Positions 1-64,000 of a stretch of 64,000 bases of DNA are shown here, piece by piece; within the stretch, counting starts at the first letter, position 1; every line of letters starts with the position of its first letter. The DNA lies in contig JAGYIV010000008.1 in the NCBI GenBank assembly GCA_018402345.1, positions 1 through 64,000 of the forward strand, given 5' to 3'. The position numbers and the translations under genes were made by a program. The notes under the pieces are model-generated. The model saw only the letters and a list, made by a program, of their open reading frames with translations, was not told where the DNA came from and made no database searches. Source of the stretch: Terrimicrobiaceae bacterium. GTDB taxonomy: Bacteria > Verrucomicrobiota > Verrucomicrobiia > Chthoniobacterales > Terrimicrobiaceae.

Positions 1-1560
1 CATGCAAAACCTCCCCATAAAAAGGGCTGGATGAGCTCACGCTGGCACCGCGCACGGCGGCCAAGAGGGTATTGCATTGCAGTTGGGAATGGTGCTCAGG
101 AGCTTCTCGTAAAGCATTCGCCACCAATCCCGTTGCTCGGGTGGAGCGGCCAAGCGGATGGTGGTCCGGCCGCCGGTTTTACTGATGATGCCACCGGTGG
201 TGAAGAGCCGGAAGCGCAGGGTGGAAGCGGTGACCCGATCCATCCATCCGAGGTGGCGTTGGAAGAGCACGCAGAGGTTGTAAGCCACCACGGCCAAGCT
301 CATGGCGGCTTCGGTGGCATAGAACTTCTTCAAACAGAGCTTGTTCAAGGCGAAGTCCATGTCGAGTTGCTTGATGACACCCTCGCAACCGCTGCGCCCG
401 TTGTAATCGCGCCAGACGGCCAGGGGAGCGACACTCTCGGGCAGGTTGGTCACCAAGGCTTGGAAGAGGTAGCCGGGAACATCGATGAGCACCTTGCCCC
501 CGGGACGCTTCTTTTCGGCCACCCGGTGGCGGATCAAGATGATGCGGCGCTTCTTGTTCCAGCCGTATTCCTCGTGCCAGACCTCGGCCACTTCGGTGCC
601 CGGCACTTCGGTGGCCCGCCAGATCATTTCCTTGCGGCAGAGGTTCTTCAGCGGCCGCAGCAACCGGGCCACGACAATGTAGCGCAGGTTCTGGCTTTCC
701 AACACCGCCAGCCATGAGTCGACGCAAAACCCCGAATCGGCCCGCACCAAACGCAAGCGGATATGCCGCGGCAGATTGGCCAGCAACTCCAGGGTGAAGG
801 CCACCACATTGTTGGCGCAGGCGCTGTTGCCCGCCCGCAGCCAGAACCCGACGACCAGCTTCGCCTCCTCCAGAACCGCCAAGAGCGGATGCAGGCAGGG
901 CTTGTTGCCCAGGCGCGTGTAGCCCACGGCCACGCCCTCCTGATGCCCGTCCTCGTGCAAGAGCCGCGTGCTGTCCAGATCCAGACTGTAGCCCCCGCGC
1001 AAGGAAGGCAAACGCCTCATGGCCCAGTTCCACAGCGGCACGAAGGCCTGCTGGTTGATCCCCGCGTGCCGGAAGATGCCGAAAAAGCGCGACAAGGTGG
1101 ATTGGCTGGCCAGGCCGGCCACGGCCAAAAGTTGCCGCAGCATCGGGTCGGCCCGCAAAAAGGCCACATGGGTCAAGCGCTGGGCCCCGCCGAGGATGCC
1201 GGTGATAAACCCCAGCGCCACGTCCTGACTCGAGAGGGCCGGCCGGCCACCACATCCCTGGCGCCTCGGGCCATCTCGCCGCGGCAGCACCCTGGCCAGC
1301 AGCGCCCCGAACTGGTGCCAGTGCAAGAACCCGCAGAAGGTCGCCAACCCGGCGCGCCCGCTGATTTTTTGGTCGGTGAACCCGATTCGAATCGACTCCC
1401 CGGCTGTCTTTAGCTCAATAAATTCCTCGGTCACTGTTTGGTGAGCCGTGTGGCTCGCGTGTTTTGTGTTGTATCTTTTCACACACCAAGCACATCCAAA
1501 CAGTGGCCAACTTCAATTCTGAATTTTTACGGCTTAGCGCGCGCGCAAAATAATGCGTCT
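1..1560 (-). mobile_element. IS1380-type insertion sequence, ends unresolved
   Basis: A single full-length transposase gene fills this segment, so an insertion sequence is present. I looked for terminal inverted repeats between the first 40 bases and the 1483-1560 region and found no convincing match, so one or both ends may lie outside the window or be degraded. The right boundary given is only an upper guess based on where the next operon's promoter begins. Confidence 0.5.
37..1482 (-). CDS. IS1380-family DDE transposase
   Basis: Encodes 481 residues, the usual size for transposases of this family. The RNase-H-like core is visible: a first acidic residue in SLDLDSTR, a second in VRADSGF, and the C-terminal signature Y-x2-R-x3-E in YNGRSGCEGVIK, the arrangement of the IS4/IS1380 superfamily. 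The protein would cut and join element ends during transposition. The start at 1482 is the only in-frame ATG before the conserved N-terminal region (EFIELKTAGESIRIGF) and no Shine-Dalgarno is seen. The gene is uninterrupted, so the element may still be active or be a recent arrival. It is the only transposase in the window. Family assignment is from motif and length recognition, not from a search. Confidence 0.9.
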   Translation of the reverse strand: MKRYNTKHASHTAHQTVTEEFIELKTAGESIRIGFTDQKISGRAGLATFCGFLHWHQFGALLARVLPRRDGPRRQGCGGRPALSSQDVALGFITGILGGAQRLTHVAFLRADPMLRQLLAVAGLASQSTLSRFFGIFRHAGINQQAFVPLWNWAMRRLPSLRGGYSLDLDSTRLLHEDGHQEGVAVGYTRLGNKPCLHPLLAVLEEAKLVVGFWLRAGNSACANNVVAFTLELLANLPRHIRLRLVRADSGFCVDSWLAVLESQNLRYIVVARLLRPLKNLCRKEMIWRATEVPGTEVAEVWHEEYGWNKKRRIILIRHRVAEKKRPGGKVLIDVPGYLFQALVTNLPESVAPLAVWRDYNGRSGCEGVIKQLDMDFALNKLCLKKFYATEAAMSLAVVAYNLCVLFQRHLGWMDRVTASTLRFRLFTTGGIISKTGGRTTIRLAAPPEQRDWWRMLYEKLLSTIPNCNAIPSWPPCAVPA

Positions 1561-1671
1561 TTTTCTTCCATCTCCATCGGCAAAGTTTCACCCCGCTCCG
1601 TGTCTTGGTGCCTCCGTGAGAGAACATCCAGTTCACGGGTCTTCCTGCGTCGTCTTCAATTCTAGCAATCC

Positions 1672-1700
1672 TTGACACCCCGATCGATCGGGATACCGTA
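1672..1700 (+). promoter_or_regulatory. Promoter with palindromic operator for the AbrB/PIN module
   Basis: A consensus -35 box TTGACA lies at 1672-1677. A weak -10 candidate (TACCGT or ACCGTA) lies at 1694-1700. The spacer contains a perfect 14-bp palindrome, CCCGATCGATCGGG, at 1679-1692. AbrB/MazE-type antitoxins commonly repress their own operon by binding a palindrome, so this is the natural autoregulatory site. The antitoxin start at 1707 is so close that the transcript may be leaderless. The boxes and palindrome are seen; the function is inferred. Confidence 0.6.
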
Positions 1701-1706
1701 TGACGC

Positions 1707-1913
1707 ATGGAAACTGTTACAATTTCTCCAAAGTTCCAAGTTGTTATTCCGCAGAAAATTCGTGAAGGCATGGGGCTGCGGTCCGGCGAAAAAGCCAAGG
1801 TGTTTTCCTTCAAGAATCGGATCGAAATCATCCCCGTGCGCGAAGTTCGAAAACTGCGCGGATATCTGCAGGGCATGGATACGACACTGGTTCGGGATGG
1901 TGACCGCCTATGA
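1707..1913 (+). CDS. AbrB/MazE-like antitoxin
   Basis: A 68-residue protein whose first 45 residues form the swapped-hairpin AbrB/SpoVT fold: VTISPKFQVVIPQKIR followed by GLRSGEKAKVF is the recognisable DNA-binding half. The C-terminal tail (about residues 46-68) would bind and neutralise the toxin. The stop overlaps the start of the PIN-domain gene by four bases (ATGA at 1910-1913), the usual translational coupling of a toxin-antitoxin pair. The gene sits directly behind a promoter containing a perfect palindrome, consistent with autorepression. No ribosome binding site precedes the ATG. The gene is short but complete. Confidence 0.88.
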   Translation: METVTISPKFQVVIPQKIREGMGLRSGEKAKVFSFKNRIEIIPVREVRKLRGYLQGMDTTLVRDGDRL

Positions 1914-2293
1914 ATCTGGTGGACTCTTCGGCGTGGCTGGCCTACTTCGCGGACGAGCCGGAGGGCGATTTCTTTGCCGAGGCAATCGAGGAAACGGATC
2001 TTCTCGTGGTTCCCTCGGTGTGTATCTACGAGGTGTTCAAGGTCGTTTTGAGGGAGCGAGGCGAAGATGCGGCTTTCTCGGCTGTGGCAGCGATGCATCA
2101 GGGAACTTTGGTGGATTTGGATGCCGGTCTTGCGATGGAAGCCGCCGCATTGGGGCTGGAAGAGGGGTTGGCTTTTGCGGATTCCGTCATCTACGCCGTC
2201 GCGAAGAAACACGACGCCATCCTATGGACTCAGGATGCCCACTTTGAGGGCAAGCCCAGCGTTCGATTCAGAGCAAAATCACCGAGAGCCTGA
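1910..2293 (+). CDS. PIN-domain ribonuclease toxin (VapC-like)
   Basis: 127 residues, the standard length of a VapC-type PIN toxin. The acidic residues of the metal-binding site are visible: Asp in MNLVDSSAWLAYF, Glu in SVCIYEVFKV, and the pair in GLAFADSVIYAVA and LWTQDAHF. Proteins of this family are Mg2+-dependent endoribonucleases that cut RNA when released from the antitoxin. The coding start overlaps the antitoxin by four bases. Nothing looks truncated, so the pair is probably functional. The specific RNA target cannot be read from sequence. Confidence 0.88.
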   Translation: MNLVDSSAWLAYFADEPEGDFFAEAIEETDLLVVPSVCIYEVFKVVLRERGEDAAFSAVAAMHQGTLVDLDAGLAMEAAALGLEEGLAFADSVIYAVAKKHDAILWTQDAHFEGKPSVRFRAKSPRA

Positions 2294-2342
2294 GAAGAGC
2301 CTCAAGGATTGTCCTGCACAGATGCTTTAGCGGTCGTGAGAG

Positions 2343-2446
2343 TGATGCCGCCAACCTTTACCGATGTGTGCGAATCGCTTCGGCATACTGTGGAAAGAGG
2401 TGGAGCGCGGGATGCTCGTCTTGCGCGGTGCTATCAGGGCTTCCGT
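2343..2446. repeat. Dispersed repeat, copy A (overlaps a gene 3' end)
   Basis: This 104-bp stretch matches 45316-45418 in the same orientation with about 12 differences and one indel, by eye near 88% identity. The shared core includes GCCGCCAACCTTTACC and TGCGCGGTGCTATCAGGGCT. Copy A covers the last 30 or so codons of the GH5-like gene, while copy B lies in non-coding DNA. It is therefore a dispersed element rather than a conserved gene. Confidence 0.8.
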
Positions 2447-3629
2447 AGTGCCAGTGCAAGACGCCCGCGAAGGAAAACGTGGAGAGTGCCTGGTGGAATT
2501 CACGCAGCAGGTTCACGCCGGTCTCGTGGGGAATCGTCTGCCAGTCTGGACCTCGGCGCATGTGGCGCGCGGCGACGCCGCTTTCGCCGACCAGGATTGG
2601 TTTGCCGAGGCGGCGGGCCTCGCGGGCGAGGTGGGAGATTTCGACGGAGTCGAGGTCGCTCTTGAGATGTTGGGCGATCGACTCGGATTCCGATTTACCC
2701 GCGTAGATGTGGATATCCGCAAAATCGATTCGGCTTTCCAGCAAGGCGAGGGGCCGCGCGGGGATGCGCATGTCATTTGTCTGATCCTTCAACCAGGTGC
2801 CGGGTCCTTGCCTGCCGATGGCGTGGATGGCATCGGCGCAGGCATTCGCCCAGGAAACGCTGGCGGCGTCCATGAGCGCTTGAGCTCCGCTGTCCGTGCC
2901 AAGCTCAAATGTGCGGCCCCCAAATGCAAAGGCAGTTGAACGGCTCAGGAAGGGGTCTTGATCGAGATTGAAGTGGACTTCGTTTTCCAGTTCCCAAGCC
3001 AGCACGACGGGCAGCAAATCCGGCGCACTCGTCTTCAGACTCTGGAGAAGCGCGCAGATGGCATTGGCCCTCGCGCGAATGGGTTCCGGGCTGAGGCGAA
3101 AGCCGTTGGTCTTGAAATCATGGCCGGCCTCAGGAATCCAACCGTATTCGCTTTCGTTGGAAAGTGGCATCTCCGCCCAAGCGCGGGATTCCGGCATCCA
3201 AGTGTCCCAAGTCAGAATGACGCGGCTTCCGTGAGCCTGCGCCGCCCGCAGAAAGTGGATCACATTGAGAAGGTAGGCTGGGCTGGGTTCACCGGGCTCG
3301 GGGGTTGCAACAATGCCGTTCGCGCCGCTGTGGTAACTCAAAAAGGTGTGGACCGTGTTGAGCCCGTCTCGCGCCAGAGTTTCCATCATGCGATCGACAA
3401 ACTCTTCGTTGTAGCTGCCAGGGCTGAAGGTCGAGTGCCCCTCTTTCCTCTCCCGAATCGGAGCGATGCGGAAATAGTTCACGCCAAGTGGATGGAAAGG
3501 CTTGTCTGTTCCAGTATCGAAAAAACAGCCCTCGCGAATGACGATCCGGCCAGTCATGGCGGGCGAGATGGTCTCCGCGGCGATGAGTGCGAGCGGCACG
3601 AGGAGCGCCATGAAAAGTCGGCGGATCAC
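2358..3629 (-). CDS. Secreted GH5-like glycoside hydrolase
   Basis: 423 residues from a GTG start at 3629, chosen because it gives a normal signal peptide (VIRRLFMALLVPLALIAA) before ETISPA. An ATG 18 bases downstream is the alternative. The fold looks like a clan GH-A (beta/alpha)8 barrel: HPLGVNYFRIAP at the start of the barrel, the acid/base glutamate in LAWELENEVHFN (the NE pair), and the nucleophile glutamate in PILVGESGVA. Such enzymes cleave beta-glucans or beta-mannans; the substrate cannot be told here. It follows the FAD oxidoreductase by 41 bases on the same strand, suggesting one polysaccharide-use operon. The last 30 or so residues are encoded by a dispersed repeat and may not be native to the family. 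Confidence 0.8.
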   Translation of the reverse strand: MIRRLFMALLVPLALIAAETISPAMTGRIVIREGCFFDTGTDKPFHPLGVNYFRIAPIRERKEGHSTFSPGSYNEEFVDRMMETLARDGLNTVHTFLSYHSGANGIVATPEPGEPSPAYLLNVIHFLRAAQAHGSRVILTWDTWMPESRAWAEMPLSNESEYGWIPEAGHDFKTNGFRLSPEPIRARANAICALLQSLKTSAPDLLPVVLAWELENEVHFNLDQDPFLSRSTAFAFGGRTFELGTDSGAQALMDAASVSWANACADAIHAIGRQGPGTWLKDQTNDMRIPARPLALLESRIDFADIHIYAGKSESESIAQHLKSDLDSVEISHLAREARRLGKPILVGESGVAARHMRRGPDWQTIPHETGVNLLREFHQALSTFSFAGVLHWHYGSPDSTAQDEHPALHLFPQYAEAIRTHR

Positions 3630-3670
3630 ATAGGACGGGAGGAGGTAAAACCCGAGGGTTCGGAGATTGG

Positions 3671-5302
3671 TTACGGCGCGCGGAGGATTTGTCCTGCGGC
3701 GGCGAGATTTTTTTGGAGTTCGTCGATCGGCACATTGTGGACGGGGGCGCCTGACTTCGCGGCCATGGCGGCGGCGGTGCCGGCGGCTTGGCCGGCGATC
3801 ATGAATTGCGGTTCCATGCGAAAGGAGGCGAAGGCGATGGTCGAAGCGCTGATGCAGACGGGCACGAGCAGGTTTTGGCATTCGCCGAACTTTGGCAGGA
3901 GGGCGCGGTAGGGGATGTCCCATGGCTCCACGGGCTGGCTGATGTAGCCTTCCATGTAAACCTGGTCTTCGGCGTTCGGGAAAAAGAAGGTGCGCATCGA
4001 GACCCATTGGACCTCGCGGATGTCGATATTGTAGCCGGCCATGCCGATCGCGTCGTTCTTGCGGCGGTCGGTCATAAGGTCGTGCTGGGTGAGGAGGTAT
4101 TCGCCCTTCATCTTGCGGGCTTCGCGGATGTAAAGCTGGTGCGGCCAGCCGCCGGTGTCGGTGAACTCGTCCTTGCAGAGGCCCCATTGCGAATATTTCT
4201 CCCGAACGCTTTGGGGCACCGAGGGGTCGTTCTGCACGAAATAGACAAGCCCGTGCGCCCAATCGAGGTGCTGCTTCCAGATTTCTTTGCGCCGCTCGGG
4301 CGAGCCGTCGGGGTAGTCTTGGTTCGCGCCGGGGAGGTTGAGGGAAATCGGATAGCCCGCATTCACATCCGACTTGCCGTTCGGCATTGGCTTGATGCCC
4401 AAGATGCGGTCGACATTTTCTCCGCCGACCTCGATACAGCGTCGCAGAAGCTCGTAGCGGGCGGGGTCGTAGCCCTCGGGCTTGGTGATCGGAATGCGGT
4501 TGGCTTCCACATTCGTAAGGCAGAGGCGGAAATTATAGGCTTGGAATTTTCCATCACCCGCGCCGGTGGCTGCGAGGTCCTCCTCGGCGGTGATGTGTGG
4601 CAGGAGCTTGCCGTCCTTCCACGGCGAGATGGGATAATTGATCTGATGGTTGCTGCGAAGGATATCGCGGCGGCCGGCAAGGGATTCGCCGTAGGTGTCG
4701 CGCCCCTCACGGCCGACCTTGTAGGAGACGCCGGCCGCTTTCATGAGGTCGCCCTCGTAGGTGGCGTCGATGAAAACCTTCGCCGTGTATTCGGTGCCGT
4801 CGGTTGTTTTGAGCGAGCGAATGCGGCTGTCAGATTGTTCGATCGAAGCAAGCGCTTGGCCGAATTTCACGGACACCTTCTGCTCGGCGAGCATTTCCTT
4901 GAGGATTTTTTCGGCGACATGCGGCTCGAACATCCAGGCGATTTCCTGCCCATAGTGTTTCCCCGCGCGGCGGAAAAACTCCAACGCGAGCCCGCCGATC
5001 ACATTCTCCTGCCGGTCCATGTCGGTGCGGCCGAGTCCGCCCGAAAGCATTCCGCCGACATGGTTGCGCGGTTCAAGAAGGACGACGCTGGCGCCTTGTT
5101 GGGCTGCGGCCACGGCAGCCATTGTGCCGGACGCGGTGGCGCCGTAAATGACGACATCCACTGGCGACCCAAGGCTGCGGAAGGTTGCAAAACAGAGGGC
5201 AAGCAGCGTCCAAACGAGACCCGATTTTTTTGGAATGCCGGCGACGCGGCCAAACCGCCGCTCCTCGGAGCAAGGTGCGTTGTGTTTATTCGCTTTCCAC
5301 AT
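3671..5302 (-). CDS. Exported FAD-dependent oxidoreductase
   Basis: 543 residues. After a long N-terminus with a hydrophobic export segment (about residues 27-45) comes a Rossmann FAD-binding motif, VVIYGATASGTMAAVAAA, then LLEPRNHVGGMLSGGLG, which is the signature of the FAD_oxidored family of predicted dehydrogenases common in Planctomycetes and Verrucomicrobia. The C-terminal flavin contact (FRMEPQFMIAGQAAGTAAA) is intact. Members typically sit in carbohydrate-use loci, as here between a hydrolase and a symporter, but their substrates are mostly unproven. The ATG at 5302 is the only available start and overlaps the last 17 bases of the broken beta-helix fragment, so the native 5' context may have been a beta-helix gene directly upstream. 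Confidence 0.85.
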   Translation of the reverse strand: MWKANKHNAPCSEERRFGRVAGIPKKSGLVWTLLALCFATFRSLGSPVDVVIYGATASGTMAAVAAAQQGASVVLLEPRNHVGGMLSGGLGRTDMDRQENVIGGLALEFFRRAGKHYGQEIAWMFEPHVAEKILKEMLAEQKVSVKFGQALASIEQSDSRIRSLKTTDGTEYTAKVFIDATYEGDLMKAAGVSYKVGREGRDTYGESLAGRRDILRSNHQINYPISPWKDGKLLPHITAEEDLAATGAGDGKFQAYNFRLCLTNVEANRIPITKPEGYDPARYELLRRCIEVGGENVDRILGIKPMPNGKSDVNAGYPISLNLPGANQDYPDGSPERRKEIWKQHLDWAHGLVYFVQNDPSVPQSVREKYSQWGLCKDEFTDTGGWPHQLYIREARKMKGEYLLTQHDLMTDRRKNDAIGMAGYNIDIREVQWVSMRTFFFPNAEDQVYMEGYISQPVEPWDIPYRALLPKFGECQNLLVPVCISASTIAFASFRMEPQFMIAGQAAGTAAAMAAKSGAPVHNVPIDELQKNLAAAGQILRAP

Positions 5303-5523
5303 CGCTCAGGAATAACGCCGCAGCGGAATCGGGGTTGACGATGTCCTTGTCATTATTTTGGCCGACCACGATTTGGCTGAAGTAGTTTCCCTTGCCGTGG
5401 GAATTGCCCGTGAGGATGCCATCCAGCCAGTTCTCCCGGCAGACATTATTGAAAAAGAAATTCACATTGGCGGTGATGTCCGACGCCCGCCCGCCCACAC
5501 TGACTCCGCGGCGGTTGCCATGG
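5286..5523 (-). pseudogene. 3' fragment of a duplicated beta-helix gene
   Basis: Encodes only the last 75 or so residues of a protein like the intact beta-helix protein at 7562-9700. GNRRGVSVGGRASDITANVN here aligns with GNRRGASVGGRASDMTANEN there, and both continue through CRENW, FSQIVVGQNN and DPGSA/NPDSA to a similar end. Similarity stops at about 5523, upstream of which no matching reading frame exists. The nucleotide similarity is roughly three quarters, so the duplication is old or came from a related strain. The fragment ends inside the first codons of the FAD oxidoreductase gene, the position a native neighbour would occupy. Confidence 0.82.
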
Positions 5524-5569
5524 AGCCCAGAGCGAAGAAGCCAAGCAGGCCAGCGCTACGGCAGACAGT

Positions 5570-7546
5570 TTACCAGAAGATAGCATAGAGGCAGAGGGTG
5601 AGGACGACGATCCCGATGCCGATGAATTTTGCGGAGCGGGAGGATTCCAGGTTGATCAAATCTGTCGTCGGCAAGACGACAGGCTTGGCCATGGGCTTGA
5701 GGAAAGTGATCGCTCCAAGAACGAGGACCACCACGCCGAAGCAGACGGCCATGCGATTGAGAAAAGCCATCTCGGGAGCGAGGAACCATTTCAGGCCGCC
5801 GTAGAGCGCGGCATTAAGCACAATGCCGAGCCAACCGAGGTAACGCGGTGCCCGGGGAACGAGAAACCCGAAGAGGTAGACGGCGAGGATGCCTGGGCTG
5901 ATAAAGCCTTGGAACTCTTGGATGAAATTAAAAATGCCGCCGAACGCGGGGTTCGAGAGGCTCGGTGCGATGAGGCAGGCGATGAGCACAAAGAGCAGTG
6001 TGAAACCCCGCCCGGCGCGGACCAGAGCGGATTGCGAGGCATTTTTGTGGACCTTGTTGTAGAGGTCCATCGTCGCAATGGTCGCGGCTGAATTCAGCAT
6101 CGAAGCGAGAGAGGAGACAACCGCGCCGAAGATGGCCGCGAGCACAAACCAAGTAAGGCCCGGCTTGAGCAACTCGCGCAGGAGGGTGGGGAAGGCAGCG
6201 TCGTAGTCGTAGCCGATGAGCTTCGTGCCTTTTGGTGTGCCTGTGGCGAGTAGCGCGTTGTTGGCGGCGAAGAGTTCAAGCGCGCCGGCAGCGGGAGGTA
6301 GGTCGATTGTATTTCCAACAACCGAAGCGTTGTGCCGAAGGACATCCGCCGCCTTCGCCGGCTCGGTGAGAGCGAAGTTTTCTGTGAAGGGGTAAACGAG
6401 TCGGCTGCCGGATTGGACGGCCGCGAGGGTGGTTAGATTTTTGCGCGCGGCCTCGCTGCGGAGTTCGCCGCTGTAGAGGTTGAAACACAGAATGCCCGGG
6501 ATCACGACAATGAACGGAACGAGGAGCTTCATGGCCGCCGCGAAGACGATGCCCCGCTGGCCCTCGGCGAGTGATTTTGACCCCAAGGTCCGCTGGACGA
6601 TGTATTGGTTCAGTCCCCAGTAGAAAAAGTTGGGGATCCACAGGCCGATGAGCAATGCGGTCCATGGGATACTCGGGTCGCTGGCCGGGCGGATCATGTG
6701 CAGTTTTCCGCCAGCCAGATTTTCGCCGGCTGCGGCCGGCCCGCTGTTGAGCAGCTGGAATCTTTCCCACGCGTTGGCTCCGTCCAGTTGGTCGACCGTT
6801 GCGGAGGAAGTAGCAACCTTGGTGGTGATGAGTTCCGCCGGGTCGGCTTGACCAAGCGCGCTGAAGGCGAGCCACATGACCACCGCGCCGCCGAGAATCA
6901 AAGAGACCCCCCACACCAGATCGGTCCACGCGCAGGCCCGCAGACCGCCGACCATCACGTAAAGGGCGGCCGAAAGACCGATGATCCAACAACCGACGGT
7001 GAGCGAACCGAAGTCGAGTCCGAGCAGCGAGTGTCCTTGGAAAAACACCGAGACGACTTTCGCTCCGGAATAAACGACGGATGCGGTCGGAACGCCGACG
7101 AGGATGACCAGCGTGGCCACGGCCATGATGAATCGCGAGAAAGCGCCGTAGCGGTATTCGAGGAATTCGGGAATCGTATAAATTCCGCAGCGCAGCAGTT
7201 TCGGCAGGAAAACGAACGCGACCACGACGAGCGTGATGGCGGCCATCCATTCGTAGGAGGCGATGGCCATGCCCAGCCAGTCCGCCGCCGCGCCGGACAT
7301 CCCGACGAATTGTTCGGTCGAGATGTTGGCCGCAATGAGCGAAAATCCGACCAACCACCAAGTCAGGCCACGACCGGCGAGGAAGTATCCCGCCGCGCCG
7401 CCCGCGCCGTCCTCGCCTTGCACGGCTTTCTCGCCCTGATAAATGCCGAGGGCGACGACCCCGACGACAAAGACGAGAAAGAGGATGATGTCGAGGGTCG
7501 AGAGCGGCCCGGCATTTGCGGCCAGGAGGAGGAGGGGGGAGGTCAT
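5570..7546 (-). CDS. Sodium:solute symporter (SSS/SLC5 family)
   Basis: 658 residues with about 13-14 hydrophobic segments along the whole length, matching the SSS family in size. Family features include GYFLAGRGLTWWLVG near residues 50-70, SANISTEQF-like IAANISTEQFVGMSG and the EFLEYRYG loop after the third helix. It imports a small organic solute, most likely a sugar, with Na+ in the cytoplasmic membrane. It starts 15 bases after the stop of the beta-helix gene and is followed by the beta-helix fragment and the FAD oxidoreductase, so it probably brings in the product of the extracellular enzymes in this block. An insertion of about 130 polar residues after the middle helices (residues about 240-420) is longer than in bacterial SGLT-type proteins. 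Confidence 0.9.
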   Translation of the reverse strand: MTSPLLLLAANAGPLSTLDIILFLVFVVGVVALGIYQGEKAVQGEDGAGGAAGYFLAGRGLTWWLVGFSLIAANISTEQFVGMSGAAADWLGMAIASYEWMAAITLVVVAFVFLPKLLRCGIYTIPEFLEYRYGAFSRFIMAVATLVILVGVPTASVVYSGAKVVSVFFQGHSLLGLDFGSLTVGCWIIGLSAALYVMVGGLRACAWTDLVWGVSLILGGAVVMWLAFSALGQADPAELITTKVATSSATVDQLDGANAWERFQLLNSGPAAAGENLAGGKLHMIRPASDPSIPWTALLIGLWIPNFFYWGLNQYIVQRTLGSKSLAEGQRGIVFAAAMKLLVPFIVVIPGILCFNLYSGELRSEAARKNLTTLAAVQSGSRLVYPFTENFALTEPAKAADVLRHNASVVGNTIDLPPAAGALELFAANNALLATGTPKGTKLIGYDYDAAFPTLLRELLKPGLTWFVLAAIFGAVVSSLASMLNSAATIATMDLYNKVHKNASQSALVRAGRGFTLLFVLIACLIAPSLSNPAFGGIFNFIQEFQGFISPGILAVYLFGFLVPRAPRYLGWLGIVLNAALYGGLKWFLAPEMAFLNRMAVCFGVVVLVLGAITFLKPMAKPVVLPTTDLINLESSRSAKFIGIGIVVLTLCLYAIFW

Positions 7547-7561
7547 TGCTTCAGGGCTGCG

Positions 7562-9700
7562 TCAGGGCGTGGCTGGCCGGATTGTATTCAGAAACACAGC
7601 CTCTGCGCTCCCAGGGTCGACGATATCTTCCTCGTTGTTCTGTCCAACGACAATCTGGCTGAAGAAGTTTCCCGTGGCATGTGAGTTGCCGGCCAAGATT
7701 CCGTTCAGCCAGTTCTCGCGGCAGATATTGTTGAAGAAGAGATTCTCGTTGGCTGTCATATCCGAAGCCCGCCCGCCCACGCTGGCGCCTCGGCGGTTGC
7801 CGTTGCACTCGTTGGCGGAGATCACATTCAGTCCGGTGTTTTTTTTCACTTCCTCGTTCCAGACATGGACGCCGGCCTGGCGGTTCGCGTTGAGCGTGTT
7901 TGCGAAGGCGATGTTGTGCTTGATACCTTCCTCGATGAAAACGCCGTGACGGCGGTTGCCGGTGCAGGTGTTGAAGAGCGCCGTGCCGTCAATGCTGCCG
8001 GCGTCGAGGTCGATCCCGTCCATATTGTTGGCCACGCAATTATTGGCGATCGAGTGGACGCGCGAGCAGACATGGGCCCAGATACCGCGGCCGCCGTTGG
8101 CGTAGACATTGCAGCGGTAAATGAAGAGAGGGTCCTTCGTCCGCGCCTTGGTGTTGAGACCGTCGCGAGCCCCCGAGGCAAGGCTGACGCCTTCAATGAC
8201 TGCCACGCTGCCGGTCTTCGCGTTGATCGGAAAGAATGCCTGTCGGGCCGCGTCCAGCTTGCCGCCGGAGACGGAGCAGAAGCCTGTGGCCGGAAGAAGG
8301 ACTAACTGCGTTTGCTCGGCCTCCCGCTCCCAAGGTGGCTCGAGGGGAATGCCGAGTTCGGCGAGGATGCGGCCCTTGAGGATGAAGCAGGTGTTCGGCG
8401 GGAGCACGAGTCCCCTCCCCGTGCGGGAGACGAATTCGCCTTCGAGTTCGGCCACGATCACATCGTTCGGATGCTCGGCGCGTGCTTGGTCAAGCGCGGT
8501 CTGGACGATGGCGATATCCACAGGTGGGGATACCTCCTGGTCTGCTTTTCGTTTTAGTTCGCCGCCCTTGATGATCGGCAGGTCGTAGCGACCCATCCCC
8601 GCGACGATCACGGCATCCTTATGGGGATGGCCATAGGTCGTCGGGTTGAAAAACTTAAGCCCCGGGGCGGACATGTCGGTTTCGAGGTTGGCATTGCCGA
8701 TGAGGAAAATGTCCCTGGCAGCCGCATCCAGCGTGGCCGAGCCGGTGATGTCATTGCGGAAAAGTTGCTGAGTGGATCCGGCGATAGCGAGTTGGTGGTC
8801 CTCCTCTTGGCCGATGTTCTCCGTGACGAGGTTTCCTTGACTGGCGGCGGTGAGTTCGAGGGCGGCTTTGTCGGCGATTTTGTTGCGGGCGATGACCCCG
8901 CGGTCCGAGCTGCTGCGGATGGCGGCCTTGTTCCCTTGGAATTGATTTCCGGCGACGATGCTGTTGATCGATGTGATTGTCAGCGCCGTCCCGGTGTTTT
9001 GGGAAAAATTATTGTCTAGGCACTGGAAAGCAGCCGTCTCGTCCACGCGGAGCCCGTCGGCATTTTCGGAAAACTGGCAACGGGTCGCGCTGGCGGCTTC
9101 GTTGAACGCCGCTGCATCGCGGCCCTTGTAATCAATCGCCACCACGCCGCAGCCTTGGATGATAACATGGTCGATATTGATCCTTGCGCCGCCCGTGACA
9201 CTGATGCCGGTAACGGATTTCCCTGCCCCATCGACAACTCCACTGCCTTCCTCAAGGCTCGTGATGGAAACATCCTCGCTGTTTTCGATGGCAATGAGCG
9301 CCGAGGCGGTTGATTCCGGCGACGCAACGATTCCTCCGTTTCGCGAAATCAAGAGCCGCATTTTAGAACCAAGGCGCAGCGGGTCAGCACCGACCTCGAC
9401 AGGATCCTGCGTTTCGATCTCAAGCAACGCCTCGGGATTGGCCGCCCGGGCAGCATCAATGGCCGCCTGCGCCGTCTCCGCAGGGACGACTTTGCGAACT
9501 TCCTTACCCATCATTCTATCCAGAAAACTCGACTCGGAAGCCGCCGCGAGGGGAAGCTCCACCTTAACGACCTCCTCCCTGGCACTGATTGAAAACGGGG
9601 CATCCGGTTGCGTAAAAAATCGCTCCGCAGCATTTGCCGTGATGGCAATTGAGAGGATGCAAATGGCGCTTTTGAGCAAGCAAGAAGGGGTTTTTCTCAT
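7562..9700 (-). CDS. Secreted right-handed parallel beta-helix protein
   Basis: 712 residues from the ATG at 9700, which begins a clean signal peptide (MRKTPSCLLKSAICILSI, then ITANA before AERF). A further 16 upstream codons are in frame but would bury the signal. The body is full of short repeats with small residues and stacked Asn (for example NVISANECNGNRRG, ANNCVANNMDGIDLD), the hallmark of pectate-lyase-like right-handed beta-helices. Such proteins bind or cleave polysaccharides outside the cell or in the periplasm. Catalytic residues cannot be assigned by eye. It is the first gene of the minus-strand carbohydrate block, with a divergent secreted protein upstream. A damaged second copy of its 3' end lies at 5286-5523. 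Confidence 0.85.
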   Translation of the reverse strand: MRKTPSCLLKSAICILSIAITANAAERFFTQPDAPFSISAREEVVKVELPLAAASESSFLDRMMGKEVRKVVPAETAQAAIDAARAANPEALLEIETQDPVEVGADPLRLGSKMRLLISRNGGIVASPESTASALIAIENSEDVSITSLEEGSGVVDGAGKSVTGISVTGGARINIDHVIIQGCGVVAIDYKGRDAAAFNEAASATRCQFSENADGLRVDETAAFQCLDNNFSQNTGTALTITSINSIVAGNQFQGNKAAIRSSSDRGVIARNKIADKAALELTAASQGNLVTENIGQEEDHQLAIAGSTQQLFRNDITGSATLDAAARDIFLIGNANLETDMSAPGLKFFNPTTYGHPHKDAVIVAGMGRYDLPIIKGGELKRKADQEVSPPVDIAIVQTALDQARAEHPNDVIVAELEGEFVSRTGRGLVLPPNTCFILKGRILAELGIPLEPPWEREAEQTQLVLLPATGFCSVSGGKLDAARQAFFPINAKTGSVAVIEGVSLASGARDGLNTKARTKDPLFIYRCNVYANGGRGIWAHVCSRVHSIANNCVANNMDGIDLDAGSIDGTALFNTCTGNRRHGVFIEEGIKHNIAFANTLNANRQAGVHVWNEEVKKNTGLNVISANECNGNRRGASVGGRASDMTANENLFFNNICRENWLNGILAGNSHATGNFFSQIVVGQNNEEDIVDPGSAEAVFLNTIRPATP

Positions 9701-9846
9701 ATTTTTGGTAGTGGGTTTTGAATTTTCGGAACGAAGGCGAGCAAGCATTCCATATATTTTTTATCATTACAATAATTTTGTTTATTCATGTATATTCATG
9801 AAAATTATATTGAATATTTCTCTGACCGCAGTATTTTTGAGGCCCT

Positions 9847-10580
9847 ATGAAAATCCACAAACACCTCCTTCCAATAACTCCTTTATTAATAACTCTTTTA
9901 TTGACGATCACCGCGCATGCACAAACACCCGCTGCTGTAACACTGATTCCGATTTCGGGCTGGATGATCATTGCAGACAAAACCAAAACCTACGGTCCGA
10001 AAGAAGAGAATGGCACGATCACATTTTCCGGACCGGGTTACGGGGACAAAGGAAAAAATGGCGCCGGGTATTTTGCGAAAACTGAATTGCCCGAAGGCTC
10101 CTCGCTGGAGTTTAGCGCCAACGTCACATTTGCTGGCGTTTCAGGCATGGGCAATTTCAGGTTTGGACTGTTTCAGAAAAAATCCAAAGACCACTCTCGC
10201 GGTTGGGTCGGCTATTGTGCCTACGCGGGAATCGATAAAAAATTCCCCAAAGGAGGCCTCTTCGCTTCAGAAGCCTCAAACGATACAGGCTTTGATGCCG
10301 CAACATCCCGAGTGCTTGGCGAGTCGCTCGTCCCTTTTAAAACATCAAAGATGGCAGCTACAATCTAAATATGAAGTTAACTCGAACAGGCGCAAGTATC
10401 GAGGTGCAAGCCTCTTTGGTTCCAGAAGCGGATCCCGCCACACCCGCCGTTCGTTATGCCGGGACCGATAGCTCACCAGCCAGCTTTACATTTGATGCGT
10501 TCGGATTCTCGACCCACGAACTGCTTTCCGCAGACTCGATCCAGTTCAGCAAAATAAGCCTGAAGCTCGTAAAAAAATAA
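9847..10580 (+). CDS. Secreted protein of unknown function, frameshifted
   Basis: The first frame (9847-10368, 173 residues) starts with a signal peptide (MKIHKHLLPITPLLITLLLT, cut after AHA) and reads to FKTSK, then goes out of frame to a stop. The protein resumes in the next frame as DGSYNLNMKLTRTG and continues to 10580 (ISLKLVKK). Restoring one A in the AAA run near 10344-10347 joins the two parts into about 243 residues. The composition (alternating beta-type stretches, FSANVTFAGVSGMGNFRFGLF) suggests a jelly-roll or LamG-like beta sandwich, but I do not recognise the family. It is divergent from the beta-helix gene across a 146-bp AT-rich spacer. Reading frame damage may be a sequence error. 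Confidence 0.7.
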
Positions 10581-10595
10581 AACACCGAAAGGCGG

Positions 10596-10614
10596 CGCAA
10601 GCTTTCTGCTTGCG
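10596..10614. repeat. Hairpin after the secreted-protein gene
   Basis: Perfect 7-bp arms CGCAAGC and GCTTGCG with a TTTCT loop, starting 16 bases after the stop codon. It is followed by G-rich rather than T-rich sequence, so it is more a REP-like hairpin than a classical intrinsic terminator, although it could protect the mRNA 3' end. Confidence 0.5.
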
Positions 10615-10708
10615 GGGGGAGTGGGTGTGGTCTATCGGTTGCGCTCGCAGCCATGGATCGCTATAGACCCAACCGGCTCGCGGCTTGGTGCCACAAGCGC
10701 CTGAACAT

Positions 10709-10782
10709 TGCCTCGTGGTGTAACGGTAGCACTGCAGATTCTGGATCTGTTTGTCATGGTTCGAATCCATGCGAGGCAGCCA
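10709..10782 (+). tRNA. tRNA-Gln (CTG anticodon)
   Basis: A 74-nt cloverleaf with a 7-bp acceptor stem (TGCCTCG with CGAGGCA), D-arm GGTGTAACGGTAGCAC, anticodon loop TTCTGGA giving anticodon CTG, and T-arm with GGTTCGAATCC. The CCA end is encoded (10780-10782). It lies alone between a frameshifted secreted-protein gene and a glycosyltransferase. Confidence 0.93.
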
Positions 10783-10837
10783 TCTCGACCATAATCCGGG
10801 CGATTATTGGCGAGTGCCGTTCGCTCCCTGACATTCC

Positions 10838-11578
10838 ATGAAATCACTCGTTCTCCTGCCGAGCTACAACAGCGGCCCGCAACTCGCTGCGACTTTGCGT
10901 GGCGCGCGTGCGCAATGGGAGCATGTCTGGGTCTGTGTGGATGGCAGCACCGACGGGAGTGACACCTTGGCGGAGGCCGAGGCGCCTGCCGGCACCCGCT
11001 TCCTTCGCATGCAGCGAAATATCGGAAAAGGCGGCGCGTTTCTCGAGTCGCTGCGCATCGCCAGATCAGAGGGATTTTCCCATGTCCTTCTGATGGATTC
11101 CGACGGGCAGCATCCCGCTGGAATGATCAGGCGTTTCATGGAAATCTCGGAGTCACACCCCGAAGCCTGTATCTGCGGAGTCCCAAAATTCGGCCCCGAT
11201 GCCCCACTGGAGCGGGTCAAGGGACGCTTGATCGGAAATTTCTTCGCCACACTGGAAACCCTCGGCACAGGACCCGAGGACTCGCTTTTCGGATTCCGCC
11301 TTTATCCGATCGAGCCGGCGCTCCGCGTCATGGAGTCGATCAACAACGCACGCCGCTTCGATTTCGATACGGTCTTGGCTGTCCGCCTCGCATGGGCGGA
11401 CGTGCCGTTCATCAATGTCTCCACGCCGGTCGCCTACCCGGCCCCCGAGGACGGAGGGGTGTCGCATTTCAGGTATCTTCGCGACAATCTCCTGCTCGTC
11501 GCGGCGCATTCACGCCTGCTCCTCGAATTTCCTTTCCGGATCCCGTCGCTTCTCAAGCCTCCGCAGGTTTCCGCATAA
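10838..11578 (+). CDS. Family 2 glycosyltransferase
   Basis: 246 residues, a single GT-A domain with no membrane helices. VLLPSYNSG at the N-terminus and WVCVDGSTDGSDTLAEA form the nucleotide-sugar fold, and LMDSDGQHP is the metal-binding DxD motif. It would transfer a sugar from an activated donor to an acceptor such as a polyprenyl phosphate, similar to short dolichol-phosphate-mannose-synthase-like enzymes. The stop overlaps the 3' end of the convergent methyltransferase gene by 26 bases. Substrate and pathway cannot be read, but pairing with a methyltransferase suggests a surface glycan or lipid tailoring step. Confidence 0.85.
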   Translation: MKSLVLLPSYNSGPQLAATLRGARAQWEHVWVCVDGSTDGSDTLAEAEAPAGTRFLRMQRNIGKGGAFLESLRIARSEGFSHVLLMDSDGQHPAGMIRRFMEISESHPEACICGVPKFGPDAPLERVKGRLIGNFFATLETLGTGPEDSLFGFRLYPIEPALRVMESINNARRFDFDTVLAVRLAWADVPFINVSTPVAYPAPEDGGVSHFRYLRDNLLLVAAHSRLLLEFPFRIPSLLKPPQVSA

Positions 11579-12335
11579 GCCAGTAGATTTCACCGGGCCA
11601 ACCAGGAAACAAACGGCCCCAAAGCAAATTCAAACGCATCCACGCAGCGGAGTTCTCCATCGGGCTCCCCTTGCTGCGCATCAGAAACGCGCCGCTCATG
11701 AATTCGACACTCAATCCGGCGTCTGCCGCCATGCGCCGCACCCGTGCGGGCGAAAACACGCTTACGTGTCCCATAGGCTTCGCTGTTTTGCGCACCTGCT
11801 CCTCGCGAATCCCAGCGAAAAGACCGGGCACCACCGGGAACCCGCCTATCAGCGAACCGCCGGGACGGATCGCCGCGGCGACCCGCTTCAACACTGCTTC
11901 GGGGTGGAACAAGTGCTCGAGCACATGCAGCAACACGGCGGTGTCATACTCGTGCTCGAGCGCAAATCCGGCATCTTCCAAATTCGCCTCGAGAAAATCG
12001 GAATACCCAGCCTGCTCCAGACGCTCGCGGCGGATAATCGCATCCACCGCCGTCCAGCGATTGTATTGAAACCCGCCGGGCGCGGAGCGCACAAACTCGA
12101 GCATCTGCCCGACATGAACACCGATCTCGGCAACATCCACCGACCGACCCGCGCGCTCGAACTCCTCCCGCAACAACTGCTGTCCGAACCAATACCGAAG
12201 CAAGCGAATCGGATACCGCACACTCTTCGCCTCTTTTGTCATCCCGAACTCCTTTGAGCGCACCACGGTGTTCTCGGCTAAAAACTGAATGTCCCACCGG
12301 GACGGGGAATAGGTCTTCAAAACAACGCGGAGCAT
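11553..12335 (-). CDS. Class I SAM-dependent methyltransferase
   Basis: 260 residues. The SAM-binding core is of the methyltransferase type 11/12 kind: DVAEIGVHVGQMLEF stands for motif I (a variant of the usual ExGxGxG), and YDTAVLLHVLEHLFHPEAV is the post-II/III segment with the typical HVLEH. RPGGSLIGGFP follows. The start at 12335 has a G-rich stretch just upstream that could pair with 16S rRNA, one of the few such cases in this window. The gene is convergent with and overlaps the glycosyltransferase. The methyl acceptor is unknown. Confidence 0.82.
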   Translation of the reverse strand: MLRVVLKTYSPSRWDIQFLAENTVVRSKEFGMTKEAKSVRYPIRLLRYWFGQQLLREEFERAGRSVDVAEIGVHVGQMLEFVRSAPGGFQYNRWTAVDAIIRRERLEQAGYSDFLEANLEDAGFALEHEYDTAVLLHVLEHLFHPEAVLKRVAAAIRPGGSLIGGFPVVPGLFAGIREEQVRKTAKPMGHVSVFSPARVRRMAADAGLSVEFMSGAFLMRSKGSPMENSAAWMRLNLLWGRLFPGWPGEIYWLMRKPAEA

Positions 12336-12461
12336 GTCCCCCCTCCCCCCGCACGGTCAAGCCGACGAATTCACACAGCAACTCACACGCATTGACAGCA
12401 CCACAGCGTTGCCCGTTTTCCAGACCCGAACATAATGCCTCCCGGTGTTCAGAATGTTGGA

Positions 12462-12494
12462 ATTTTTTGTGGCACGTTATTTTTTATTGCGCCA
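12462..12494 (+). repeat. 33-bp repeat 1 upstream of the Fic-like gene promoter
   Basis: Matches 12552-12584 in 28 of 33 positions at exactly the same length. Each copy starts with TTTTTTGTGGC and ends with TTGCGCCA or TTTGCGCCA, so GGC(A/G)C...GCGCC form an internal inverted repeat. The two copies are 90 bp apart and lie on either side of a promoter-like sequence. This looks like a pair of operators; the binding protein is unknown but could be the winged-helix N-terminus of the downstream protein. Confidence 0.65.
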
Positions 12495-12519
12495 CTAAAA
12501 ATGGAATAAACGATGTTTT

Positions 12520-12546
12520 TTGTCACGCTATGCATTATATTATAAT
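12520..12546 (+). promoter_or_regulatory. Putative promoter of the Fic-like gene
   Basis: TTGTCA at 12520-12525 and a perfect TATAAT at 12541-12546, separated by 15 bases (slightly short), in a strongly AT-rich island within GC-rich surroundings. The promoter lies between two 33-bp repeats, the second of which starts 5 bases after the -10 box and would block transcription when bound. Confidence 0.55.
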
Positions 12547-12551
12547 TGATT

Positions 12552-12584
12552 GTTTTTTGTGGCGCGTTTTTGTTTTTTGCGCCA
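12552..12584 (+). repeat. 33-bp repeat 2 downstream of the Fic-like gene promoter
   Basis: Second copy of the 33-bp repeat. It contains a perfect 6-bp inverted repeat, TGGCGC and GCGCCA, around a T-rich centre. The position just after the -10 box suits a repressor site. A partial third copy (GTTTTTTGTCACGC) sits inside the promoter at 12515-12528. Confidence 0.65.
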
Positions 12585-12629
12585 TTATTCATCTTATAGC
12601 GGCACCATAATAACCAACCCTGATTCCTC

Positions 12630-14018
12630 ATGCCTCGTCCGACTCCAACCTTTCAACTCTTGTCCGTGCAGCGGACGGCGGGCCTTTTTCCAAATGGGGC
12701 AACGGTCTCGGATCTGCTCGGAGCGATGAAAAACCCTCCTGCCCGCAGGAGCCTCCAGCGTTGGATCGCCCAACTCGTGGCGGAGGGAATTCTTGAACAG
12801 GAGGGCGAGGGGCGAACCACCCGCTACCACCTGATCGAAACAATGCGCTTGAACGAGACGCCACCCAGGCAGGTGGTGGCGGCGACACCCGTCGAGATAT
12901 CGGTCTCCAGCGAGTCGGACACCGTGAGAGACGCCGTGCGGATGCCGCGCATCCATCGCAAACCGGTGGGCTACAATTTGGATTTTCTCCGCGACTACAT
13001 TCCGAACCGGACATTTTATTTGCCGTCATCGGCCCGGGCACATCTGGCTGCCATCGGAGACGCGCGCGAGGAGGAGCTTCCCGCGGGAACCCGCGCGCGG
13101 CAGCTTCTCGGGAGGCTCTTGATCGACCTTTCATGGAACTCGAGTCGGTTGGAGGGAAACACATACTCTCTGCTGGAGACAGAGAGGCTGTTGGAGGGGG
13201 GGCCGGGCGGGGAAGGGAGAAACGCGAGGGAGACGCAGATGATCCTGAACCACAAACAAGCCATCGAGATGCTCGTGCAGGATGCCGAGCAGATCGGATT
13301 CAATCGATACACACTCCTGAACCTCCATGCGGCGCTTGCCGAGAACCTTTTGGACAATGCGGCGGCGGCGGGACGCCTGCGGGAAATTGCGGTGGGGATC
13401 GATGGCAGTGTGTTTCACCCCATGGAAGGCCCGCAGCGGATTGAGGAGGCATTCGACCTGCTCCTTCGCAAGGCCTCTAAAATCCGGGACCCCTTCGAGC
13501 AGGCCTTCTTCGCGATGGTCCAACTCCCGTATCTGCAGCCGTTCGAGGATGTGAACAAGCGCGTCTCGAGACTGGCGGCGAACATTCCATTCATCCGCCT
13601 GAACCTGTGCCCGCTTTCGTTTGTGGACGTGCCGCAGCGCGACTACATCGACGGTCTCCTTGGAGTCTATGAATTGAACCGTGTCGATCTGCTTCGCGAG
13701 GTTTTTGTCTGGGCCTACGAGCGCTCATGCGCCCGCTACGCGGCGATTCGCCAAACCTTGGGCGAACCTGATCCGTTCCGGCTGCGGCACCGCAAGCTGC
13801 TGGGCGAGGTGATAGCCGCCGTGGTTCGTGCACGCATGGACCGCCAGGCGGCGTCAACATTTGTTCGCAAGGAATCGCTGAAATTGACCGATGCCACGGA
13901 GAGCCACCGCTTCGCCGAGATGGCCGAAATCGAACTGTCCTCGTTGCACGAAGGCAACTTCGCGCGCTTCCTCATTCGCCCTTCGGAGTTCGCTGCGTGG
14001 CGGGCTGGCTGGAAATAA
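12630..14018 (+). CDS. Fic-like protein with winged-helix N-terminus and altered motif
   Basis: 462 residues. Residues 1-70 look like a winged-helix DNA-binding domain (SLQRWIAQLVAEGILEQEGE, then GRTTRYHLIE). From about residue 150 the protein is Fic-like: SSRLEGN matches the inhibitory-helix motif (S/T)xxxE(G/N)N, and QPFEDVNKRVSR stands where active Fic enzymes have HPFxDGNGRxxR. The catalytic His is Gln and the phosphate-binding GNG is VNK, so AMP transfer of the usual kind is doubtful. I recall that PFEDVNKR followed by LCPLSFVDVP recurs in a widespread Fic subfamily, so the change is probably conserved rather than a local mutation. The gene stands alone behind a repeat-flanked AT-rich promoter, consistent with autoregulation. 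Confidence 0.82.
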   Translation: MPRPTPTFQLLSVQRTAGLFPNGATVSDLLGAMKNPPARRSLQRWIAQLVAEGILEQEGEGRTTRYHLIETMRLNETPPRQVVAATPVEISVSSESDTVRDAVRMPRIHRKPVGYNLDFLRDYIPNRTFYLPSSARAHLAAIGDAREEELPAGTRARQLLGRLLIDLSWNSSRLEGNTYSLLETERLLEGGPGGEGRNARETQMILNHKQAIEMLVQDAEQIGFNRYTLLNLHAALAENLLDNAAAAGRLREIAVGIDGSVFHPMEGPQRIEEAFDLLLRKASKIRDPFEQAFFAMVQLPYLQPFEDVNKRVSRLAANIPFIRLNLCPLSFVDVPQRDYIDGLLGVYELNRVDLLREVFVWAYERSCARYAAIRQTLGEPDPFRLRHRKLLGEVIAAVVRARMDRQAASTFVRKESLKLTDATESHRFAEMAEIELSSLHEGNFARFLIRPSEFAAWRAGWK

Positions 14019-14042
14019 TGGATTAGCCGCCCGTTTGATTCC

Positions 14043-15737
14043 TCAGACGCGGAAGATCGCGCCGAGCTTCTTGCCGAGGATTAAGCTGGCTCCAATGATT
14101 GTTACCGCGAGGAATCCCATCGCCCACACCCCGAGGGCGCTTGCGACAAACCTCCCCTCGCCGAGCAACTGATACAGCTCGTAGATCGCCTTGGTGATCG
14201 GAAAATCCTGCTGCTTTTGGGCGAGGATCAGAGAGTCGCTCACCTCCAGCATGGCAAAGGAAAACGCCAGCAAGCCTCCCGCGAGAAGGTTGGCGGCGAT
14301 GAGTGGGATTGTGATCTTGCGGAGCGTTTTCAAGGGCGGACAACCGAGGTTTTGGGCCGCCTCCTCGAGCGTCACGCTTGTTTGTTGGAACCCTGCGGCG
14401 GCGGAGCGCACGACATACGGCAATCGCCGCACCGAGTAGGCGATCACCAAAATGATCAACGGATCGACTGCCGGATTCAGGAACCCGAAAAACTTCCCCT
14501 CCTGCGTCATGGCCAGATACCCGAAGGCCAGCACCAAGCCGGGCACCGCAAGCGGCAGCATCGCCATCGCATCAAGAATCTGTCGACCAGCCAACTTCGT
14601 GCGCACCACAACAAAGGCGATCGAGACGCCGAGAACGAGATCAAGCACGGTCGCCAGGCAGGCATACTTCAAGCTGTTTTGAATCGATGGCAGCGTGAGG
14701 TTGTGCCCCAGCGCGGTTTCAAAATGCCCGAGCGTCCAACCGGTGGGAAGCACCGTGCGATACCAGTCCTCGGAAAAGGCGACCAGCACGACACCGATAT
14801 GCGGCAGCACGGCGAGAAACGTCACCAATCCGAACACCCCGGAGCAGAACAGACCCACGGCAAGTGATGGCTTCCTCGGCCCGCCCAGGCTTGTCGCCTT
14901 GGCCATCATCGCATGCGCGGTGCGACCGAAGAGAACCTTGCTCAACGCATAGAGCAACACAGTCGATCCCAGCAGCACCACAACCAGCGCGAAGGGAAAC
15001 GGGTTGCCGCCGATATCCTTGATCCCATGGAAAATCTGCACGGAGGTCACCCGCGTGAAATCGAACATGAGCGGCACGCCCAACTCGGTGAATGACCAGA
15101 TGAACACAATCGTCCCGCCGGCAAAGACACCGGGCATGATCAATGGCAACGTGACACGACGAAATTTACGGAACCCGGTGCAGCCCAGATTTTCAGCAGC
15201 TTCCTCCATGGCGGGGTCGACGTTCGCAAGCGAGGCGAGCACATTCAGATAAAGAATCGGATACAAGTGCAGGGCATTCATCACGATGATCCCCCACAAT
15301 CTCCCCTCGCCCAACCAATCCATCGGCGCATCGGGATTCATCATGCCAAGCGATTGCAGCAAGGCGTTCAGCGCCCCCTCCTGCCCGAGGATTTGCTTGA
15401 TCCCGATCGCCCCGACAAACGGCGGCATGATCATCGGCACCAGAATCAACGCGCCGAGCAGGGATTTTCCGGGAAACAAAAACCGGTCGGACATCCAAGC
15501 GAGCGGCATCGCGATCAATGCCGCCAGCAACGTGCTCCACACACCCATCATGAGGGAATTCCACAGCCCCTCGAGATAGATGGGATTGCGGAACACCTCA
15601 GCGATGTATTCGAGCGTGAACCGCCCGTCGCTACCGACAAACGCGCCGCGGATTGTTTCCGCGATAGGCCAGATGAAAAACAGGGCGAAAAACACACCTG
15701 TGGCGAGGAAGACGAGTTTGGCGGTTTGATTGGACAT
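14043..15737 (-). CDS. Iron(III)-type ABC transporter permease, fused two-domain
   Basis: 564 residues with about 12 membrane segments in two homologous halves. Each half has the cytoplasmic EAA loop that docks the ATPase: EEAAENLGCTGFRKF near residue 185 and EEAAQNLGCPPLKTL near residue 475. This fused FbpB-like layout is standard for ferric iron and related importers. It is the last gene of a three-gene operon, starting 6 bases after the binding-protein stop. Its 3' end lies 24 bases from that of the convergent Fic-like gene. No regulator or TonB receptor is adjacent. Confidence 0.9.
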   Translation of the reverse strand: MSNQTAKLVFLATGVFFALFFIWPIAETIRGAFVGSDGRFTLEYIAEVFRNPIYLEGLWNSLMMGVWSTLLAALIAMPLAWMSDRFLFPGKSLLGALILVPMIMPPFVGAIGIKQILGQEGALNALLQSLGMMNPDAPMDWLGEGRLWGIIVMNALHLYPILYLNVLASLANVDPAMEEAAENLGCTGFRKFRRVTLPLIMPGVFAGGTIVFIWSFTELGVPLMFDFTRVTSVQIFHGIKDIGGNPFPFALVVVLLGSTVLLYALSKVLFGRTAHAMMAKATSLGGPRKPSLAVGLFCSGVFGLVTFLAVLPHIGVVLVAFSEDWYRTVLPTGWTLGHFETALGHNLTLPSIQNSLKYACLATVLDLVLGVSIAFVVVRTKLAGRQILDAMAMLPLAVPGLVLAFGYLAMTQEGKFFGFLNPAVDPLIILVIAYSVRRLPYVVRSAAAGFQQTSVTLEEAAQNLGCPPLKTLRKITIPLIAANLLAGGLLAFSFAMLEVSDSLILAQKQQDFPITKAIYELYQLLGEGRFVASALGVWAMGFLAVTIIGASLILGKKLGAIFRV

Positions 15738-15743
15738 CGGCGC

Positions 15744-17342
15744 TTATTTTCCCTCCTGGGCGAGACGCACGGTCTCGCGGTATTGACTGCGGAAATGGTC
15801 GGACAGTTCCTTAGCGAGGCGCACCTCGTCGATCCTGTTGCGAGAGGAGAGCACCTCGCGCATGCGACCTGAGGCCGTGAAATAGCTCACCGCTTCCATA
15901 TCACCAAATGTCCGATACGCCTCTCGAGGGAACCCCGCCTTCACCAGTGCCTGCCAGGCCTCGATCTGCTCGTGGTGCAAATCCAGGCTCATGACGCGAA
16001 CAATGAACGCCATCGCGCGGAATACCGGCGCGGTCCACTCCGCGTGGTAATGAAACATCTTCGCTTCCTCATACGGTTGCACCGTCGGGTCGCTTTGGTA
16101 TTCGGCATAAGCGGGGCTGTAGAGTTCCTTCCGCACCGGAAGGCGCCTCAGTGCGTATTTCACTGGACCGCCGGGCGTGCCGACCTTGAAGTTCCACAGC
16201 TTCTGACCCTCGGAAGAGAGCACAAACGCAATAAACATCTCGGCGGCCGCCTTGTTCGCCGCCCCCCGCAGGAGCCCGATCGGATCCACTCCGACCGAGG
16301 AACCGCCCACCGGCGTGAAATACTGCAAGCGCGAGGACCCATCGCCAACCCGCACCGCCTCGCTTTGAAAACGACCGTAAAAATCAATACACATCCCGAT
16401 CGCCGCATCCCCCAGCGACACGTCCATCGGCACCTTCGAGGCCGCATCCGTGAAATAGCGGGCATTCGCCGAGGCCGCCTGGATGATCCTCAACCCATTC
16501 GCCCAGCCCATGGCCAGCACTTCGCGGTCGTCGCGCCCCGTCTCCTTCACGAGGTCTTGCATCTGTTGCTGAATGACCATTTCAAAGGCCTTTGCAGCCG
16601 ACCCGCTCTTTGTCGGATCAGCCAGCGCCACCTGCTTGAAAAACCTTGGATCACCAAGATCGCTCCACGATGCGGGCAAACGCTCGATCCCAAGTCGCCG
16701 CAGCGTGTCGGTGTTGTAGCAGATACCAAACGAAGACAGACACGCGCCGATCCAACGCGCCTCCTTGTCGTAAAACACCTCGCCGGAGACCCTCCACGGG
16801 ATCGTGTCCTCACGGAACCACTCTGCATGATCGCGCAGGACATCGCTTGGCACCAACCGCCCGGCGGCGGCCTGCCGCTCGAAATCATACGTGCCACCAC
16901 CGAAAAACACATCGATTCCGATCCCCACCGGAGATTCCAAAAAGAACCGCCGCGCGGCCTGCTCGGGAGTGTCCGCGGCGGGTGAATCAGCAGGCACAAC
17001 CTTGGGATCGTCGAATGCCGCCGCCACATCGGGACTCCATTGCCTCCCGGCGCGGGTCCATGCCCGCTCGAAGGCACCCATATATTCCCCCGCAAGATAC
17101 CGCGCGATCTCGCTCGTGCCGCCGGGCAACCGCCAATCGATGCGGATCGTGCGCCCTGTGCGCTCGCGGTAGTAGCGCGTGAACGCCAACGTGAACTCAT
17201 ATCGCACCGCCTCGTTGTGCGGAGAAATCACGACCAGCGTCTCATCGGCATCCGCAAGCAGGTTTTCGCTGGGCTTGAGCAGAAACGGCAGCGCAAGAAC
17301 CACCACCAAGGCCAACCCCACCAGCGAGACTCTCGACATCAT
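15744..17342 (-). CDS. ABC transporter substrate-binding protein, iron(III) type
   Basis: 532 residues, starting with a hydrophobic export segment (LVGLALVVVLALPFLL) that may be a signal peptide or a membrane anchor. The mature part begins LVVISPHNEAVRYEFTLAF, typical of the FbpA-like extracellular solute-binding family, and is longer than usual for FbpA (about 340), more like the binding proteins fused with extra C-terminal helices in PVC and delta-proteobacterial iron systems. It lies between the ATPase and permease genes of the same operon with gaps of 27 and 6 bases. Substrate iron is inferred from family and operon type; thiamine, phosphonate or other anions are alternatives. Confidence 0.82.
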   Translation of the reverse strand: MMSRVSLVGLALVVVLALPFLLKPSENLLADADETLVVISPHNEAVRYEFTLAFTRYYRERTGRTIRIDWRLPGGTSEIARYLAGEYMGAFERAWTRAGRQWSPDVAAAFDDPKVVPADSPAADTPEQAARRFFLESPVGIGIDVFFGGGTYDFERQAAAGRLVPSDVLRDHAEWFREDTIPWRVSGEVFYDKEARWIGACLSSFGICYNTDTLRRLGIERLPASWSDLGDPRFFKQVALADPTKSGSAAKAFEMVIQQQMQDLVKETGRDDREVLAMGWANGLRIIQAASANARYFTDAASKVPMDVSLGDAAIGMCIDFYGRFQSEAVRVGDGSSRLQYFTPVGGSSVGVDPIGLLRGAANKAAAEMFIAFVLSSEGQKLWNFKVGTPGGPVKYALRRLPVRKELYSPAYAEYQSDPTVQPYEEAKMFHYHAEWTAPVFRAMAFIVRVMSLDLHHEQIEAWQALVKAGFPREAYRTFGDMEAVSYFTASGRMREVLSSRNRIDEVRLAKELSDHFRSQYRETVRLAQEGK

Positions 17343-17369
17343 GGAAAAACCTCCATCGTCATCGCCGCC

Positions 17370-18440
17370 TCATGGTTTGATCGCCACCACATCATCCCTC
17401 TCGACCACCGCCAGCAACTCCTGCCCCGGCGGACGCGCGGAGGGATGCGGGTTCAGTTCGAAAATCTTGAGATCCAGGCCGGACAGCGCAAACCGGTATT
17501 GCGAGACCTCGCCGAGATACGTCGCTTCGCCGATCCGTCCGCTCACGGCATTCACCGCACGTGGCTCGCCGGAGAACTTCCAGCACTCTGGCCTGATCGA
17601 CAACACCACATGCCCGCCGGGTTGAGGCTTCCAGCCCGCATCTCCACACACTCCTTGGAACCTGCCCCAAACCGTCTCGACCTCGACCCCCTCCTCCGTC
17701 ACGGCCTCGATCCTGCCGGGGAGGAAATTTGTTTCACCGATAAAATCCGCCACGACCTTCGAGTGCGGACGGCGGTAGATTTCCTCGGGCGATCCGACCT
17801 GTGCGATCGAACCTCCATCGAGGATCGCCATGCGGTCGGAGACCGACAGCGCTTCCTTTTGATCATGCGTCACATAAATCGCCGTAAGACCGTATTCCTT
17901 GCACACGCGGCGGATTTCCGTGCGCATCTCGAGTCGCAGGCGGGCATCGAGATTGGATAGCGGCTCGTCCAGCAGCAAGCACCTCGGACGCACCACCAGC
18001 GCGCGCGCAAGGGCCACACGCTGTTGCTGCCCACCCGACAGTTGCGCGATGCGGCGGGTCGCATAGGCATCCATCCTTACCGAGGCCAACGCCGCACCCA
18101 CACGCTCGCGGATTTCCGCCGCCGACACCCGGCGCTCCTCGAGACCGAAGGCGACGTTTTTCTCGACAGTCAGATGCGGCCAGAGCGCGTAGCTTTGAAA
18201 CATCATTCCCGTGTTGCGCTTGTGGGGCGGCAGACGCGTCACATCCTCATCGCCGAAAAGAATCCTTCCCTCCTCGGGGATGTAAAATCCGGCAATATTT
18301 CTCAGCAGCGTCGTCTTTCCACATCCACTCGGGCCAAGCAAAAAAAACAGCTCGCCGGGTTCGATGCGCAACGACACCCCCTGCAACGCGGTGACCGCAC
18401 CGAACTTCTTAACGAGATTCTCGATGACGACAGGAATCAT
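17370..18440 (-). CDS. ABC transporter ATP-binding protein (FbpC/PotA-like)
   Basis: 356 residues from ATG 18440; a GTG three codons upstream is also possible. All nucleotide-binding motifs are present: Walker A GPSGCGKTTLL, signature LSGGQQQRVALARA, Walker B CLLLDEPLSNLD and the H-loop in YVTHDQKEAL. Residues after about 240 form a TOBE-like C-terminal domain, as in FbpC and PotA. It is the first gene of the three-gene importer operon, which is transcribed ATPase, binding protein, permease, an uncommon order because the binding protein is usually first. It energises uptake of the ligand held by the next gene's product. Confidence 0.92.
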   Translation of the reverse strand: MIPVVIENLVKKFGAVTALQGVSLRIEPGELFFLLGPSGCGKTTLLRNIAGFYIPEEGRILFGDEDVTRLPPHKRNTGMMFQSYALWPHLTVEKNVAFGLEERRVSAAEIRERVGAALASVRMDAYATRRIAQLSGGQQQRVALARALVVRPRCLLLDEPLSNLDARLRLEMRTEIRRVCKEYGLTAIYVTHDQKEALSVSDRMAILDGGSIAQVGSPEEIYRRPHSKVVADFIGETNFLPGRIEAVTEEGVEVETVWGRFQGVCGDAGWKPQPGGHVVLSIRPECWKFSGEPRAVNAVSGRIGEATYLGEVSQYRFALSGLDLKIFELNPHPSARPPGQELLAVVERDDVVAIKP

Positions 18441-18534
18441 GGCAACCACAGGGGTAGTGCCACTTGGGGAATGCGGGCAAGACTCATCTCCGCGAAACTG
18501 TTACAAATCCGTGACAGCAATCCACCCGAGACGC

Positions 18535-21048
18535 TCACTCGAACCGTAGCGCGCGGGCCGGCGGGATGTTCGCGGCGCGCCAAGCTGGCCCCCATGCGGC
18601 GACCAATGCCGCCGGAACCAACCAAAGCGGCGTGGTCAAAAACACCTCCAGGGGAAACCTCAGGTCGATCGTCCAACCGAAAAACGCCTTGTTCACCACC
18701 CATGTCAAAATCGCAGAGAGAAACACCCCGCACACCACACCCGTGATCGAGGCCAACCCGCCGACCAACCCCGCCTCGGCCAGCACCAATCCCCCGACCT
18801 GCCTGCGCGAGGCCCCCTGCGAGCGCAGCACACCGATCTCACGCTCGCGCTCGAGAACAAGAGTTGTCATGGAAAGCAACACCCCAGCCACGGCGACCAC
18901 CACCGCCACACTGCGCAGGACGGATGTCACCGCGAAGGTCTGGTCGAAAATCTCGAGCACCCGCCCGCGCAACAACGCATTCGTGTAAATCGAGTATTCC
19001 CCCGCCGTGCCGAACCTCGCCCTGAAATCGTCGGCAAACGCCTCCAAATCGGCCCCCTCGCGCATCGTGATCGACAACGAATGCAATCGCGCATCGCTCC
19101 AGAACCTCTCGAAGTTCCCCCGCGTGAGCATGACAAGCCCCCTGTCGCGCGTGAAATCTTGAATCACCCCGGCCACGCCGAACTCCGCAGGCCCGGCGGG
19201 CGACAAAAAGGTCAGCCTGTCTCCAGTGCGCACCCCATGCCTGTTCGCAAAACTCTCCGATACCGCGACCATTCCAGCGCTTTCAAAAACAGCGGCATCA
19301 CCGCCCTCCAGAAATTTAAGATCCCCCCGCGCCCCGCCGTCCACCACCGCAAGGTTCGCCGTTTCCCCGTTCCACGGCACGGGAATCTCACGAAACGTGC
19401 CGACCTTATCGACCCTCGCATCACCCCGCACCCATTCGAGTGCGTCGGCGGGGAGAAAATTCTGCAAGCCGATCAGATCGTTCGCCGCAGGAGCGATGTA
19501 AAGATCGGCGGCCAGCGTCCGCCCGAGCCATGATTCGACACTCGAGCGAAAGGAAAAAATCATTACCGCCACGCTCACCGTCAGCGCCGCCGCCACAGCC
19601 AGCGAGGCGATCGTCACGGCATTCCTGTGCAACGACCTGGTCAAATGCTGCGCCGCCATCTTCGGCAGCCATCCGAACCCATGCAGCAACCCGCAACACA
19701 CCACCGCCACGCGCGGCACCAGCAGGGAAAAGCCAGCAATCAAAAAGCCCACCGCCGCGAATCCGGGAAAACCGCCTCCGCCGCGCAATGCCCATACCGA
19801 TAACCCCCAGGCGCAGGCCAACGCCACCACCCCCGCCAAATCACGGCGGATCGACAGGCGATCGAACCTCTCCATCGCCGATCCCGAGCGCAAGACAACC
19901 GCTGGATCGCACTGCGCGGCCTCCTGCGCGGGCCTCCACGCGGCGACCAACGAGGCCCCCATGCCGACAAGAAACGCCAGCGCGATTTGATCCAGATCCG
20001 GCGACGGCGCATCGATCGCCACCACCGCATAAAGAGAGGTCACCGTCTGCTCGACAGGCGTCGACAGCAACGCCGCCAGCGGGCCCGCGCCGGCGATTCC
20101 AAGCAACGTGCCGATCACGCCACAAACAAGCCCCTCCACAAGAAAGAGCGTGGTCACCTCGCGGCGCGTGGCTCCGATCGCGCGGAGGATGCCGATATCA
20201 TGACGCCGGCGCACCACCGCCGCGGAGAGGCTGTTGTAGATGAGAAACACCCCGACCACCATCGAGACGAGGCTCAGCGCCGTGAGATTCAACTGAAACG
20301 CCGCAAGCATCGTCTCGGTCTCGGCCCCGCGCCTCGCCGGCGGCCCGACCACAGCGTCGGGCGGGAGAATTTTCGCCAATGCCACAGCGACCTCTGCGGC
20401 CTCGAGAGGATTCTCGAGGAGCAACTGGATCGACGTGATCCTCCCGGGCAAGCCGAGCAATTGCTGCGCCCACCCTATATCCATCGACGCCATGCGCGGA
20501 TCGCTCGCAACCACGGCATCCGTCGTTTTCATACGAAACACCGGCTCCAGCGTGTAGATGCCGCTGGTGGAAAGCACCCGCACCTCTCCGCTGAACGGAG
20601 CTTCGGGCGACACAGCGAGACCGAATGGCTCGCGCAACCACGCCTCGAGATCGGGCGGTCCACCCTCTGCACCGGCCAACTCGAACACGCGTATGCCCTC
20701 ACCGGTAAATGGATCAACCCCGAGGATCCGCAAGTATTCGCCGGGCCGGTCTGGCAGCGTCACGATGCCTTCAACAAGCGGAGTCGCCGATGCCACGCCG
20801 CTCACCGCCAGCACGGAGGGAAAGACATTCTCGGGCAAATCCCCCCTCACCTCCAAATGCGCCCTGCCTGCAACCATCGATACCGCGTTTTGAAAACTCT
20901 CGAGCGCTCCGCGGTTTGCCAACTGAATCGCCAAAAACACGACCACCCCCACCGCGATGCTCAAAATATTCAACACAGGCGCGAGCGGGTGCGACGCCCA
21001 CGCCCTCATGACCTGCATCCAAAAAAGCCGAATAAAGCAACGTGTCAT
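18535..21048 (-). CDS. FtsX/MacB-type ABC transporter permease, two FtsX domains
   Basis: 837 residues with an N-terminal transmembrane segment, a large periplasmic domain, then two FtsX-like four-helix units: VVGVFLIYNSLSAAVVRRRH near residue 265 and a second near the C-terminus (VVVAVAGVLLSMTTLVLERE). This domain order is that of long lipoprotein- or AttF-type exporters. The partner ATPase is not adjacent. The start codon overlaps the glnD stop by four bases (ATGA at 21045-21048), tying it to the ompA-glnD operon. It probably exports or extracts a lipid or lipoprotein at the inner membrane. The substrate is unknown. Confidence 0.85.
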   Translation of the reverse strand: MTRCFIRLFWMQVMRAWASHPLAPVLNILSIAVGVVVFLAIQLANRGALESFQNAVSMVAGRAHLEVRGDLPENVFPSVLAVSGVASATPLVEGIVTLPDRPGEYLRILGVDPFTGEGIRVFELAGAEGGPPDLEAWLREPFGLAVSPEAPFSGEVRVLSTSGIYTLEPVFRMKTTDAVVASDPRMASMDIGWAQQLLGLPGRITSIQLLLENPLEAAEVAVALAKILPPDAVVGPPARRGAETETMLAAFQLNLTALSLVSMVVGVFLIYNSLSAAVVRRRHDIGILRAIGATRREVTTLFLVEGLVCGVIGTLLGIAGAGPLAALLSTPVEQTVTSLYAVVAIDAPSPDLDQIALAFLVGMGASLVAAWRPAQEAAQCDPAVVLRSGSAMERFDRLSIRRDLAGVVALACAWGLSVWALRGGGGFPGFAAVGFLIAGFSLLVPRVAVVCCGLLHGFGWLPKMAAQHLTRSLHRNAVTIASLAVAAALTVSVAVMIFSFRSSVESWLGRTLAADLYIAPAANDLIGLQNFLPADALEWVRGDARVDKVGTFREIPVPWNGETANLAVVDGGARGDLKFLEGGDAAVFESAGMVAVSESFANRHGVRTGDRLTFLSPAGPAEFGVAGVIQDFTRDRGLVMLTRGNFERFWSDARLHSLSITMREGADLEAFADDFRARFGTAGEYSIYTNALLRGRVLEIFDQTFAVTSVLRSVAVVVAVAGVLLSMTTLVLEREREIGVLRSQGASRRQVGGLVLAEAGLVGGLASITGVVCGVFLSAILTWVVNKAFFGWTIDLRFPLEVFLTTPLWLVPAALVAAWGPAWRAANIPPARALRFE

Positions 21049-23786
21049 TCAGGGGTCTTCACCGCCGCGCGGTGGAGGAGTTTTTGCAGGTTTTTGATCG
21101 CCGAGACGGAGGAGACCTTTCCTCCATCGCGGCCGTAGACGTAGAAGGAGTCCATCGCGACATCCATCTCGGTCGTGATGCGCGAGATTTCGATCCGGAT
21201 TTCAGCTTCGCTCATCGCCTGCAGGAGGTCGTAGAGCAACCCAAGGCGGTCGGGAGTTTGGATGTCGATCAGCGTGTAAACAGGGTGTGACTCGTTGTCG
21301 ATCGTGATGCGTGTGGGCAAGTCGAACTCCTGCGAAAGACGGTAAGTCAGCAGGCGCGTCTCGTTGCATATGATCGGTGAGAAATTGAAATTCTCCGTTA
21401 GCATCGCCTCGGCGAGTCGCTTTTCCACAGCCGCGATGTCCTTTTGATTCGTGACCGGTTGGAGATTCGTGTTTGCCAGTCGGAAGATGTCGAGCGCGAG
21501 GCTGTCTGTGCGGGTGAAAATATCCGCGCTCAGGATGTTGAGGCGGACAGAGAGAAACGCACCAGCGATCCGTTCGAGGAGACGCGGGCGGTCCCATCCG
21601 CATACCCACACCTCGGTATACCCCTTGTCCACGCGCGGTTCCCAATGCAACACAGGCGCGAGCGCCACATCATCATTGTCGTGCCGGCGTTGGAAAAATG
21701 TGCGGAACAGCCGCATGTGGCCTGCGATATCCACGGAATCGAACATCTGGAAATACCTCTCGGGCATGAATTGGAAATGCGCTTCGGCTTCGTCCACGAA
21801 GCCGCCGCCGAGGATCCCGAGCACCAGTTTTTTCTTTTCCTGGCGGTCCTGTCGCGTCCGCTCCAGCGCGTCGACACCCCCCTCCAACCACTGGCCCGCG
21901 CGGCGGTAGAGCGTCCACACCAAACCCTCCTTCCAATCGGACCAGTTCTGGTCGCTCGTGCCCATGCCGTCGGCCAACGTCAGGAGCATGAGTGCATCGA
22001 GATTTTTCCTGTTCTGCACGATGCCCGCGAACTCCTCGACCGTCGCTGGATCCTCGAGATTCCGCGTCTGCGCCATCTTCGACATCACATAGTGCGAATC
22101 CACCAGCGTGATCAGCATGCGCCGGCGGTCGGGGGTCAATTGGAGCCGTCTCGCCACCTTGTGCGCGAGCAACGCCCCAGCCTCCTCGTGGTGGCGCGTG
22201 TTCGCGGCCTTCCCGACATCGTGCAGCAAAATCGAAAGGTAAAGGATGCCCGGATCCTCGAGCTTCTGAAAAATCCTCCGGTAGCCAGCGAGCCGCTGCT
22301 CGGCTGAAAATAGAACCTCGTCGAGCTTGCGGATGCACACCAGCGTGTGTTCGTCGGCCGTGTAGCGGTGGTAGAACTCGTGCTGCACCAGGCAATCCAG
22401 CGCGCCGAACTCGGGCATGTATCGCCCGAGCACCCCGAGATCATGCATGAGCCGCAGAATCCTCCCCACATCCCCTTTGCGCGACAGGATCGCGAAAAAC
22501 GTCTCCCGCGCCGAGATCGAATATTGGAACGTCCGGTCGATGAGGTGCAATCGCCGCCGGATCAAATCCACCAACTCGGGGTGGAACTCGACCTGCCTCA
22601 CCTGCGCATGGTGGAACGCCCGCATCAACCGAAACGGATCGTCGTTGAAAATGTCGCGCGACTCGGGCTCCAGCATGCCGTTCCGGATGATAAAGCGGTC
22701 GAGCTTCTCTGGCTTCTGGCGAACTCCCAGCAGGCGGAGGATGCCTCCGTTCCGCTGCACCGGCACAGCCTCCATCTTGCGCAGCGCGGCCTCGGTCACC
22801 AGATAGATCGTGCGGGCGTGGCTGTAGTAGTCGCGCATGAACGCCTCGACCTTTCGGAGGATGTTTTTCTGCGGGTAGTTGAACGACTGCGCCACGCGGC
22901 CCTGCAACTGCAGCGTGAGGACATCCGCCGAGCGGCCGTTCAGGTATTGCATCTGCGCCCGCGTCCTCAGCAGGAAATCATAACTCCTCTCAAGCCGCTT
23001 GCGGTCGGCGTCGCGAAGGATGCCAGCTTCGACGAGTTTCGCGGAACTCGTGATCCCGAGCTTGAATTGCGAAATCCACAACAGGCTCTGGTAGTCGCGC
23101 AGACTGCCCGCGCCGCTCTTCACATTCGGCTCCTGCATGAACACCGTCTCGCCGTATTTGTGGCGTTGCTCGGACTGGTTCGCGAGCCGCCAGGTGATGT
23201 ATTTCTCAGCGTGCCCACGCACACACTCGTCATGGAAACGCTCCTTGAACTTGATAAAAATCTCGCGCGCGCCGGCCAAAAATCGGCTTTCAAGCATCGA
23301 GGTCTTCGTCACCGGATCCTCGTTCGACTTCCTCACCGCCTCGTCAAGCGTGCGCGTGGCCTGCCCGACCTTGAACCCGATATCCCAGAGGGCAACGATC
23401 GTGCGGCGGATAATTTCCTCCACATCGTTCGCTCCGTTGGATTTTCCCTGCAGGAAAAGGATGTCCACATCGCTCATGGGGCTCAACTCGCGGCGCCCGT
23501 ATCCCCCGAAGGCGACGACTGCCAAGCGGCCTGCAAGAGGCTTCTCGGCGCACTCCTTGACGATCGATCCGAAGAGTTCGCGGAACATGATATCGACCAT
23601 GTCGGACCGCTGGCGGCCGGTTTCCCTGCCTCCCCCGCCGGCATCGTGCCACGCGCGCAGGCGGTCCTCCTCCTCCTTTCGGAAATTTTTGAACACTGGC
23701 ACGCGCTCCTCACTGCCGCTGCGGACTTTTTTCGACAGCTCGATCGCCGACTTTTCAAGGGTGTGGGGTTCCTGCGGAAAACTCAT
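21045..23786 (-). CDS. glnD: PII uridylyltransferase/uridylyl-removing enzyme
   Basis: 913 residues from the ATG at 23786, close to the usual length. The nucleotidyltransferase motif FGGYGRRELSPMSDVDILFL lies near residues 95-115, a GlnD-type central helical domain follows, the HD motif SILLHDVGKA is near residue 505, and two ACT-like regions close the protein (ERIAGAFLSVRLNILSADIF and DRLGLLYDLLQAMSEAEI). It senses glutamine and modifies PII to set nitrogen assimilation. The start overlaps the upstream OmpA-like gene's stop (ATGA at 23783-23786) and its stop overlaps the FtsX-like gene. A longer in-frame extension upstream is rejected because it lies entirely inside the OmpA-like gene. Confidence 0.95.
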   Translation of the reverse strand: MSFPQEPHTLEKSAIELSKKVRSGSEERVPVFKNFRKEEEDRLRAWHDAGGGGRETGRQRSDMVDIMFRELFGSIVKECAEKPLAGRLAVVAFGGYGRRELSPMSDVDILFLQGKSNGANDVEEIIRRTIVALWDIGFKVGQATRTLDEAVRKSNEDPVTKTSMLESRFLAGAREIFIKFKERFHDECVRGHAEKYITWRLANQSEQRHKYGETVFMQEPNVKSGAGSLRDYQSLLWISQFKLGITSSAKLVEAGILRDADRKRLERSYDFLLRTRAQMQYLNGRSADVLTLQLQGRVAQSFNYPQKNILRKVEAFMRDYYSHARTIYLVTEAALRKMEAVPVQRNGGILRLLGVRQKPEKLDRFIIRNGMLEPESRDIFNDDPFRLMRAFHHAQVRQVEFHPELVDLIRRRLHLIDRTFQYSISARETFFAILSRKGDVGRILRLMHDLGVLGRYMPEFGALDCLVQHEFYHRYTADEHTLVCIRKLDEVLFSAEQRLAGYRRIFQKLEDPGILYLSILLHDVGKAANTRHHEEAGALLAHKVARRLQLTPDRRRMLITLVDSHYVMSKMAQTRNLEDPATVEEFAGIVQNRKNLDALMLLTLADGMGTSDQNWSDWKEGLVWTLYRRAGQWLEGGVDALERTRQDRQEKKKLVLGILGGGFVDEAEAHFQFMPERYFQMFDSVDIAGHMRLFRTFFQRRHDNDDVALAPVLHWEPRVDKGYTEVWVCGWDRPRLLERIAGAFLSVRLNILSADIFTRTDSLALDIFRLANTNLQPVTNQKDIAAVEKRLAEAMLTENFNFSPIICNETRLLTYRLSQEFDLPTRITIDNESHPVYTLIDIQTPDRLGLLYDLLQAMSEAEIRIEISRITTEMDVAMDSFYVYGRDGGKVSSVSAIKNLQKLLHRAAVKTPE

Positions 23787-24754
23787 TGGGCGTTGTTTTG
23801 AATCACAATCTCGACACGCCTGTTCAGGCGCTGGCCTTCGACCGACTCGGTGGCAGGAACAATATGCCGCGTCTGGCCGAGGCCGCGCGTCTGGATGCGG
23901 CCGGCATCGATCCCCATGCGCGCGGTCAGCCACGTTTTCACGGACTCGGCGCGCAATTCACTCAGTCGCATGTTGTAGTCTGGCGGCCCGAAGGAATCAC
24001 TATGCCCCTCGATCACGAATCTCGCCCGCGGATTCCTGCTCAAAATCCGGGCCAGCTTCTCCAGGCTCGCGACAGCACCCGGCTGCAACTCGTAGGCGTC
24101 GTATTCAAACAACACATCTCCGGGAAGCATGATCGGAGCGGTGTCGGCACCCAGCGGACCGGTGCTCTCCAACAACTCGTCAAGATTGCTGAAGCCAGGC
24201 GCAGACGCCGCCTTGCCGACAGCGCGCACCGCTCCTGATCCGGGCAGTTCGTTGGCAAGCGGCAGAGCAGGCGTGGCGGGAAACGCCTCGCTCATTTCCC
24301 TTAGCAATTCCTCCCGAAGAGCCTCGTCAGCGCGTTCGAGAAGGTTGGCGGAAGCTGGAGTGGCCACGGAATCCGGAATCGCTGGCTTCTCGCCGGCGAA
24401 CGCCCCATCGAGCGAAGGGAGCGCGGCATCCTTCGAAGGAGTGCCTGTCGCCTCGAACGGCGATATTTTTTCGTCAGGCAGGCGGATCGGCTCGATGGGC
24501 GGGGCTGATGCCGCCGCTTGCGGCACTGGCTCGAGCAGGCGTGGATCGATATCCACCCGCTCGACATGGAAGGTTCGCGGCACGATTTGCTCGTAGAACG
24601 AATCACTCATCGATTGCACGGACACCTTCCTCGTGAGGTTCCAACCGATCCCGTGCAGCACGAGCGACACGACCAGCGTGACCAGAATCCAACGCCCGAG
24701 CATGTCCCGGCGCCTGTCGGGCATCTCACTGTCCAAAGGTCTCCTGCGTGTCAT
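23783..24754 (-). CDS. Inner-membrane-anchored OmpA-domain protein
   Basis: 323 residues: one membrane helix at about 20-40 (WILVTLVVSLVLHGIGW), a long Pro/Ala-rich periplasmic stretch, and a C-terminal OmpA/MotB peptidoglycan-binding domain whose core FVIEGHSDSFGPPDYNMRLS, then ARMGIDAGRI and NRRVEIVI, is intact. The Asp and Arg that bind diaminopimelate in this family are at GHSDS and NRRVE. No Asp is visible in the helix, so a MotB-like proton channel role is not supported. It overlaps glnD by four bases and begins 92 bp from the divergent dnaE start. Likely role is tethering a cell-envelope complex to peptidoglycan. Confidence 0.82.
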   Translation of the reverse strand: MTRRRPLDSEMPDRRRDMLGRWILVTLVVSLVLHGIGWNLTRKVSVQSMSDSFYEQIVPRTFHVERVDIDPRLLEPVPQAAASAPPIEPIRLPDEKISPFEATGTPSKDAALPSLDGAFAGEKPAIPDSVATPASANLLERADEALREELLREMSEAFPATPALPLANELPGSGAVRAVGKAASAPGFSNLDELLESTGPLGADTAPIMLPGDVLFEYDAYELQPGAVASLEKLARILSRNPRARFVIEGHSDSFGPPDYNMRLSELRAESVKTWLTARMGIDAGRIQTRGLGQTRHIVPATESVEGQRLNRRVEIVIQNNAQ

Positions 24755-24846
24755 CGCGGCAACCTACAAGGCGTTACAAAAAACTCCAAAACAGAAAAAA
24801 CACCCCCGTTCGACAACCCCCCGCCCGATGCCGTAGTCTCCTCCCC

Positions 24847-27800
24847 ATGTCATTCGTCCATTTGCACTGCCACTCGGAGTTCTCACTGCTCGACGGAGCG
24901 ATCCGCCCGGCCGAACTCGTGGCAAAGGCTAAGGCCCTCGGCATGCCTGCCGTAGCGGTCACGGACCATGGAAACCTCCACGCGGCGGTCCCTTTTTACC
25001 AAGCGGCCGAAAAGGCGGGCGTGAAGCCGATTATCGGGTGCGAAGTCTATGTCGCGCCGGGTTCGATGAGGGAGCGCGGCGGATCGAACTCCAAGCCTTC
25101 CACATTCCATCTCACCCTGCTGGCATCGAACGAGACGGGCTACCACAACCTCGTCAAACTCGTCACCGCCGCACACCTCGAGGGCTTCTACTACAAGCCG
25201 CGCGTGGACCGCGACCTGCTTGCCGCCCATGCGGAGGGCCTCATCGCCCTCAGCGGCTGCGTCAAGGGCGAGGTGCCGCGTCTCGTCGCCGCGGGGGACC
25301 ATGCCGGCGCGATGGCCGCCGCAGCAGCCCACCGGGATATCTTCGGCGCGAAAAATTACTTCATCGAAATGCACAACCACGGGCTCGACACCCAACTGCG
25401 CATCAACCCCGGCCTCCTCGAGATTTCCAAGAAACTGGGCATCGGCCCTGTGGCGGCAAACGATGTCCATTTCCTTGAAAAATCCCACCACGAGGCCCAC
25501 GACGTGCTCGTTTGCATCGGCACCGGCGCGATGCTGGTCGATGAGAAACGCCTCCGCTACAGCCCGGAACTCTGGTTCAAGTCGGCCGAGGAAATGCGGG
25601 CTCTTTTCTCTGAACTTCCCGAAGCCTGCGACAACACCCTCCGCATCGCAGAGCGCTGCAGCTTCAACATGGAATTCGGCGTGCCGAAATACCCGAACTT
25701 CGATTCTCCCGACTCCCGCACACGCAGCCAGTATCTCCACGACCTCTGCTACGAGGGCCTCCGCCAGCGGTTCGGGGAACGCGCCGGCTCGGACACGGAA
25801 CTCTCGACCCGCCTGGATTACGAACTCTCGGTGATCGAAAAAACCGGCTTCGTCAGCTACTTCCTCATCGTCTGGGATTTCATCAAGCACGCGAAAGACA
25901 GGGGTATCCCCGTGGGCCCCGGCCGTGGTTCCGCCGCCGGCTCGCTCATCGCCTACGTGCTGGGCATCACGGATATCGACCCGCTCCGCTACGGCCTCAT
26001 CTTCGAGCGCTTTCTTAATCCCGAACGCGTCAGCCCGCCGGATATCGACGTCGATTTCTGCATGGAGCGCCGCGGCGAGGTCATCGACTACGTTCGGCAA
26101 AAATACGGCGAGCGTGCGGTGTCACAGATCATCACCTTCGGCACGCTCGGCGCGAAGAGCGTGGTGCGCGACGTGGGCCGCGTCATGGGCTGGAGCTACA
26201 CGGACGGCGACCGCGTGGCGAAAATGATCCCAAACGAACTCAACATCACCCTCACCTCCGCCCGCGAAAAAAACCCCGAACTCGCCGCCGCAATCGAGAA
26301 CGAGGATGCCGTGCGCCAACTCTGGGAGCAGGCCACCGTGCTCGAGGGCCTCAGCCGAAACACCGGCATCCACGCGGCGGGCGTCGTGATTGGCGACCGT
26401 CCACTGGACGAATTCATCCCCCTCTGCCGGGGCAAGGAAAACGAGGTGGTGACCCAATACGCCATGGGCCCCCTCACCGATCTGGGCATGTTAAAGATGG
26501 ACTTCCTGGGCCTGCGCACCCTCACGATCATGCAGGAGGCCGTGCGACTCATCCATGCGTCGAATCCCGGCTTCGATATCGCGGCGATTCCCACTGACGA
26601 CCGCGCGGCGTTCGACATCTACAACCGCGGCGAGACACTGGGCGTGTTCCAGATGGAAAGCGGGGGCATCACAAATTGCTGCAAACGCTTCGATGTCGGC
26701 TCGATCGAGGACATCATCGCCATCGGCGCGCTCTACCGCCCAGGCCCGATGCAGTTCATCGACGATTACATCGAGCGCAAGAAGGGCCTGAAGAAAGTCG
26801 AATACCTCCACCCGCTTCTGGAACAGGTCTGCGCCGAGACCCACGGTATCATCGTCTATCAAGAACAGGTCCAGTTGGCCGCAAGCGTGTTGGCGGGCTA
26901 CTCGCTGGGCGACGCGGACCTCCTCCGCCGCGCCATGGGAAAAAAGGATGCGAAAAAAATGGAACTCGAGCGGGAACGCTTCGTTGCCGGTTGCGGCACG
27001 AAACACAACATCCCTCCGAAGGTTGCCGACGCCATCTTCGGCTTCATCGCGAAATTCGCCGAATACGGCTTCAACAAGTCCCACAGCGCGGCCTATGGGT
27101 GGATCTCCTACCAGACAGCTTATCTCAAGGCGCACTACCCTCGGGAGTTCATGTCCGCGATGCTCACCTACGATGCCAGCACCACCGACCGCCTCGCCGA
27201 GGTCATCGGTGAGTGCCGCCGCATGGACATCCCGATCCTCCCGCCGGCCATCAACACAAGCATACTGAAATTTTCGCCGGATCACGAGGGCCCAGGCATC
27301 CGCTTCGGCCTCGCCTCGATCAAAAATGTGGGCTCGGGCGCCATGGAAGCGGCGGTGAAGGAACGAGAACGCGGCGGCTCCTACTCATCGCTGGAAGACT
27401 TCTGCTCGCGCTTGGACTCACGCACCGTGAACAGGAAAATCCTCGAGAGCCTTGTGAAATGCGGCACGTTCGACGAATTCGGATCCAACCGCGCGGCACT
27501 CTTCGCCACGATCGACCCCGCGCTCTCGGCGGCGGCCTCACACCAACGCGACCGCGCCAGCGGCCAAGGATCGCTTTTCGGCGACCTCGCTATGGAACCC
27601 GCGGCAGCATCCCCCACGGCACCCACTGTCGAACCCTGGAGCCAACTGGACACCCTCCGCAACGAAAAGGAACTCCTCGGCTACTACGTGAGCGGCCATC
27701 CACTTGACTCCTACGCGGGCCACTTCGACTCGGGAAAATACCAGACCATCGCCGAGACGCTCAAATCCTCAGAACAAGGCACCTTCAAACTCGCCGGACT

Positions 27801-28257
27801 GGTCTCGGGAGTGGAAAAGAAGTTCTCGCGCAAGGACGGAAAGCCCTTCGGCATCATCGTTCTCGAGGACTTCACAGGATCCCTCGAAATTACGGCATGG
27901 GACGAGTCGTTCGCGAAAAATGCCGCCCTCCTCGTGCCCGGCGCGGCGGTGGCGATCAATGCCCGCATCACCCGCAAGGACGAGGCCGTGCGCGCCACCG
28001 CGGGTGCAATCGCCGCACTCAAGCCCAAAAGCTCCGTGCGCCCGGCACGCATCCGATTGGAACGGCAGCGCCTCGACGAATCCTCACTCGACACGATCTT
28101 TGAAATCGTGGCGAACAACCCCGGCAAGCGCCCGCTTGTCTTGGAATTCGTCATGCCCGGCGGACGCTGCATCGAGCTCGCGGCTGGCGACAACTTCCGC
28201 GTGGCCGACGAGCGCACCCTCGCCGCCGCCCTCGCGGGATTCTCACCCGCCGCATGA
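24847..28257 (+). CDS. dnaE: DNA polymerase III alpha subunit
   Basis: 1136 residues from ATG 24847, chosen because it begins directly with the PHP domain (MSFVHLHCHSEFSLLDG); an extension to 24748 would overlap the divergent gene. The palm-domain catalytic acids are present (PPDIDVDFCMERR), as are GPGRGSAAGSL and the helix-hairpin-helix and OB regions (FKLAGLVSGVEKKFSRKDG near residue 985). It is the replicative polymerase catalytic subunit. PHP metal ligands HLHCHSE and VTDHGN are intact, so proofreading-like activity is possible. The stop overlaps the next gene by four bases. Confidence 0.97.
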   Translation: MSFVHLHCHSEFSLLDGAIRPAELVAKAKALGMPAVAVTDHGNLHAAVPFYQAAEKAGVKPIIGCEVYVAPGSMRERGGSNSKPSTFHLTLLASNETGYHNLVKLVTAAHLEGFYYKPRVDRDLLAAHAEGLIALSGCVKGEVPRLVAAGDHAGAMAAAAAHRDIFGAKNYFIEMHNHGLDTQLRINPGLLEISKKLGIGPVAANDVHFLEKSHHEAHDVLVCIGTGAMLVDEKRLRYSPELWFKSAEEMRALFSELPEACDNTLRIAERCSFNMEFGVPKYPNFDSPDSRTRSQYLHDLCYEGLRQRFGERAGSDTELSTRLDYELSVIEKTGFVSYFLIVWDFIKHAKDRGIPVGPGRGSAAGSLIAYVLGITDIDPLRYGLIFERFLNPERVSPPDIDVDFCMERRGEVIDYVRQKYGERAVSQIITFGTLGAKSVVRDVGRVMGWSYTDGDRVAKMIPNELNITLTSAREKNPELAAAIENEDAVRQLWEQATVLEGLSRNTGIHAAGVVIGDRPLDEFIPLCRGKENEVVTQYAMGPLTDLGMLKMDFLGLRTLTIMQEAVRLIHASNPGFDIAAIPTDDRAAFDIYNRGETLGVFQMESGGITNCCKRFDVGSIEDIIAIGALYRPGPMQFIDDYIERKKGLKKVEYLHPLLEQVCAETHGIIVYQEQVQLAASVLAGYSLGDADLLRRAMGKKDAKKMELERERFVAGCGTKHNIPPKVADAIFGFIAKFAEYGFNKSHSAAYGWISYQTAYLKAHYPREFMSAMLTYDASTTDRLAEVIGECRRMDIPILPPAINTSILKFSPDHEGPGIRFGLASIKNVGSGAMEAAVKERERGGSYSSLEDFCSRLDSRTVNRKILESLVKCGTFDEFGSNRAALFATIDPALSAAASHQRDRASGQGSLFGDLAMEPAAASPTAPTVEPWSQLDTLRNEKELLGYYVSGHPLDSYAGHFDSGKYQTIAETLKSSEQGTFKLAGLVSGVEKKFSRKDGKPFGIIVLEDFTGSLEITAWDESFAKNAALLVPGAAVAINARITRKDEAVRATAGAIAALKPKSSVRPARIRLERQRLDESSLDTIFEIVANNPGKRPLVLEFVMPGGRCIELAAGDNFRVADERTLAAALAGFSPAA

Positions 28258-29687
28258 ATGCGGCCCGCACCGCGCGATGGCTTCTGGCATCCGCAGGCGC
28301 GGCATTCTGGCTTTTCACACTCTTGGCGGATCCTCCGGCGGAGCTACCGCTTGCGGGCTGGCGCACACTCGGAGTGGCGGTGCTCATGGGCTGTTCTTGG
28401 ATCTCCGAGATTCTTCCGTTCGCGGTCACGGCGCTTTTTCCCGTTGTTCTCCTCCCCGCCTCGGGCGTGGCCTCGATCCAATCCGCCACCGCCCCCTTTG
28501 CGAATCCGGTGATTTTTCTCTTTCTCGGTGGAATCTTCATCGCCATCGCCATGGAGCGCACCGGCCTGCACCGCCGGATCGCCCTCGGCATCATCTCCTG
28601 CGCGGGCGTGCGCAAACGGGCGGTCATCGGCGGATTCCTCGTCGCCTCGGGATTTCTCTCCATGTGGGTCAACAACACCGCGGTGGCGGTGATGATGCTT
28701 CCGATCGGCCTCTCTGTTCTTGCCTTGTTCCACATGGAGGAAGAGCGCCCCTTCGCCTGCGCGCTTCTCCTCGCTATCGCCTATGGCGCGAACATCGGCG
28801 GTATGGCTACTCTCGTCGGCACCCCTCCGAACGCGATTCTTGCGGGGTTCATGGAAGAAACCCACGGCATCGAAATCGGCTTCACCGGCTGGCTCCTCAT
28901 GGCGGGCCCGCTTTCCCTTCTGCTCCTTGCCGGCTGCTGGATTTACCTCACGCGCCTGGGATTCGACATCGGAACAGGCGAACTCCCCGGCGGACGCGAC
29001 TTGATCGCCTCGGAATCCCTCAGCATCGGCACGATGAAACCCTCCGAATTCCGTGTGGCCATCGTCTTTGCCGTTACTGCGCTACTGTGGATTCTGCGCG
29101 GCGCGTTGTCGGATATCGCCCCGTGGCTCACGGACCCCGGCATCGCGATGAGCGGAGGCCTTCTGCTGTTTCTCCTTCCCGAAGGCAAAGTGGACTCGCC
29201 AAGAATCCTTGATCTTCACGCGTTCAAGAAAGCCCCTTGGGATGTGCTGATCCTCATTGGCGGCGGCCTGAGCCTGGCCCAAGCCATCCAATCCACCGGG
29301 GTCGCGGCATGGATCGGCTCTCTGGCATCCCACCTCGGTATGCTGCCGATGCCACTTGTCATCGGCACCGTCACCCTTCTGATCGTGTGGCTCACGGAAA
29401 TCACCAGCAACTCCGCGACCACATCGACATTCCTTCCCATCGCCGCCTCGCTCGCCATCGGCCTTGGAGAAAATCCCCTCTTCCTCGGCGCGGCAGTGGC
29501 TCTCGCGAGCAGTTGCGCCTTCATGATGCCGGTCGCCACTCCTCCGAATGCCATCGTCTTCGGCAGCGGCAGGATTCCCCTTGCGAAAATGATGCGCACT
29601 GGCGTGGCATTGAACTTCCTCGCTTGGCTCATTGTCACAAGCTGGCTTGTTTGGATAGCACCACACCTGCCAGGGCTCGCCTTTTGA
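28254..29687 (+). CDS. SLC13 (DASS) family anion:sodium symporter
   Basis: 477 residues with about 11 membrane segments. The two sodium-binding SNT-type motifs are visible as MWVNNTAVAVMM near residue 145 and TEITSNSATTSTFLP near residue 390, with the PPNA turns GTPPNAILAG and VATPPNAIVFG that mark this family. It would import di- or tricarboxylates, phosphate or sulfate with Na+. The start overlaps the dnaE stop by four bases (ATGA at 28254-28257), so the two may be cotranscribed despite unrelated roles. Substrate not decidable from sequence. Confidence 0.9.
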   Translation: MNAARTARWLLASAGAAFWLFTLLADPPAELPLAGWRTLGVAVLMGCSWISEILPFAVTALFPVVLLPASGVASIQSATAPFANPVIFLFLGGIFIAIAMERTGLHRRIALGIISCAGVRKRAVIGGFLVASGFLSMWVNNTAVAVMMLPIGLSVLALFHMEEERPFACALLLAIAYGANIGGMATLVGTPPNAILAGFMEETHGIEIGFTGWLLMAGPLSLLLLAGCWIYLTRLGFDIGTGELPGGRDLIASESLSIGTMKPSEFRVAIVFAVTALLWILRGALSDIAPWLTDPGIAMSGGLLLFLLPEGKVDSPRILDLHAFKKAPWDVLILIGGGLSLAQAIQSTGVAAWIGSLASHLGMLPMPLVIGTVTLLIVWLTEITSNSATTSTFLPIAASLAIGLGENPLFLGAAVALASSCAFMMPVATPPNAIVFGSGRIPLAKMMRTGVALNFLAWLIVTSWLVWIAPHLPGLAF

Positions 29688-29719
29688 CCGGCGGGCGGGT
29701 CTGGAACACCCTTAAAAAA

Positions 29720-29890
29720 TCAAGGCGTGCCCTGCATGGCCGCGCCCATCGCACCCGCGCCTTCCCACGCCTGCGGTCGGTTCCAAGGCAGGGAACTTTC
29801 GTTGTGGGATCCATGGGATGTCCCCTCAGTGGCGCAACCGCCGAGCAACAAAACCGCCGCAATGATCAAAAGAAGGCTACAATTTTTCAT
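29720..29890 (-). CDS. 56-residue lipoprotein
   Basis: Reads MKNCSLLLIIAAVLLLGGC, a compact signal with lipobox LGGC, then ATEGTSHGSHNESSLPWNRP, and continues to WEGAGAMGAAMQGTP. The mature part is only about 37 residues. The ATG overlaps the last 14 bases of the upstream coiled-coil gene in another frame. The Pro-Trp-Asn-Arg-Pro-Gln-x-Trp-Glu-Gly segment resembles short lipoproteins I recall from other Verrucomicrobia, but this is memory only. Its length, lipobox and tight coupling support a real gene. Function unknown. Confidence 0.75.
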   Translation of the reverse strand: MKNCSLLLIIAAVLLLGGCATEGTSHGSHNESSLPWNRPQAWEGAGAMGAAMQGTP

Positions 29891-30665
29891 TGGGGTAGAT
29901 GACTTGGTCTCCGGGCTGAATGGTTAATCCCGGAGCAATGCTCGCTGGAATGATATCCGCAATCGACGATGCGGGCTCGACCGAGGTGATTCGCACCCGA
30001 CCGATCGCCGTGCCGCCACGTTTGACGAGCAACTCGGCGTTTGTCAGCACACCTTTCTTGTCTCCGACATCAAGCACCACGAAGTTCCAAGCTTGGTTCA
30101 CCGCGAGGATTCTTCCCGAAAGGTTCTTCATCGAGGTTTTCATGACCTTCTCGTCCACGCGCTGCTGGAGATCGTTGACCCTGCCCTGCAACGTAGAGAC
30201 CTGGTCGAGAAGCCTCCCCTTTTCCTCCTCGAGCTTGGCGAGCTTGTCAGTGTCGTCGGCGGGAGTCTCTGTGGCCGCTTCCTTCGCGGCGAGGGTCTCC
30301 TTCAACGTCTCGATTTCCTTGGTCTGCGTGTCGGCGGTTTCTTTCTGGGAGGCAATCTCAGCCTCCCTGGCCGCCAGCTTCTCGTTGAGATCGGACACCT
30401 TGGTTTTTTCCACGGCGATCTCGGATTTCAGCTTTTCCTCATCGGAAGTCATCGTGGCGATCTTGCCGTTCAAGTCCGATACGTTTTTCTGGAAGTCGGT
30501 ATTCGACTTGGATGATTGCTCCAAGGTTGTCTTGGTCTGCGCGAGTTGCGTCTCTGTGTCACCAAGTCGACCCTTCAGGTCGCCAAGTTTTTGGAAATTC
30601 AGAAAGCCGATGCCAGCAGTTGCCAGTCCAAAGACAATGCTGAGAATAAGTGTGATCTTTGCCAT
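29877..30665 (-). CDS. Membrane-anchored coiled-coil protein
   Basis: 262 residues: a single helix at residues 4-22 (ITLILSIVFGLATAGIGFL), a long charged coiled coil (about 25-185), and a small C-terminal beta domain (LSGRILAVNQAWNFVVLDVG, then VIYPNEK). The last part looks like a small SH3-like or beta-barrel fold often found at the end of envelope coiled-coil proteins. It is followed at once by the small lipoprotein gene in a 14-bp overlap, so the two may form an envelope pair. I do not recognise a named family. Confidence 0.75.
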   Translation of the reverse strand: MAKITLILSIVFGLATAGIGFLNFQKLGDLKGRLGDTETQLAQTKTTLEQSSKSNTDFQKNVSDLNGKIATMTSDEEKLKSEIAVEKTKVSDLNEKLAAREAEIASQKETADTQTKEIETLKETLAAKEAATETPADDTDKLAKLEEEKGRLLDQVSTLQGRVNDLQQRVDEKVMKTSMKNLSGRILAVNQAWNFVVLDVGDKKGVLTNAELLVKRGGTAIGRVRITSVEPASSIADIIPASIAPGLTIQPGDQVIYPNEKL

Positions 30666-30889
30666 TTACGGAGGGGCTGGGTGCGGGCGGTTTTAGTGTC
30701 GCCACCCCTGTGGATCAAGGAGGAAATCCAAAAATTGCGATTCCTTGCCCGTGACAGCGCAGCGCGTCTCCAATTGCAGGCGCGCATTGGCAAGTGGGGA
30801 AAATGCTTACCCCCTTAAAAATGGATTCAAATTCCACAGCCGAAAACGGCCTCTGTCCGGACATCACAAAAAATCGCGGGATTGCGGCA

Positions 30890-31918
30890 TTATCCTCGGG
30901 CCACTTCCGCGGTGATTTTCAAATCCGGGCCCACGCGCTTGTAGACTGTATTGATCAATCGCACGCCCGAGATGTTGTCTTTGGCACCAATGCCTCCCAC
31001 GGCAGGAACAGGCCCGCCGGTCAGAATTGGCGCCACATAAAACACAATCCGGTCAACCAAGCTTTGATCAAACGCCGCACCCAGCGTGCGCCCGCCTCCT
31101 TCGATCAACACATGCTCTACGCCGCGACGGCCGAGATCTTTCAACACCCTCCCGAGCGACTTCCCCCGATAGACAAGCGTCCGGTCGCGTTCCTCATCGG
31201 CGAGCAGTAAACACTTTGGATCAATCCTTCCAGAGCGGCTCCACACAACCCTCAGCGGCTGGCGAGCCACCAGCACTCCACGCACTGTCAACCTCGGATT
31301 GTCCACGCGCGCCGTGCCACCTCCGATCAAAATCGCCCCGCACTCGGCGCGAAGCCGCATCACATCACGCCGGGCGGCCTCCGAGGTGATCCAGCGCCTT
31401 CCCGGTGGCGAGGCGATCCGCCCATCCAAGGTCATGCCGCATTTCGCCGTGACATACGGCAGCCCCGTCCGAATCCACTTGTTCCAATATCGGTTCAACT
31501 CCTCGCACTCGGCTCCCAGCACACCGTGACCCACCGCGATTCCAGCGCGTTCGAGCACATCCTTTCCACGCCCGGCATGCTTTGGATTCGGATCCTGCGC
31601 ACCGTAAACAACCCGCGCGATACCGGCGGAAATGATCGCCTCCGTGCATGGCGGTGTCTTGCCGTGCGTGGAGCACGGTTCGAGCGTGACATAAAGCGTG
31701 GCACCTTTCGCCGAAGAAGCCGACGGCAGGTTTCTCAATGCCTCGATCTCCGCATGGGGACACCCAGCGGCCCGGTGCCAACCCTTGGCAAGAATTCCTC
31801 CCGCCCTCACCAGCACGGCTCCCACAGCGGGATTGGGTGCGGTTTTCCCCACCCCCTTGCGCGCCTCCGCAAGAGCCGCGCGCATCATTGCCTCGTCCAG
31901 TGAGCGGCGGACGGCCAT
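30890..31918 (-). CDS. ribD: Bifunctional riboflavin deaminase/reductase
   Basis: 342 residues. The N-terminal cytidine-deaminase-like domain has the zinc site CPHAEIEAL and LEPCSTHGKTPPC. The reductase domain starts near residue 150 (PYVTAKCGMTLDGRIA) and contains the GGGTARVDNP substrate loop and IEGGGRTLG. It carries out the deamination and NADPH reduction steps of riboflavin synthesis. No FMN riboswitch features were recognised in the flanks. The pseudouridine synthase stop lies 4 bases from the start, so the two are one operon. The other rib genes are not in the window. Confidence 0.93.
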   Translation of the reverse strand: MAVRRSLDEAMMRAALAEARKGVGKTAPNPAVGAVLVRAGGILAKGWHRAAGCPHAEIEALRNLPSASSAKGATLYVTLEPCSTHGKTPPCTEAIISAGIARVVYGAQDPNPKHAGRGKDVLERAGIAVGHGVLGAECEELNRYWNKWIRTGLPYVTAKCGMTLDGRIASPPGRRWITSEAARRDVMRLRAECGAILIGGGTARVDNPRLTVRGVLVARQPLRVVWSRSGRIDPKCLLLADEERDRTLVYRGKSLGRVLKDLGRRGVEHVLIEGGGRTLGAAFDQSLVDRIVFYVAPILTGGPVPAVGGIGAKDNISGVRLINTVYKRVGPDLKITAEVARG

Positions 31919-31922
31919 GGCA

Positions 31923-32660
31923 CTACCGTCTCTTGCTGCCAGCTCGCGGCTTGCGAGAGGTTGTCTTTTCAGGTGCCTGCCGCAGGAGTCCGAGCTCCTT
32001 CACCGTGAGCGGCCGCCACGTGCCGGGAGGCATGCGGTGGTCTTGCAACTTTCCGATACGAATCCTGCGCAAGCGCTCCACCTCGTAACCAAGATCGTAA
32101 AACATGAGCCGAATCTGCCTTTTGATTCCCTGCCGGAGCACGACGCTCAACTTTGTCGGCGTGATCGCACGCAAGCGCTCGAACCTTCCCTTCCCTCCCT
32201 CGATATGGATTCCCTTCAGCAATTTTTCGGCGTGTGACGGATCAAAACTCTTGTCCAATTCAACCTCGTATTCCTTTTCGATCCCGTGGCCGGGATGCGT
32301 CAATTCCTGCGCAAGCACCCCGTCATTGGTCATGAGCAACAACCCCTCGCTCTCCTTGTCCAGTCGCCCGACATGGAACAGTGAGGCATGGCCGTCTGGA
32401 AGCAGATCGTAGACCGTGCGGCGTCCACGCTCGTCCGATCTCGTGACCACATAGCCACGGGGTTTGTTGCAAAGGATCGTGAGCGGCGGAGCAACGCGTG
32501 TAGGCCGCCCATCCACTCGCACATCGTCTCCCTCGGCGACATGCGTGGCCAGATTGGTGGTCTTGTGGCCGTTGATCACCACATGCCCACCGGAAATGAG
32601 TTGCTCACAGGACCGGCGGGAGCCGAACCCGGCAGCGGCCAGAAAACGATTCAGCCGCAT
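31923..32660 (-). CDS. rRNA pseudouridine synthase (RsuA/RluB family)
   Basis: 245 residues from ATG 32660, which begins the S4 RNA-binding domain (MRLNRFLAAAGFGSRRSCEQ). The catalytic Asp is in HVGRLDKESEGLLLMTND, and IKRQIRLMFYDLGYEVERL is the family's C-terminal motif. It isomerises a uridine in rRNA (23S if RluB-like, 16S if RsuA-like; the C-terminal KELGLLRQ and basic tail favour neither). An upstream in-frame extension overlaps the small basic protein gene and is rejected. It sits between the small basic protein and ribD. Confidence 0.88.
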   Translation of the reverse strand: MRLNRFLAAAGFGSRRSCEQLISGGHVVINGHKTTNLATHVAEGDDVRVDGRPTRVAPPLTILCNKPRGYVVTRSDERGRRTVYDLLPDGHASLFHVGRLDKESEGLLLMTNDGVLAQELTHPGHGIEKEYEVELDKSFDPSHAEKLLKGIHIEGGKGRFERLRAITPTKLSVVLRQGIKRQIRLMFYDLGYEVERLRRIRIGKLQDHRMPPGTWRPLTVKELGLLRQAPEKTTSRKPRAGSKRR

Positions 32661-32676
32661 TGGGCGAATGCCGGGG

Positions 32677-32832
32677 CTATTCCTCCGGCTTGGTTTTCGG
32701 AAGGCCGAGCACTCGCTGCCCCTCCTTGAATTGTCCCCTCTTGCGAAGGAGATCGACGCGCTCAAAGCGCTTCAACACACTGCGTTTGGCTTTAATGGCC
32801 CCTTGGCCTTTCAGACTTGGATGCTGGCTCAT
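32677..32832 (-). CDS. Small basic protein, PVC-specific family
   Basis: A 51-residue protein starting MSQHPSLKGQGAIKAK and ending VLGLPKTKPEE, with the conserved middle VLKRFERVDLLRKRGQ. This pattern matches the small basic protein family (TIGR04137) described from Verrucomicrobia, Chlamydiae and relatives; the identification is from memory. Twelve or more Lys/Arg among 51 residues suggest binding to ribosome or RNA. It lies 16 bases upstream of the pseudouridine synthase gene, fitting an RNA-related role. It is below the usual length cutoff of gene finders. Confidence 0.85.
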   Translation of the reverse strand: MSQHPSLKGQGAIKAKRSVLKRFERVDLLRKRGQFKEGQRVLGLPKTKPEE

Positions 32833-32913
32833 GATTTTTGGAAAAGGGCGGTTAGACTTATCGTATCACTTCAAGATTGCAATCGGATTCTTTGAAAAAT
32901 CAACGCGCGACTC

Positions 32914-33333
32914 TTATTTCTTCAACGCATCACGGATTTCCTCGAGGAGCACCTCGGAGCGCGAAGGCGCAGGGGGCGCCTCGGCGGGCTTCTCTTCGGC
33001 CCGCTTGAGCTTGTTTACCACCTTCACCAAGGCAAACACACAGGCGGCGACTATCAAAAACTCGATCACCGTGTTCACGAACATCCCGTAGCCAATCACT
33101 GGCGCTCCGGCCTCTTTGGCCTTGGCAAGCGTCTCGTAATCGATTCCATCGAGCGAAATAAACAGGGTGCTGAAATTCACGCCCTTCAAAAGCGCCCCGA
33201 TCGGCGGCATGATCACTTCCGCCACCAGGCTGTTCACAACTTTTCCAAAGGCGGCACCGATAATCACACCCACCGCCAAATCCACCACGTTTCCGCGTGA
33301 GATGAATTCCCGAAATTCCTGAGCAATCTTCAT
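32914..33333 (-). CDS. mscL: Large-conductance mechanosensitive channel
   Basis: 139 residues, the standard MscL length. Both membrane helices are clear: VVDLAVGVIIGAAFGKVVNS near the N-terminus and FVNTVIEFLIVAACVFALVK near residue 95. The N-terminal EFREFISRGNV amphipathic segment and C-terminal charged bundle (EVLLEEIRDALKK) are present. It opens under membrane tension to release solutes during hypo-osmotic shock. It lies 81 bp upstream of the small basic protein gene on the same strand. Confidence 0.95.
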   Translation of the reverse strand: MKIAQEFREFISRGNVVDLAVGVIIGAAFGKVVNSLVAEVIMPPIGALLKGVNFSTLFISLDGIDYETLAKAKEAGAPVIGYGMFVNTVIEFLIVAACVFALVKVVNKLKRAEEKPAEAPPAPSRSEVLLEEIRDALKK

Positions 33334-33406
33334 TGGCGAATATCAAACCGATCGCACCGGGCTTGTCGAAAAAAATCTCTCAGGGGGCAAAAAAACTCTC
33401 AAGGGT

Positions 33407-33814
33407 CTATGCCCAGTCCTGCAATCGAGCAGTGGGCTCCTCCTGTGTGTAGGTGGTTTTGGAAATGTGTCGCATTTGGCGAATTCTCACCCTCGCGGCG
33501 TTCATCTCCTGAAGTTCGTTCTTCAATTCCTCCACCCCGCGATCCACCTCCATGCGGTTCGCCTCCCGTAGTGCGTCCGCCTCGGCCAAGCGCTTCGCCA
33601 ACACCGCCGCAGTGGCATCGGGCAAACCCAACGTCGGCATCATCTCCTCGATCGCCCGAATCAAATCCCCCTGCTGCGGCAGAATCTCCAGCAAGCTCGC
33701 CGTGTCCTTGTTGCGAATAAAAAAAACCTCCAAGCGGAGGTTTTTTTCATAGGTGGCCAGCAGGTTTTCCAATCGCGCCGGTAATGGCGCCACCGCTGCC
33801 TTGCGGATCAGCAT
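33407..33814 (-). CDS. FliT/FlgN-like flagellar accessory protein (tentative)
   Basis: 135 residues, mostly helical and charged (LENLLATYEKNLRLEVFFIR, then LAKRLAEADALREANRMEVD). Starting at ATG 33814 it overlaps the fliS stop by 7 bases; a longer reading upstream runs through fliS and is rejected. In many flagellar operons a small helical export chaperone (FliT or FlgN) follows fliS, and length and composition fit, but I see no diagnostic motif. The call rests on position and helical content. Confidence 0.6.
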   Translation of the reverse strand: MLIRKAAVAPLPARLENLLATYEKNLRLEVFFIRNKDTASLLEILPQQGDLIRAIEEMMPTLGLPDATAAVLAKRLAEADALREANRMEVDRGVEELKNELQEMNAARVRIRQMRHISKTTYTQEEPTARLQDWA

Positions 33815-34245
33815 TTGGCACCAAGTCCCTGACCGGTTCCCACCGTGGCGCTTTCGGCCGAGACTTGAAGAAGCATCTGCGCCCATGCATCGCGGATATC
33901 CTGCAGCAATCCCGCCACCACCTTGATCTTCTCCACGTCTTTCTCGCGGTTCGCCAAATTCAGGTGATTTTGCATGAAATCATACAAACGGTAGAGATTC
34001 TCGGAAAATGCCCCCCCCTGCTCCATGTTCAAAGTCGCTTGCAACTCGGTGATGATCGCCTGCGTCCGCATGATATTGTTATGAATCGCTTCGTTGCGGC
34101 GGGCGAAATTTTCCTCATTGAATCCCAACTCCGCCGCCGCCAGAAATCGCAACGCCCCATCGTATAACATTAAGACCAGTTCCCCCGGACTCGCTGTTGT
34201 GGCCGCGGTTTTCCGGTAGATGCTAAGTGGGTTTTGCGATTTCAA
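33808..34245 (-). CDS. fliS: Flagellar export chaperone
   Basis: 145 residues, four-helix FliS fold. The conserved tip ASPGELVLMLYDGALRFL and NNIMRTQAIITELQATLN are intact, along with LYDFMQNHLNLAN. FliS caps flagellin in the cytoplasm before export. It lies 4 bases after the preceding gene's stop and 7 bases into the next, in the same operon as fliD. Flagellin itself is not in this cluster; a flagellin-like small protein is at 54060. Confidence 0.92.
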   Translation of the reverse strand: MKSQNPLSIYRKTAATTASPGELVLMLYDGALRFLAAAELGFNEENFARRNEAIHNNIMRTQAIITELQATLNMEQGGAFSENLYRLYDFMQNHLNLANREKDVEKIKVVAGLLQDIRDAWAQMLLQVSAESATVGTGQGLGAKC

Positions 34246-34249
34246 AACA

Positions 34250-34612
34250 TTAGGAAATTGTCCCGTCAGTTAGCGCGGAATTAACAAACAATGTTGCAAT
34301 TCCGTTAACGACGTTGAGCGGAGGGTAATGCGGGTCCGCATTCCAATCAAGGCCTTTTTTCACCTCTCCGGGACGCACCTCAAGCTGGGATCCAACCCAC
34401 TGACGGACCATTTCCCGATGAGGCGCTTCAAGCGTATCGTTCATGGTTTTCTTGTCGGGCAAATCCGTCTTGCCGGTGGCAATGACAGACTCACGGATTG
34501 GAACCTCGCTGGCACCGACCTGAGGCGCAGTCATGTTGCTTTTGGCAGTGACCGCATTCACCTCCGGCCAGGCGGGTGAGGCTGTTGGCGCGATAGGTTG
34601 CACGTTGTTCAT
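34250..34612 (-). CDS. Small protein in FlaG position, unassigned
   Basis: 120 residues with a disordered N-terminal half (Pro/Ala/Ser/Thr-rich) and a short ordered C-terminus (VRQWVGSQLEVRPGEVKKG, then YPPLNVVNGIATLFVNS). It lies between fliD and fliS on the same strand, where flagellar FlaG proteins occur in many bacteria, but the FlaG consensus is not evident. Probably a flagellar filament-associated protein specific to this lineage. Confidence 0.6.
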   Translation of the reverse strand: MNNVQPIAPTASPAWPEVNAVTAKSNMTAPQVGASEVPIRESVIATGKTDLPDKKTMNDTLEAPHREMVRQWVGSQLEVRPGEVKKGLDWNADPHYPPLNVVNGIATLFVNSALTDGTIS

Positions 34613-34687
34613 GGTTTTACTTTCTGTTGAGTTTGGTTGATGTGAGACTCTGGTTATCTTTAAGTATCGGTCGGGTTCTGGGTTTCT

Positions 34688-36421
34688 TTAGGGAAAATGT
34701 TGCTTTATTTTTGCTTGAAGGCGTTCGCCAAATACGATCCCTGTTGCTGATATGTTGACTGCGCCCTTTCCATGGCGATAAAGGAACTCTCCAACAGGGA
34801 ACGCTGGCTTTCCAACTGCGCGCTCAAATGCCTCGATCTGCTTGTCCAAGCCCTTCGACTGGCGATCCATCGAATCCGTCTGCGTCTTGAAGGACCCTGG
34901 CGAAGTAGTCGATGTGCTCAGGAGGTTCTCGAGGTATTCCTCCATGCGGGTGATTAATCCGTCATCCTCATCGGTGAAGTAGCTAATCACGTCCTCAGCG
35001 GAGTCTGCCAGCGCAGCATCCAACTTTGCACTATCCGTGATCGAAATCGTGTTCTCAATTCCGGCAAAATTAATGCCCAGATCCGAAAGTCGCTTCACAC
35101 TACCCGTCAGGTCTGTGTTTTCGTAAAGCAACCGCCGGGTGGACCGCGAGATATCCGCAAGCTCGCGGTTGCCTGCCAGGAGCGCCGCACTCACCTTGTC
35201 GCCGTTCACATCCACCTTCGTGTATTTCTCGATCGCGGCCTGCGCAGCGTTGTATTTCGAAATGAAATCGTTCAGCGAGGATTTGGTCGCCTCACTATCC
35301 CCAGATATGGTCACCGTTTGCGGGTCGTCTTCCGTTGTCGCCGTAATGCTTAATCCAGTAATCCCATGCGCTGTTTCATCCAGCACATTGCTACGACTGG
35401 TAAGCGTGCTACCGCCGTTGATTGTGAACTGGGCGTCTGAGCCAGATACGAAATTGCTGCCCACTGCCAACCCCATCGCGGTCGCCAACCCACCGGTATC
35501 GTTGGTGACAAAAATTCCCACATCGCCGGTCGTCTTGTTAGACAGCACAAACTTCCCAGCTCCGTAATCATAACTGGCATTCACTCCAGCAGATGAGGAA
35601 TTAATTTGATTCAAGATTGACTCAACACTATCGCCGGTCGTGTAGGTAATTGTCTCACCATTAAGAACGAAAGACCCATCAGAAACCGCACCGGAAAAAT
35701 TCGCGCTCGAGATCGGATTCGTGAGGCTGATCGCTCCCAAAGCCGAAGCGCTCGACACAGCGCCAGAGTTAATTCCTGTAGACAACTTCATCGCCTGCAG
35801 GAAGTTGCTCGTATCATTTGCCGCACCCAAGCGGATTTGGGAGGCGCTGGACAACTCGATTTGATCCGTAACCGCATCGTATGTGGCGGTGGCTGTGGGA
35901 TCTGAAAGCTGAAGAGCTGTTTGGATATCATCCAGCACAGACTGCAACGAGTTTGCCGTGGATCCGATCGTCACGACCTCACCGTTCACCGTAAATGTCC
36001 CAGCCGTGAGCGTCCTGCCCACTTCAAGTGAAGCCAAACTTGACGTGGTATCCCCCCCGGGAACACCTGTTCCGGCAACTCCAGCCGCCCCCTCCAACTT
36101 CGCTGCAGTCGCCTTTTGAGTCAGTTCGAACACGTATTGCCCGACCGGCGTATCCTTTGTCGCCGAGGCGCTCCAATCGGTCGTCGAGCTGGCAAAGGTC
36201 GCCGACCGCTTCAACACGGTTTCATCCGAACCCAGCCCCGAGAGGCTCGACTTCAGCGACGTCACCAAGCCTTTGATTTCGTTCAGGGCGCTGGTCTTGG
36301 AAGCGAACTGGCTTTTCTCCGCCCGCATGCGCTTCTGCGGGGTGCGACTGACCTCGATCAGTTGGTCGACGATCGACTTCCAATCAAACCCCGAGGCTAA
36401 TCCTGATAATGCGAGACCCAT
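34688..36421 (-). CDS. fliD: Flagellar hook-associated protein 2 (filament cap), frameshifted end
   Basis: 577 residues as read. The N-terminus (LSGLASGFDWKSIVDQLIEV) and the repeated Ig-like hairpins of the FliD body are intact. Near the C-terminus the reading frame slips: the last 40 or so residues as read (after AFERAVGKPAFPVGEF) do not look like FliD, while the neighbouring frame gives QLESQRSLLESSFIAMERAQ and STYQQQGSYLANAFKQK with a stop at 34705, exactly the family's C-terminal coiled coil. The slip is at a GCGCGC run (34818-34823): adding one GC unit, or deleting one base, restores the frame. Without the coiled coil the cap would not assemble, so this matters for motility unless it is a sequence error. 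Confidence 0.88.
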   Translation of the reverse strand: MGLALSGLASGFDWKSIVDQLIEVSRTPQKRMRAEKSQFASKTSALNEIKGLVTSLKSSLSGLGSDETVLKRSATFASSTTDWSASATKDTPVGQYVFELTQKATAAKLEGAAGVAGTGVPGGDTTSSLASLEVGRTLTAGTFTVNGEVVTIGSTANSLQSVLDDIQTALQLSDPTATATYDAVTDQIELSSASQIRLGAANDTSNFLQAMKLSTGINSGAVSSASALGAISLTNPISSANFSGAVSDGSFVLNGETITYTTGDSVESILNQINSSSAGVNASYDYGAGKFVLSNKTTGDVGIFVTNDTGGLATAMGLAVGSNFVSGSDAQFTINGGSTLTSRSNVLDETAHGITGLSITATTEDDPQTVTISGDSEATKSSLNDFISKYNAAQAAIEKYTKVDVNGDKVSAALLAGNRELADISRSTRRLLYENTDLTGSVKRLSDLGINFAGIENTISITDSAKLDAALADSAEDVISYFTDEDDGLITRMEEYLENLLSTSTTSPGSFKTQTDSMDRQSKGLDKQIEAFERAVGKPAFPVGEFLYRHGKGAVNISATGIVFGERLQAKIKQHFP

Positions 36422-36511
36422 AATAATCCTTCAATCGGCGGCGTTTCTTGAATCTTGAGAGATTTTTTCAAAAAAAATCACAACAGAATTCTGAGGGGCA
36501 CCGTGATCATC

Positions 36512-36913
36512 TTATGTCGCTTTCGAGTAGACACTTGAGTCATCAAAAAGCTTGTTCTCACGAACGGGCACCGGCGTTCCGTCACGATCCATTTCCTGGA
36601 AAAAACAACTCTCGTATCCCGTGTGGCAAGCCCCGGTTGTCTGCTCGACCTCGAAAAGCAACACATCCTTGTCGCAGTCCACATACCAGCGCACCACCCG
36701 CTGCGTGTGCCCGCTGGTCTCGCCTTTCAGCCAGAGTTTCTTCCGGGACCGGCTCCAGTAAGTCATCATGCCGCTCTCGAGGGTCATCGCCAACGACTCG
36801 CGATTCATCCACGCAAACATCAACACCCGCCCGGCCGGCCGATCATTTCCGGTTGACTCCTGCACGATGACAGGAATCAACCCCTCGCTGGTAAATTTGA
36901 AATCGAATTCCAC
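36512..36913 (-). CDS. hisI: Phosphoribosyl-AMP cyclohydrolase
   Basis: 133 residues, the single-domain HisI (no HisE part). Substrate and metal residues are present in TGNDRPAGRVLMFAWMNRES, WLKGETSGHTQRVV and CDKDVLLFEVEQ, followed by GACHTGYESCFF. It opens the adenine ring in step three of histidine biosynthesis. It stands alone; the other his genes are elsewhere. The start at 36913 gives a normal N-terminus. Confidence 0.93.
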   Translation of the reverse strand: MEFDFKFTSEGLIPVIVQESTGNDRPAGRVLMFAWMNRESLAMTLESGMMTYWSRSRKKLWLKGETSGHTQRVVRWYVDCDKDVLLFEVEQTTGACHTGYESCFFQEMDRDGTPVPVRENKLFDDSSVYSKAT

Positions 36914-36973
36914 AAGATTGCCAATTGAGCTTCATGGGATACCCTCGGCGCCTTCGGGAGACAACACAAAGAA

Positions 36974-38059
36974 ATGAGCGAATCCACCCCGTCCGACACA
37001 ATCATCCCCCGCCACCGCTTCCTGCCAAGCGAGTCGCTCACGGTGAAGCTCTCGTTCATCGAGCCGCTGATTCCCCCCGCCCGCCTCCTGCGTCCCGCCG
37101 CTCCGGAGGAAACCCTCGACCTCCCCACAGCCAGCGCCCTTGCCCACGTTGTTCCACACATCAGCCTGCGCCAACTCGCCAGCCTGCGCCCCGATTTTGT
37201 CGAACCCTCGAACGATCTCATCCGCCTCCCCGTCCGATCCATCGCCGTTTCCTACCCCCTCAAGGAAACTCCCGTTCGCCGCACCGACGAACCATTCATT
37301 CCCGCGATCGACGCCAGACTCCACTCGCCCATCGCCAACCTCCGCAATCTCTCCGCGCCACTCGGGGAAATGATCTCCCCCCTTCCAGAACCGCCTGAGG
37401 CCTTGATTGCGGACCCCAGCCCAGAGCCCCCTGAAGCCACTGCAGCATCCCCCGCGACACCGCCGGAGGCCCTTGCAGAACCCCTCCCCCGCAAGCTCGC
37501 CGAGATCTTTCCGAACCTCCCGACCTTCCGCCGCGTGGAGGATTTGCCTCCCCCAACCCAACTCGCAAGACCCCTCAACACCACCCTCGAATCCCCTCAC
37601 CTGCCGCACCAGCTTCCCGAAGACACCCAAGAATCCCTCCAAGCCCTCTTCCACACCGAAGACGAACTCGACCTGCAGAAAGTCGTGGAACTCTGCGGCT
37701 CGCTTCCAGGCATCGAATCCTGCGTCCTCGCCCATGAGGAGCGCGTCCTCACGGCGCACAACGCCCCCGACGGCCTCGACCTCGTCTCCCTCAGCTCCCA
37801 CGCCTCAGCCATGCTCCGCTCCATGCAGGACGCCTCGGCACAAATGGGCATCGGCGACATCCCCGCCGTCACCCTCCACACCCCGAAAGGCCCGCTCAGC
37901 ATCCTCCAACAAGACCGCCTCACCCTCATCGTCCTCCACGGCAAACGCGGATTCATTCCCGGCGTGCGCGAAAAAATGACCGCCACCCTCGCGGAACTCA
38001 CCCGCACGCCACTCCAACTCCCCGCCCCACCCACACGCCAAGCACTCCCCCCTCGATAG
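36974..38059 (+). CDS. Proline-rich protein with C-terminal roadblock/LC7-like domain
   Basis: 361 residues in two parts. Residues 1-225 are Pro/Leu/Ala-rich with no clear fold. Residues 230-345 (DLQKVVELCGSLPGIESCVL, AHEERVLTAHNAPDGLDLVS, then TLHTPKGPLSILQQDRLTL) look like a roadblock/LC7 domain, a family that binds small GTPases or acts as a regulatory dimer in bacteria. It is the first gene of a six-gene block with exbB, exbD, a TonB-like protein, a zinc-ribbon protein and a cyclic-nucleotide-binding protein. I find no other roadblock gene beside a Ton complex in memory, so the linkage is worth noting. Confidence 0.7.
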   Translation: MSESTPSDTIIPRHRFLPSESLTVKLSFIEPLIPPARLLRPAAPEETLDLPTASALAHVVPHISLRQLASLRPDFVEPSNDLIRLPVRSIAVSYPLKETPVRRTDEPFIPAIDARLHSPIANLRNLSAPLGEMISPLPEPPEALIADPSPEPPEATAASPATPPEALAEPLPRKLAEIFPNLPTFRRVEDLPPPTQLARPLNTTLESPHLPHQLPEDTQESLQALFHTEDELDLQKVVELCGSLPGIESCVLAHEERVLTAHNAPDGLDLVSLSSHASAMLRSMQDASAQMGIGDIPAVTLHTPKGPLSILQQDRLTLIVLHGKRGFIPGVREKMTATLAELTRTPLQLPAPPTRQALPPR

Positions 38060-38120
38060 CCCGCCTGCGGCAAATCCCCATTGCCGCAGCCGCACGCGAT
38101 CAATTAGAACCTTCCGCACC

Positions 38121-38747
38121 ATGATGGAACTCCTTCAAAAAGGCGGCCCGCTCATGTGGTTGATTCTGGCCGCCAGCATCACCGCTATGGGGGTCTTCGC
38201 CGAACGTCTCGTCTTTCTCCACCGCGCCTCCATCCACACCGGAGACTTCCTTCGCGGCCTCGCAAATCTCCTCAAGGCCAAAAATTTCGCCGAAGCCATC
38301 CAAGAGTGCGCCGCCACCTCAGGCCCCGTGCCACGCGTTCTCCACGCGATCCTCCTCAAGCACGGCGCCCGGCGCGCGGAACTCCGCGAGATCGCGCAAG
38401 AGGCCGGTCAACTCGAAGTCCCCCGCCTCGAGCAAAACCTCGCCCTTCTCGGCACCATCGCCTATGCCACCCCGCTCATCGGCCTCCTCGGCACGATTCT
38501 CGGCCTCCTCACCGCTTTTCAGCAGATCACCGCCCACGGCGGCTACAGCACCGCTGTCGAGATTTCCGGCGGCGTCTACGAGAGCCTCCTCACCTCCGCC
38601 GCCGCGCTCACCGTCGCCATCCCGGCATTCGTCGGCCACAGCTATCTCACCGCCCGCGTCAACGACGTCATTCACGACATCGAACGCGCCTCCATCGAAC
38701 TGCTGGAACTCCTCGACACCTCCGCAGCGCCCACCGACGCGCAGTGA
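38121..38747 (+). CDS. exbB: ExbB/TolQ/MotA-family proton channel
   Basis: 208 residues with three membrane segments (about 10-30, 108-130, 150-172). The last two helices carry TPLIGLLGTILGLLTAF and LTVAIPAFVGHSYL, the ExbB/TolQ pattern. With ExbD it uses the proton gradient to drive a TonB-like periplasmic shaft. The stop overlaps the exbD start by four bases (GTGA at 38744-38747). It could equally serve as TolQ or an AglR-like motor subunit; position beside a roadblock gene leaves that open. Confidence 0.88.
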   Translation: MMELLQKGGPLMWLILAASITAMGVFAERLVFLHRASIHTGDFLRGLANLLKAKNFAEAIQECAATSGPVPRVLHAILLKHGARRAELREIAQEAGQLEVPRLEQNLALLGTIAYATPLIGLLGTILGLLTAFQQITAHGGYSTAVEISGGVYESLLTSAAALTVAIPAFVGHSYLTARVNDVIHDIERASIELLELLDTSAAPTDAQ

Positions 38748-39145
38748 AACTCGAGCGCTCCCCATCGCCCCACCCGGCCTTCCTCTTCATCGCTCCGGCG
38801 TTGGATGTCATCCTCGCGCTCGTCTTTTTCATCGTCCTCAGCACCTCGTTTCTCCTCCAACCCGGCATCGAGGTCTCCGTTCCCGACTCGCCGTTCCTCC
38901 TCGCCCCCCAGCGCGATCCACTGATTATCAGCATCCTCGCCGCTCCGCTCTCCTCCATCTATTTCGAAAACGAAGAAGTCGACGCCGCGGAACTCCGTGA
39001 AAAACTCCAGTCGCGAAAATCCCGCAACCACACCCTCATTCTCAAAACCGACCGCCACGCCCCGTTCGAGCACCTCGCACTCGTCATGAACATCGCCCTC
39101 GAGCTTGGCTATCCCACCGTCATCGCCACCTCGGAGTCGCCGTGA
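38744..39145 (+). CDS. exbD: ExbD/TolR-family protein
   Basis: 133 residues from GTG 38744. One membrane helix (PALDVILALVFFIVLSTSFL) carries the essential Asp near its start (LDV), and the periplasmic domain follows. The helix position and the DVIL motif match ExbD/TolR. It pairs with ExbB as a motor stator. The end of this gene is overlapped by the start region of the TonB-like gene. Confidence 0.87.
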   Translation: MKLERSPSPHPAFLFIAPALDVILALVFFIVLSTSFLLQPGIEVSVPDSPFLLAPQRDPLIISILAAPLSSIYFENEEVDAAELREKLQSRKSRNHTLILKTDRHAPFEHLALVMNIALELGYPTVIATSESP

Positions 39146-39851
39146 AAGCCTCCCCCTCCTCTTCGACTGGCCCCACCGGCATCGCATCCAATTCCTCCTG
39201 CCCGCGGGCATCCTCGTCGCCACCCTCGCCCACGCGGGCATTCTCGTCCTCATCGGCATCATCCACCCCTCCCCCCGCTTCGATGGTCCGAATCCCGCAC
39301 GCGTGTATTTTCTTTCCCCCGAAAATACCTCCCACTCCCATATTCAAGGCCTCCTTCTCTCTTCCGACCCCGCACTCTACGCACCGAAACAAGGCCTTCC
39401 GCTATCGGACATCACCACCACCGCCACCTACACCCCGCAATTCGAGGCCGCCACTCCTTCTCTCATCGCCCTCTCCTCACGCCCCAAGCCCGAAACCCCA
39501 CTCCCGGCGCTCCCCGCCAAGCTCGATCCGATCAAGCACCCCCGCCCCCCCACCCCCAGCAGGGCTCGCGCTGAAAATGTCATCCACCTCACCGGCACTC
39601 TCGCCAACCGCGCCACAGACACCCTTCGCCAACCACTCGACTTGCCGGACACACTGCAAGGCACCCCCTCTTTTCTCGTCGGCGTTTCCCCCGCCGGCGA
39701 AGTCCTCCATATCACGCCCAACCGCTCCACAGGCGACCCGGCGGCCGACACCCGCCTCTTGCACAGCATCCGTTCCCTCCGCTTCAGCGCCACAGAATCG
39801 CCGGGCACGGCTTGGGGCATCGTGGAAATACGCCCTGGAGCAGTGCCATGA
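39105..39851 (+). CDS. TonB-like energy transducer
   Basis: 248 residues from a TTG at 39105; no ATG or GTG lies in frame before the membrane helix, so the start is uncertain. Layout is TonB-like: short cytoplasmic N-terminus, membrane helix at about 30-50 (FLLPAGILVATLAHAGILVL), a Pro-rich spacer (KPETPLPALPAKLDPIKHPR), and a compact C-terminal domain (FLVGVSPAGEVLHITPNRST, then WGIVEIRPG) that resembles the TonB C-terminus. The helix has a His (AHAG), as the TonB helix does. The stop overlaps the next gene by four bases. Confidence 0.68.
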   Translation: MAIPPSSPPRSRRESLPLLFDWPHRHRIQFLLPAGILVATLAHAGILVLIGIIHPSPRFDGPNPARVYFLSPENTSHSHIQGLLLSSDPALYAPKQGLPLSDITTTATYTPQFEAATPSLIALSSRPKPETPLPALPAKLDPIKHPRPPTPSRARAENVIHLTGTLANRATDTLRQPLDLPDTLQGTPSFLVGVSPAGEVLHITPNRSTGDPAADTRLLHSIRSLRFSATESPGTAWGIVEIRPGAVP

Positions 39852-40087
39852 TCCGCCTCACTCTGCCTTGGCTTGTTTTCACGGCCCTTTTCATCTTCCT
39901 CGCCGGTATCCTTCTTGCATGGATTTCCTACGCGATCGCCCGCCGCCGCGTGGAGAAGCGAAAACTCCTCGCCTGGACCGCCTGCCGCGTCTGCGCCTTT
40001 CGTTACAAAACCCCTCCCTCCTCCTCGCCAACCCGCTGCCCACAATGCGGCAGCCTGAACGAACACCACCCCCTGCGCGCGCTCTGA
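39848..40087 (+). CDS. Small membrane protein with zinc-ribbon motifs
   Basis: 79 residues. An N-terminal membrane helix (PWLVFTALFIFLAGILLAWI) is followed by a basic stretch and two Cys pairs, CRVC and CPQC, spaced like a rubredoxin-type zinc ribbon. The start overlaps the TonB-like stop by four bases (ATGA at 39848-39851), so it is part of the operon. The role is unknown; it could scaffold or sense metal at the membrane. Confidence 0.7.
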   Translation: MIRLTLPWLVFTALFIFLAGILLAWISYAIARRRVEKRKLLAWTACRVCAFRYKTPPSSSPTRCPQCGSLNEHHPLRAL

Positions 40088-40140
40088 AGCTTCTCCGCTG
40101 CGCTCTTGACCTACCCACCCCAAGCTGGTTTATCCGACCC

Positions 40141-40641
40141 ATGGCACTCAACGAACCATTTCTCCCCCCGGCGGGCATCATTGCCAACCTGAGCAAGGAA
40201 GACCGCGACATGCTCAGTTCCTACGGCACGTTCCACCTCGCCAACCCGGGCACAGCCATCATCGATCAAGGCAAACCCCACGGGAAACTCTTCTTCACCA
40301 TCAGCGGCACATTCCACGCCCGCCGCTCGGATGCCGGCTCGGACATCCTCCTCGGCAGAATCAACCCAGGCGACTGGATCGGCGAAGTCGATATCTTCGA
40401 TCCCAGCAGCGCCGTCTGCTCGGTCGTCGCCATGGAACCCTCGCAATACTGGGTCATCACCCGCGAATCGCTCGAGGAATACATCAACAACTCCCCCGCC
40501 GCCGGCACCATCATCCTCATCGGCCTCGCCTCCACCCTCGGCCGCCGCGTGCGCGACATCACCCGCAAGCTCTCCGAACAAACCGAACTCTCGAAAATCC
40601 GCGAGTCCCTCTTCAACGAACCGCCGCCCTCCGAGACCTAA
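40141..40641 (+). CDS. Cyclic-nucleotide-binding-domain protein
   Basis: 166 residues, essentially one cNMP-binding beta-roll: AIIDQGKPHGKLFFTISGTF, then GRINPGDWIGEVDIFDPSSA, where GExD(I/L) is the phosphate-binding cassette. No DNA-binding helix-turn-helix follows, so this is a regulatory subunit-like protein rather than a CRP factor. It closes the block that begins with the roadblock gene and abuts the convergent dnaB. The start is 53 bases after the zinc-ribbon gene. Confidence 0.85.
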   Translation: MALNEPFLPPAGIIANLSKEDRDMLSSYGTFHLANPGTAIIDQGKPHGKLFFTISGTFHARRSDAGSDILLGRINPGDWIGEVDIFDPSSAVCSVVAMEPSQYWVITRESLEEYINNSPAAGTIILIGLASTLGRRVRDITRKLSEQTELSKIRESLFNEPPPSET

Positions 40642-40644
40642 GCC

Positions 40645-42120
40645 TCAGGGTTCCTCTTGGCGGTCCTCAGCGCGCTCCTCGAAGCGCGTGAACTCCTCCA
40701 GAAACGTCAACGGCACATCCCCCGTGGGGCCGTTGCGCTGCTTGGCGATGATCAACGTGGCCTTCCCCGCCGCCTCTTTCTTCGATTCATCGTCCTCGGC
40801 GTAGTATTTTTCGCGGATCAACAACCCCACTAGGTCTGCATCCTGCTCGATCGTGCCCGATTCGCGCAGATCGCTCAACCGCGGCCTCCCCTTCGTGCCG
40901 CCGGTCCGCTGCTCGGGATTCCGGTTCAGCTGCGCGAGCACGATGACTGGGATTTTCAACTCCTTCGACAGCGCCTTGATGCCATACGAGATTTCCTGAA
41001 TCTCGATCTGCCTGTTCTCCTGCGCCCGCCGCGAACTCGATCGGAGCAACTGCAAATAGTCGATCACGATCAACTCGATCCTCTCGCGATTGCGCAACCG
41101 CCGCGCCTTTGCACGCAATTCCAAAATGCTCAAGCCAGGCGTGTCATCGATAAAGATTTTCGCCTTGGACAACACCGTGGCAGTGCTGCCGAGGCTGGCC
41201 ATGTCGGACTTTCCGATAAACCCGTCGCGCAACTTCTTCGCGTTCACCCGCGCCTCGAGCACAGCAGACCGCTGCACCAGCTGGTGCGCGCTCATTTCCA
41301 GGCTGAACACAGCCACAGGCTTCTCGCCATCCAGCGCCACATGCTCGGCGATATTCATCGCCAACGCGGTCTTGCCCATCGAGGGCCGCGCCGCGATCAC
41401 AAACATCTCACCCTCGTGCATGCCGTTCGTCATGCGGTCCAACTCGGCAAACCCGGTGGACAACCCAGTGATGCTCCCCTTCAACGCGACAAGCTTCTCG
41501 ATTCCCGTGATCGCCTCGTTGACCATCTCCTTCATCGACGGCTGCGCGCTGCGAAACCGCTCCTCGCCGATCTCCAGCACCCGCGCCTCGACCTCGTCCA
41601 ACAGCACCTTCACATCCCCCTGCTCCTCGTGCGCCCTCGCCACATACTCGGTGCATGTCGAAATCATCTGCCGCAACAGAAACTTCTCCTTGATAATCTC
41701 CCTGTAGTAATCCGCATTCGCCGCCGTGGGCACAAACGCGAACAACTCGGTCACCGCACCGGCCCCGCCGACCTCATCAAGCATCCGCCGGTCCTCCAGC
41801 GTCTGCGTGATCGCGATCAGATCGATCGGCCGCCCCGTATTCCGCATCTCCACCAGCAATTCGAAAATCTTCTGGTGCGCGGGCAGATGAAAATGCTTCG
41901 CCTCCATCTGGGCCATGCAATCGTCCAGCACCGTGGCCGAGTGCATGATCGAGCCCAGCAACCCCTTCTCGGCATCGATGCTCTGCGGCAATGGCCGGTG
42001 CGCATCGGGCAAATACGCCGCCGCACGCGCGGCATAGTCGGGCTTCTTCCCACGCCCCTTGCCCTCGCGGCCCCCGCCACCATCTTTGGGCGGGTGTTGT
42101 TCGGGAGACGACGAAGCCAT
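40645..42120 (-). CDS. dnaB: Replicative DNA helicase
   Basis: 491 residues. An extra basic, Gly-rich N-terminal tail (about 1-45) precedes the DnaB N-terminal domain (PQSIDAEKGLLGSIMHSATV). The RecA-like core has Walker A VIAARPSMGKTALAMNIAE, the Walker B region IELIVIDYLQLLRS and the arginine-finger region SDLRESGTIEQDADLVG. It unwinds DNA at the fork. It follows rplI by 99 bases on the same strand, the common bacterial arrangement. Confidence 0.96.
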   Translation of the reverse strand: MASSSPEQHPPKDGGGGREGKGRGKKPDYAARAAAYLPDAHRPLPQSIDAEKGLLGSIMHSATVLDDCMAQMEAKHFHLPAHQKIFELLVEMRNTGRPIDLIAITQTLEDRRMLDEVGGAGAVTELFAFVPTAANADYYREIIKEKFLLRQMISTCTEYVARAHEEQGDVKVLLDEVEARVLEIGEERFRSAQPSMKEMVNEAITGIEKLVALKGSITGLSTGFAELDRMTNGMHEGEMFVIAARPSMGKTALAMNIAEHVALDGEKPVAVFSLEMSAHQLVQRSAVLEARVNAKKLRDGFIGKSDMASLGSTATVLSKAKIFIDDTPGLSILELRAKARRLRNRERIELIVIDYLQLLRSSSRRAQENRQIEIQEISYGIKALSKELKIPVIVLAQLNRNPEQRTGGTKGRPRLSDLRESGTIEQDADLVGLLIREKYYAEDDESKKEAAGKATLIIAKQRNGPTGDVPLTFLEEFTRFEERAEDRQEEP

Positions 42121-42219
42121 CAGTGGAAAATCAATAAAAGCCGTTCAACTGGGGGATACAACCAACCCGTCAGGCCCGAAGGCGGCAGCACCGCCTCCGG
42201 CTCCCCAGGTCAAAAAACC

Positions 42220-42702
42220 TCACTCCTTGGCATCAGTCGCAGCGACATGCACCTTGATCTCAAGTTTCAAGGTCGCCGTCACATCCGGATGCAACTTCAC
42301 GCTCACCGAGTGATCGCCGCTCTCCTTGATCGCCTTCTCGAGCACCACCGCATGCTTGGGAAGATCCTCAAGCTTCAAGTCCGCCACGATCCGGTCGTGA
42401 ATATCCTTCGCAGTCACCGACCCAAACGCCTTGCCGCTGCCGCCGGCCTCGAGAGTGAACACCGGCGAAAGTTTGTTGATCTTCGAAGCGATCTCCTCGG
42501 CGGCGGTCACCTCGCGGGCCTCACGCTCGGCGCGCTTGGCCTTCAAGTGGTTGATCTGACGGAGCGAGCCGGAGGTCACCTCCATGGCCTTGCCTTGCGG
42601 AAGGAGAAAATTGCGGGCAAATCCGCGGCGGACTTTGACGATATCAGCCTCGGCGCCGAGATTTGGAATGTTCGCGATAAGAATAACTTCAGTGTGTGCC
42701 AT
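42220..42702 (-). CDS. rplI: Ribosomal protein L9
   Basis: 160 residues from ATG 42702 (MAHTEVILIANIPNLGAEAD); an extension upstream is rejected because the conserved L9 N-terminus starts here. The linker helix and C-terminal domain (FGSVTAKDIHDRIVADLKLE) are present. L9 is a large-subunit protein that helps keep reading frame and stabilise the L1 stalk. It lies directly upstream of dnaB, as in many bacteria. Confidence 0.95.
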   Translation of the reverse strand: MAHTEVILIANIPNLGAEADIVKVRRGFARNFLLPQGKAMEVTSGSLRQINHLKAKRAEREAREVTAAEEIASKINKLSPVFTLEAGGSGKAFGSVTAKDIHDRIVADLKLEDLPKHAVVLEKAIKESGDHSVSVKLHPDVTATLKLEIKVHVAATDAKE

Positions 42703-42797
42703 AAATTGTGATTGGTTCGAGCGGGCCGACGAAACTATCGGATGCCCGATCGATGTCAAGAAACCGGCATGGGAAATTTCCCGGCCCCAAACGATCC

Positions 42798-43349
42798 TCA
42801 GGCGGTCTTCAATGCGATCTCCGCCTGCCTCACATTCGTTTCCAACCGCTCAAGAAACGTCCATTCCTCCGCGAGAATAAAGACGCCCGCCGCATCAAAT
42901 GGCTCGACCCGCACAGCGCGCGTCTTTGTTTCCAGTTGGATTCTCCGCTGCGACAGCAACGCCCCCACCTCCGCCAGCCGATCTTCGCAGGCCTTCGCCC
43001 GCGCCAGCATCCCCGCGCGCACGATCGGAGAACCGCTTTTGGTCAGTTGATCGGCCACGGCGGTCGCCTCGCGCACAGCCTCCCCTGTGCTGGAGAACAA
43101 CGCCCAATCAGGTGCGGGCTTTTGATCAGGCGCGAAGCCTGGCTCATGCAACTCGAGCAGATGCCTCAACCTGCCGGAAGGCGATTCCAGAACACGCCGC
43201 GCCTCGTTCAACATCGAGGCCCTCGGCACATCCCCGCCGGGCTTGTCGGGATGCGCGGCGGCCATGCGCGCGCGGTGGCTTGATTTCACCTCCTCGACAT
43301 CCACCCAGGCGCTGGGCGGCAATCCCAGCTCGGCGAAAAAATCCGTCAC
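42798..43349 (-). CDS. HscB-like J-domain co-chaperone
   Basis: 183 residues from GTG 43349. The N-terminal J domain is clear: DFFAELGLPPSAWVDVEEVK, then MAAAHPDKPGGD with the HPD motif that activates DnaK/HscA. The C-terminal helical region (LARAKACEDRLAEVGALLSQ) suits an HscB-type three-helix bundle. The start overlaps the IscA-like gene by four bases (GTGA at 43346-43349), supporting a role in iron-sulfur cluster delivery. A longer reading is rejected because it runs into the iscA-like gene. Confidence 0.8.
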   Translation of the reverse strand: MTDFFAELGLPPSAWVDVEEVKSSHRARMAAAHPDKPGGDVPRASMLNEARRVLESPSGRLRHLLELHEPGFAPDQKPAPDWALFSSTGEAVREATAVADQLTKSGSPIVRAGMLARAKACEDRLAEVGALLSQRRIQLETKTRAVRVEPFDAAGVFILAEEWTFLERLETNVRQAEIALKTA

Positions 43350-43705
43350 GCCGAAAAACTTTCCCCGCAGGAACAATGCGCCACCGCATTCGGATTCGTC
43401 ACCTTGAATCCCCCCTTCTGCAAGTCGTCGCTGAAATCCAACTCCGACCCGCTGACAAAAAGCGCGCTCTTCGGATCCACCACCACCTTCACCTGGTTCG
43501 ACTCGACCACAATATCGCGGTTCGCCGGGCCATCCACCAGATCCATCTTGTATTGCAGCCCCGAGCACCCGCCCCCGATCACCGCCACCCGAAGCGCGCC
43601 ACCCGGCCGCCCCTGCTTTGACAAAAGAGAACGCAACCGCTCGCTGGCGGCATCAAGCACACGAATCAACTTCTCGTTTCCGATGCGGTATTGGACAGCT
43701 TCCAT
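43346..43705 (-). CDS. A-type iron-sulfur cluster carrier (HesB/IscA/ErpA)
   Basis: 119 residues from ATG 43705 (MEAVQYRIGNEKLIRVLD). The three cluster-binding Cys are in place: GGGCSGLQYKMDL and HCSCGESFSA. It accepts or delivers Fe-S clusters to client proteins. It is translationally coupled to the J-domain gene. An earlier ATG (43723) is possible but adds only six non-conserved residues. Confidence 0.9.
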   Translation of the reverse strand: MEAVQYRIGNEKLIRVLDAASERLRSLLSKQGRPGGALRVAVIGGGCSGLQYKMDLVDGPANRDIVVESNQVKVVVDPKSALFVSGSELDFSDDLQKGGFKVTNPNAVAHCSCGESFSA

Positions 43706-43747
43706 TGGCTCGAAAAAATGCACACCCCCGCGGCGCGCGCAAGCGAA

Positions 43748-44236
43748 TCAGAGCGGATCAAACACAAACCCCGGATCGATCCACTCGCCGGGAAACGCAT
43801 AGGGGAACGGCGCCTCACCCCAATACAGCGGATCGTTGAAATACGGATCGTTGTCCCACTTCGAGCCGCCCAACTGAGCAGCCTTCGTCGCCTCGTAATA
43901 CCCCACCGACTTGCCAAGGTAGTTCACCAAATCCGAACCCGCACCGGCATCCGAGAGTTGCTGGAGCTGCGCGGTCGTGAAGGTGTAGGGCGCATGCGTG
44001 CTCTTCAAATAAGCCACGACTCCCTTGCCGGAGACATTCGCCCGCACCAGCGACAGGATGTCATCGAAATCCAACACACGCCCCGCGCTGATCCGCTTGA
44101 TCGTTCCCGACGGCACCCCGCGCTGCCCCATCTGGGCAAGCAACGCAGGCGACGCCGAGGGTTTCTCCAGCGACGCACACGACGGCATCGACATCAGAAT
44201 CACAGGCAAGGCAAGAAGAGCGACGAGAGATTTCAT
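43748..44236 (-). CDS. Predicted lipoprotein, unknown function
   Basis: 162 residues. The N-terminus is a lipoprotein signal (MKSLVALLALPVILMSMPSC, Cys 20 as anchor). The rest includes RISAGRVLDFDDILSLVRAN and QLSDAGAGSDLVNYLG, and an aromatic, acidic tail (DNDPYFNDPLYWGEAPFPYA). No named family recognised. It lies just upstream of the IscA-like gene and is probably envelope-located. Confidence 0.7.
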   Translation of the reverse strand: MKSLVALLALPVILMSMPSCASLEKPSASPALLAQMGQRGVPSGTIKRISAGRVLDFDDILSLVRANVSGKGVVAYLKSTHAPYTFTTAQLQQLSDAGAGSDLVNYLGKSVGYYEATKAAQLGGSKWDNDPYFNDPLYWGEAPFPYAFPGEWIDPGFVFDPL

Positions 44237-44422
44237 ATCAGTAGAGGTGTTGATTTTTTAAAAAAGCCCGGCATTCCAAAGCCCACCGGAGTCACCGCAC
44301 AACCATCGACCTTGCAGGGACACCGCACAATCTTTTTACGCCACATTCAAGCCGCCGCCGCCTGACGCGCAGATCAGGCACTTGCATTTTAAAAATCCAC
44401 ACGTAGGTTGGCAGTCCCAATA

Positions 44423-44775
44423 GGGGGCGTAAAGGTTTCGACTTTGAGTGTGAAGCCCGGCCCGCATGTCGAGGATGATTCGTTGGCCTCGTAAAAAATC
44501 GGATCACAAAAATAAAAGCAGATTACGAAGATCTCGCACTCGCGGCCTAATTGAGCCACGACGCATTCCCGGTGACGCCTGCTGGCCAGGAATGCGACGA
44601 CAGCAGGCTGGTCTGGGATGGAGCGACCGCTACCCCGGATGAATCGATTACGTGGACGCTCTGGGGAAGGACGCGTGACGGCTCGCCTGCCCTCCCCGAG
44701 ACTAAAAACCGTCTAAACATGTAGAAGGTTGTGTGGATCGTTTGAAGGACAGGGGTTCGACTCCCCTCGCCTCCA
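44423..44775 (+). ncRNA. ssrA: Transfer-messenger RNA
   Basis: 353 nt. The tRNA-like ends pair: 5' GGGGGCG with 3' CGCCTCC, and the T-arm GGTTCGACTCCCC closes the molecule; the CCA is not encoded. The 5' part contains the GGTTTCGAC of the tRNA domain and GTTGGCCTCGTAAAAAA of the first pseudoknot, as in E. coli tmRNA. The tag reading frame starts at GCA 44518-44520 and encodes ADYEDLALAA with stop at 44548-44550. It rescues ribosomes stalled on broken mRNA and marks products for proteolysis by the LAA end. Confidence 0.95.
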
Positions 44776-44832
44776 GCCTTCGCTCGCAGCGCAGCAAGAG
44801 CGAAGGCTGTCACGCCGGAGTCGGCGACAGCC
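44775..44832. repeat. Nested hairpins immediately after tmRNA
   Basis: Perfect 11-bp arms AGCCTTCGCTC (44775-44785) and GAGCGAAGGCT (44798-44808) begin at the last base of tmRNA. A second inverted repeat, GGCTGTC (44805-44811) and GACAGCC (44826-44832), overlaps the first arm, so the two are mutually exclusive. No T-run follows, so this is REP-like rather than a classical terminator. Confidence 0.7.
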
Positions 44833-44894
44833 GCGAAGGCGGACCCCACCCCCACTGCGAGACTACGGCTTGGCAAGCCAGCCTTTTGAATCAC

Positions 44895-44999
44895 GTGTTT
44901 CACTACGTCTACATCCTCAAAAGCGAGTTTGCGCCCGAGCGCCAATTCATCGAACCTGGCAGCCCGCCAAACCGAGCTCACCTTTTGGCCGTTTGGTGA
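44895..44999 (+). pseudogene. GIY-YIG nuclease N-terminal remnant
   Basis: FHYVYILKSEFAPERQFI matches the beginning of stand-alone GIY-YIG endonucleases (where Y-V-Y-x-L and Y-V-G are the two halves of the motif). Here the second half is lost: QFIEPG stands where a YVG-like GIY partner is expected, and the frame ends soon after. No downstream GIY-YIG core was found in any frame to 45140. It lies 120 bases after tmRNA, behind REP-like hairpins. Confidence 0.5.
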
Positions 45000-45315
45000 G
45001 ACTCATCGTCCCACGCATTCCGTTCATCCAACTGCTCCGGGTTGTTTGCCACGCAGCATCGCTGCTCCTGCGCATCAAGCCTTGGCATACGCAATCACAC
45101 TTCACTGCGGAAACGACGAGGCTCAGTGCGTTTTGACACAAGAAAAATATGTGATGATGTGTGCGGACATTTCTCCGATTGGAACCAGGGGAATCCAATC
45201 TGCTCCAATCATTTAGGCCAATTTATTTTGTGCGTCGTAAAAGTCAGGCAGGCGCCCCCCTTGCCACGGAATGCTTGGCCCCGCCGTGGGATGCCTGCGC
45301 TATGCTCCAACAGGG

Positions 45316-45418
45316 TAATGCCGCCAACCTTTACCAATGTGTGGAAATTGCTTTGGCATGCTGTGGAAAGAGGAGGGCGCGGGATGCTTGCCTTGCGCGG
45401 TGCTATCAGGGCTTCCGT
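45316..45418. repeat. Dispersed repeat, copy B (intergenic)
   Basis: Matches 2343-2446 in the same orientation with about 12 mismatches and one indel. It occupies non-coding DNA between tmRNA and the blh 3' end. The surrounding 44780-45510 stretch holds hairpins and this repeat, but no gene I can support. Confidence 0.8.
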
Positions 45419-45476
45419 CGGGGAGATCGCAGGGGGAGGCCAGTTGGCCTGCAACGTTTTTGGCACAACGTCATCC

Positions 45477-45499
45477 GCATGCCTTCCGAAGCGGCATGC
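45477..45499 (-). terminator. Hairpin downstream of blh
   Basis: Perfect 7-bp arms GCATGCC (45477-45483) and GGCATGC (45493-45499), starting 13 bases past the blh stop in its direction of transcription. It lacks a clear T-run, so a Rho-independent terminator is possible but weak; it could also be a 3' stability hairpin. Confidence 0.45.
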
Positions 45500-45511
45500 A
45501 GTGGGTTTGAT

Positions 45512-46405
45512 TTAGGAAAGACCGATTTTTTTTGGAGTGATCCAGCCTGAGAGGCGGACGCGCTCGACAAGTGCCATGTGTGGCACGGTGAGAGCCGCCA
45601 ATCCCACGAAGACTATCTGAATGATGCGTGCGTCGATTGGTGTGGTTCGCAGAAAATACCAGGCGGTAAATGAAACGGCCAGCACACCAACCATGGGTAA
45701 AAGGGCGGCGCCGAGAACAAAAAAGCGGGGCGACTGTGCCGAGTAGTCGATGGTGCGGAGGATGTGCCGGGCACTGTGCATGGCACAAAAGAAAAGGGTG
45801 AAAGATAAAAGGGGGGGAGCAACCAACGAGAGAATGCCCACGGAAAAGAGCTCCATGGCGGTGACCCAATCCGATCGCACCCTTTGAATCGCGGCCAATA
45901 TCAATCCAACGAACCAAGGCCACGAAAGCAGACCGAGCCATGGCATGACGAACCCTGCTGCATTTTCGCCGGCGAGGAGTGAAAAGAGGCGTGTCGTTTC
46001 GGCAGCGTGCAGTGCGGCGGGAAGGATGACGACCGCGCCTCCATAGAAAGCGCGGGCGGGCCAAGGAGTCCCCTGCGCCGGGTCGCCGGAAAAGTGAAGG
46101 GCCGAGATAAAAAGGAAGGCAACGAGGAAGATGGCGGGTTGGATAAGCCATATGCCTACGACCAACGCCGAGAGAAATAGGTATATCGATCCGAAGCAAA
46201 TCCAACCGCGCAGGCCAGTGATGCCGTAGATTTGTCGGGCAAAGATCGTGTCGAGGGCGCCATGGGGGACGCCAAGGACAAGGATGAGGGACGCAATGAC
46301 GAGCAACTCGATGTGCGAGCCAAGTTGGCCGAGTGTTGCCGACATGGCGGCGAGCAGGATTGCCGCACCACAAAAAACCAAGCCCTGCACGCGCAGTATG
46401 CTCAT
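45512..46405 (-). CDS. blh: Beta-carotene 15,15'-dioxygenase (Brp/Blh family)
   Basis: 297 residues from ATG 46405. A multi-helix membrane enzyme with iron-ligand His residues in VLGVPHGALDTIFA, FLFISALHFSGDP, FFCAMHSARHILRT and ALTVPHMALVERV, the pattern of the Brp/Blh family. It splits beta-carotene into two retinals, the chromophore of the rhodopsin encoded at the head of the same operon. The start overlaps the crtY stop by four bases (ATGA at 46402-46405). A longer reading upstream lies within crtY and is rejected. It is the last gene of the operon. Confidence 0.92.
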   Translation of the reverse strand: MSILRVQGLVFCGAAILLAAMSATLGQLGSHIELLVIASLILVLGVPHGALDTIFARQIYGITGLRGWICFGSIYLFLSALVVGIWLIQPAIFLVAFLFISALHFSGDPAQGTPWPARAFYGGAVVILPAALHAAETTRLFSLLAGENAAGFVMPWLGLLSWPWFVGLILAAIQRVRSDWVTAMELFSVGILSLVAPPLLSFTLFFCAMHSARHILRTIDYSAQSPRFFVLGAALLPMVGVLAVSFTAWYFLRTTPIDARIIQIVFVGLAALTVPHMALVERVRLSGWITPKKIGLS

Positions 46406-47577
46406 GCGATCGGGCCTCCCGCGATTTTGTATTTGCGCCGCGAAATGAAATTGGGGATTTCCCCCAAAAAAGGCCAAGCGGGGAGGGAAAAAACCACCGA
46501 TGCACAGTCGGCCGGAGTGGCTTGGTCGCTCATAAAACGAATGAGGCTGTGCGGGGTTTTGACTCCGAAAAGCGAGAGATAGAGGTTCGGCGAAAACTCG
46601 GGGCGCGCCCGGAGAACCCGGAGGAACAATTTGTCCATGGCCGCGAGACTCCAAGAATCGGGAGCATGCGCAACTGGGGCGTCGCCAGCCAAGAGAGCTT
46701 CTGCGCAAGCCTGGGCCCAGCGCTGGATTCTTTGAAAAGCAAAGCCTGAGGAAGGCCTTGCCCCACCTGATGAGACTCCCACGCGCACAGACGAAGGCTG
46801 CGCCCTCGGGGCGGGCTTTGTCAGGCCCATCGGAAGAATGCCGTGTTCGGTCCTTCCCACCGAATACTCAGCTGCACCAACCTCAGCGGCGATCCCAAGT
46901 TCAAGGCCTTGGGAAAGTTCATCGGCACTCAGTGGGATCGGTGAGAAAACCGTGAACTCAACAAGGGCTCGTTTCGGCGAAAACGGCAGCACATAGACGA
47001 AAGGAATACGTGCATCCTCAACTGGCAGGAATTTCATGAGCGTCGCGGATGTTGGGTCAAACACTGGTTCATCACATTCGATTTCCTGCCCTGAAAAAGA
47101 CTGCCAGAGCACCGCCTCGCCAGTTTGAATCGGGAGACTCGGGCGGGTATCGATGAGAATCCTTCCTGCAGACTGGCCGGCGGTTGTTTCGATCCGCCAG
47201 AGGTCGCCATCTCTCCAAGGCTCGGAGGTGAGCGCCGTGCCAGTGGCAAGTTCGATGCAAGGATGCTGCGAGATTTTCTGAAGTGTGGCCGCATAAAATG
47301 TCTCGGCGGAGATCATCTCGTAGGGTGCCGCGCGGCAGTCGACCTTCACTTTGCGATCTTGGGTTTGCAGCGAAACAGACTGCCAGCGGTGCGAGACCAA
47401 GTGGCGGAGTTGGGCGGAGTCAGTTCCCCAGAAGCACCACGTGCGATCGTTGCGGTATTCGGTCCGGGATTCCACGATGAGGACTCTTTTTTTCTCAGGC
47501 AGGCTGGTGAGCCTCATGGCAAGGCTGAGGCCTGCGCACCCGCCTCCGATAATGATCATCTCGAAAGGGGGCGTCAT
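46402..47577 (-). CDS. crtY: Lycopene beta-cyclase
   Basis: 391 residues. FAD site near the N-terminus (MIIIGGGCAGLSLAMRL), LIVESRTEYRNDRTWCFW matching the CrtY motif, and VYVLPFSPKRALVEFTVFSP, the central strand-loop with the family's conserved Glu. It cyclises lycopene to beta-carotene, the substrate of blh. Four-base overlaps with both neighbours (47574-47577 and 46402-46405) show tight coupling. Confidence 0.93.
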   Translation of the reverse strand: MTPPFEMIIIGGGCAGLSLAMRLTSLPEKKRVLIVESRTEYRNDRTWCFWGTDSAQLRHLVSHRWQSVSLQTQDRKVKVDCRAAPYEMISAETFYAATLQKISQHPCIELATGTALTSEPWRDGDLWRIETTAGQSAGRILIDTRPSLPIQTGEAVLWQSFSGQEIECDEPVFDPTSATLMKFLPVEDARIPFVYVLPFSPKRALVEFTVFSPIPLSADELSQGLELGIAAEVGAAEYSVGRTEHGILPMGLTKPAPRAQPSSVRVGVSSGGARPSSGFAFQRIQRWAQACAEALLAGDAPVAHAPDSWSLAAMDKLFLRVLRARPEFSPNLYLSLFGVKTPHSLIRFMSDQATPADCASVVFSLPAWPFLGEIPNFISRRKYKIAGGPIA

Positions 47578-48518
47578 GTTTTGGTGATCGTTCCAGGCAT
47601 GCCTCTCAAGGCCTCATGCAGTTTGGAATCGTGTCTGTAGGATGGTCGCCAGAAAAACCGACTCATGGGAGCGCGGAGAAGGGTGGATGCCGTGACAAGC
47701 GCCTTTTGCCGGGAGCCTACCGCGACCCGCTCGCTCCAGTAGTCGCACTCACGGTGGAGCAATCGGGAGCCGATGGCTCGATAAACGCGGGCCGCAACCA
47801 AGATTCCACCGCGGGCTCGAAGTGGAAGGTAGGCGATCCCGCTTTCCCCACTGGCGTAGTAGCGGTCGGCCATGTCGAGGAGGCGCGAGACAGAATGCCG
47901 CAAAAGGGGTCGGAGATTTTCCGCGGGCTGGAGCAAGTGCGCGGGCTCCATGTCGCCAATGAACGTCGCAGGAAGATAACGGCGGTTCATGGCGGCGTCT
48001 TCGGTGATATCGCGGCAGATATTGGTGAGTTGCATGGCGATGCCGAGGTCCATCGCATGCGGGTAGGCGAGCGGATCGTGAACATCCAGCACCCCGCACA
48101 TCATGATACCCACTGTGCCGGCCACCCGATAGGAGTAGCGCAGGAGAGCCGCTTCGTCCGCAATGCGAACAGGATCAAGATCCGAAAGAAGCCCCTCGAT
48201 CAGCTCGAGAACGATTTCGGGGGAAATTCGACACTCGAGCATGAGGTCGAGTCCATCGCGAAGAACGGGATCGGAGGTGACTCCCGAGCGAACGGCACCC
48301 CGCACCCCGATAAGATTATGCCGCGCGGATTCGTGTGATGACGACTCGTCCGCAAGGTCGTCGAGGTGGCGGCAGAGGGCATAGAGTCGAGTCGCTCTGG
48401 AGGCATGCGGCTCTCCAAGAAAATGCCGTGCCCAATAGAAGCTTCGGCCATTCACGGCCAAGGTCTCCTCGGCGCTGGTCGATAGAGGGAGGGAAGCGGA
48501 AAGCGTGCCCGTGCTCAC
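47574..48518 (-). CDS. crtB: Phytoene synthase
   Basis: 314 residues from GTG 48518, which overlaps the crtI stop (GTGA at 48515-48518); longer readings lie within crtI and are rejected. The two Asp-rich motifs are present (RHLDDLADESSS near residue 48 and NICRDITEDAAMNRRYLP near residue 170), with AGTVGIMMCGVLDVHDP between. It joins two GGPP molecules into phytoene. The gene is complete. Confidence 0.92.
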   Translation of the reverse strand: MSTGTLSASLPLSTSAEETLAVNGRSFYWARHFLGEPHASRATRLYALCRHLDDLADESSSHESARHNLIGVRGAVRSGVTSDPVLRDGLDLMLECRISPEIVLELIEGLLSDLDPVRIADEAALLRYSYRVAGTVGIMMCGVLDVHDPLAYPHAMDLGIAMQLTNICRDITEDAAMNRRYLPATFIGDMEPAHLLQPAENLRPLLRHSVSRLLDMADRYYASGESGIAYLPLRARGGILVAARVYRAIGSRLLHRECDYWSERVAVGSRQKALVTASTLLRAPMSRFFWRPSYRHDSKLHEALRGMPGTITKT

Positions 48519-49989
48519 AAAGGGGCGGGAGTTGGGATTAATGAATCGAGGACTTTTGCCGAGCAGATGACACCTGGCAATCCGGCCCCGGGGTGCGTTC
48601 CGGCACCCGCCAGGAAAAGGTTTTTGATTCCTTCGGCTCGATTGTGGAAGCGGAACCATGCGGATTGCCTGAACAGCGGGGCCACAGAAAAGCCTGCGCC
48701 GTGCACGCTCAGATAATCACTTTTGAAATCCTCGGGCGTTTTGAAAAAATCCGCCGTGATGGATGAGGAGAGGTCCGGGAGAATGGTGCGTTCAAGTGCC
48801 GCAACGATGCGGTCTCGAAGGCGCGGGCCCTCGACTTCCCAATCGATGCGGGCCTGGAGGTTGGGAACCGGACACAGCACATAGAAACTATCGCAGCCTG
48901 CGGGCGCAAAAGACGGGTCGGTGGCCGTTGGGCGGTGCAGGTAGAGGGAAAAATCCTCAGCCAGTTTCTTGTGGTGGAAGATGTCCTCGAGCAGTTCGCG
49001 GTAGCGGGGGCCCATCCAGATCGTGTGGTGAGCCACATCGGGATATGTCCTCGTCGTTCCAAAGTAGAGCACGAAAAGCCCCATCGAGTAATGGGCGGCG
49101 GCGAGCTTCAGTCGCGCGGAGACGGCCTGATCCGCGGCTGGAATCATGTGGCTGTAGAGATGCGCGGCGTCGGCATTCGCGACAACCACATCTGCGCGGA
49201 GAACCTCTCCGTCGGCCAGAACCGCCCCCTTGGCGACTCCGTCTTCGATGTGAACCGCGCGAACAGTTGTGTTGAGTCTGATCTCGATTCCCTGCCGCTC
49301 CATAAGACTTCCAAAGGCCTGCGTGATGGCTCCTGTGCCGCCCATGGCGAAGTGGACGCCGTGGGCACGCTCAAGGTAGTGGATCAGACCGTAGATGCTC
49401 GTCGTGTCGAAGGGATTGCCCCCCACCAGCAGAGGTTGAATGGAGAACGCCTGGCGAAGCTTTTCGCTCTTCAGGTGACGCGACACCATTTGCCAAACGG
49501 TTTCGTAGTTTCGCAGGCCAACAAGCGCGGGAACTTGGCGCATCATGGTCGGGAAGGAATCAAACGGTTGAGCGGAAAGCTTGGTAAACCCGATATCGTA
49601 AATCCGCTGGGAATGGGCGAGCAGAGCCCGGTAGCCGTCGCAGTCGCGTGGTTCGATGCGGGCGATCTCTTGGAGCGTTTCCTCCAGAGTGCCGCCGTAG
49701 TCGAAGTGATCGCCATCGGAAAAATGAAAGCGATACCAAGGCTTGAGCGGGACGAGATCGACATGGTCGGAGAAGCGCTCCCCAAAAAGGGCGAACAGCT
49801 CCTCAAACAAAAATGGAGCAGTAATGACAGTCGGGCCGGCATCGTGGCGGAAGCCCCCTTTTTCAAAAACCTGTCCCCTGCCCCCAAGGCAGGGCATCGA
49901 TCAACAAGCCTAACCTGATATCCTTTGGCTCGAAGACGCAGGGCAGAGGCGATTCCCCCGAAGCCAGCTCCTATGACGAGGGCGTTCAT
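48515..49989 (-). CDS. crtI: Phytoene desaturase, frameshifted near N-terminus
   Basis: Two frames together make one CrtI of about 490 residues. Frame one starts at ATG 49989 with the dinucleotide fold (MNALVIGAGFGGIASALRLR, then VRLVDRCPALG). Frame two continues with GGRGQVFEKGGFRHDAGPTV and runs to 48515, ending in the FAD motif NLFLAGAGTHPGAGLPGVI. The join is at a C5 run on the plus strand (49881-49885, G5 in the gene): six Gs would give LGGRGQVF in one frame. CrtI converts phytoene to lycopene. It is needed for retinal supply, so a real frameshift would disable the phototrophy operon unless suppressed. Sequence error is the first suspicion. Confidence 0.9.
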
Positions 49990-50002
49990 GGGAGCGAGTC
50001 TT

Positions 50003-50917
50003 TTAGAACCGTTGGCAAAGCGCCAGCGCGAGATTCTTTAAAAAAAGGCCGGCTCCATTTGGCAACCGCTCGGCAATCTCGATCGTGTTCATAAGACGAT
50101 GCAGCGCCATTTCCCGGGCGACAGACAGGGAGTTCCCGCCGTGTCCGGCAGCGCGCAACACCAGGAGCGCATTCACAGCCCGGGGCCCGCAGTCGCCCGC
50201 GGCATCACTCTCGACATCCGCGATATCATCCATCATTTGATAGCTCAACCCGAAGCCCTCGGCGGCTTCGCGCACTTCGCCAAGCCAAGCTTCTTTGCCG
50301 GAGAGCAGGAACGCCATCTCCAACGGGAGGCTCAGCAATGCTCCGGATTTCGCTAGAGCCATTTTTTCATAAAAGGCTAGGCTATCAACCTGCTGGCCTC
50401 TCGTTGAAAGTTCGATGCATTGGCCGCAGATCACCCTCAACGTGCGTTGGTGAACCAAGGAGAGAAGTTTGGGCAGAAGTTGCAAATTGCTGATGTCCGC
50501 AACTGCCGCGTAGGCGGCGGACAAAAGCAAATCGCCCGTGCATACAGCCACCTCGTCTCCATAGGCTGCCCAGACAGAAGGTCGTCCGCGACGGGTCTTT
50601 TCGCGGTCGTGAAGGTCGTCGTGAACCAACGAGGCGTTGTGGAGCAATTCAGCGGCAGCGGAGATCGCCATGGCATCGCGGGATTCCAGCCCAAGCGCGA
50701 TGCCCGTATCAAACGCCAAACGGGCTCTGACCCGGTGTCCTCCAGAAGAGAGAACCTCTGACGCGGCAGAAATAGGACCCCCCGGGAAATCCGCATGGCT
50801 TCCATCGCCTCTGACAAGGCGCAGCATCAACCCGTTCAACTCCTCTAAAAACTCACCCGTGGAATCGGGCACCGAAATAGAACCTTCGGCAGGTAAGGGC
50901 ATAATATGAAACGACAC
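50003..50917 (-). CDS. crtE: Geranylgeranyl diphosphate synthase
   Basis: 304 residues from a GTG at 50917 (ATG at 50902 is the alternative). First Asp-rich motif LVHDDLHDREKTRRGRPSVW near residue 98, second in YQMMDDIADVESDAAGD near residue 230, standard for trans-isoprenyl synthases. It makes GGPP for CrtB. It is the first carotenoid gene, 123 bases downstream of the rhodopsin stop, in a spacer with strong hairpins. crtI begins 13 bases after it. Confidence 0.93.
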   Translation of the reverse strand: MSFHIMPLPAEGSISVPDSTGEFLEELNGLMLRLVRGDGSHADFPGGPISAASEVLSSGGHRVRARLAFDTGIALGLESRDAMAISAAAELLHNASLVHDDLHDREKTRRGRPSVWAAYGDEVAVCTGDLLLSAAYAAVADISNLQLLPKLLSLVHQRTLRVICGQCIELSTRGQQVDSLAFYEKMALAKSGALLSLPLEMAFLLSGKEAWLGEVREAAEGFGLSYQMMDDIADVESDAAGDCGPRAVNALLVLRAAGHGGNSLSVAREMALHRLMNTIEIAERLPNGAGLFLKNLALALCQRF

Positions 50918-50932
50918 TCCAGATTGGAGAAA

Positions 50933-50963
50933 GGGTTCTGCGACTATTGGAATCGCAGAACCC
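50933..50963 (-). promoter_or_regulatory. Strong hairpin upstream of crtE
   Basis: Perfect 11-bp arms, GGGTTCTGCGA (50933-50943) and TCGCAGAACCC (50953-50963), with a 9-nt loop, ending 15 bases before the crtE start. In mRNA from the rhodopsin promoter it would follow the first hairpin and could stop transcription partly, block an RNase or limit crtE translation. No T-run follows on the transcribed strand. Confidence 0.7.
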
Positions 50964-50984
50964 CTCGCAAATTTTCCAAGAAAA

Positions 50985-51026
50985 CCTTCACACTCTGGAG
51001 GAACACCCCCAGAGTGCGATTGAAGG
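50985..51026 (-). promoter_or_regulatory. Compound hairpin just after the rhodopsin stop
   Basis: Outer arms CCTTCA (50985-50990) and TGAAGG (51021-51026) enclose inner arms CACTCTGG (50991-50998) and CCAGAGTG (51009-51016); a 4-nt bulge separates the two on one side. It begins 14 bases after the rhodopsin stop. Such a stem at the 3' end of a highly expressed gene often raises mRNA stability or causes partial termination. Confidence 0.68.
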
Positions 51027-51040
51027 CAACCAAGGAATCC

Positions 51041-51847
51041 TCAGTTGGCCTTGGCGGTATTTTTGTCCGACTCGCTGACCGCAGCGGTCCAGATGATCAC
51101 GCCGAATGCGATTTTGTTCACCACATCGGCCAGGTTGTAGGTCACGTTCAGCAAGACCATGCTGTCTTGGGGAGAACTCCCAGTGAGGTAGCCCAGGTAA
51201 TACCCGATTGGATAAATAGCCCAACCGACCACCACGATCCAGCGCATGAGATTGAAAGCGACCTGAACGGATGGAGGAGCAGACTTGGCGTTGATTTTGC
51301 CAGCTTCTCCGGCGAAAATTTCCCAGATGATGTAGAACCAGCCTACCATTCCGATGGTGAAACCGACCCAGACGTTCAGTTTCCCGGCTTCGCCGAGATA
51401 ACCGCCAATGAGCATCACAAGTGTGCCGATCATCAGTCTCCAAAAAACTCCAATCGGAACTTTGGTGATTGCTGAAAGGATGAGGTAGAACTCAACCATC
51501 AACAACGGAACTGTGATAATCCAGTCGATGTATCGGAACACCGTGGGGCTGTCACCAGTGGTCACCCAGACGTCGCGCATGTAGAAGTAGTGCGACGCAG
51601 CCACGAGTGTGACGAGTCCTGATACTGTCAAGGATGTTTTCCACTTCGCGGAAACACGCTGGATTTCCAAAAAGAAAAACGCAGTTGCCGCCACGAGGGC
51701 CATTGAGATCATCCAAAATGACACGCCAACGAGGTCGTCTGCCTTCAAGTCTCCGCTTGAAGCGGCAAAGAGATCGGAGGGAAGCGCCAACGCCATCAAT
51801 CCAAATAAGGATGCTTTTGATATTACACTGCGGGGTTTTATGTTCAT
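51041..51847 (-). CDS. Green-tuned proteorhodopsin-type proton pump
   Basis: 268 residues, a signal-like N-terminus (about 1-29) and seven helices. Helix C reads RYIDWIITVPLLMVEF: proton acceptor Asp108, Thr112 and donor Glu119 make the DTE set of proton pumps. Leu116 stands at the spectral tuning site (105 in the reference green proteorhodopsin), predicting green absorption. His86 (ASHYF) matches the acceptor-coupled His. The retinal Lys is Lys245 (NLADVVNKIAFGVIIW). Phe163 aligns with the position that is Gly in carotenoid-antenna xanthorhodopsin, so an antenna is not predicted. It heads an operon with crtE-I-B-Y and blh, supplying its own retinal. The 5' leader is A-rich without a Shine-Dalgarno. 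Confidence 0.95.
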   Translation of the reverse strand: MNIKPRSVISKASLFGLMALALPSDLFAASSGDLKADDLVGVSFWMISMALVAATAFFFLEIQRVSAKWKTSLTVSGLVTLVAASHYFYMRDVWVTTGDSPTVFRYIDWIITVPLLMVEFYLILSAITKVPIGVFWRLMIGTLVMLIGGYLGEAGKLNVWVGFTIGMVGWFYIIWEIFAGEAGKINAKSAPPSVQVAFNLMRWIVVVGWAIYPIGYYLGYLTGSSPQDSMVLLNVTYNLADVVNKIAFGVIIWTAAVSESDKNTAKAN

Positions 51848-52230
51848 TTTTTGTTTTTTGTTGCTGCTACTTCACTGACATCGGATAAGAGCAAAAAGTG
51901 GGGAGGGGGGCCATGAGTGGGGGGGCGGTTTAATAAAATTCGGGGGGACCTATTCAGAAAAACAAGATTCCTCAGTTGACGCAACAATTTTTTGAAAAAT
52001 TTCTTGACCACGCCGGAAGCGCTGGCCTGCTTTTTTCACTCCCTTCGATCTTCCTGGCATTGCCCGCCCACAAGTGGCCAATCCCATTTCATCGACCTTG
52101 CGTCAGTTTTCTTTTCACCGCACCAATCCGGCAAACTGCTCGGGTTGCCGACGGCTTGCGCAGGATACGTGTTTTTTTAAAGAGAGACTTCTCTTTCGAT
52201 CACCATCCCCTTCGGTTAGCACTGACGTTG
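51848..52230. other. Long divergent spacer with G-tracts, no gene
   Basis: A 383-bp region between the divergent rhodopsin and DUF2071 starts. On the plus strand four G-runs lie at 51900-51903, 51905-51910, 51919-51925 and 51942-51947, a potential G-quadruplex on the template strand of the rhodopsin gene, about 50-100 bp before its start codon. No clear -35/-10 pair could be chosen. An open frame continues upstream of the DUF2071 start but has no family-like sequence. Confidence 0.55.
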
Positions 52231-53046
52231 ATGTCGATGGAATCCGAACAGCACGAGATCGCCCTGGCAAAGGAATCTGAATCTTGGAGGGCCCCATCTT
52301 TCCTACAGCGCCTCTCCGCGAGGGAATCTCCGCGCGGCAGGCCGGTCATGCGCCAGCGGTGGAGTAAACTTCTCTTCCTTCATTGGCCGATTGAGGCCGC
52401 CTTTATAAGCTCCCGTCTCCCAAAGGGGCTTCATGTGGATTTATTTGATGGCACTGCATGGATTGGAATCGTTCCATTCTCCATGGAGCGCGTTCATCCA
52501 GTCGGACTCCCTCCGCTGCCATGGATTTCATGGTTTCTGGAGCTCAATGTCCGAACCTACGTGCACGACGACGCAGGTCGTCCGGGAGTTTGGTTCTTTT
52601 CGCTCGATTGCAACCAGCCAGTTGCTGTCGAAATTGCGAGGCGGCTGTTCCATCTTCCATACAACCACGCACGGATGCGCATGGATTCTCAAGGCCGCGA
52701 CATCCTTTATTCAAGCCAACGCAAAGGCTCCCAAGCCATTTCCAGATTCCGCTACCGCCTTCCGGTTGAGGCCAAGCCAGCGCGTGACCGGTCGCTCGAA
52801 TGGTTTCTTGTGGAGCGCTACCTTCTCTTCACATCGGATCGGGCAAACCGGATTCGATGCGGTCGAGTGCATCACAATCCTTACCTTATCGAGCAGGCGA
52901 ATTGCTCTGACTGGACCGTCGAGCCTATTCGTGAAAATGGATTCCCCGTTCCCAGCGGGAATCCCCTATCGATGCTCGTAGCCGAACCCGTGGAGGTGAA
53001 CATCTACCCGCTGGAATTACACAGCCCGATCGGCGGGAATCATTAA
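52231..53046 (+). CDS. DUF2071 (YqjF-like) protein
   Basis: 271 residues from ATG 52231; the open frame extends further upstream but that part has no family features. The DUF2071 pattern is clear: MRQRWSKLLFLHWPI, PKGLHVDLFDGTAWIGIVPF and FLELNVRTYVHDDAGRPGVW, then WFFSLDCNQPVAVEIARRLF. The biochemical role is unknown in the family. It is divergent from the rhodopsin gene and its 3' end overlaps that of the convergent binding-protein gene by four bases (53043-53046). Confidence 0.85.
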   Translation: MSMESEQHEIALAKESESWRAPSFLQRLSARESPRGRPVMRQRWSKLLFLHWPIEAAFISSRLPKGLHVDLFDGTAWIGIVPFSMERVHPVGLPPLPWISWFLELNVRTYVHDDAGRPGVWFFSLDCNQPVAVEIARRLFHLPYNHARMRMDSQGRDILYSSQRKGSQAISRFRYRLPVEAKPARDRSLEWFLVERYLLFTSDRANRIRCGRVHHNPYLIEQANCSDWTVEPIRENGFPVPSGNPLSMLVAEPVEVNIYPLELHSPIGGNH

Positions 53047-53828
53047 AAAACAAACGGCACACCTTCCCGCTTAAACGCCGCTTTTTGCTCGCTCAGGTAT
53101 TTGTCTCCGAGACGATCAAAACCACCCTGTGCGCGGAAATGTTTCAAAAACGCATTGATCTCCCCGCGAAGCGCCTCGTCGCCTTTCCTTAAGCCAATCG
53201 CCCACGATTCGACCTGAAGCGGCGCCAACAGCGCGCGGGTCTTGGCGGGGTGCATCCGCGCGTTCTGCCACACGCTCATCTGGTCGTAGAGAAACGCATC
53301 GGCATTGCCTTGGATGACCTCCTGCACGGCGCTGGACTCTTTTTCGAGGGCGAGCACGTTCGCATTGTTGAAATTCGCCCTCGCCCAGACCTCTCCGGTT
53401 GTGCCTTGGCGCACCGCCACGGTCTTTCCCGCTTGATCCAACTCCTCCGCACCGCCCATCGGCGACTCCTTGGCCACAAGCAATGCCAAGCCGGTCGTGA
53501 GATACGGGTCCGAAAACGCGATCGACTCCTGCCGCTCGGGCGTGTCGGTCATCGAGGAAATGATGCAGTCGATCTTCCCCGTCTTCAGCGAGGGGATCAA
53601 CCCGGTGAAAGGCAGGTTCTCCAAGCGCACAGGCCTCCCCAGCGCCTCGCCAAGCGCATGGGCCAGATCGACACTCACCCCGGTGGGGTTCCCCTCGGGA
53701 GTGATTGTTTCAAACGGCGGATAGGACAAATCCATGCCCACCACCAACTCGTTTGGATTCCTCGCCTCGCCGCAGGCGCCGAGCATCAACCCCAGCGCCA
53801 ACACAAACCCCAGCGCAAGTTGCCGCAT
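53043..53828 (-). CDS. Amino-acid-type ABC substrate-binding lipoprotein (family 3)
   Basis: 261 residues from ATG 53828. A lipobox, LALGLMLGAC, anchors the protein. The mature part reads ELVVGMDLSYPPFETITPEG and PTGVSVDLAHALGEAL, the standard N-lobe of polar amino acid binding proteins, and carries IDCIISSMTDTPERQESIAF. Permease and ATPase genes are not adjacent, so it is an orphan or acts with a system elsewhere. The gene starts 5 bases after a small lipoprotein gene, so the two are coupled. A longer upstream reading is rejected since it crosses that gene. Confidence 0.87.
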   Translation of the reverse strand: MRQLALGFVLALGLMLGACGEARNPNELVVGMDLSYPPFETITPEGNPTGVSVDLAHALGEALGRPVRLENLPFTGLIPSLKTGKIDCIISSMTDTPERQESIAFSDPYLTTGLALLVAKESPMGGAEELDQAGKTVAVRQGTTGEVWARANFNNANVLALEKESSAVQEVIQGNADAFLYDQMSVWQNARMHPAKTRALLAPLQVESWAIGLRKGDEALRGEINAFLKHFRAQGGFDRLGDKYLSEQKAAFKREGVPFVF

Positions 53829-53833
53829 ACTGG

Positions 53834-54001
53834 TCACTCGCCGGCAGCCGCGCCTTCGATCTTGTTGCCGACCTTGGAAATCCCCTCGCCGACTTTGTAA
53901 ATCGCGCCATCCACCGCCGCACCGGCACGCTGCGCCGGCCCGCCGGGACCTGAGCAGGACACCGCCACCCCGCACACCAAGAGAACAAGAAGAGTTTTCA
54001 T
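53834..54001 (-). CDS. 55-residue small lipoprotein
   Basis: MKTLLVLLVCGVAVSCSGPG gives a lipobox with Cys in VAVSC. The mature part (GPAQRAGAAVDGAIYKVGEG, then ISKVGNKIEGAAAGE) is a short Gly/Ala-rich amphipathic segment. It is followed 5 bases later by the binding-protein gene. Similar tiny entericidin-like lipoproteins occur in many bacteria; whether it is one is not shown. Confidence 0.72.
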   Translation of the reverse strand: MKTLLVLLVCGVAVSCSGPGGPAQRAGAAVDGAIYKVGEGISKVGNKIEGAAAGE

Positions 54002-54059
54002 CGGGCCTCTTAAACCACACCCCGCCTCAGGCATTCAACACGAATTCGCCCCTTCGGGT

Positions 54060-54749
54060 TCAATCAAGCAACCGCAGCACCGCGCCGTTCATCGCATGCG
54101 CTTGGGCCAGCAATGCGCCGCTGAAATTGCTCGCCACCTGGCCTCGGGCATCCACAAGCGTGTCCTGCACCCCCGCCATTTCCACATCAACACCCTCGCC
54201 CCTGAGCTGCAGCACCTTTTCACGGAGCGCCTGGTTTTCGGCGCGGAGACGCGAGATATCGCTCCGCAACATCTCACCGGGTGTCGCCTCCTCCCATGGC
54301 ATTTCACCCGCCCCGCTTCCCAACAGGTAAAACCCGCCGCCTTCCAGAGCATCGAACGCTTCAGGGCACTGCAACCCAAGCAATCGCACCTCCGAATCCC
54401 CTCCCAAAAGCCGCACGCCGTTGAACGTCTCGCCGGCGATCTCGCGAAATCGGCGGTGCAACTCCTCCAACCCGCCATCCTTCGTGCCCAGTGCCTCTTC
54501 CAAGGCGTCCAGCGCGGTCGCCTGCGTTTCAAGGTAAGCCAGCACCTCGTCCAAACCCGCGAGGCGATCCCGCTCGCAACGCACCTCCCAGAGGCCGTGC
54601 TCGTCGGCTTCGTCAAGAAACTCCTCCTCCCCGCACCTTGGGGGCCAGGCCGACTTGCGGCCCGACCGCCCCCCGTTGCGGGCAACTTTCCTGCGCAGGC
54701 CGTAAACGGGTGTCGGCGCAGGCAAACTGCTCTCGATGGTAAATGACAT
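54060..54749 (-). CDS. Flagellin-like small protein
   Basis: 229 residues. The N-terminal half carries EELHRRFREIAGETFNGVRL, the conserved D1 segment that precedes a Gly-Gly turn in flagellins (FNGVxLxG), and the C-terminus ends QVASNFSGALLAQAHAMNGA, similar to the end helix of flagellins. The middle D1/D2 parts are short and the first 60 residues are unlike a flagellin D0 helix. It could be a degenerate flagellin, a FlgL-like or another axial protein. It is distant from the flagellar cluster at 33407-36421. Confidence 0.6.
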   Translation of the reverse strand: MSFTIESSLPAPTPVYGLRRKVARNGGRSGRKSAWPPRCGEEEFLDEADEHGLWEVRCERDRLAGLDEVLAYLETQATALDALEEALGTKDGGLEELHRRFREIAGETFNGVRLLGGDSEVRLLGLQCPEAFDALEGGGFYLLGSGAGEMPWEEATPGEMLRSDISRLRAENQALREKVLQLRGEGVDVEMAGVQDTLVDARGQVASNFSGALLAQAHAMNGAVLRLLD

Positions 54750-54829
54750 GTCCGTGTCTCCTTTTGCGAATTCCGTTCCGCCTTCGAGACACCGGGTGAT
54801 TCCGGCGTCTACAACTACTAATCGACCCC

Positions 54830-54857
54830 CCGCCGCCGGACTTTAGGGGATTTTTTC
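54830..54857 (+). repeat. 28-bp direct repeat, left copy
   Basis: CCGCCGCCGGACTTTAGGGG followed by ATTTTTTC, identical over all 28 bases to 55547-55574. The two copies bracket the PIN toxin-antitoxin genes exactly. Whether it is a recombination or insertion duplication cannot be told without seeing related genomes. Confidence 0.85.
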
Positions 54858-54925
54858 GCGCTCGGAGCAATCACGCCAAGGAGCACACTGTGGACACGAA
54901 TCCCTATCCGTGTATTTTTTTCTGC

Positions 54926-55162
54926 ATGGCAACTAAAACACTTTCCGTTGATGAAGATGCCTACCTTCGCCTGGTGGCTGCAAAACAGAATCATCGCGAA
55001 TCCTTTTCGGCGGTGATCAAACGCGCCCGTTGGGATACCGGCGTCAGGCGATGCAGCGACCTGTTGGCCCATGCGTCAGGCCATGTCCCGCCCGAAATTC
55101 TAGATCGTCTCGACCGCGCACAAGCCGAAGACGCCCCGCCGCCTGAGCGATGGAAGCCTTGA
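54926..55162 (+). CDS. Antitoxin of a PIN-domain module (VapB-like)
   Basis: 78 residues from ATG 54926; an upstream in-frame start is less likely. MATKTLSVDEDAYLRLVAAK, then NHRESFSAVIKRARWD, is typical of short ribbon-helix-helix-type antitoxins of PIN modules. Its end overlaps the toxin start by 13 bases. Together with the flanking 28-bp repeats it forms a self-contained cassette. Confidence 0.82.
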   Translation: MATKTLSVDEDAYLRLVAAKQNHRESFSAVIKRARWDTGVRRCSDLLAHASGHVPPEILDRLDRAQAEDAPPPERWKP

Positions 55163-55542
55163 TTTTCGACACCACCTTTCTGATCGATTTCCAACGCGAG
55201 CGCCAACGTGGCAAGGGGGCTGCCCACTCGTTCCTCGAAGCGCATGCCGAGTCGATCGCCTACTTGCCTGTCACCGCTTACGGTGAATTTGCGGAGGGGT
55301 TTGTGAACCGCATTGATCCAGCATTGGTCACGATGGTTGAATCCTTTGAGTTGCTGCCGGTGACGATCAATGTCGCCAACGCCTACGCAAAAATTTCGCG
55401 ACTCCTGCGGTCAAAAGGCCTCCTGATCGGCGCAAATGATCTTTGGATCGCGGCCACAGCACTTGAGAAAAACCACCCGCTGGTTACTCGGAACACCATC
55501 GACTTCTCACGGATTCCAGAGCTCGAGCTGCGATCCTACTGA
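55150..55542 (+). CDS. PIN-domain ribonuclease toxin (VapC-like)
   Basis: 130 residues. Acidic site residues are visible in EALIFDTTFLIDFQR (Asp near residue 7), VTAYGEFAEGFV, and LIGANDLWIAATAL. The end VTRNTIDFSRIPELELRSY is the family's usual tail. It is a Mg2+-dependent endoribonuclease held in check by the upstream antitoxin. Its stop lies 5 bases before the second 28-bp repeat. Confidence 0.88.
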   Translation: MEALIFDTTFLIDFQRERQRGKGAAHSFLEAHAESIAYLPVTAYGEFAEGFVNRIDPALVTMVESFELLPVTINVANAYAKISRLLRSKGLLIGANDLWIAATALEKNHPLVTRNTIDFSRIPELELRSY

Positions 55543-55546
55543 GCAA

Positions 55547-55574
55547 CCGCCGCCGGACTTTAGGGGATTTTTTC
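55547..55574 (+). repeat. 28-bp direct repeat, right copy
   Basis: Identical to 54830-54857. Here the repeat is extended by CCCCT so that AGGGGA and TCCCCT (55562-55578) form a small hairpin with a T loop. That could end transcription from either side, as comM stops at 55578 on the opposite strand. Confidence 0.85.
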
Positions 55575-55577
55575 CCC

Positions 55578-57164
55578 TCACACCCACAACCGACGATCGA
55601 GCGTCCTGTATTGAATCGCCTCGCCGATGTGGTCGGAGGTGATCGCTTCGCTTCCCGCCAGATCAGCAATCGTGCGGGACACTTTCAGGATGCGGTCGTA
55701 GGCGCGTGCGCTCAAGTGCAGGTCCTCCATCGCATGGCGCAGCATCTCGGTGGATGCCGCATCGAGCGCGCAGCATTCCTTGATCCGCTTGTGGGCCATC
55801 CGCGCATTCACCGGAGGCGTGGAAGCGCCTTCAAAGCGGCTTCGCTGCAAGGCACGCGCCCCCAAGACACGCTCGCGAATCGCACTTGAAGGCTCGCCGG
55901 CTTGGCCTCCAGAGAGTTCCTTGAACACCACCGCAGGCGCCTCGACATGGATGTCGATCCTGTCCAACAACGGGCCTGAAATCCTGTTCCGGTAGCGCTC
56001 GATCTGCGCGGGCGAGCAGCGGCACTCGCGCTGCGGATCGCCGAAATACCCGCACGGGCAGGGATTCATCGCCGCCACAAGCATGAAGCCAGCGGGAAAT
56101 GTCATGGTGCCGGCCGCGCGACTGATCGTTACCGTGCCATCCTCGAGCGGTTGGCGCATGACCTCGAGCGTCGAGCGCTTGAACTCCGGCAACTCGTCCA
56201 GAAACAACACGCCGTTGTGCGCGACACTCACCTCGCCGGGCGTGATATTCGTGGACCCACCAAGCAGCCCGACATCGCTGATCGTATGGTGCGGAGAGCG
56301 GAACGGGCGCTTGGACACAAAGGCATGCGTGGAGTTCAACAACCCGCACACGCTATGAATGCGTGTCGTCTCGATCGCCTCGTCCAGCGACATCGGCGGC
56401 AACACCGTGGGAATGCGCTTCGCCAGCATGCTTTTCCCCGATCCCGGCGGGCCGATGAGCAGGAGATTGTGCCCCCCGGCCACAGCCACTTCGATCGCGC
56501 GTTTCACCTGGTGCTGGCCCTTGACTTCCGAAAAATCGATCTCGTCCGGCGACTCGGCAGCCAGCAACGATGCGGCATTGCCACGTATTGGCGCGATCTC
56601 GCGGCGGCGCGACAGAAACTCGTAGGCCTCTCGCAGCGTCGACACCCCATACACATCGATCCCCTCGACGATCGCCGCCTCCGGAGCGTTCTGCGCAGGC
56701 AGCACCACCGCCTTCATGCCCCTCGCCCGCGCCTCGACCGCGATCGGCAACGCGCCTTTGATCGGCCGAATCTCGCCGGTCAACGCCAATTCACCCACAG
56801 CGAAACACCTCTCCAAGCGCGGCAACTCGGCCCTCTCGGCGGCGGCGATCATGCCCAGCGCGATCGGCAAATCAAAACTCGGCCCCTCCTTTTTGATATC
56901 CGCCGGAGCCAGGTTGATCGTCGTGCGCTCCCTCGGCCAGCGAAACGCACTGTTCGAGATCGCCGTCGCCACGCGGTCCTTGCTCTCCCGCACCGCCGCA
57001 TCGGGCAATCCCACGACAATCACCGCCGGATTCCCAGACCCCGTATTCACCTCCACCTCCACTGGAACGGCATCCACCCCTGCAATGCCGCTGAAAAGAC
57101 GCGTGTAAGCATGTGGCCCGCAATCAAACAACGATCCCCACCCCCACCGCAACCGATATTGCAT
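55578..57164 (-). CDS. comM: ComM/YifB-family Mg-chelatase-like ATPase
   Basis: 528 residues from ATG 57164 ([16 protein letters not shown]); longer readings lie in the terminator. Order: LonC-like N-domain ([20 protein letters not shown]), AAA+ core with Walker [18 protein letters not shown] and Walker [23 protein letters not shown] Cys-rich loop, and a C-terminal Mg-chelatase domain. ComM helps branch migration during natural transformation in other bacteria; here no other competence gene is near. Gene is complete. Confidence 0.93.
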
Positions 57165-57167
57165 CAC

Positions 57168-57197
57168 AAAAAAAGAGGCGGCCTCATCGGCCGCCTC
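57168..57197 (-). terminator. Intrinsic terminator of ahcY
   Basis: GAGGCGGCC (57175-57183), loop TCATC, and GGCCGCCTC (57189-57197) form a perfect 9-bp GC-rich stem. On the minus strand it is followed by seven T residues (57168-57174), so it is a textbook Rho-independent terminator 22 bases after the ahcY stop. It ends directly before the comM start, so comM must use another promoter or read-through. Confidence 0.93.
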
Positions 57198-57219
57198 CTT
57201 TCTGTTTACCAAAAATCGA

Positions 57220-58730
<1,511 letters not shown>

Positions 58731-58737
58731 GGGAGTT

Positions 58738-58763
58738 TTAAGTTTTCAGTTTGGAGTTTTCAG
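58738..58763. repeat. Left flank repeat of the four-helix-bundle cassette
   Basis: TTAAGTTTTCAGTTTGGAGT followed by TTTCAG is inverted relative to 59130-59160 (two GAAAACT units separated by a short different stretch on each side). The two repeats bracket the four-helix-bundle gene, and this one encodes its last eight codons and stop. Confidence 0.75.
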
Positions 58764-59121
58764 TGGTTGGTGTTCGGGCGATGGATTTCCAAAGGCCGCG
58801 TATCATGGCGGATATTTCTTTGGATTCGTTGATGAGGTTTTGGAATACAGGTTGGTCGATGAGGTTGAGTTTTCGGGCGATGTAGAGCTGGGTTTGAAAT
58901 TCGGCATTGGAGCCGAGGGCAATCGTCAGGAATCGCTGAAAATCCGGAACGCTATTTCTCTCATGGCCTTCAGCAACATTCGAAGGAACCGACAACGAGC
59001 AGCGCTCGATTTGGTCTTTCAGCGAATATTTTTTGCAGTCCTCAAAAATTTCGTAGGTCGTCGTGCATTGACGACAGGCGCGTTGCCAAACCTCGAGATC
59101 TTCAAAGGAGCGATATGCCAT
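58738..59121 (-). CDS. Four-helix-bundle (23S IVS-type) protein
   Basis: 127 residues from ATG 59121. [19 protein letters not shown], then [20 protein letters not shown] and [15 protein letters not shown] are the hallmarks of the small four-helix-bundle proteins encoded in 23S rRNA intervening sequences and in free-standing islands. The final residues ([11 protein letters not shown]) are encoded by a flanking repeat, as often seen in this family. It lies between metK and ahcY. Its function is not settled; it may assemble into a ring and travel as a cassette. Confidence 0.87.
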
Positions 59122-59129
59122 GGCGATTT

Positions 59130-59160
59130 CTGAAAACTGAACCCTGAAAACTGAAAACTT
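59130..59160. repeat. Right flank repeat of the four-helix-bundle cassette
   Basis: Consists of three GAAAACT units in CTGAAAACTGAACCCTGAAA and following CTGAAAACTT. It is the inverted partner of the repeat at 58738-58763 and ends exactly at the metK stop codon region, so the cassette begins right after metK. Confidence 0.75.
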
Positions 59161-60356
59161 TATTTCGCCGCCTTTTTCAACGCCGCCGCCTTGTCGGTTT
59201 TCTCCCAAGTGATGTCTTTGTCATCCTTGCCGAAGTGGCCGTAGTTGGTCGTCTTGCTGTAGAAGGGACGCAGGAGGTTGAGTTGTTTGACGATGTCGGC
59301 GGGCTTGAAGCTGAAGACGGTCTTGACCGCTTTTTCGATCTTCACCTCATCGATTTTGTGCGTTCCGAAGGTGTCGATGTGGATGCTCACCGGGTGCGGG
59401 TGGCCGATGGCGTAGGCGAACTGAACCTCGCAGCGGTCGGCAAGACCAGCAGCAACCACGTTTTTCGCCACATAGCGCCCCATGTAGGCGGCACTGCGGT
59501 CGACTTTCGTGGGATCCTTGCCGGAGAAGGCGCCTCCGCCGTGGCGCCCCATGCCGCCGTAGGTGTCGACGATGATTTTGCGACCGGTCAACCCCGAGTC
59601 ACCCTGCGGTCCTCCCACCACGAAGCGGCCAGTGGGGTTGATGAGGAACTGTGTCGTGGCATCGAGGAATTCCTTCGGAATGACCTTGCGAATGACGTTG
59701 TTGATGATGAAACGCCGGATTTCCTCGGTTTTTACGTCCTCACTGTGCTGGGTGGAAATGACGACGTTCGTGACGCGCACGGGCTTGTTGTCCTGATACA
59801 GCACCGAGACTTGGCTCTTCGCGTCGGGGCGGAGCCATTTCACCTTGCCGGACTTGCGAATCGCCGTGAGTTCGCGGCCGAGTCGGTGGGCAAACATGAT
59901 CGGCGCGGGCATCAACTCGGGCGTCTCGTTGCAGGCGTAGCCAAACATCAACCCCTGGTCCCCTGCCCCCTGCTCGTCGGTGTCCTTGCCGTCGGTCTTC
60001 TTGGCGTCCACGCCCTGCGCGATGTCGGGGCTCTGGCTGGTGAGGAGATTTGAAATGAACACGCGGTCGGCGTGAAACACATCGTCGTCGTTCACATAGC
60101 CAATCTCGCGAATCGCCTTGCGAATGATATCGCCGATGTTCAGCACGCTATCCAGCGGCGCCCCCTTGATTTTAGGAATCGTGATTTCGCCTCCCACGAC
60201 CACCGTGTTGCTTTTGACAAACGTCTCACAGGCCACGCGGCTGGTTTTGTCAATCGCCAGGCAGGCGTCGAGGATCGCGTCGGAAATGGTATCGCAAACC
60301 TTGTCAGGATGGCCTTCGCCGACCGACTCGGAGGAAAAGATGTAACTACGGGACAT
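59160..60356 (-). CDS. metK: S-adenosylmethionine synthetase
   Basis: 398 residues from ATG 60356 ([20 protein letters not shown]); a longer reading upstream runs through the operator and is rejected. Motifs are standard: [16 protein letters not shown] and the Lys/Asp-rich loop [19 protein letters not shown]. It makes SAM from methionine and ATP. It is divergent from an ArsR-methyltransferase fusion gene across 67 bp that contains a palindromic operator. No SAM riboswitch is present in that short spacer. ahcY lies downstream, separated by a cassette. Confidence 0.96.
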
Positions 60357-60386
60357 GGGTGTTGATGGTGGGTTGAGGTTGGACTT

Positions 60387-60420
60387 TACGTATCTACGTA
60401 TCCGGATATATGAATATGTA
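60387..60420. promoter_or_regulatory. 34-bp palindromic operator between metK and the ArsR-MTase gene
   Basis: Centred at 60403/60404 on the perfect core TATCCGGATA (60399-60408). The left arm has two direct units TACGTATC (60387-60394 and 60395-60402); the right arm is their imperfect inverse (GGATATATGAATATGTA). Twelve of 17 positions are symmetric. It ends 3 bases before the ArsR-MTase start, and begins 30 bases before metK, so one bound regulator could act on both. Confidence 0.72.
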
Positions 60421-60423
60421 AGT

Positions 60424-61344
60424 ATGGCGTCAATCCTGAAATCGCTTCGCGTTCTTTCCGACCCCGTGCGCCTGCGGTTGCTCCTGCTGCTGGGTGAAGA
60501 GGAACTGACCGTGGCCGAGTTGCAGGAAATCGTGGGCCTCGGACAGTCGCGCATTTCCTCCGGCCTTGCCCAACTCAAGGGCGAGGCATTCGTCGAGGAC
60601 CGGCGCGTGGGGAAAAATATCTTCTACCGCGCGGCAGACGATCTCGGCGGCGCCACGCTGGCGGTGCTTGCGGAGGCGCGCTCGGAACTCAAGGAGACCG
60701 CCAATGACAAGACGCACTTGGCCTTTGTCCTCAAGAAACGCAAGGACCGCGCGGCGGAATACTTCAACAAGCTCGCCGGCCGCTTTAGTCGCACCTACGT
60801 GCCCGGACGCTCATGGGAGGCTCTCTCCCACGCCCTGCTCCGTCTTCTCCCGCCCATGGTGATCGCCGACCTCGGCGCCGGCGAGGGCACGCTCTCACAA
60901 CTCATGGCCCGCACGGCAAAGCGCGTCATCGCCGTGGACAATTCCGAAAAAATGGTCGAGTTCGGCGCGAGCCTCGCCAAGGAACACGGATTCCAAAACC
61001 TCGAATACCGCCTCGGCGACCTCGAGGACCCGCCGATCCAAAGCGGTTCGGTGGATCTCGCCCTCTTCAGCCAGGCCCTCCACCACGCATCAACTCCCCA
61101 ACGCGCCCTCGACGCCGCACACCGTATCCTGAAGCCCAGCGGCCGCGTCATGATCCTCGACCTTCTCAACCACACCCAGGAACAAACCCGCAAACTCTAC
61201 GGCCACGTCTGGCTGGGCTTCTCAGAGATCGAACTCCAACGACTCCTCAAAAAAGCAGGCTTCGCCAAAATCGAAACCTCCATCGTCTCCCGCGAAACCG
61301 AATCCCCCTTTTTCCAAACCCTCCTCGCCACCGGAGTCAAATAG
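60424..61344 (+). CDS. ArsR-family regulator fused to a SAM methyltransferase
   Basis: 306 residues. Residues 1-90 are an ArsR-type winged helix ([20 protein letters not shown], then [20 protein letters not shown]). From about 140 it is a class I methyltransferase: [20 protein letters not shown] is motif [19 protein letters not shown] is motif II-III, then [15 protein letters not shown]. It lacks the metal-binding Cys of classic ArsR proteins. The divergent position next to metK (and ahcY downstream) suggests that it senses SAM or SAH and regulates the methyl cycle, like SahR-type regulators; this last point is inference. Confidence 0.88.
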
Positions 61345-61364
61345 TCCCGCAGCGAAAGACAGGA

Positions 61365-61898
61365 TCAATCCCAGGACCGGACTTGAAAGCGCGCGTTGGA
61401 AGTCACATTCCACACACCCACTTTTTTGCGCAACGTCGTGGAACCGGTCGCGACGCCATTCGTGGAAACGGAAATCGTGTTGTCGTAGTCGCTGTCCAAC
61501 GCGATCGAGTAGGGCACAGCAGAGTTCCAAGGATCGCAAAATCCGGCGGCATTAGTGCCGCCCTTTCCTTTTTTCCACTCCTGCGCTTCCAAAAACACAA
61601 TCTTGCGCGGGTTGTTTGCTATATCCTGTCCAGTGAGGATGTTCACGAGCGCCGACCCCACAGTCGTGGTGCCATTCCCACCCGGCAGCTTGCCGTATTC
61701 CGTCTCGTAGGCCGTCACCGCCGTCGCGATTTGAACAGCGCTGTTTTTGGCCTGCGCCTTGCGCGCCGAGTCGATCGCTCCATTCACAGCGGGAAACGCA
61801 AGGGAAGCCAGAATCGCGATGATCGAGATCACCACAAGCAACTCGATCAAGGTAAAACCGGAAATGGCAAGGCGGCGAGAGCGGGCGGAGGAGTTCAT
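61365..61898 (-). CDS. Type II secretion/type IV pilus-like pseudopilin
   Basis: 177 residues from ATG 61898. The prepilin motif GFTLIELLVVISIIAILASL follows a basic leader (MNSSARSRRLAIS) and would be cut after Gly. The rest (FPAVNGAIDSARKAQAKNSA, then AVTAYETEYGKLPGG) is like the long pseudopilins common in Verrucomicrobia and Planctomycetes. No secretion machinery genes are near; many such proteins are orphan pseudopilins. The sequence ends in a short beta domain (FQVRSWD). Confidence 0.88.
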   Translation of the reverse strand: MNSSARSRRLAISGFTLIELLVVISIIAILASLAFPAVNGAIDSARKAQAKNSAVQIATAVTAYETEYGKLPGGNGTTTVGSALVNILTGQDIANNPRKIVFLEAQEWKKGKGGTNAAGFCDPWNSAVPYSIALDSDYDNTISVSTNGVATGSTTLRKKVGVWNVTSNARFQVRSWD

Positions 61899-61950
61899 GC
61901 CACGAACAATGCCCAAAACCACCCGCCTCTTGCAACAAGTTCCCAGCACC

Positions 61951-62457
61951 TCAACTCCCCGTGCCGATGTATCGGGCGCGGTAACCGTCGAAATCTCCCA
62001 TCTCACCCACAGGTGGCACCGAGCGCATGTCATAGACCGTGTCACTGACGATCCGACCGACATTGATGTCGTAGATCATGACCTGCGCCTTGCCTTGGGC
62101 GCGGGTGTCCTCCGTGCGCACGGCGATGTAGCGCGTCGAGCGCTTGGAGAATTCGCCGGTGCGCGCGACATACTCCCTCGCCCGGTCCTCTGCCACTTGA
62201 CGCTGCCGCGCGCTCGCCTGTTTTTTGGCGATCAAATACGTCCCACCACCGGCAAGAACGGCAGCCCCTGCAGTCACCGGGATCGTCACCGCCGGATTCA
62301 CCCCAGTCAGCGCCAGAGGCAAGCCGACAGCCAACCCAGTCGCCGCACCCGCGATCGCCGCATTCTCACCCGGAGTCAGATTCGAGCAACCGGACAAAAC
62401 AAACGAAGCCGCCACGGGAACCATGGCGATCCGAACAAACTTGGTGGATTTCATCAT
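61951..62457 (-). CDS. Lipoprotein with glycine-zipper-like region
   Basis: 168 residues from ATG 62457. Lipobox in AASFVLSGCSNLTPG. Residues 27-70 (AAIAGAATGLAVGLPLALTG) form a Gly/Ala zipper, often membrane-associated, and the C-terminal half (YIAVRTEDTRAQGKAQVMIY, then DINVGRIVSDTVYDMRSVPP) is a small ordered domain. No named family recognised. It lies downstream of the tRNA-Arg gene on the opposite strand. Confidence 0.75.
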   Translation of the reverse strand: MMKSTKFVRIAMVPVAASFVLSGCSNLTPGENAAIAGAATGLAVGLPLALTGVNPAVTIPVTAGAAVLAGGGTYLIAKKQASARQRQVAEDRAREYVARTGEFSKRSTRYIAVRTEDTRAQGKAQVMIYDINVGRIVSDTVYDMRSVPPVGEMGDFDGYRARYIGTGS

Positions 62458-62589
62458 AGCGATAGAAACCATATCCGCATTCGGCATCGAAACAAGCCCC
62501 CCCCTGCTGGCTCGCTTGATTTGAAAAATTAAAAAAAACGCCATTGACTCCAACCCCAATTTCCCCTTTATTACGCGTCCCTTTTCAAA

Positions 62590-62663
62590 GCAGCCGTAGC
62601 TCAATTGGATAGAGCATCTGACTACGGATCAGAAGGTTAAAGGTTCAAGTCCTTTCGGCTGCA
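62590..62663 (+). tRNA. tRNA-Arg (ACG anticodon)
   Basis: 74 nt: acceptor GCAGCCG with CGGCTGC, D-arm AGCTCAATTGGATAGAGC, anticodon loop CTACGGA (anticodon ACG), T-arm GGTTCAAGTCC. The CCA is not encoded. It is a single tRNA between a lipoprotein gene and a hypothetical gene. Confidence 0.95.
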
Positions 62664-62780
62664 CTTCTCTTAAGAATCAACATCTTAAGCCCTCCAAAAA
62701 GTCCAAACAATCGTGTCGAAAAACGGGCTTGTGACAAATGAGTGACAAATAAAACCAGCTCTGCCTTCTCTGCGTGGAGC

Positions 62781-63161
62781 TCATTCCCGCTGCGGGCGGT
62801 GGGAAAAATGGGCGTTGTAGAGCAGCGTCCAAAATTCCTCGTAGGGCTCTAGCTTCGCCTTTTGATGGGGCGTCGCCTTGATCATGTCCTTGAAGTTATC
62901 GTAGTCGATCAGGGCCGCGAGCTTCGCCATCACGACATCCATCTCCTCCTGCGTGTTGAGATACACCCGATACGGATTGTCGCTTCGAGTGTATTCATGC
63001 ACCACAGGACGCTTCGCCAGATCCGGAGAAACGAGTTCCGCGAATCGCTTGAGGTCGTCCTTGTCGCGGCCAAGAATGTTGAAAAACTCTGGTCCATCAG
63101 GGTTGAGATGCGAGGGTTTTTTGGTGATCGAGTAGAAGCCGATTTTGGCGAGAATCCACAT
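62781..63161 (-). CDS. Hypothetical protein, 126 residues
   Basis: No family recognised. MWILAKIGFYSITKKPSHLN starts the protein, and NTQEEMDVVMAKLAALIDYD and ALIDYDNFKDMIKATPHQ are helical, with HEYTRSDNPYRVYL before them. The size, normal composition and absence of overlap support a real gene. The end, ALLYNAHFSHRPQRE or similar, is not diagnostic. It may belong with the neighbouring toxin-like gene, which is 259 bases away on the same strand. Confidence 0.6.
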   Translation of the reverse strand: MWILAKIGFYSITKKPSHLNPDGPEFFNILGRDKDDLKRFAELVSPDLAKRPVVHEYTRSDNPYRVYLNTQEEMDVVMAKLAALIDYDNFKDMIKATPHQKAKLEPYEEFWTLLYNAHFSHRPQRE

Positions 63162-63419
63162 GCAGAAAATCTACCACCCCACGCAAGAATAGAAAGCCCT
63201 TTGAGGCCCATCCCACCTAGCTTTCCCATCGTTTTCAGGAGATAAATCAAGCCCTCATTCTGCCTTTCAAAAAAGCACTCGCTTTTTTCATAGTTCACAC
63301 CTGTTTTTGGATAACTTTCCCACGTGAACAAACTGCCTCCCCTGACAACCCGGCGATCTCCAACGACGCCTCTTTCAAATCTCCGAAGCGCTCTCGCTTG
63401 AAGAGCGCAATCCAGTGCC

Positions 63420-64000
63420 TCACGTCCTTCTCATCGCCCAGAACCGGTCCAAGAAAGTCGGCCAACCGCTGGACCACTGCGTGAGCTTGCCCGGATCGCT
63501 TGCAAATTCTGGCGTGAGCGCCACTGGCATTCTCTTCGGCATCGTCGTGCCCCGCCGCGCAAAGGTATTTCGGACGGCCTCGCGCAGAATCGCGAGATCG
63601 AACTCCCTGTGGCGGCACAGCCAATCCAGATCGAAGAAATCTTTCATACGGCTGTTGGCCAGGCCAAGCACTGTGGCGGCTTCCAGTTTCTCGGCGATCA
63701 CCGTCTCCGGGGGATAGGCCAAAAGCCGCGCCTCGGGAAAACCAAGCAACTCCCGCCACTCCACCTCGATCGCCCCCGGGGTAATGGCATCTCCAAATCC
63801 CACATCGATCTGCACCCGCACCACCGCCCCTGCAAGCGTGGCATGCGTAACCACTCTCACGCCCTGATATTGCTGGTCTTCACGGATTGGAGCAGCTTCC
63901 ACCTTCCCCCAGATCAACCCATCCTCCGGCTCCACTGGGGTATCCAGAAGCATCTCAAAAAGCACCTTCAAGCTCTCCGGCGAAGCCTCCCCCGTTCCCA
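63420..64000 (-). CDS. AbiEii/AbiGii-type nucleotidyltransferase, 5' end off window
   Basis: Runs past the right edge; about 193 residues are visible, beginning GTGEASPESLKVLFEMLL in frame from 64000. YQGVRVVTHATLAGAVVRVQ, then IDVGFGDAITPGAIEVEW and NSRMKDFFDLDWLCRHREFD match the AbiEii toxin nucleotidyltransferase family. The gene reaches LTPEFASDPGKLTQW and then stops abnormally: the expected C-terminal helix (VVQRLADFLGPVLGDE) is coded in another frame on the same DNA, so a small deletion probably joined two GCAGTGG repeats. The cognate AbiEi antitoxin, if present, is outside the window. Confidence 0.8.
   Translation of the reverse strand, partial: GTGEASPESLKVLFEMLLDTPVEPEDGLIWGKVEAAPIREDQQYQGVRVVTHATLAGAVVRVQIDVGFGDAITPGAIEVEWRELLGFPEARLLAYPPETVIAEKLEAATVLGLANSRMKDFFDLDWLCRHREFDLAILREAVRNTFARRGTTMPKRMPVALTPEFASDPGKLTQWSSGWPTFLDRFWAMRRT

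What the first reader, a model, noticed from the sequence alone, without database searches (positions are those of the whole stretch)
36974..40641. Roadblock-ExbB-ExbD-TonB-like-zinc ribbon-cNMP gene block
Six co-directed genes, with three four-base-type overlaps or longer, join a proton motor (ExbB/ExbD/TonB-like) to a roadblock/LC7 domain, a zinc-ribbon membrane protein and a cyclic-nucleotide-binding protein. A signal-responsive control of a Ton- or Tol-like motor is a reasonable guess. No TonB-dependent receptor is nearby. I know no described system with this combination, so it is the best candidate here for something undescribed.
Basis: inference. Interest (0 to 1): 0.7.

Follow-up and report, generated by a model that had tools for sequence, protein, structure and literature searches.

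The report
Roadblock-linked ExbB/ExbD/TonB-like envelope complex
Five neighbouring genes form a conserved but undescribed membrane complex that looks like a proton-driven motor tied to a cell-polarity-type adaptor, and in many related bacteria the complex is strictly preserved even though the residue that makes such motors run has been lost.

Summary
Roadblock protein, ExbB, ExbD, TonB-like protein and a small zinc-ribbon membrane protein stay together, in this order, in 20 of 25 sampled genomes of the window's family (Chthoniobacterales, Verrucomicrobiota). The cNMP gene is unlinked elsewhere and is not part of it.

(1) In sister families, and once in another family of the class, an MglA-like GTPase and usually an MglB-like roadblock protein sit between the roadblock gene and ExbB. 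The window's lineage has lost the GTPase but kept the roadblock protein beside the motor genes, under purifying selection.
(2) The ExbD aspartate essential in known ExbD/TolR/MotB motors is present in the window but replaced (N, G, A, Q, S, T, C) in 50 of 84 distinct pairs, 14 changes by parsimony. dN/dS stays below 0.08, and the facing ExbB threonine is lost only where the aspartate is lost.

The block is neither the genome's Tol system nor the apparent partner of its two TonB-dependent receptors. Best reading: a roadblock/MglA-associated ExbBD-TonB-like envelope complex, facultatively proton-driven. Linkage and folds are shown; function is inferred. No paper found describes it.

The parts
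36974..38059 (+). Roadblock adaptor protein (361 aa): N-terminal beta/alpha domain (~aa 14-100), Pro-rich disordered linker (~115-208), C-terminal MglB-type roadblock domain (~209-350)
   Evidence: conserved upstream of ExbB in family
38121..38747 (+). ExbB/TolQ-type pore subunit (208 aa); column T148 = T, column T181 = S (E. coli ExbB numbering)
   Evidence: single-copy orthologue in 37 of 39 order genomes
38744..39145 (+). ExbD/TolR-type subunit (133 aa, GTG start); keeps the TM aspartate (APALDVILAL)
39105..39851 (+). TonB/TolA-like arm: TM helix with conserved His (LAHAG), Pro-rich linker, C-terminal TonB/TolA fold. The start is uncertain (TTG 39105; the GTG start of relatives is shifted out of frame by one base here)
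39848..40087 (+). Small membrane protein (79 aa): one TM helix plus a cytoplasmic-side CxxC...CxxC zinc ribbon (topology inferred from sequence)
   Evidence: conserved after TonB across the phylum
40141..40641 (+). cNMP-binding-domain protein (166 aa): adjacent but NOT part of the conserved unit

Best explanation
Five genes (36974-40087) encode an envelope-spanning ExbBD/TolQR-type complex with its own TonB/TolA-like arm and zinc-ribbon membrane subunit. It is distinct from the cell's Tol and receptor-linked Ton systems, and a cytoplasmic roadblock protein is attached to it. In sister lineages that roadblock protein is the first gene of a roadblock-MglA-MglB switch fused to the same motor operon. 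So I infer that the roadblock dimer docks on the cytoplasmic face (ExbB ring or zinc-ribbon protein) and places or switches the complex, while the TonB-like arm pulls on or tethers an outer-membrane or wall partner. In the window's family the GTPase and short MglB were lost and the roadblock adaptor stayed with the motor. The window's copy keeps the proton-path residues and may be PMF-driven. In many relatives the proton path has decayed, so the retained core function is probably tethering or positioning rather than proton-driven work. Shown: gene linkage, folds, residue losses, purifying selection. Inferred: docking, positioning, tethering.
For: Synteny of the five genes in the family and in a second clade. 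Full roadblock-MglA-MglB-ExbB-ExbD-TonB-ZnR(-guaB) operons in L144 (=L062) and L146, contig-truncated versions in L143 and L147, and roadblock-MglA-ExbB without the MglB in L066/L071. The same arrangement in G270 of another family of the class. MglA absent from all 25 sampled family genomes and from 15 of 15 further roadblock-bearing genomes. Roadblock fold as in MglB; TonB/TolA fold. Motor orthologue in 37 of 39 order genomes, including a 0.9-Mb genome. No Plug-domain receptor in G017, G024, G030, G035 although all carry the motor; the window genome's two Plug proteins sit beside other ExbB copies. A separate TolQ-TolR-TolA. Asp replaced in 50 of 84 pairs; T181 polar in 34/34 Asp-bearing and 31/50 Asp-less pairs; 14 changes on the tree; dN/dS 0.008-0.076 for ExbB/ExbD in Asp-less lineages; other ExbDs keep Asp.
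Against: No interaction, localisation or phenotype data exist. The roadblock gene is separated from the motor in G006 and genus g4 and in L131, L132, L140, L142, and in several families the MglA module and the motor are on different contigs, so physical coupling is not obligatory. Some motor-bearing genomes have no detected roadblock gene at all. A zinc-ribbon subunit without other domains gives no clue to its partner.
Confidence: 0.5

Rival explanations
1. An ordinary TonB-ExbB-ExbD system that energises a TonB-dependent receptor encoded elsewhere; the roadblock neighbour is incidental.
For: ExbB, ExbD and TonB-like folds are all present; the window's copy keeps the ExbD Asp and TonB TM His.
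Against: Motor present in genomes without any detected Plug-domain receptor (G017, G024, G030, G035). The two Plug proteins of the window genome lie next to other ExbB copies (C10:93.8k/94.7k and C2:534k/537k). Asp lost in most distinct pairs. Roadblock linked in two clades and, with MglA, in others.
Confidence: 0.1
2. An Agl-Glt-like, MglA-controlled PMF-driven gliding or surface motor (as in Myxococcus), reduced in the window's family.
For: MglA + MglB + ExbB/ExbD + TonB-like + zinc ribbon in one operon in sister families. GltG/GltJ are TonB-like and AglRQS is TolQR-like (PMC9389320, PMC3169522).
Against: Window lineage has no MglA. One ExbD per block, not an AglQ/AglS pair. Proton Asp lost in many motor copies, including those beside MglA-MglB (L062, L064, L146, L147, L195). 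Nearly universal in the order, including an endosymbiont-size genome, which argues against a motility-only role. Outer Glt parts were not searched for.
Confidence: 0.15
3. A core envelope-maintenance (Tol-like) complex of Verrucomicrobiota; the roadblock/MglA genes are neighbours for operon convenience only.
For: Motor present without roadblock in many genomes and across the phylum. Mobile linkage: the roadblock gene is detached in g4, G006 and other families.
Against: A separate TolQ-TolR-TolA locus exists in the window genome. The linkage recurs in two families of the class with different MglA types, and it persists after MglA loss while the downstream flank changes.
Confidence: 0.25

Closest known systems
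ExbB-ExbD-TonB / TolQ-TolR-TolA (5:2 rotary motors)
   Same: Homologous ExbB and ExbD subunits; TonB/TolA-type arm with TM His; overlapping operon genes.
   Different: Extra zinc-ribbon membrane protein and linked roadblock protein; no receptor or Tol partners nearby; proton Asp and its facing Thr repeatedly lost in orthologues under purifying selection.
Myxococcus Agl-Glt gliding machinery with MglA/MglB
   Same: TolQR-like motor, TonB-like partner, Ras-like GTPase and roadblock GAP in the larger system; GltJ also carries a zinc ribbon (own knowledge, no paper read here).
   Different: Here all parts lie in one compact operon; one ExbD, TonB-like and zinc ribbon as separate proteins; no GTPase in the window's family; proton Asp often absent.
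MglA-MglB module (group 5 MglA reported in Verrucomicrobia, PMC4316618)
   Same: Roadblock domain of MglB fold; in sister families next to MglA and a short MglB.
   Different: The window protein has an extra N-terminal domain and a long linker and no GTPase partner in the genome; that paper names no ExbB neighbour.
vWA force transducers beside TolQR-like genes in PVC bacteria (PMC12204202)
   Same: Non-Tol, non-Ton use of a TolQR-like motor in Verrucomicrobia.
   Different: No vWA domain was detected in the block; the arm is TonB/TolA-like; roadblock and zinc ribbon instead.

Membership tests
Ton system (ExbB-ExbD-TonB) | ExbB/ExbD pair with the ExbD TM aspartate | tested here: met
   Window: APALDVILAL. 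Not met in 50 of 84 distinct pairs of the same operon type.
Ton system (ExbB-ExbD-TonB) | TonB-type C-terminal domain and TM His | tested here: met
   Foldseek top rows are TonB CTD/TolA III (E 0.03-0.1, so fold-level only); TM ...LAHAG. No Pfam hit.
Ton system (ExbB-ExbD-TonB) | Serves TonB-dependent receptors | tested here: inconclusive
   Receptors absent in several motor-bearing genomes and beside other ExbB copies in the window genome; binding not testable.
Tol-Pal | Is the genome's TolQ-TolR-TolA set | tested here: not met
   A separate TolQRA with TolA over the curated cut-off at C2:569k.
Agl-Glt gliding machinery | MglA GTPase present | tested here: not met
   No MglA in the window genome or 24 other family genomes; present in sister families.
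Agl-Glt gliding machinery | Two TolR-like subunits (AglQ, AglS) | tested here: not met
   One ExbD in the block.
Agl-Glt gliding machinery | Outer/periplasmic Glt proteins | not tested
   No search was made for them.
MglB/roadblock family | Roadblock/LC7 fold | tested here: met
   VIA Z 13.6 over 121 residues to MglB 6h5b_C; Pfam just under cut-off for the protein (20.1 against 23), just over in the genome search (23.4).
MglB/roadblock family | GAP activity on a partner MglA | not testable with these tools
   No MglA partner found in this genome.

The most novel reading that the evidence does not exclude
A family of ExbBD-type complexes that has been uncoupled from the proton motive force many times independently and persists as a roadblock/GTPase-positioned envelope scaffold: a 'motor' whose selected function is not proton-driven work.
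Probability: 0.35. Interest if true: 0.82.

Novelty: new variant of a known kind. Interest (0 to 1): 0.64.

Why it matters
ExbD/TolR/MotB are described as having one strictly conserved, essential aspartate (PMC9008036, PMC12204202). Here is a conserved, near single-copy operon in which that residue is lost again and again while the proteins stay under strong purifying selection, plus a direct genetic link between this motor class and an MglA/roadblock polarity switch. It gives natural Asp-to-Asn variants within one genus for testing what such complexes do without proton flow, and a defined candidate for how Verrucomicrobiota place envelope machines.

Tried and rejected
cNMP protein as a sixth member: rejected. 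Block as the Tol system or as partner of the genome's receptors: rejected or unlikely. Compensating acidic residue in the ExbD TM of Asp-less copies: none found except an E at +13 in L200; an upstream D/E at -6 in some distant copies occurs with and without the Asp. Correlation of Asp loss with MglA linkage: none (D in L066, L070, L071, L191; non-D in L062, L064, L146, L147, L195). TonB His is lost only in the L129-L141 clade and L195, not in all Asp-less lineages. Fold of the N-terminal domain of the roadblock protein: not settled, because the fold search was filled by roadblock hits; it resembles the repeat domain of the longer sister proteins (hhalign E 1.4e-4, probability only 52%), and sequence search of solved structures gave nothing credible. 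First roadblock alignment was too diverse for a collection scan. Promoter/terminator scan not above shuffles. A branch-collapsing version of the loss count gave the same number as the uncollapsed tree, so I do not rely on it.

Full report
OBSERVATION. The six ORFs are where the finding says, all on the + strand. ExbB and ExbD overlap by GTGA (38744-38747) and TonB-like and zinc-ribbon by ATGA (39848-39851). The TonB-like frame opens at TTG 39105, 41 bases inside ExbD. In relatives the gene starts at a GTG overlapping the ExbD stop (V-K-x-P-x-L-L-F-D-W-P); in the window the same GTG (39142) is one base out of frame, which suggests either a real small frameshift rescued by the TTG or an indel error in a C-run. 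Family searches support ExbB, ExbD and cNMP clearly. Robl_LC7 is just under its cut-off, TonB has only a weak tonB_Cterm match, and the zinc ribbon is seen only as weak matches to rubredoxin-like ribbons plus the CxxC...CxxC pattern.

STRUCTURE. An AlphaFold2 model of the roadblock protein from 28 relatives has a confident N-terminal beta/alpha domain (about residues 14-100), a low-confidence Pro-rich linker and a confident C-terminal domain. The C-domain aligns with MglB and other roadblock proteins (MglB 6h5b_C: Z 13.6, 2.7 A, 121 residues). The TonB-like model has a TM helix, a linker and a C-terminal domain whose best Foldseek rows are TonB C-terminal domains and TolA domain III; E-values are weak (0.03-0.1) but the top eight rows are all of that superfamily.

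SYNTENY. Named relatives place the genome in Chthoniobacterales (Spartobacteria/Terrimicrobiaceae MAGs; the family name is inferred). hisI (divergent, where the contig shows it)-roadblock-ExbB-ExbD-TonB-ZnR is kept in 20 of 25 sampled family genomes, window included (in G005 the contig ends inside ExbD). In G006, G018, G021 and G024 the roadblock gene is detached from the motor, and in G011 it lies at a contig end. The five-gene order is also kept in a second clade (L129, L130, L133-L136, L138, L139, L141; L137 up to its contig end) and in L148. Among the loci examined, the cNMP gene, dnaB and rplI were found next to the block only in the window, and cNMP orthologues sit on other contigs of the genus, e.g. 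G003 C42 against C13. So the cNMP gene is not a member.

MglA AND MglB. In other families of the order the interval between roadblock gene and ExbB holds an MglA-like GTPase (L062, L064, L066, L071; also L143-L147) and usually a short MglB-like roadblock protein (L062, L064, L144, L146, L147), giving roadblock-MglA-MglB-ExbB-ExbD-TonB-ZnR-guaB in the longest contigs. The MglB-like protein matches NCBIfam GTPaseActivMglBThm below cut-off (59.6 of 200 bits) and Robl_LC7 above cut-off. In G031 and G202 the two modules lie a few kb apart in opposite orientation. In G270, another family of the same class with a divergent MglA (41%), the fused arrangement recurs. Elsewhere the MglA module and the motor are on different contigs. 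MglA is missing from all 25 sampled genomes of the window's family (with positives in the same search) and from 15 of 15 further genomes; the window's genome has one detectable roadblock domain. So the window's block is a derived state: GTPase gone, roadblock kept. The roadblock C-domain is under purifying selection there (dN/dS about 0.02-0.10).

NOT TOL, NOT AN OBVIOUS RECEPTOR ENERGISER. The genome has nine other MotA/ExbB matches. One locus is TolQ-TolR-TolA with TolA over its curated cut-off. The only two Plug-domain matches lie beside other ExbB copies (C10:93.8/94.7 kb and C2:534/537 kb). The block's ExbB orthologue is present once in 37 of 39 order genomes, including G030 of 915,884 bases, and four motor-bearing genomes (G017, G024, G030, G035) have no detectable Plug domain.

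THE PROTON PATH. ExbD TM aspartate: present in the window, but N/G/A/Q/S/T/C in 50 of 84 distinct ExbB-ExbD pairs of this operon type across order and phylum, with closely matching flanks and no replacement acid in the TM except in L200. Asp-to-Asn occurs inside the window's own genus (L045, L046, L047, L049). Controls: the other aligned ExbDs of the window genome, and one unrelated ExbD of L044, all keep Asp. ExbB column T181 is Thr/Ser in 34/34 Asp-bearing pairs but Ala/Met in 19/50 Asp-less pairs; T148 is lost (Met) in three of these. The sequences are related, so these counts are not independent events, but T181 loss appears in several separate parts of the tree. In the L129-L141 clade the TonB TM His is Gln as well, so every one of the four residues examined has been replaced in some members of that clade. 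Parsimony on an ExbB+ExbD tree with the Asp column masked needs 14 changes (18 losses if regain is forbidden); branch support was not used. dN/dS of ExbB in Asp-less close pairs is 0.008-0.065 and of ExbD 0.013-0.076, the same range as in Asp-bearing pairs. These are intact, constrained genes, not decaying ones.

MECHANISM. Shown: linkage, folds, residue losses, constraint. Inferred: the roadblock dimer is a cytoplasmic adaptor of the complex, MglA-switched in sister families and constitutive or differently switched here; the TonB-like arm reaches an outer-membrane or wall partner; the shared function across the order does not depend on proton flow, though the window's copy could still be driven. 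Whether the zinc ribbon or ExbB is the docking site is open. GltJ of Myxococcus combines zinc ribbon, TM and TonB-like parts in one protein; the zinc ribbon there is from my own knowledge and is only a lead.

LITERATURE. Wuichet and Sogaard-Andersen (PMC4316618) report MglA in Verrucomicrobia and varied neighbourhoods for those groups; the word ExbB does not occur. Agl/Glt comparisons: PMC3169522, PMC9389320. The ExbD Asp is described as strictly conserved and essential (PMC9008036; PMC12204202). No paper in the library holds roadblock, ExbB, ExbD and small GTPase together. The library lacks most subscription papers.

CAVEATS. Most genomes are MAGs; distant phylum copies are called by operon type (ExbB-ExbD, nearly always with a zinc-ribbon gene) and may include paralogues; no experiment exists.

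Noticed in passing
window 39105-39851 / 39142-40641: The TonB-like start codon of relatives (GTG) is one base out of frame in the window, and that frame runs open to the end of the cNMP gene (499 aa); a possible indel in a C-run or a real start shift to TTG 39105.
   Followed up: partly
L062:5645-8623, L070:6719-8734, L067:8317-10197, L069:8235-9863, L195:4447-6837: Sister roadblock proteins carry one to several copies of a ~97-residue N-terminal repeat domain (LPLqEIFxxLPxxALxxRxDQ) without a Pfam family.
   Followed up: partly
L129-L141: A Spartobacteria clade in which, in the pairs examined, ExbD Asp is replaced in all, ExbB T181 is Ala in all, T148 is Met in three, and TonB TM His is Gln: natural proton-path losses in a conserved complex.
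   Followed up: yes
L103 (G030, 915,884-bp genome): An endosymbiont-size genome keeps ExbB-ExbD-TonB-ZnR-guaB (ExbD Ser at the Asp position), with no Plug-domain receptor, roadblock protein or MglA detected.
   Followed up: partly
L062, L066, L070, L071, L100, L103, L106, L144, L146, L148: guaB (IMP dehydrogenase) follows the zinc-ribbon gene in many families, and hisI lies divergently upstream in others; meaning unknown.
   Followed up: no
G000:C2:569k (L152): Separate TolQ-TolR-TolA locus in the window genome; TolB/Pal neighbours were not recognised there.
   Followed up: partly
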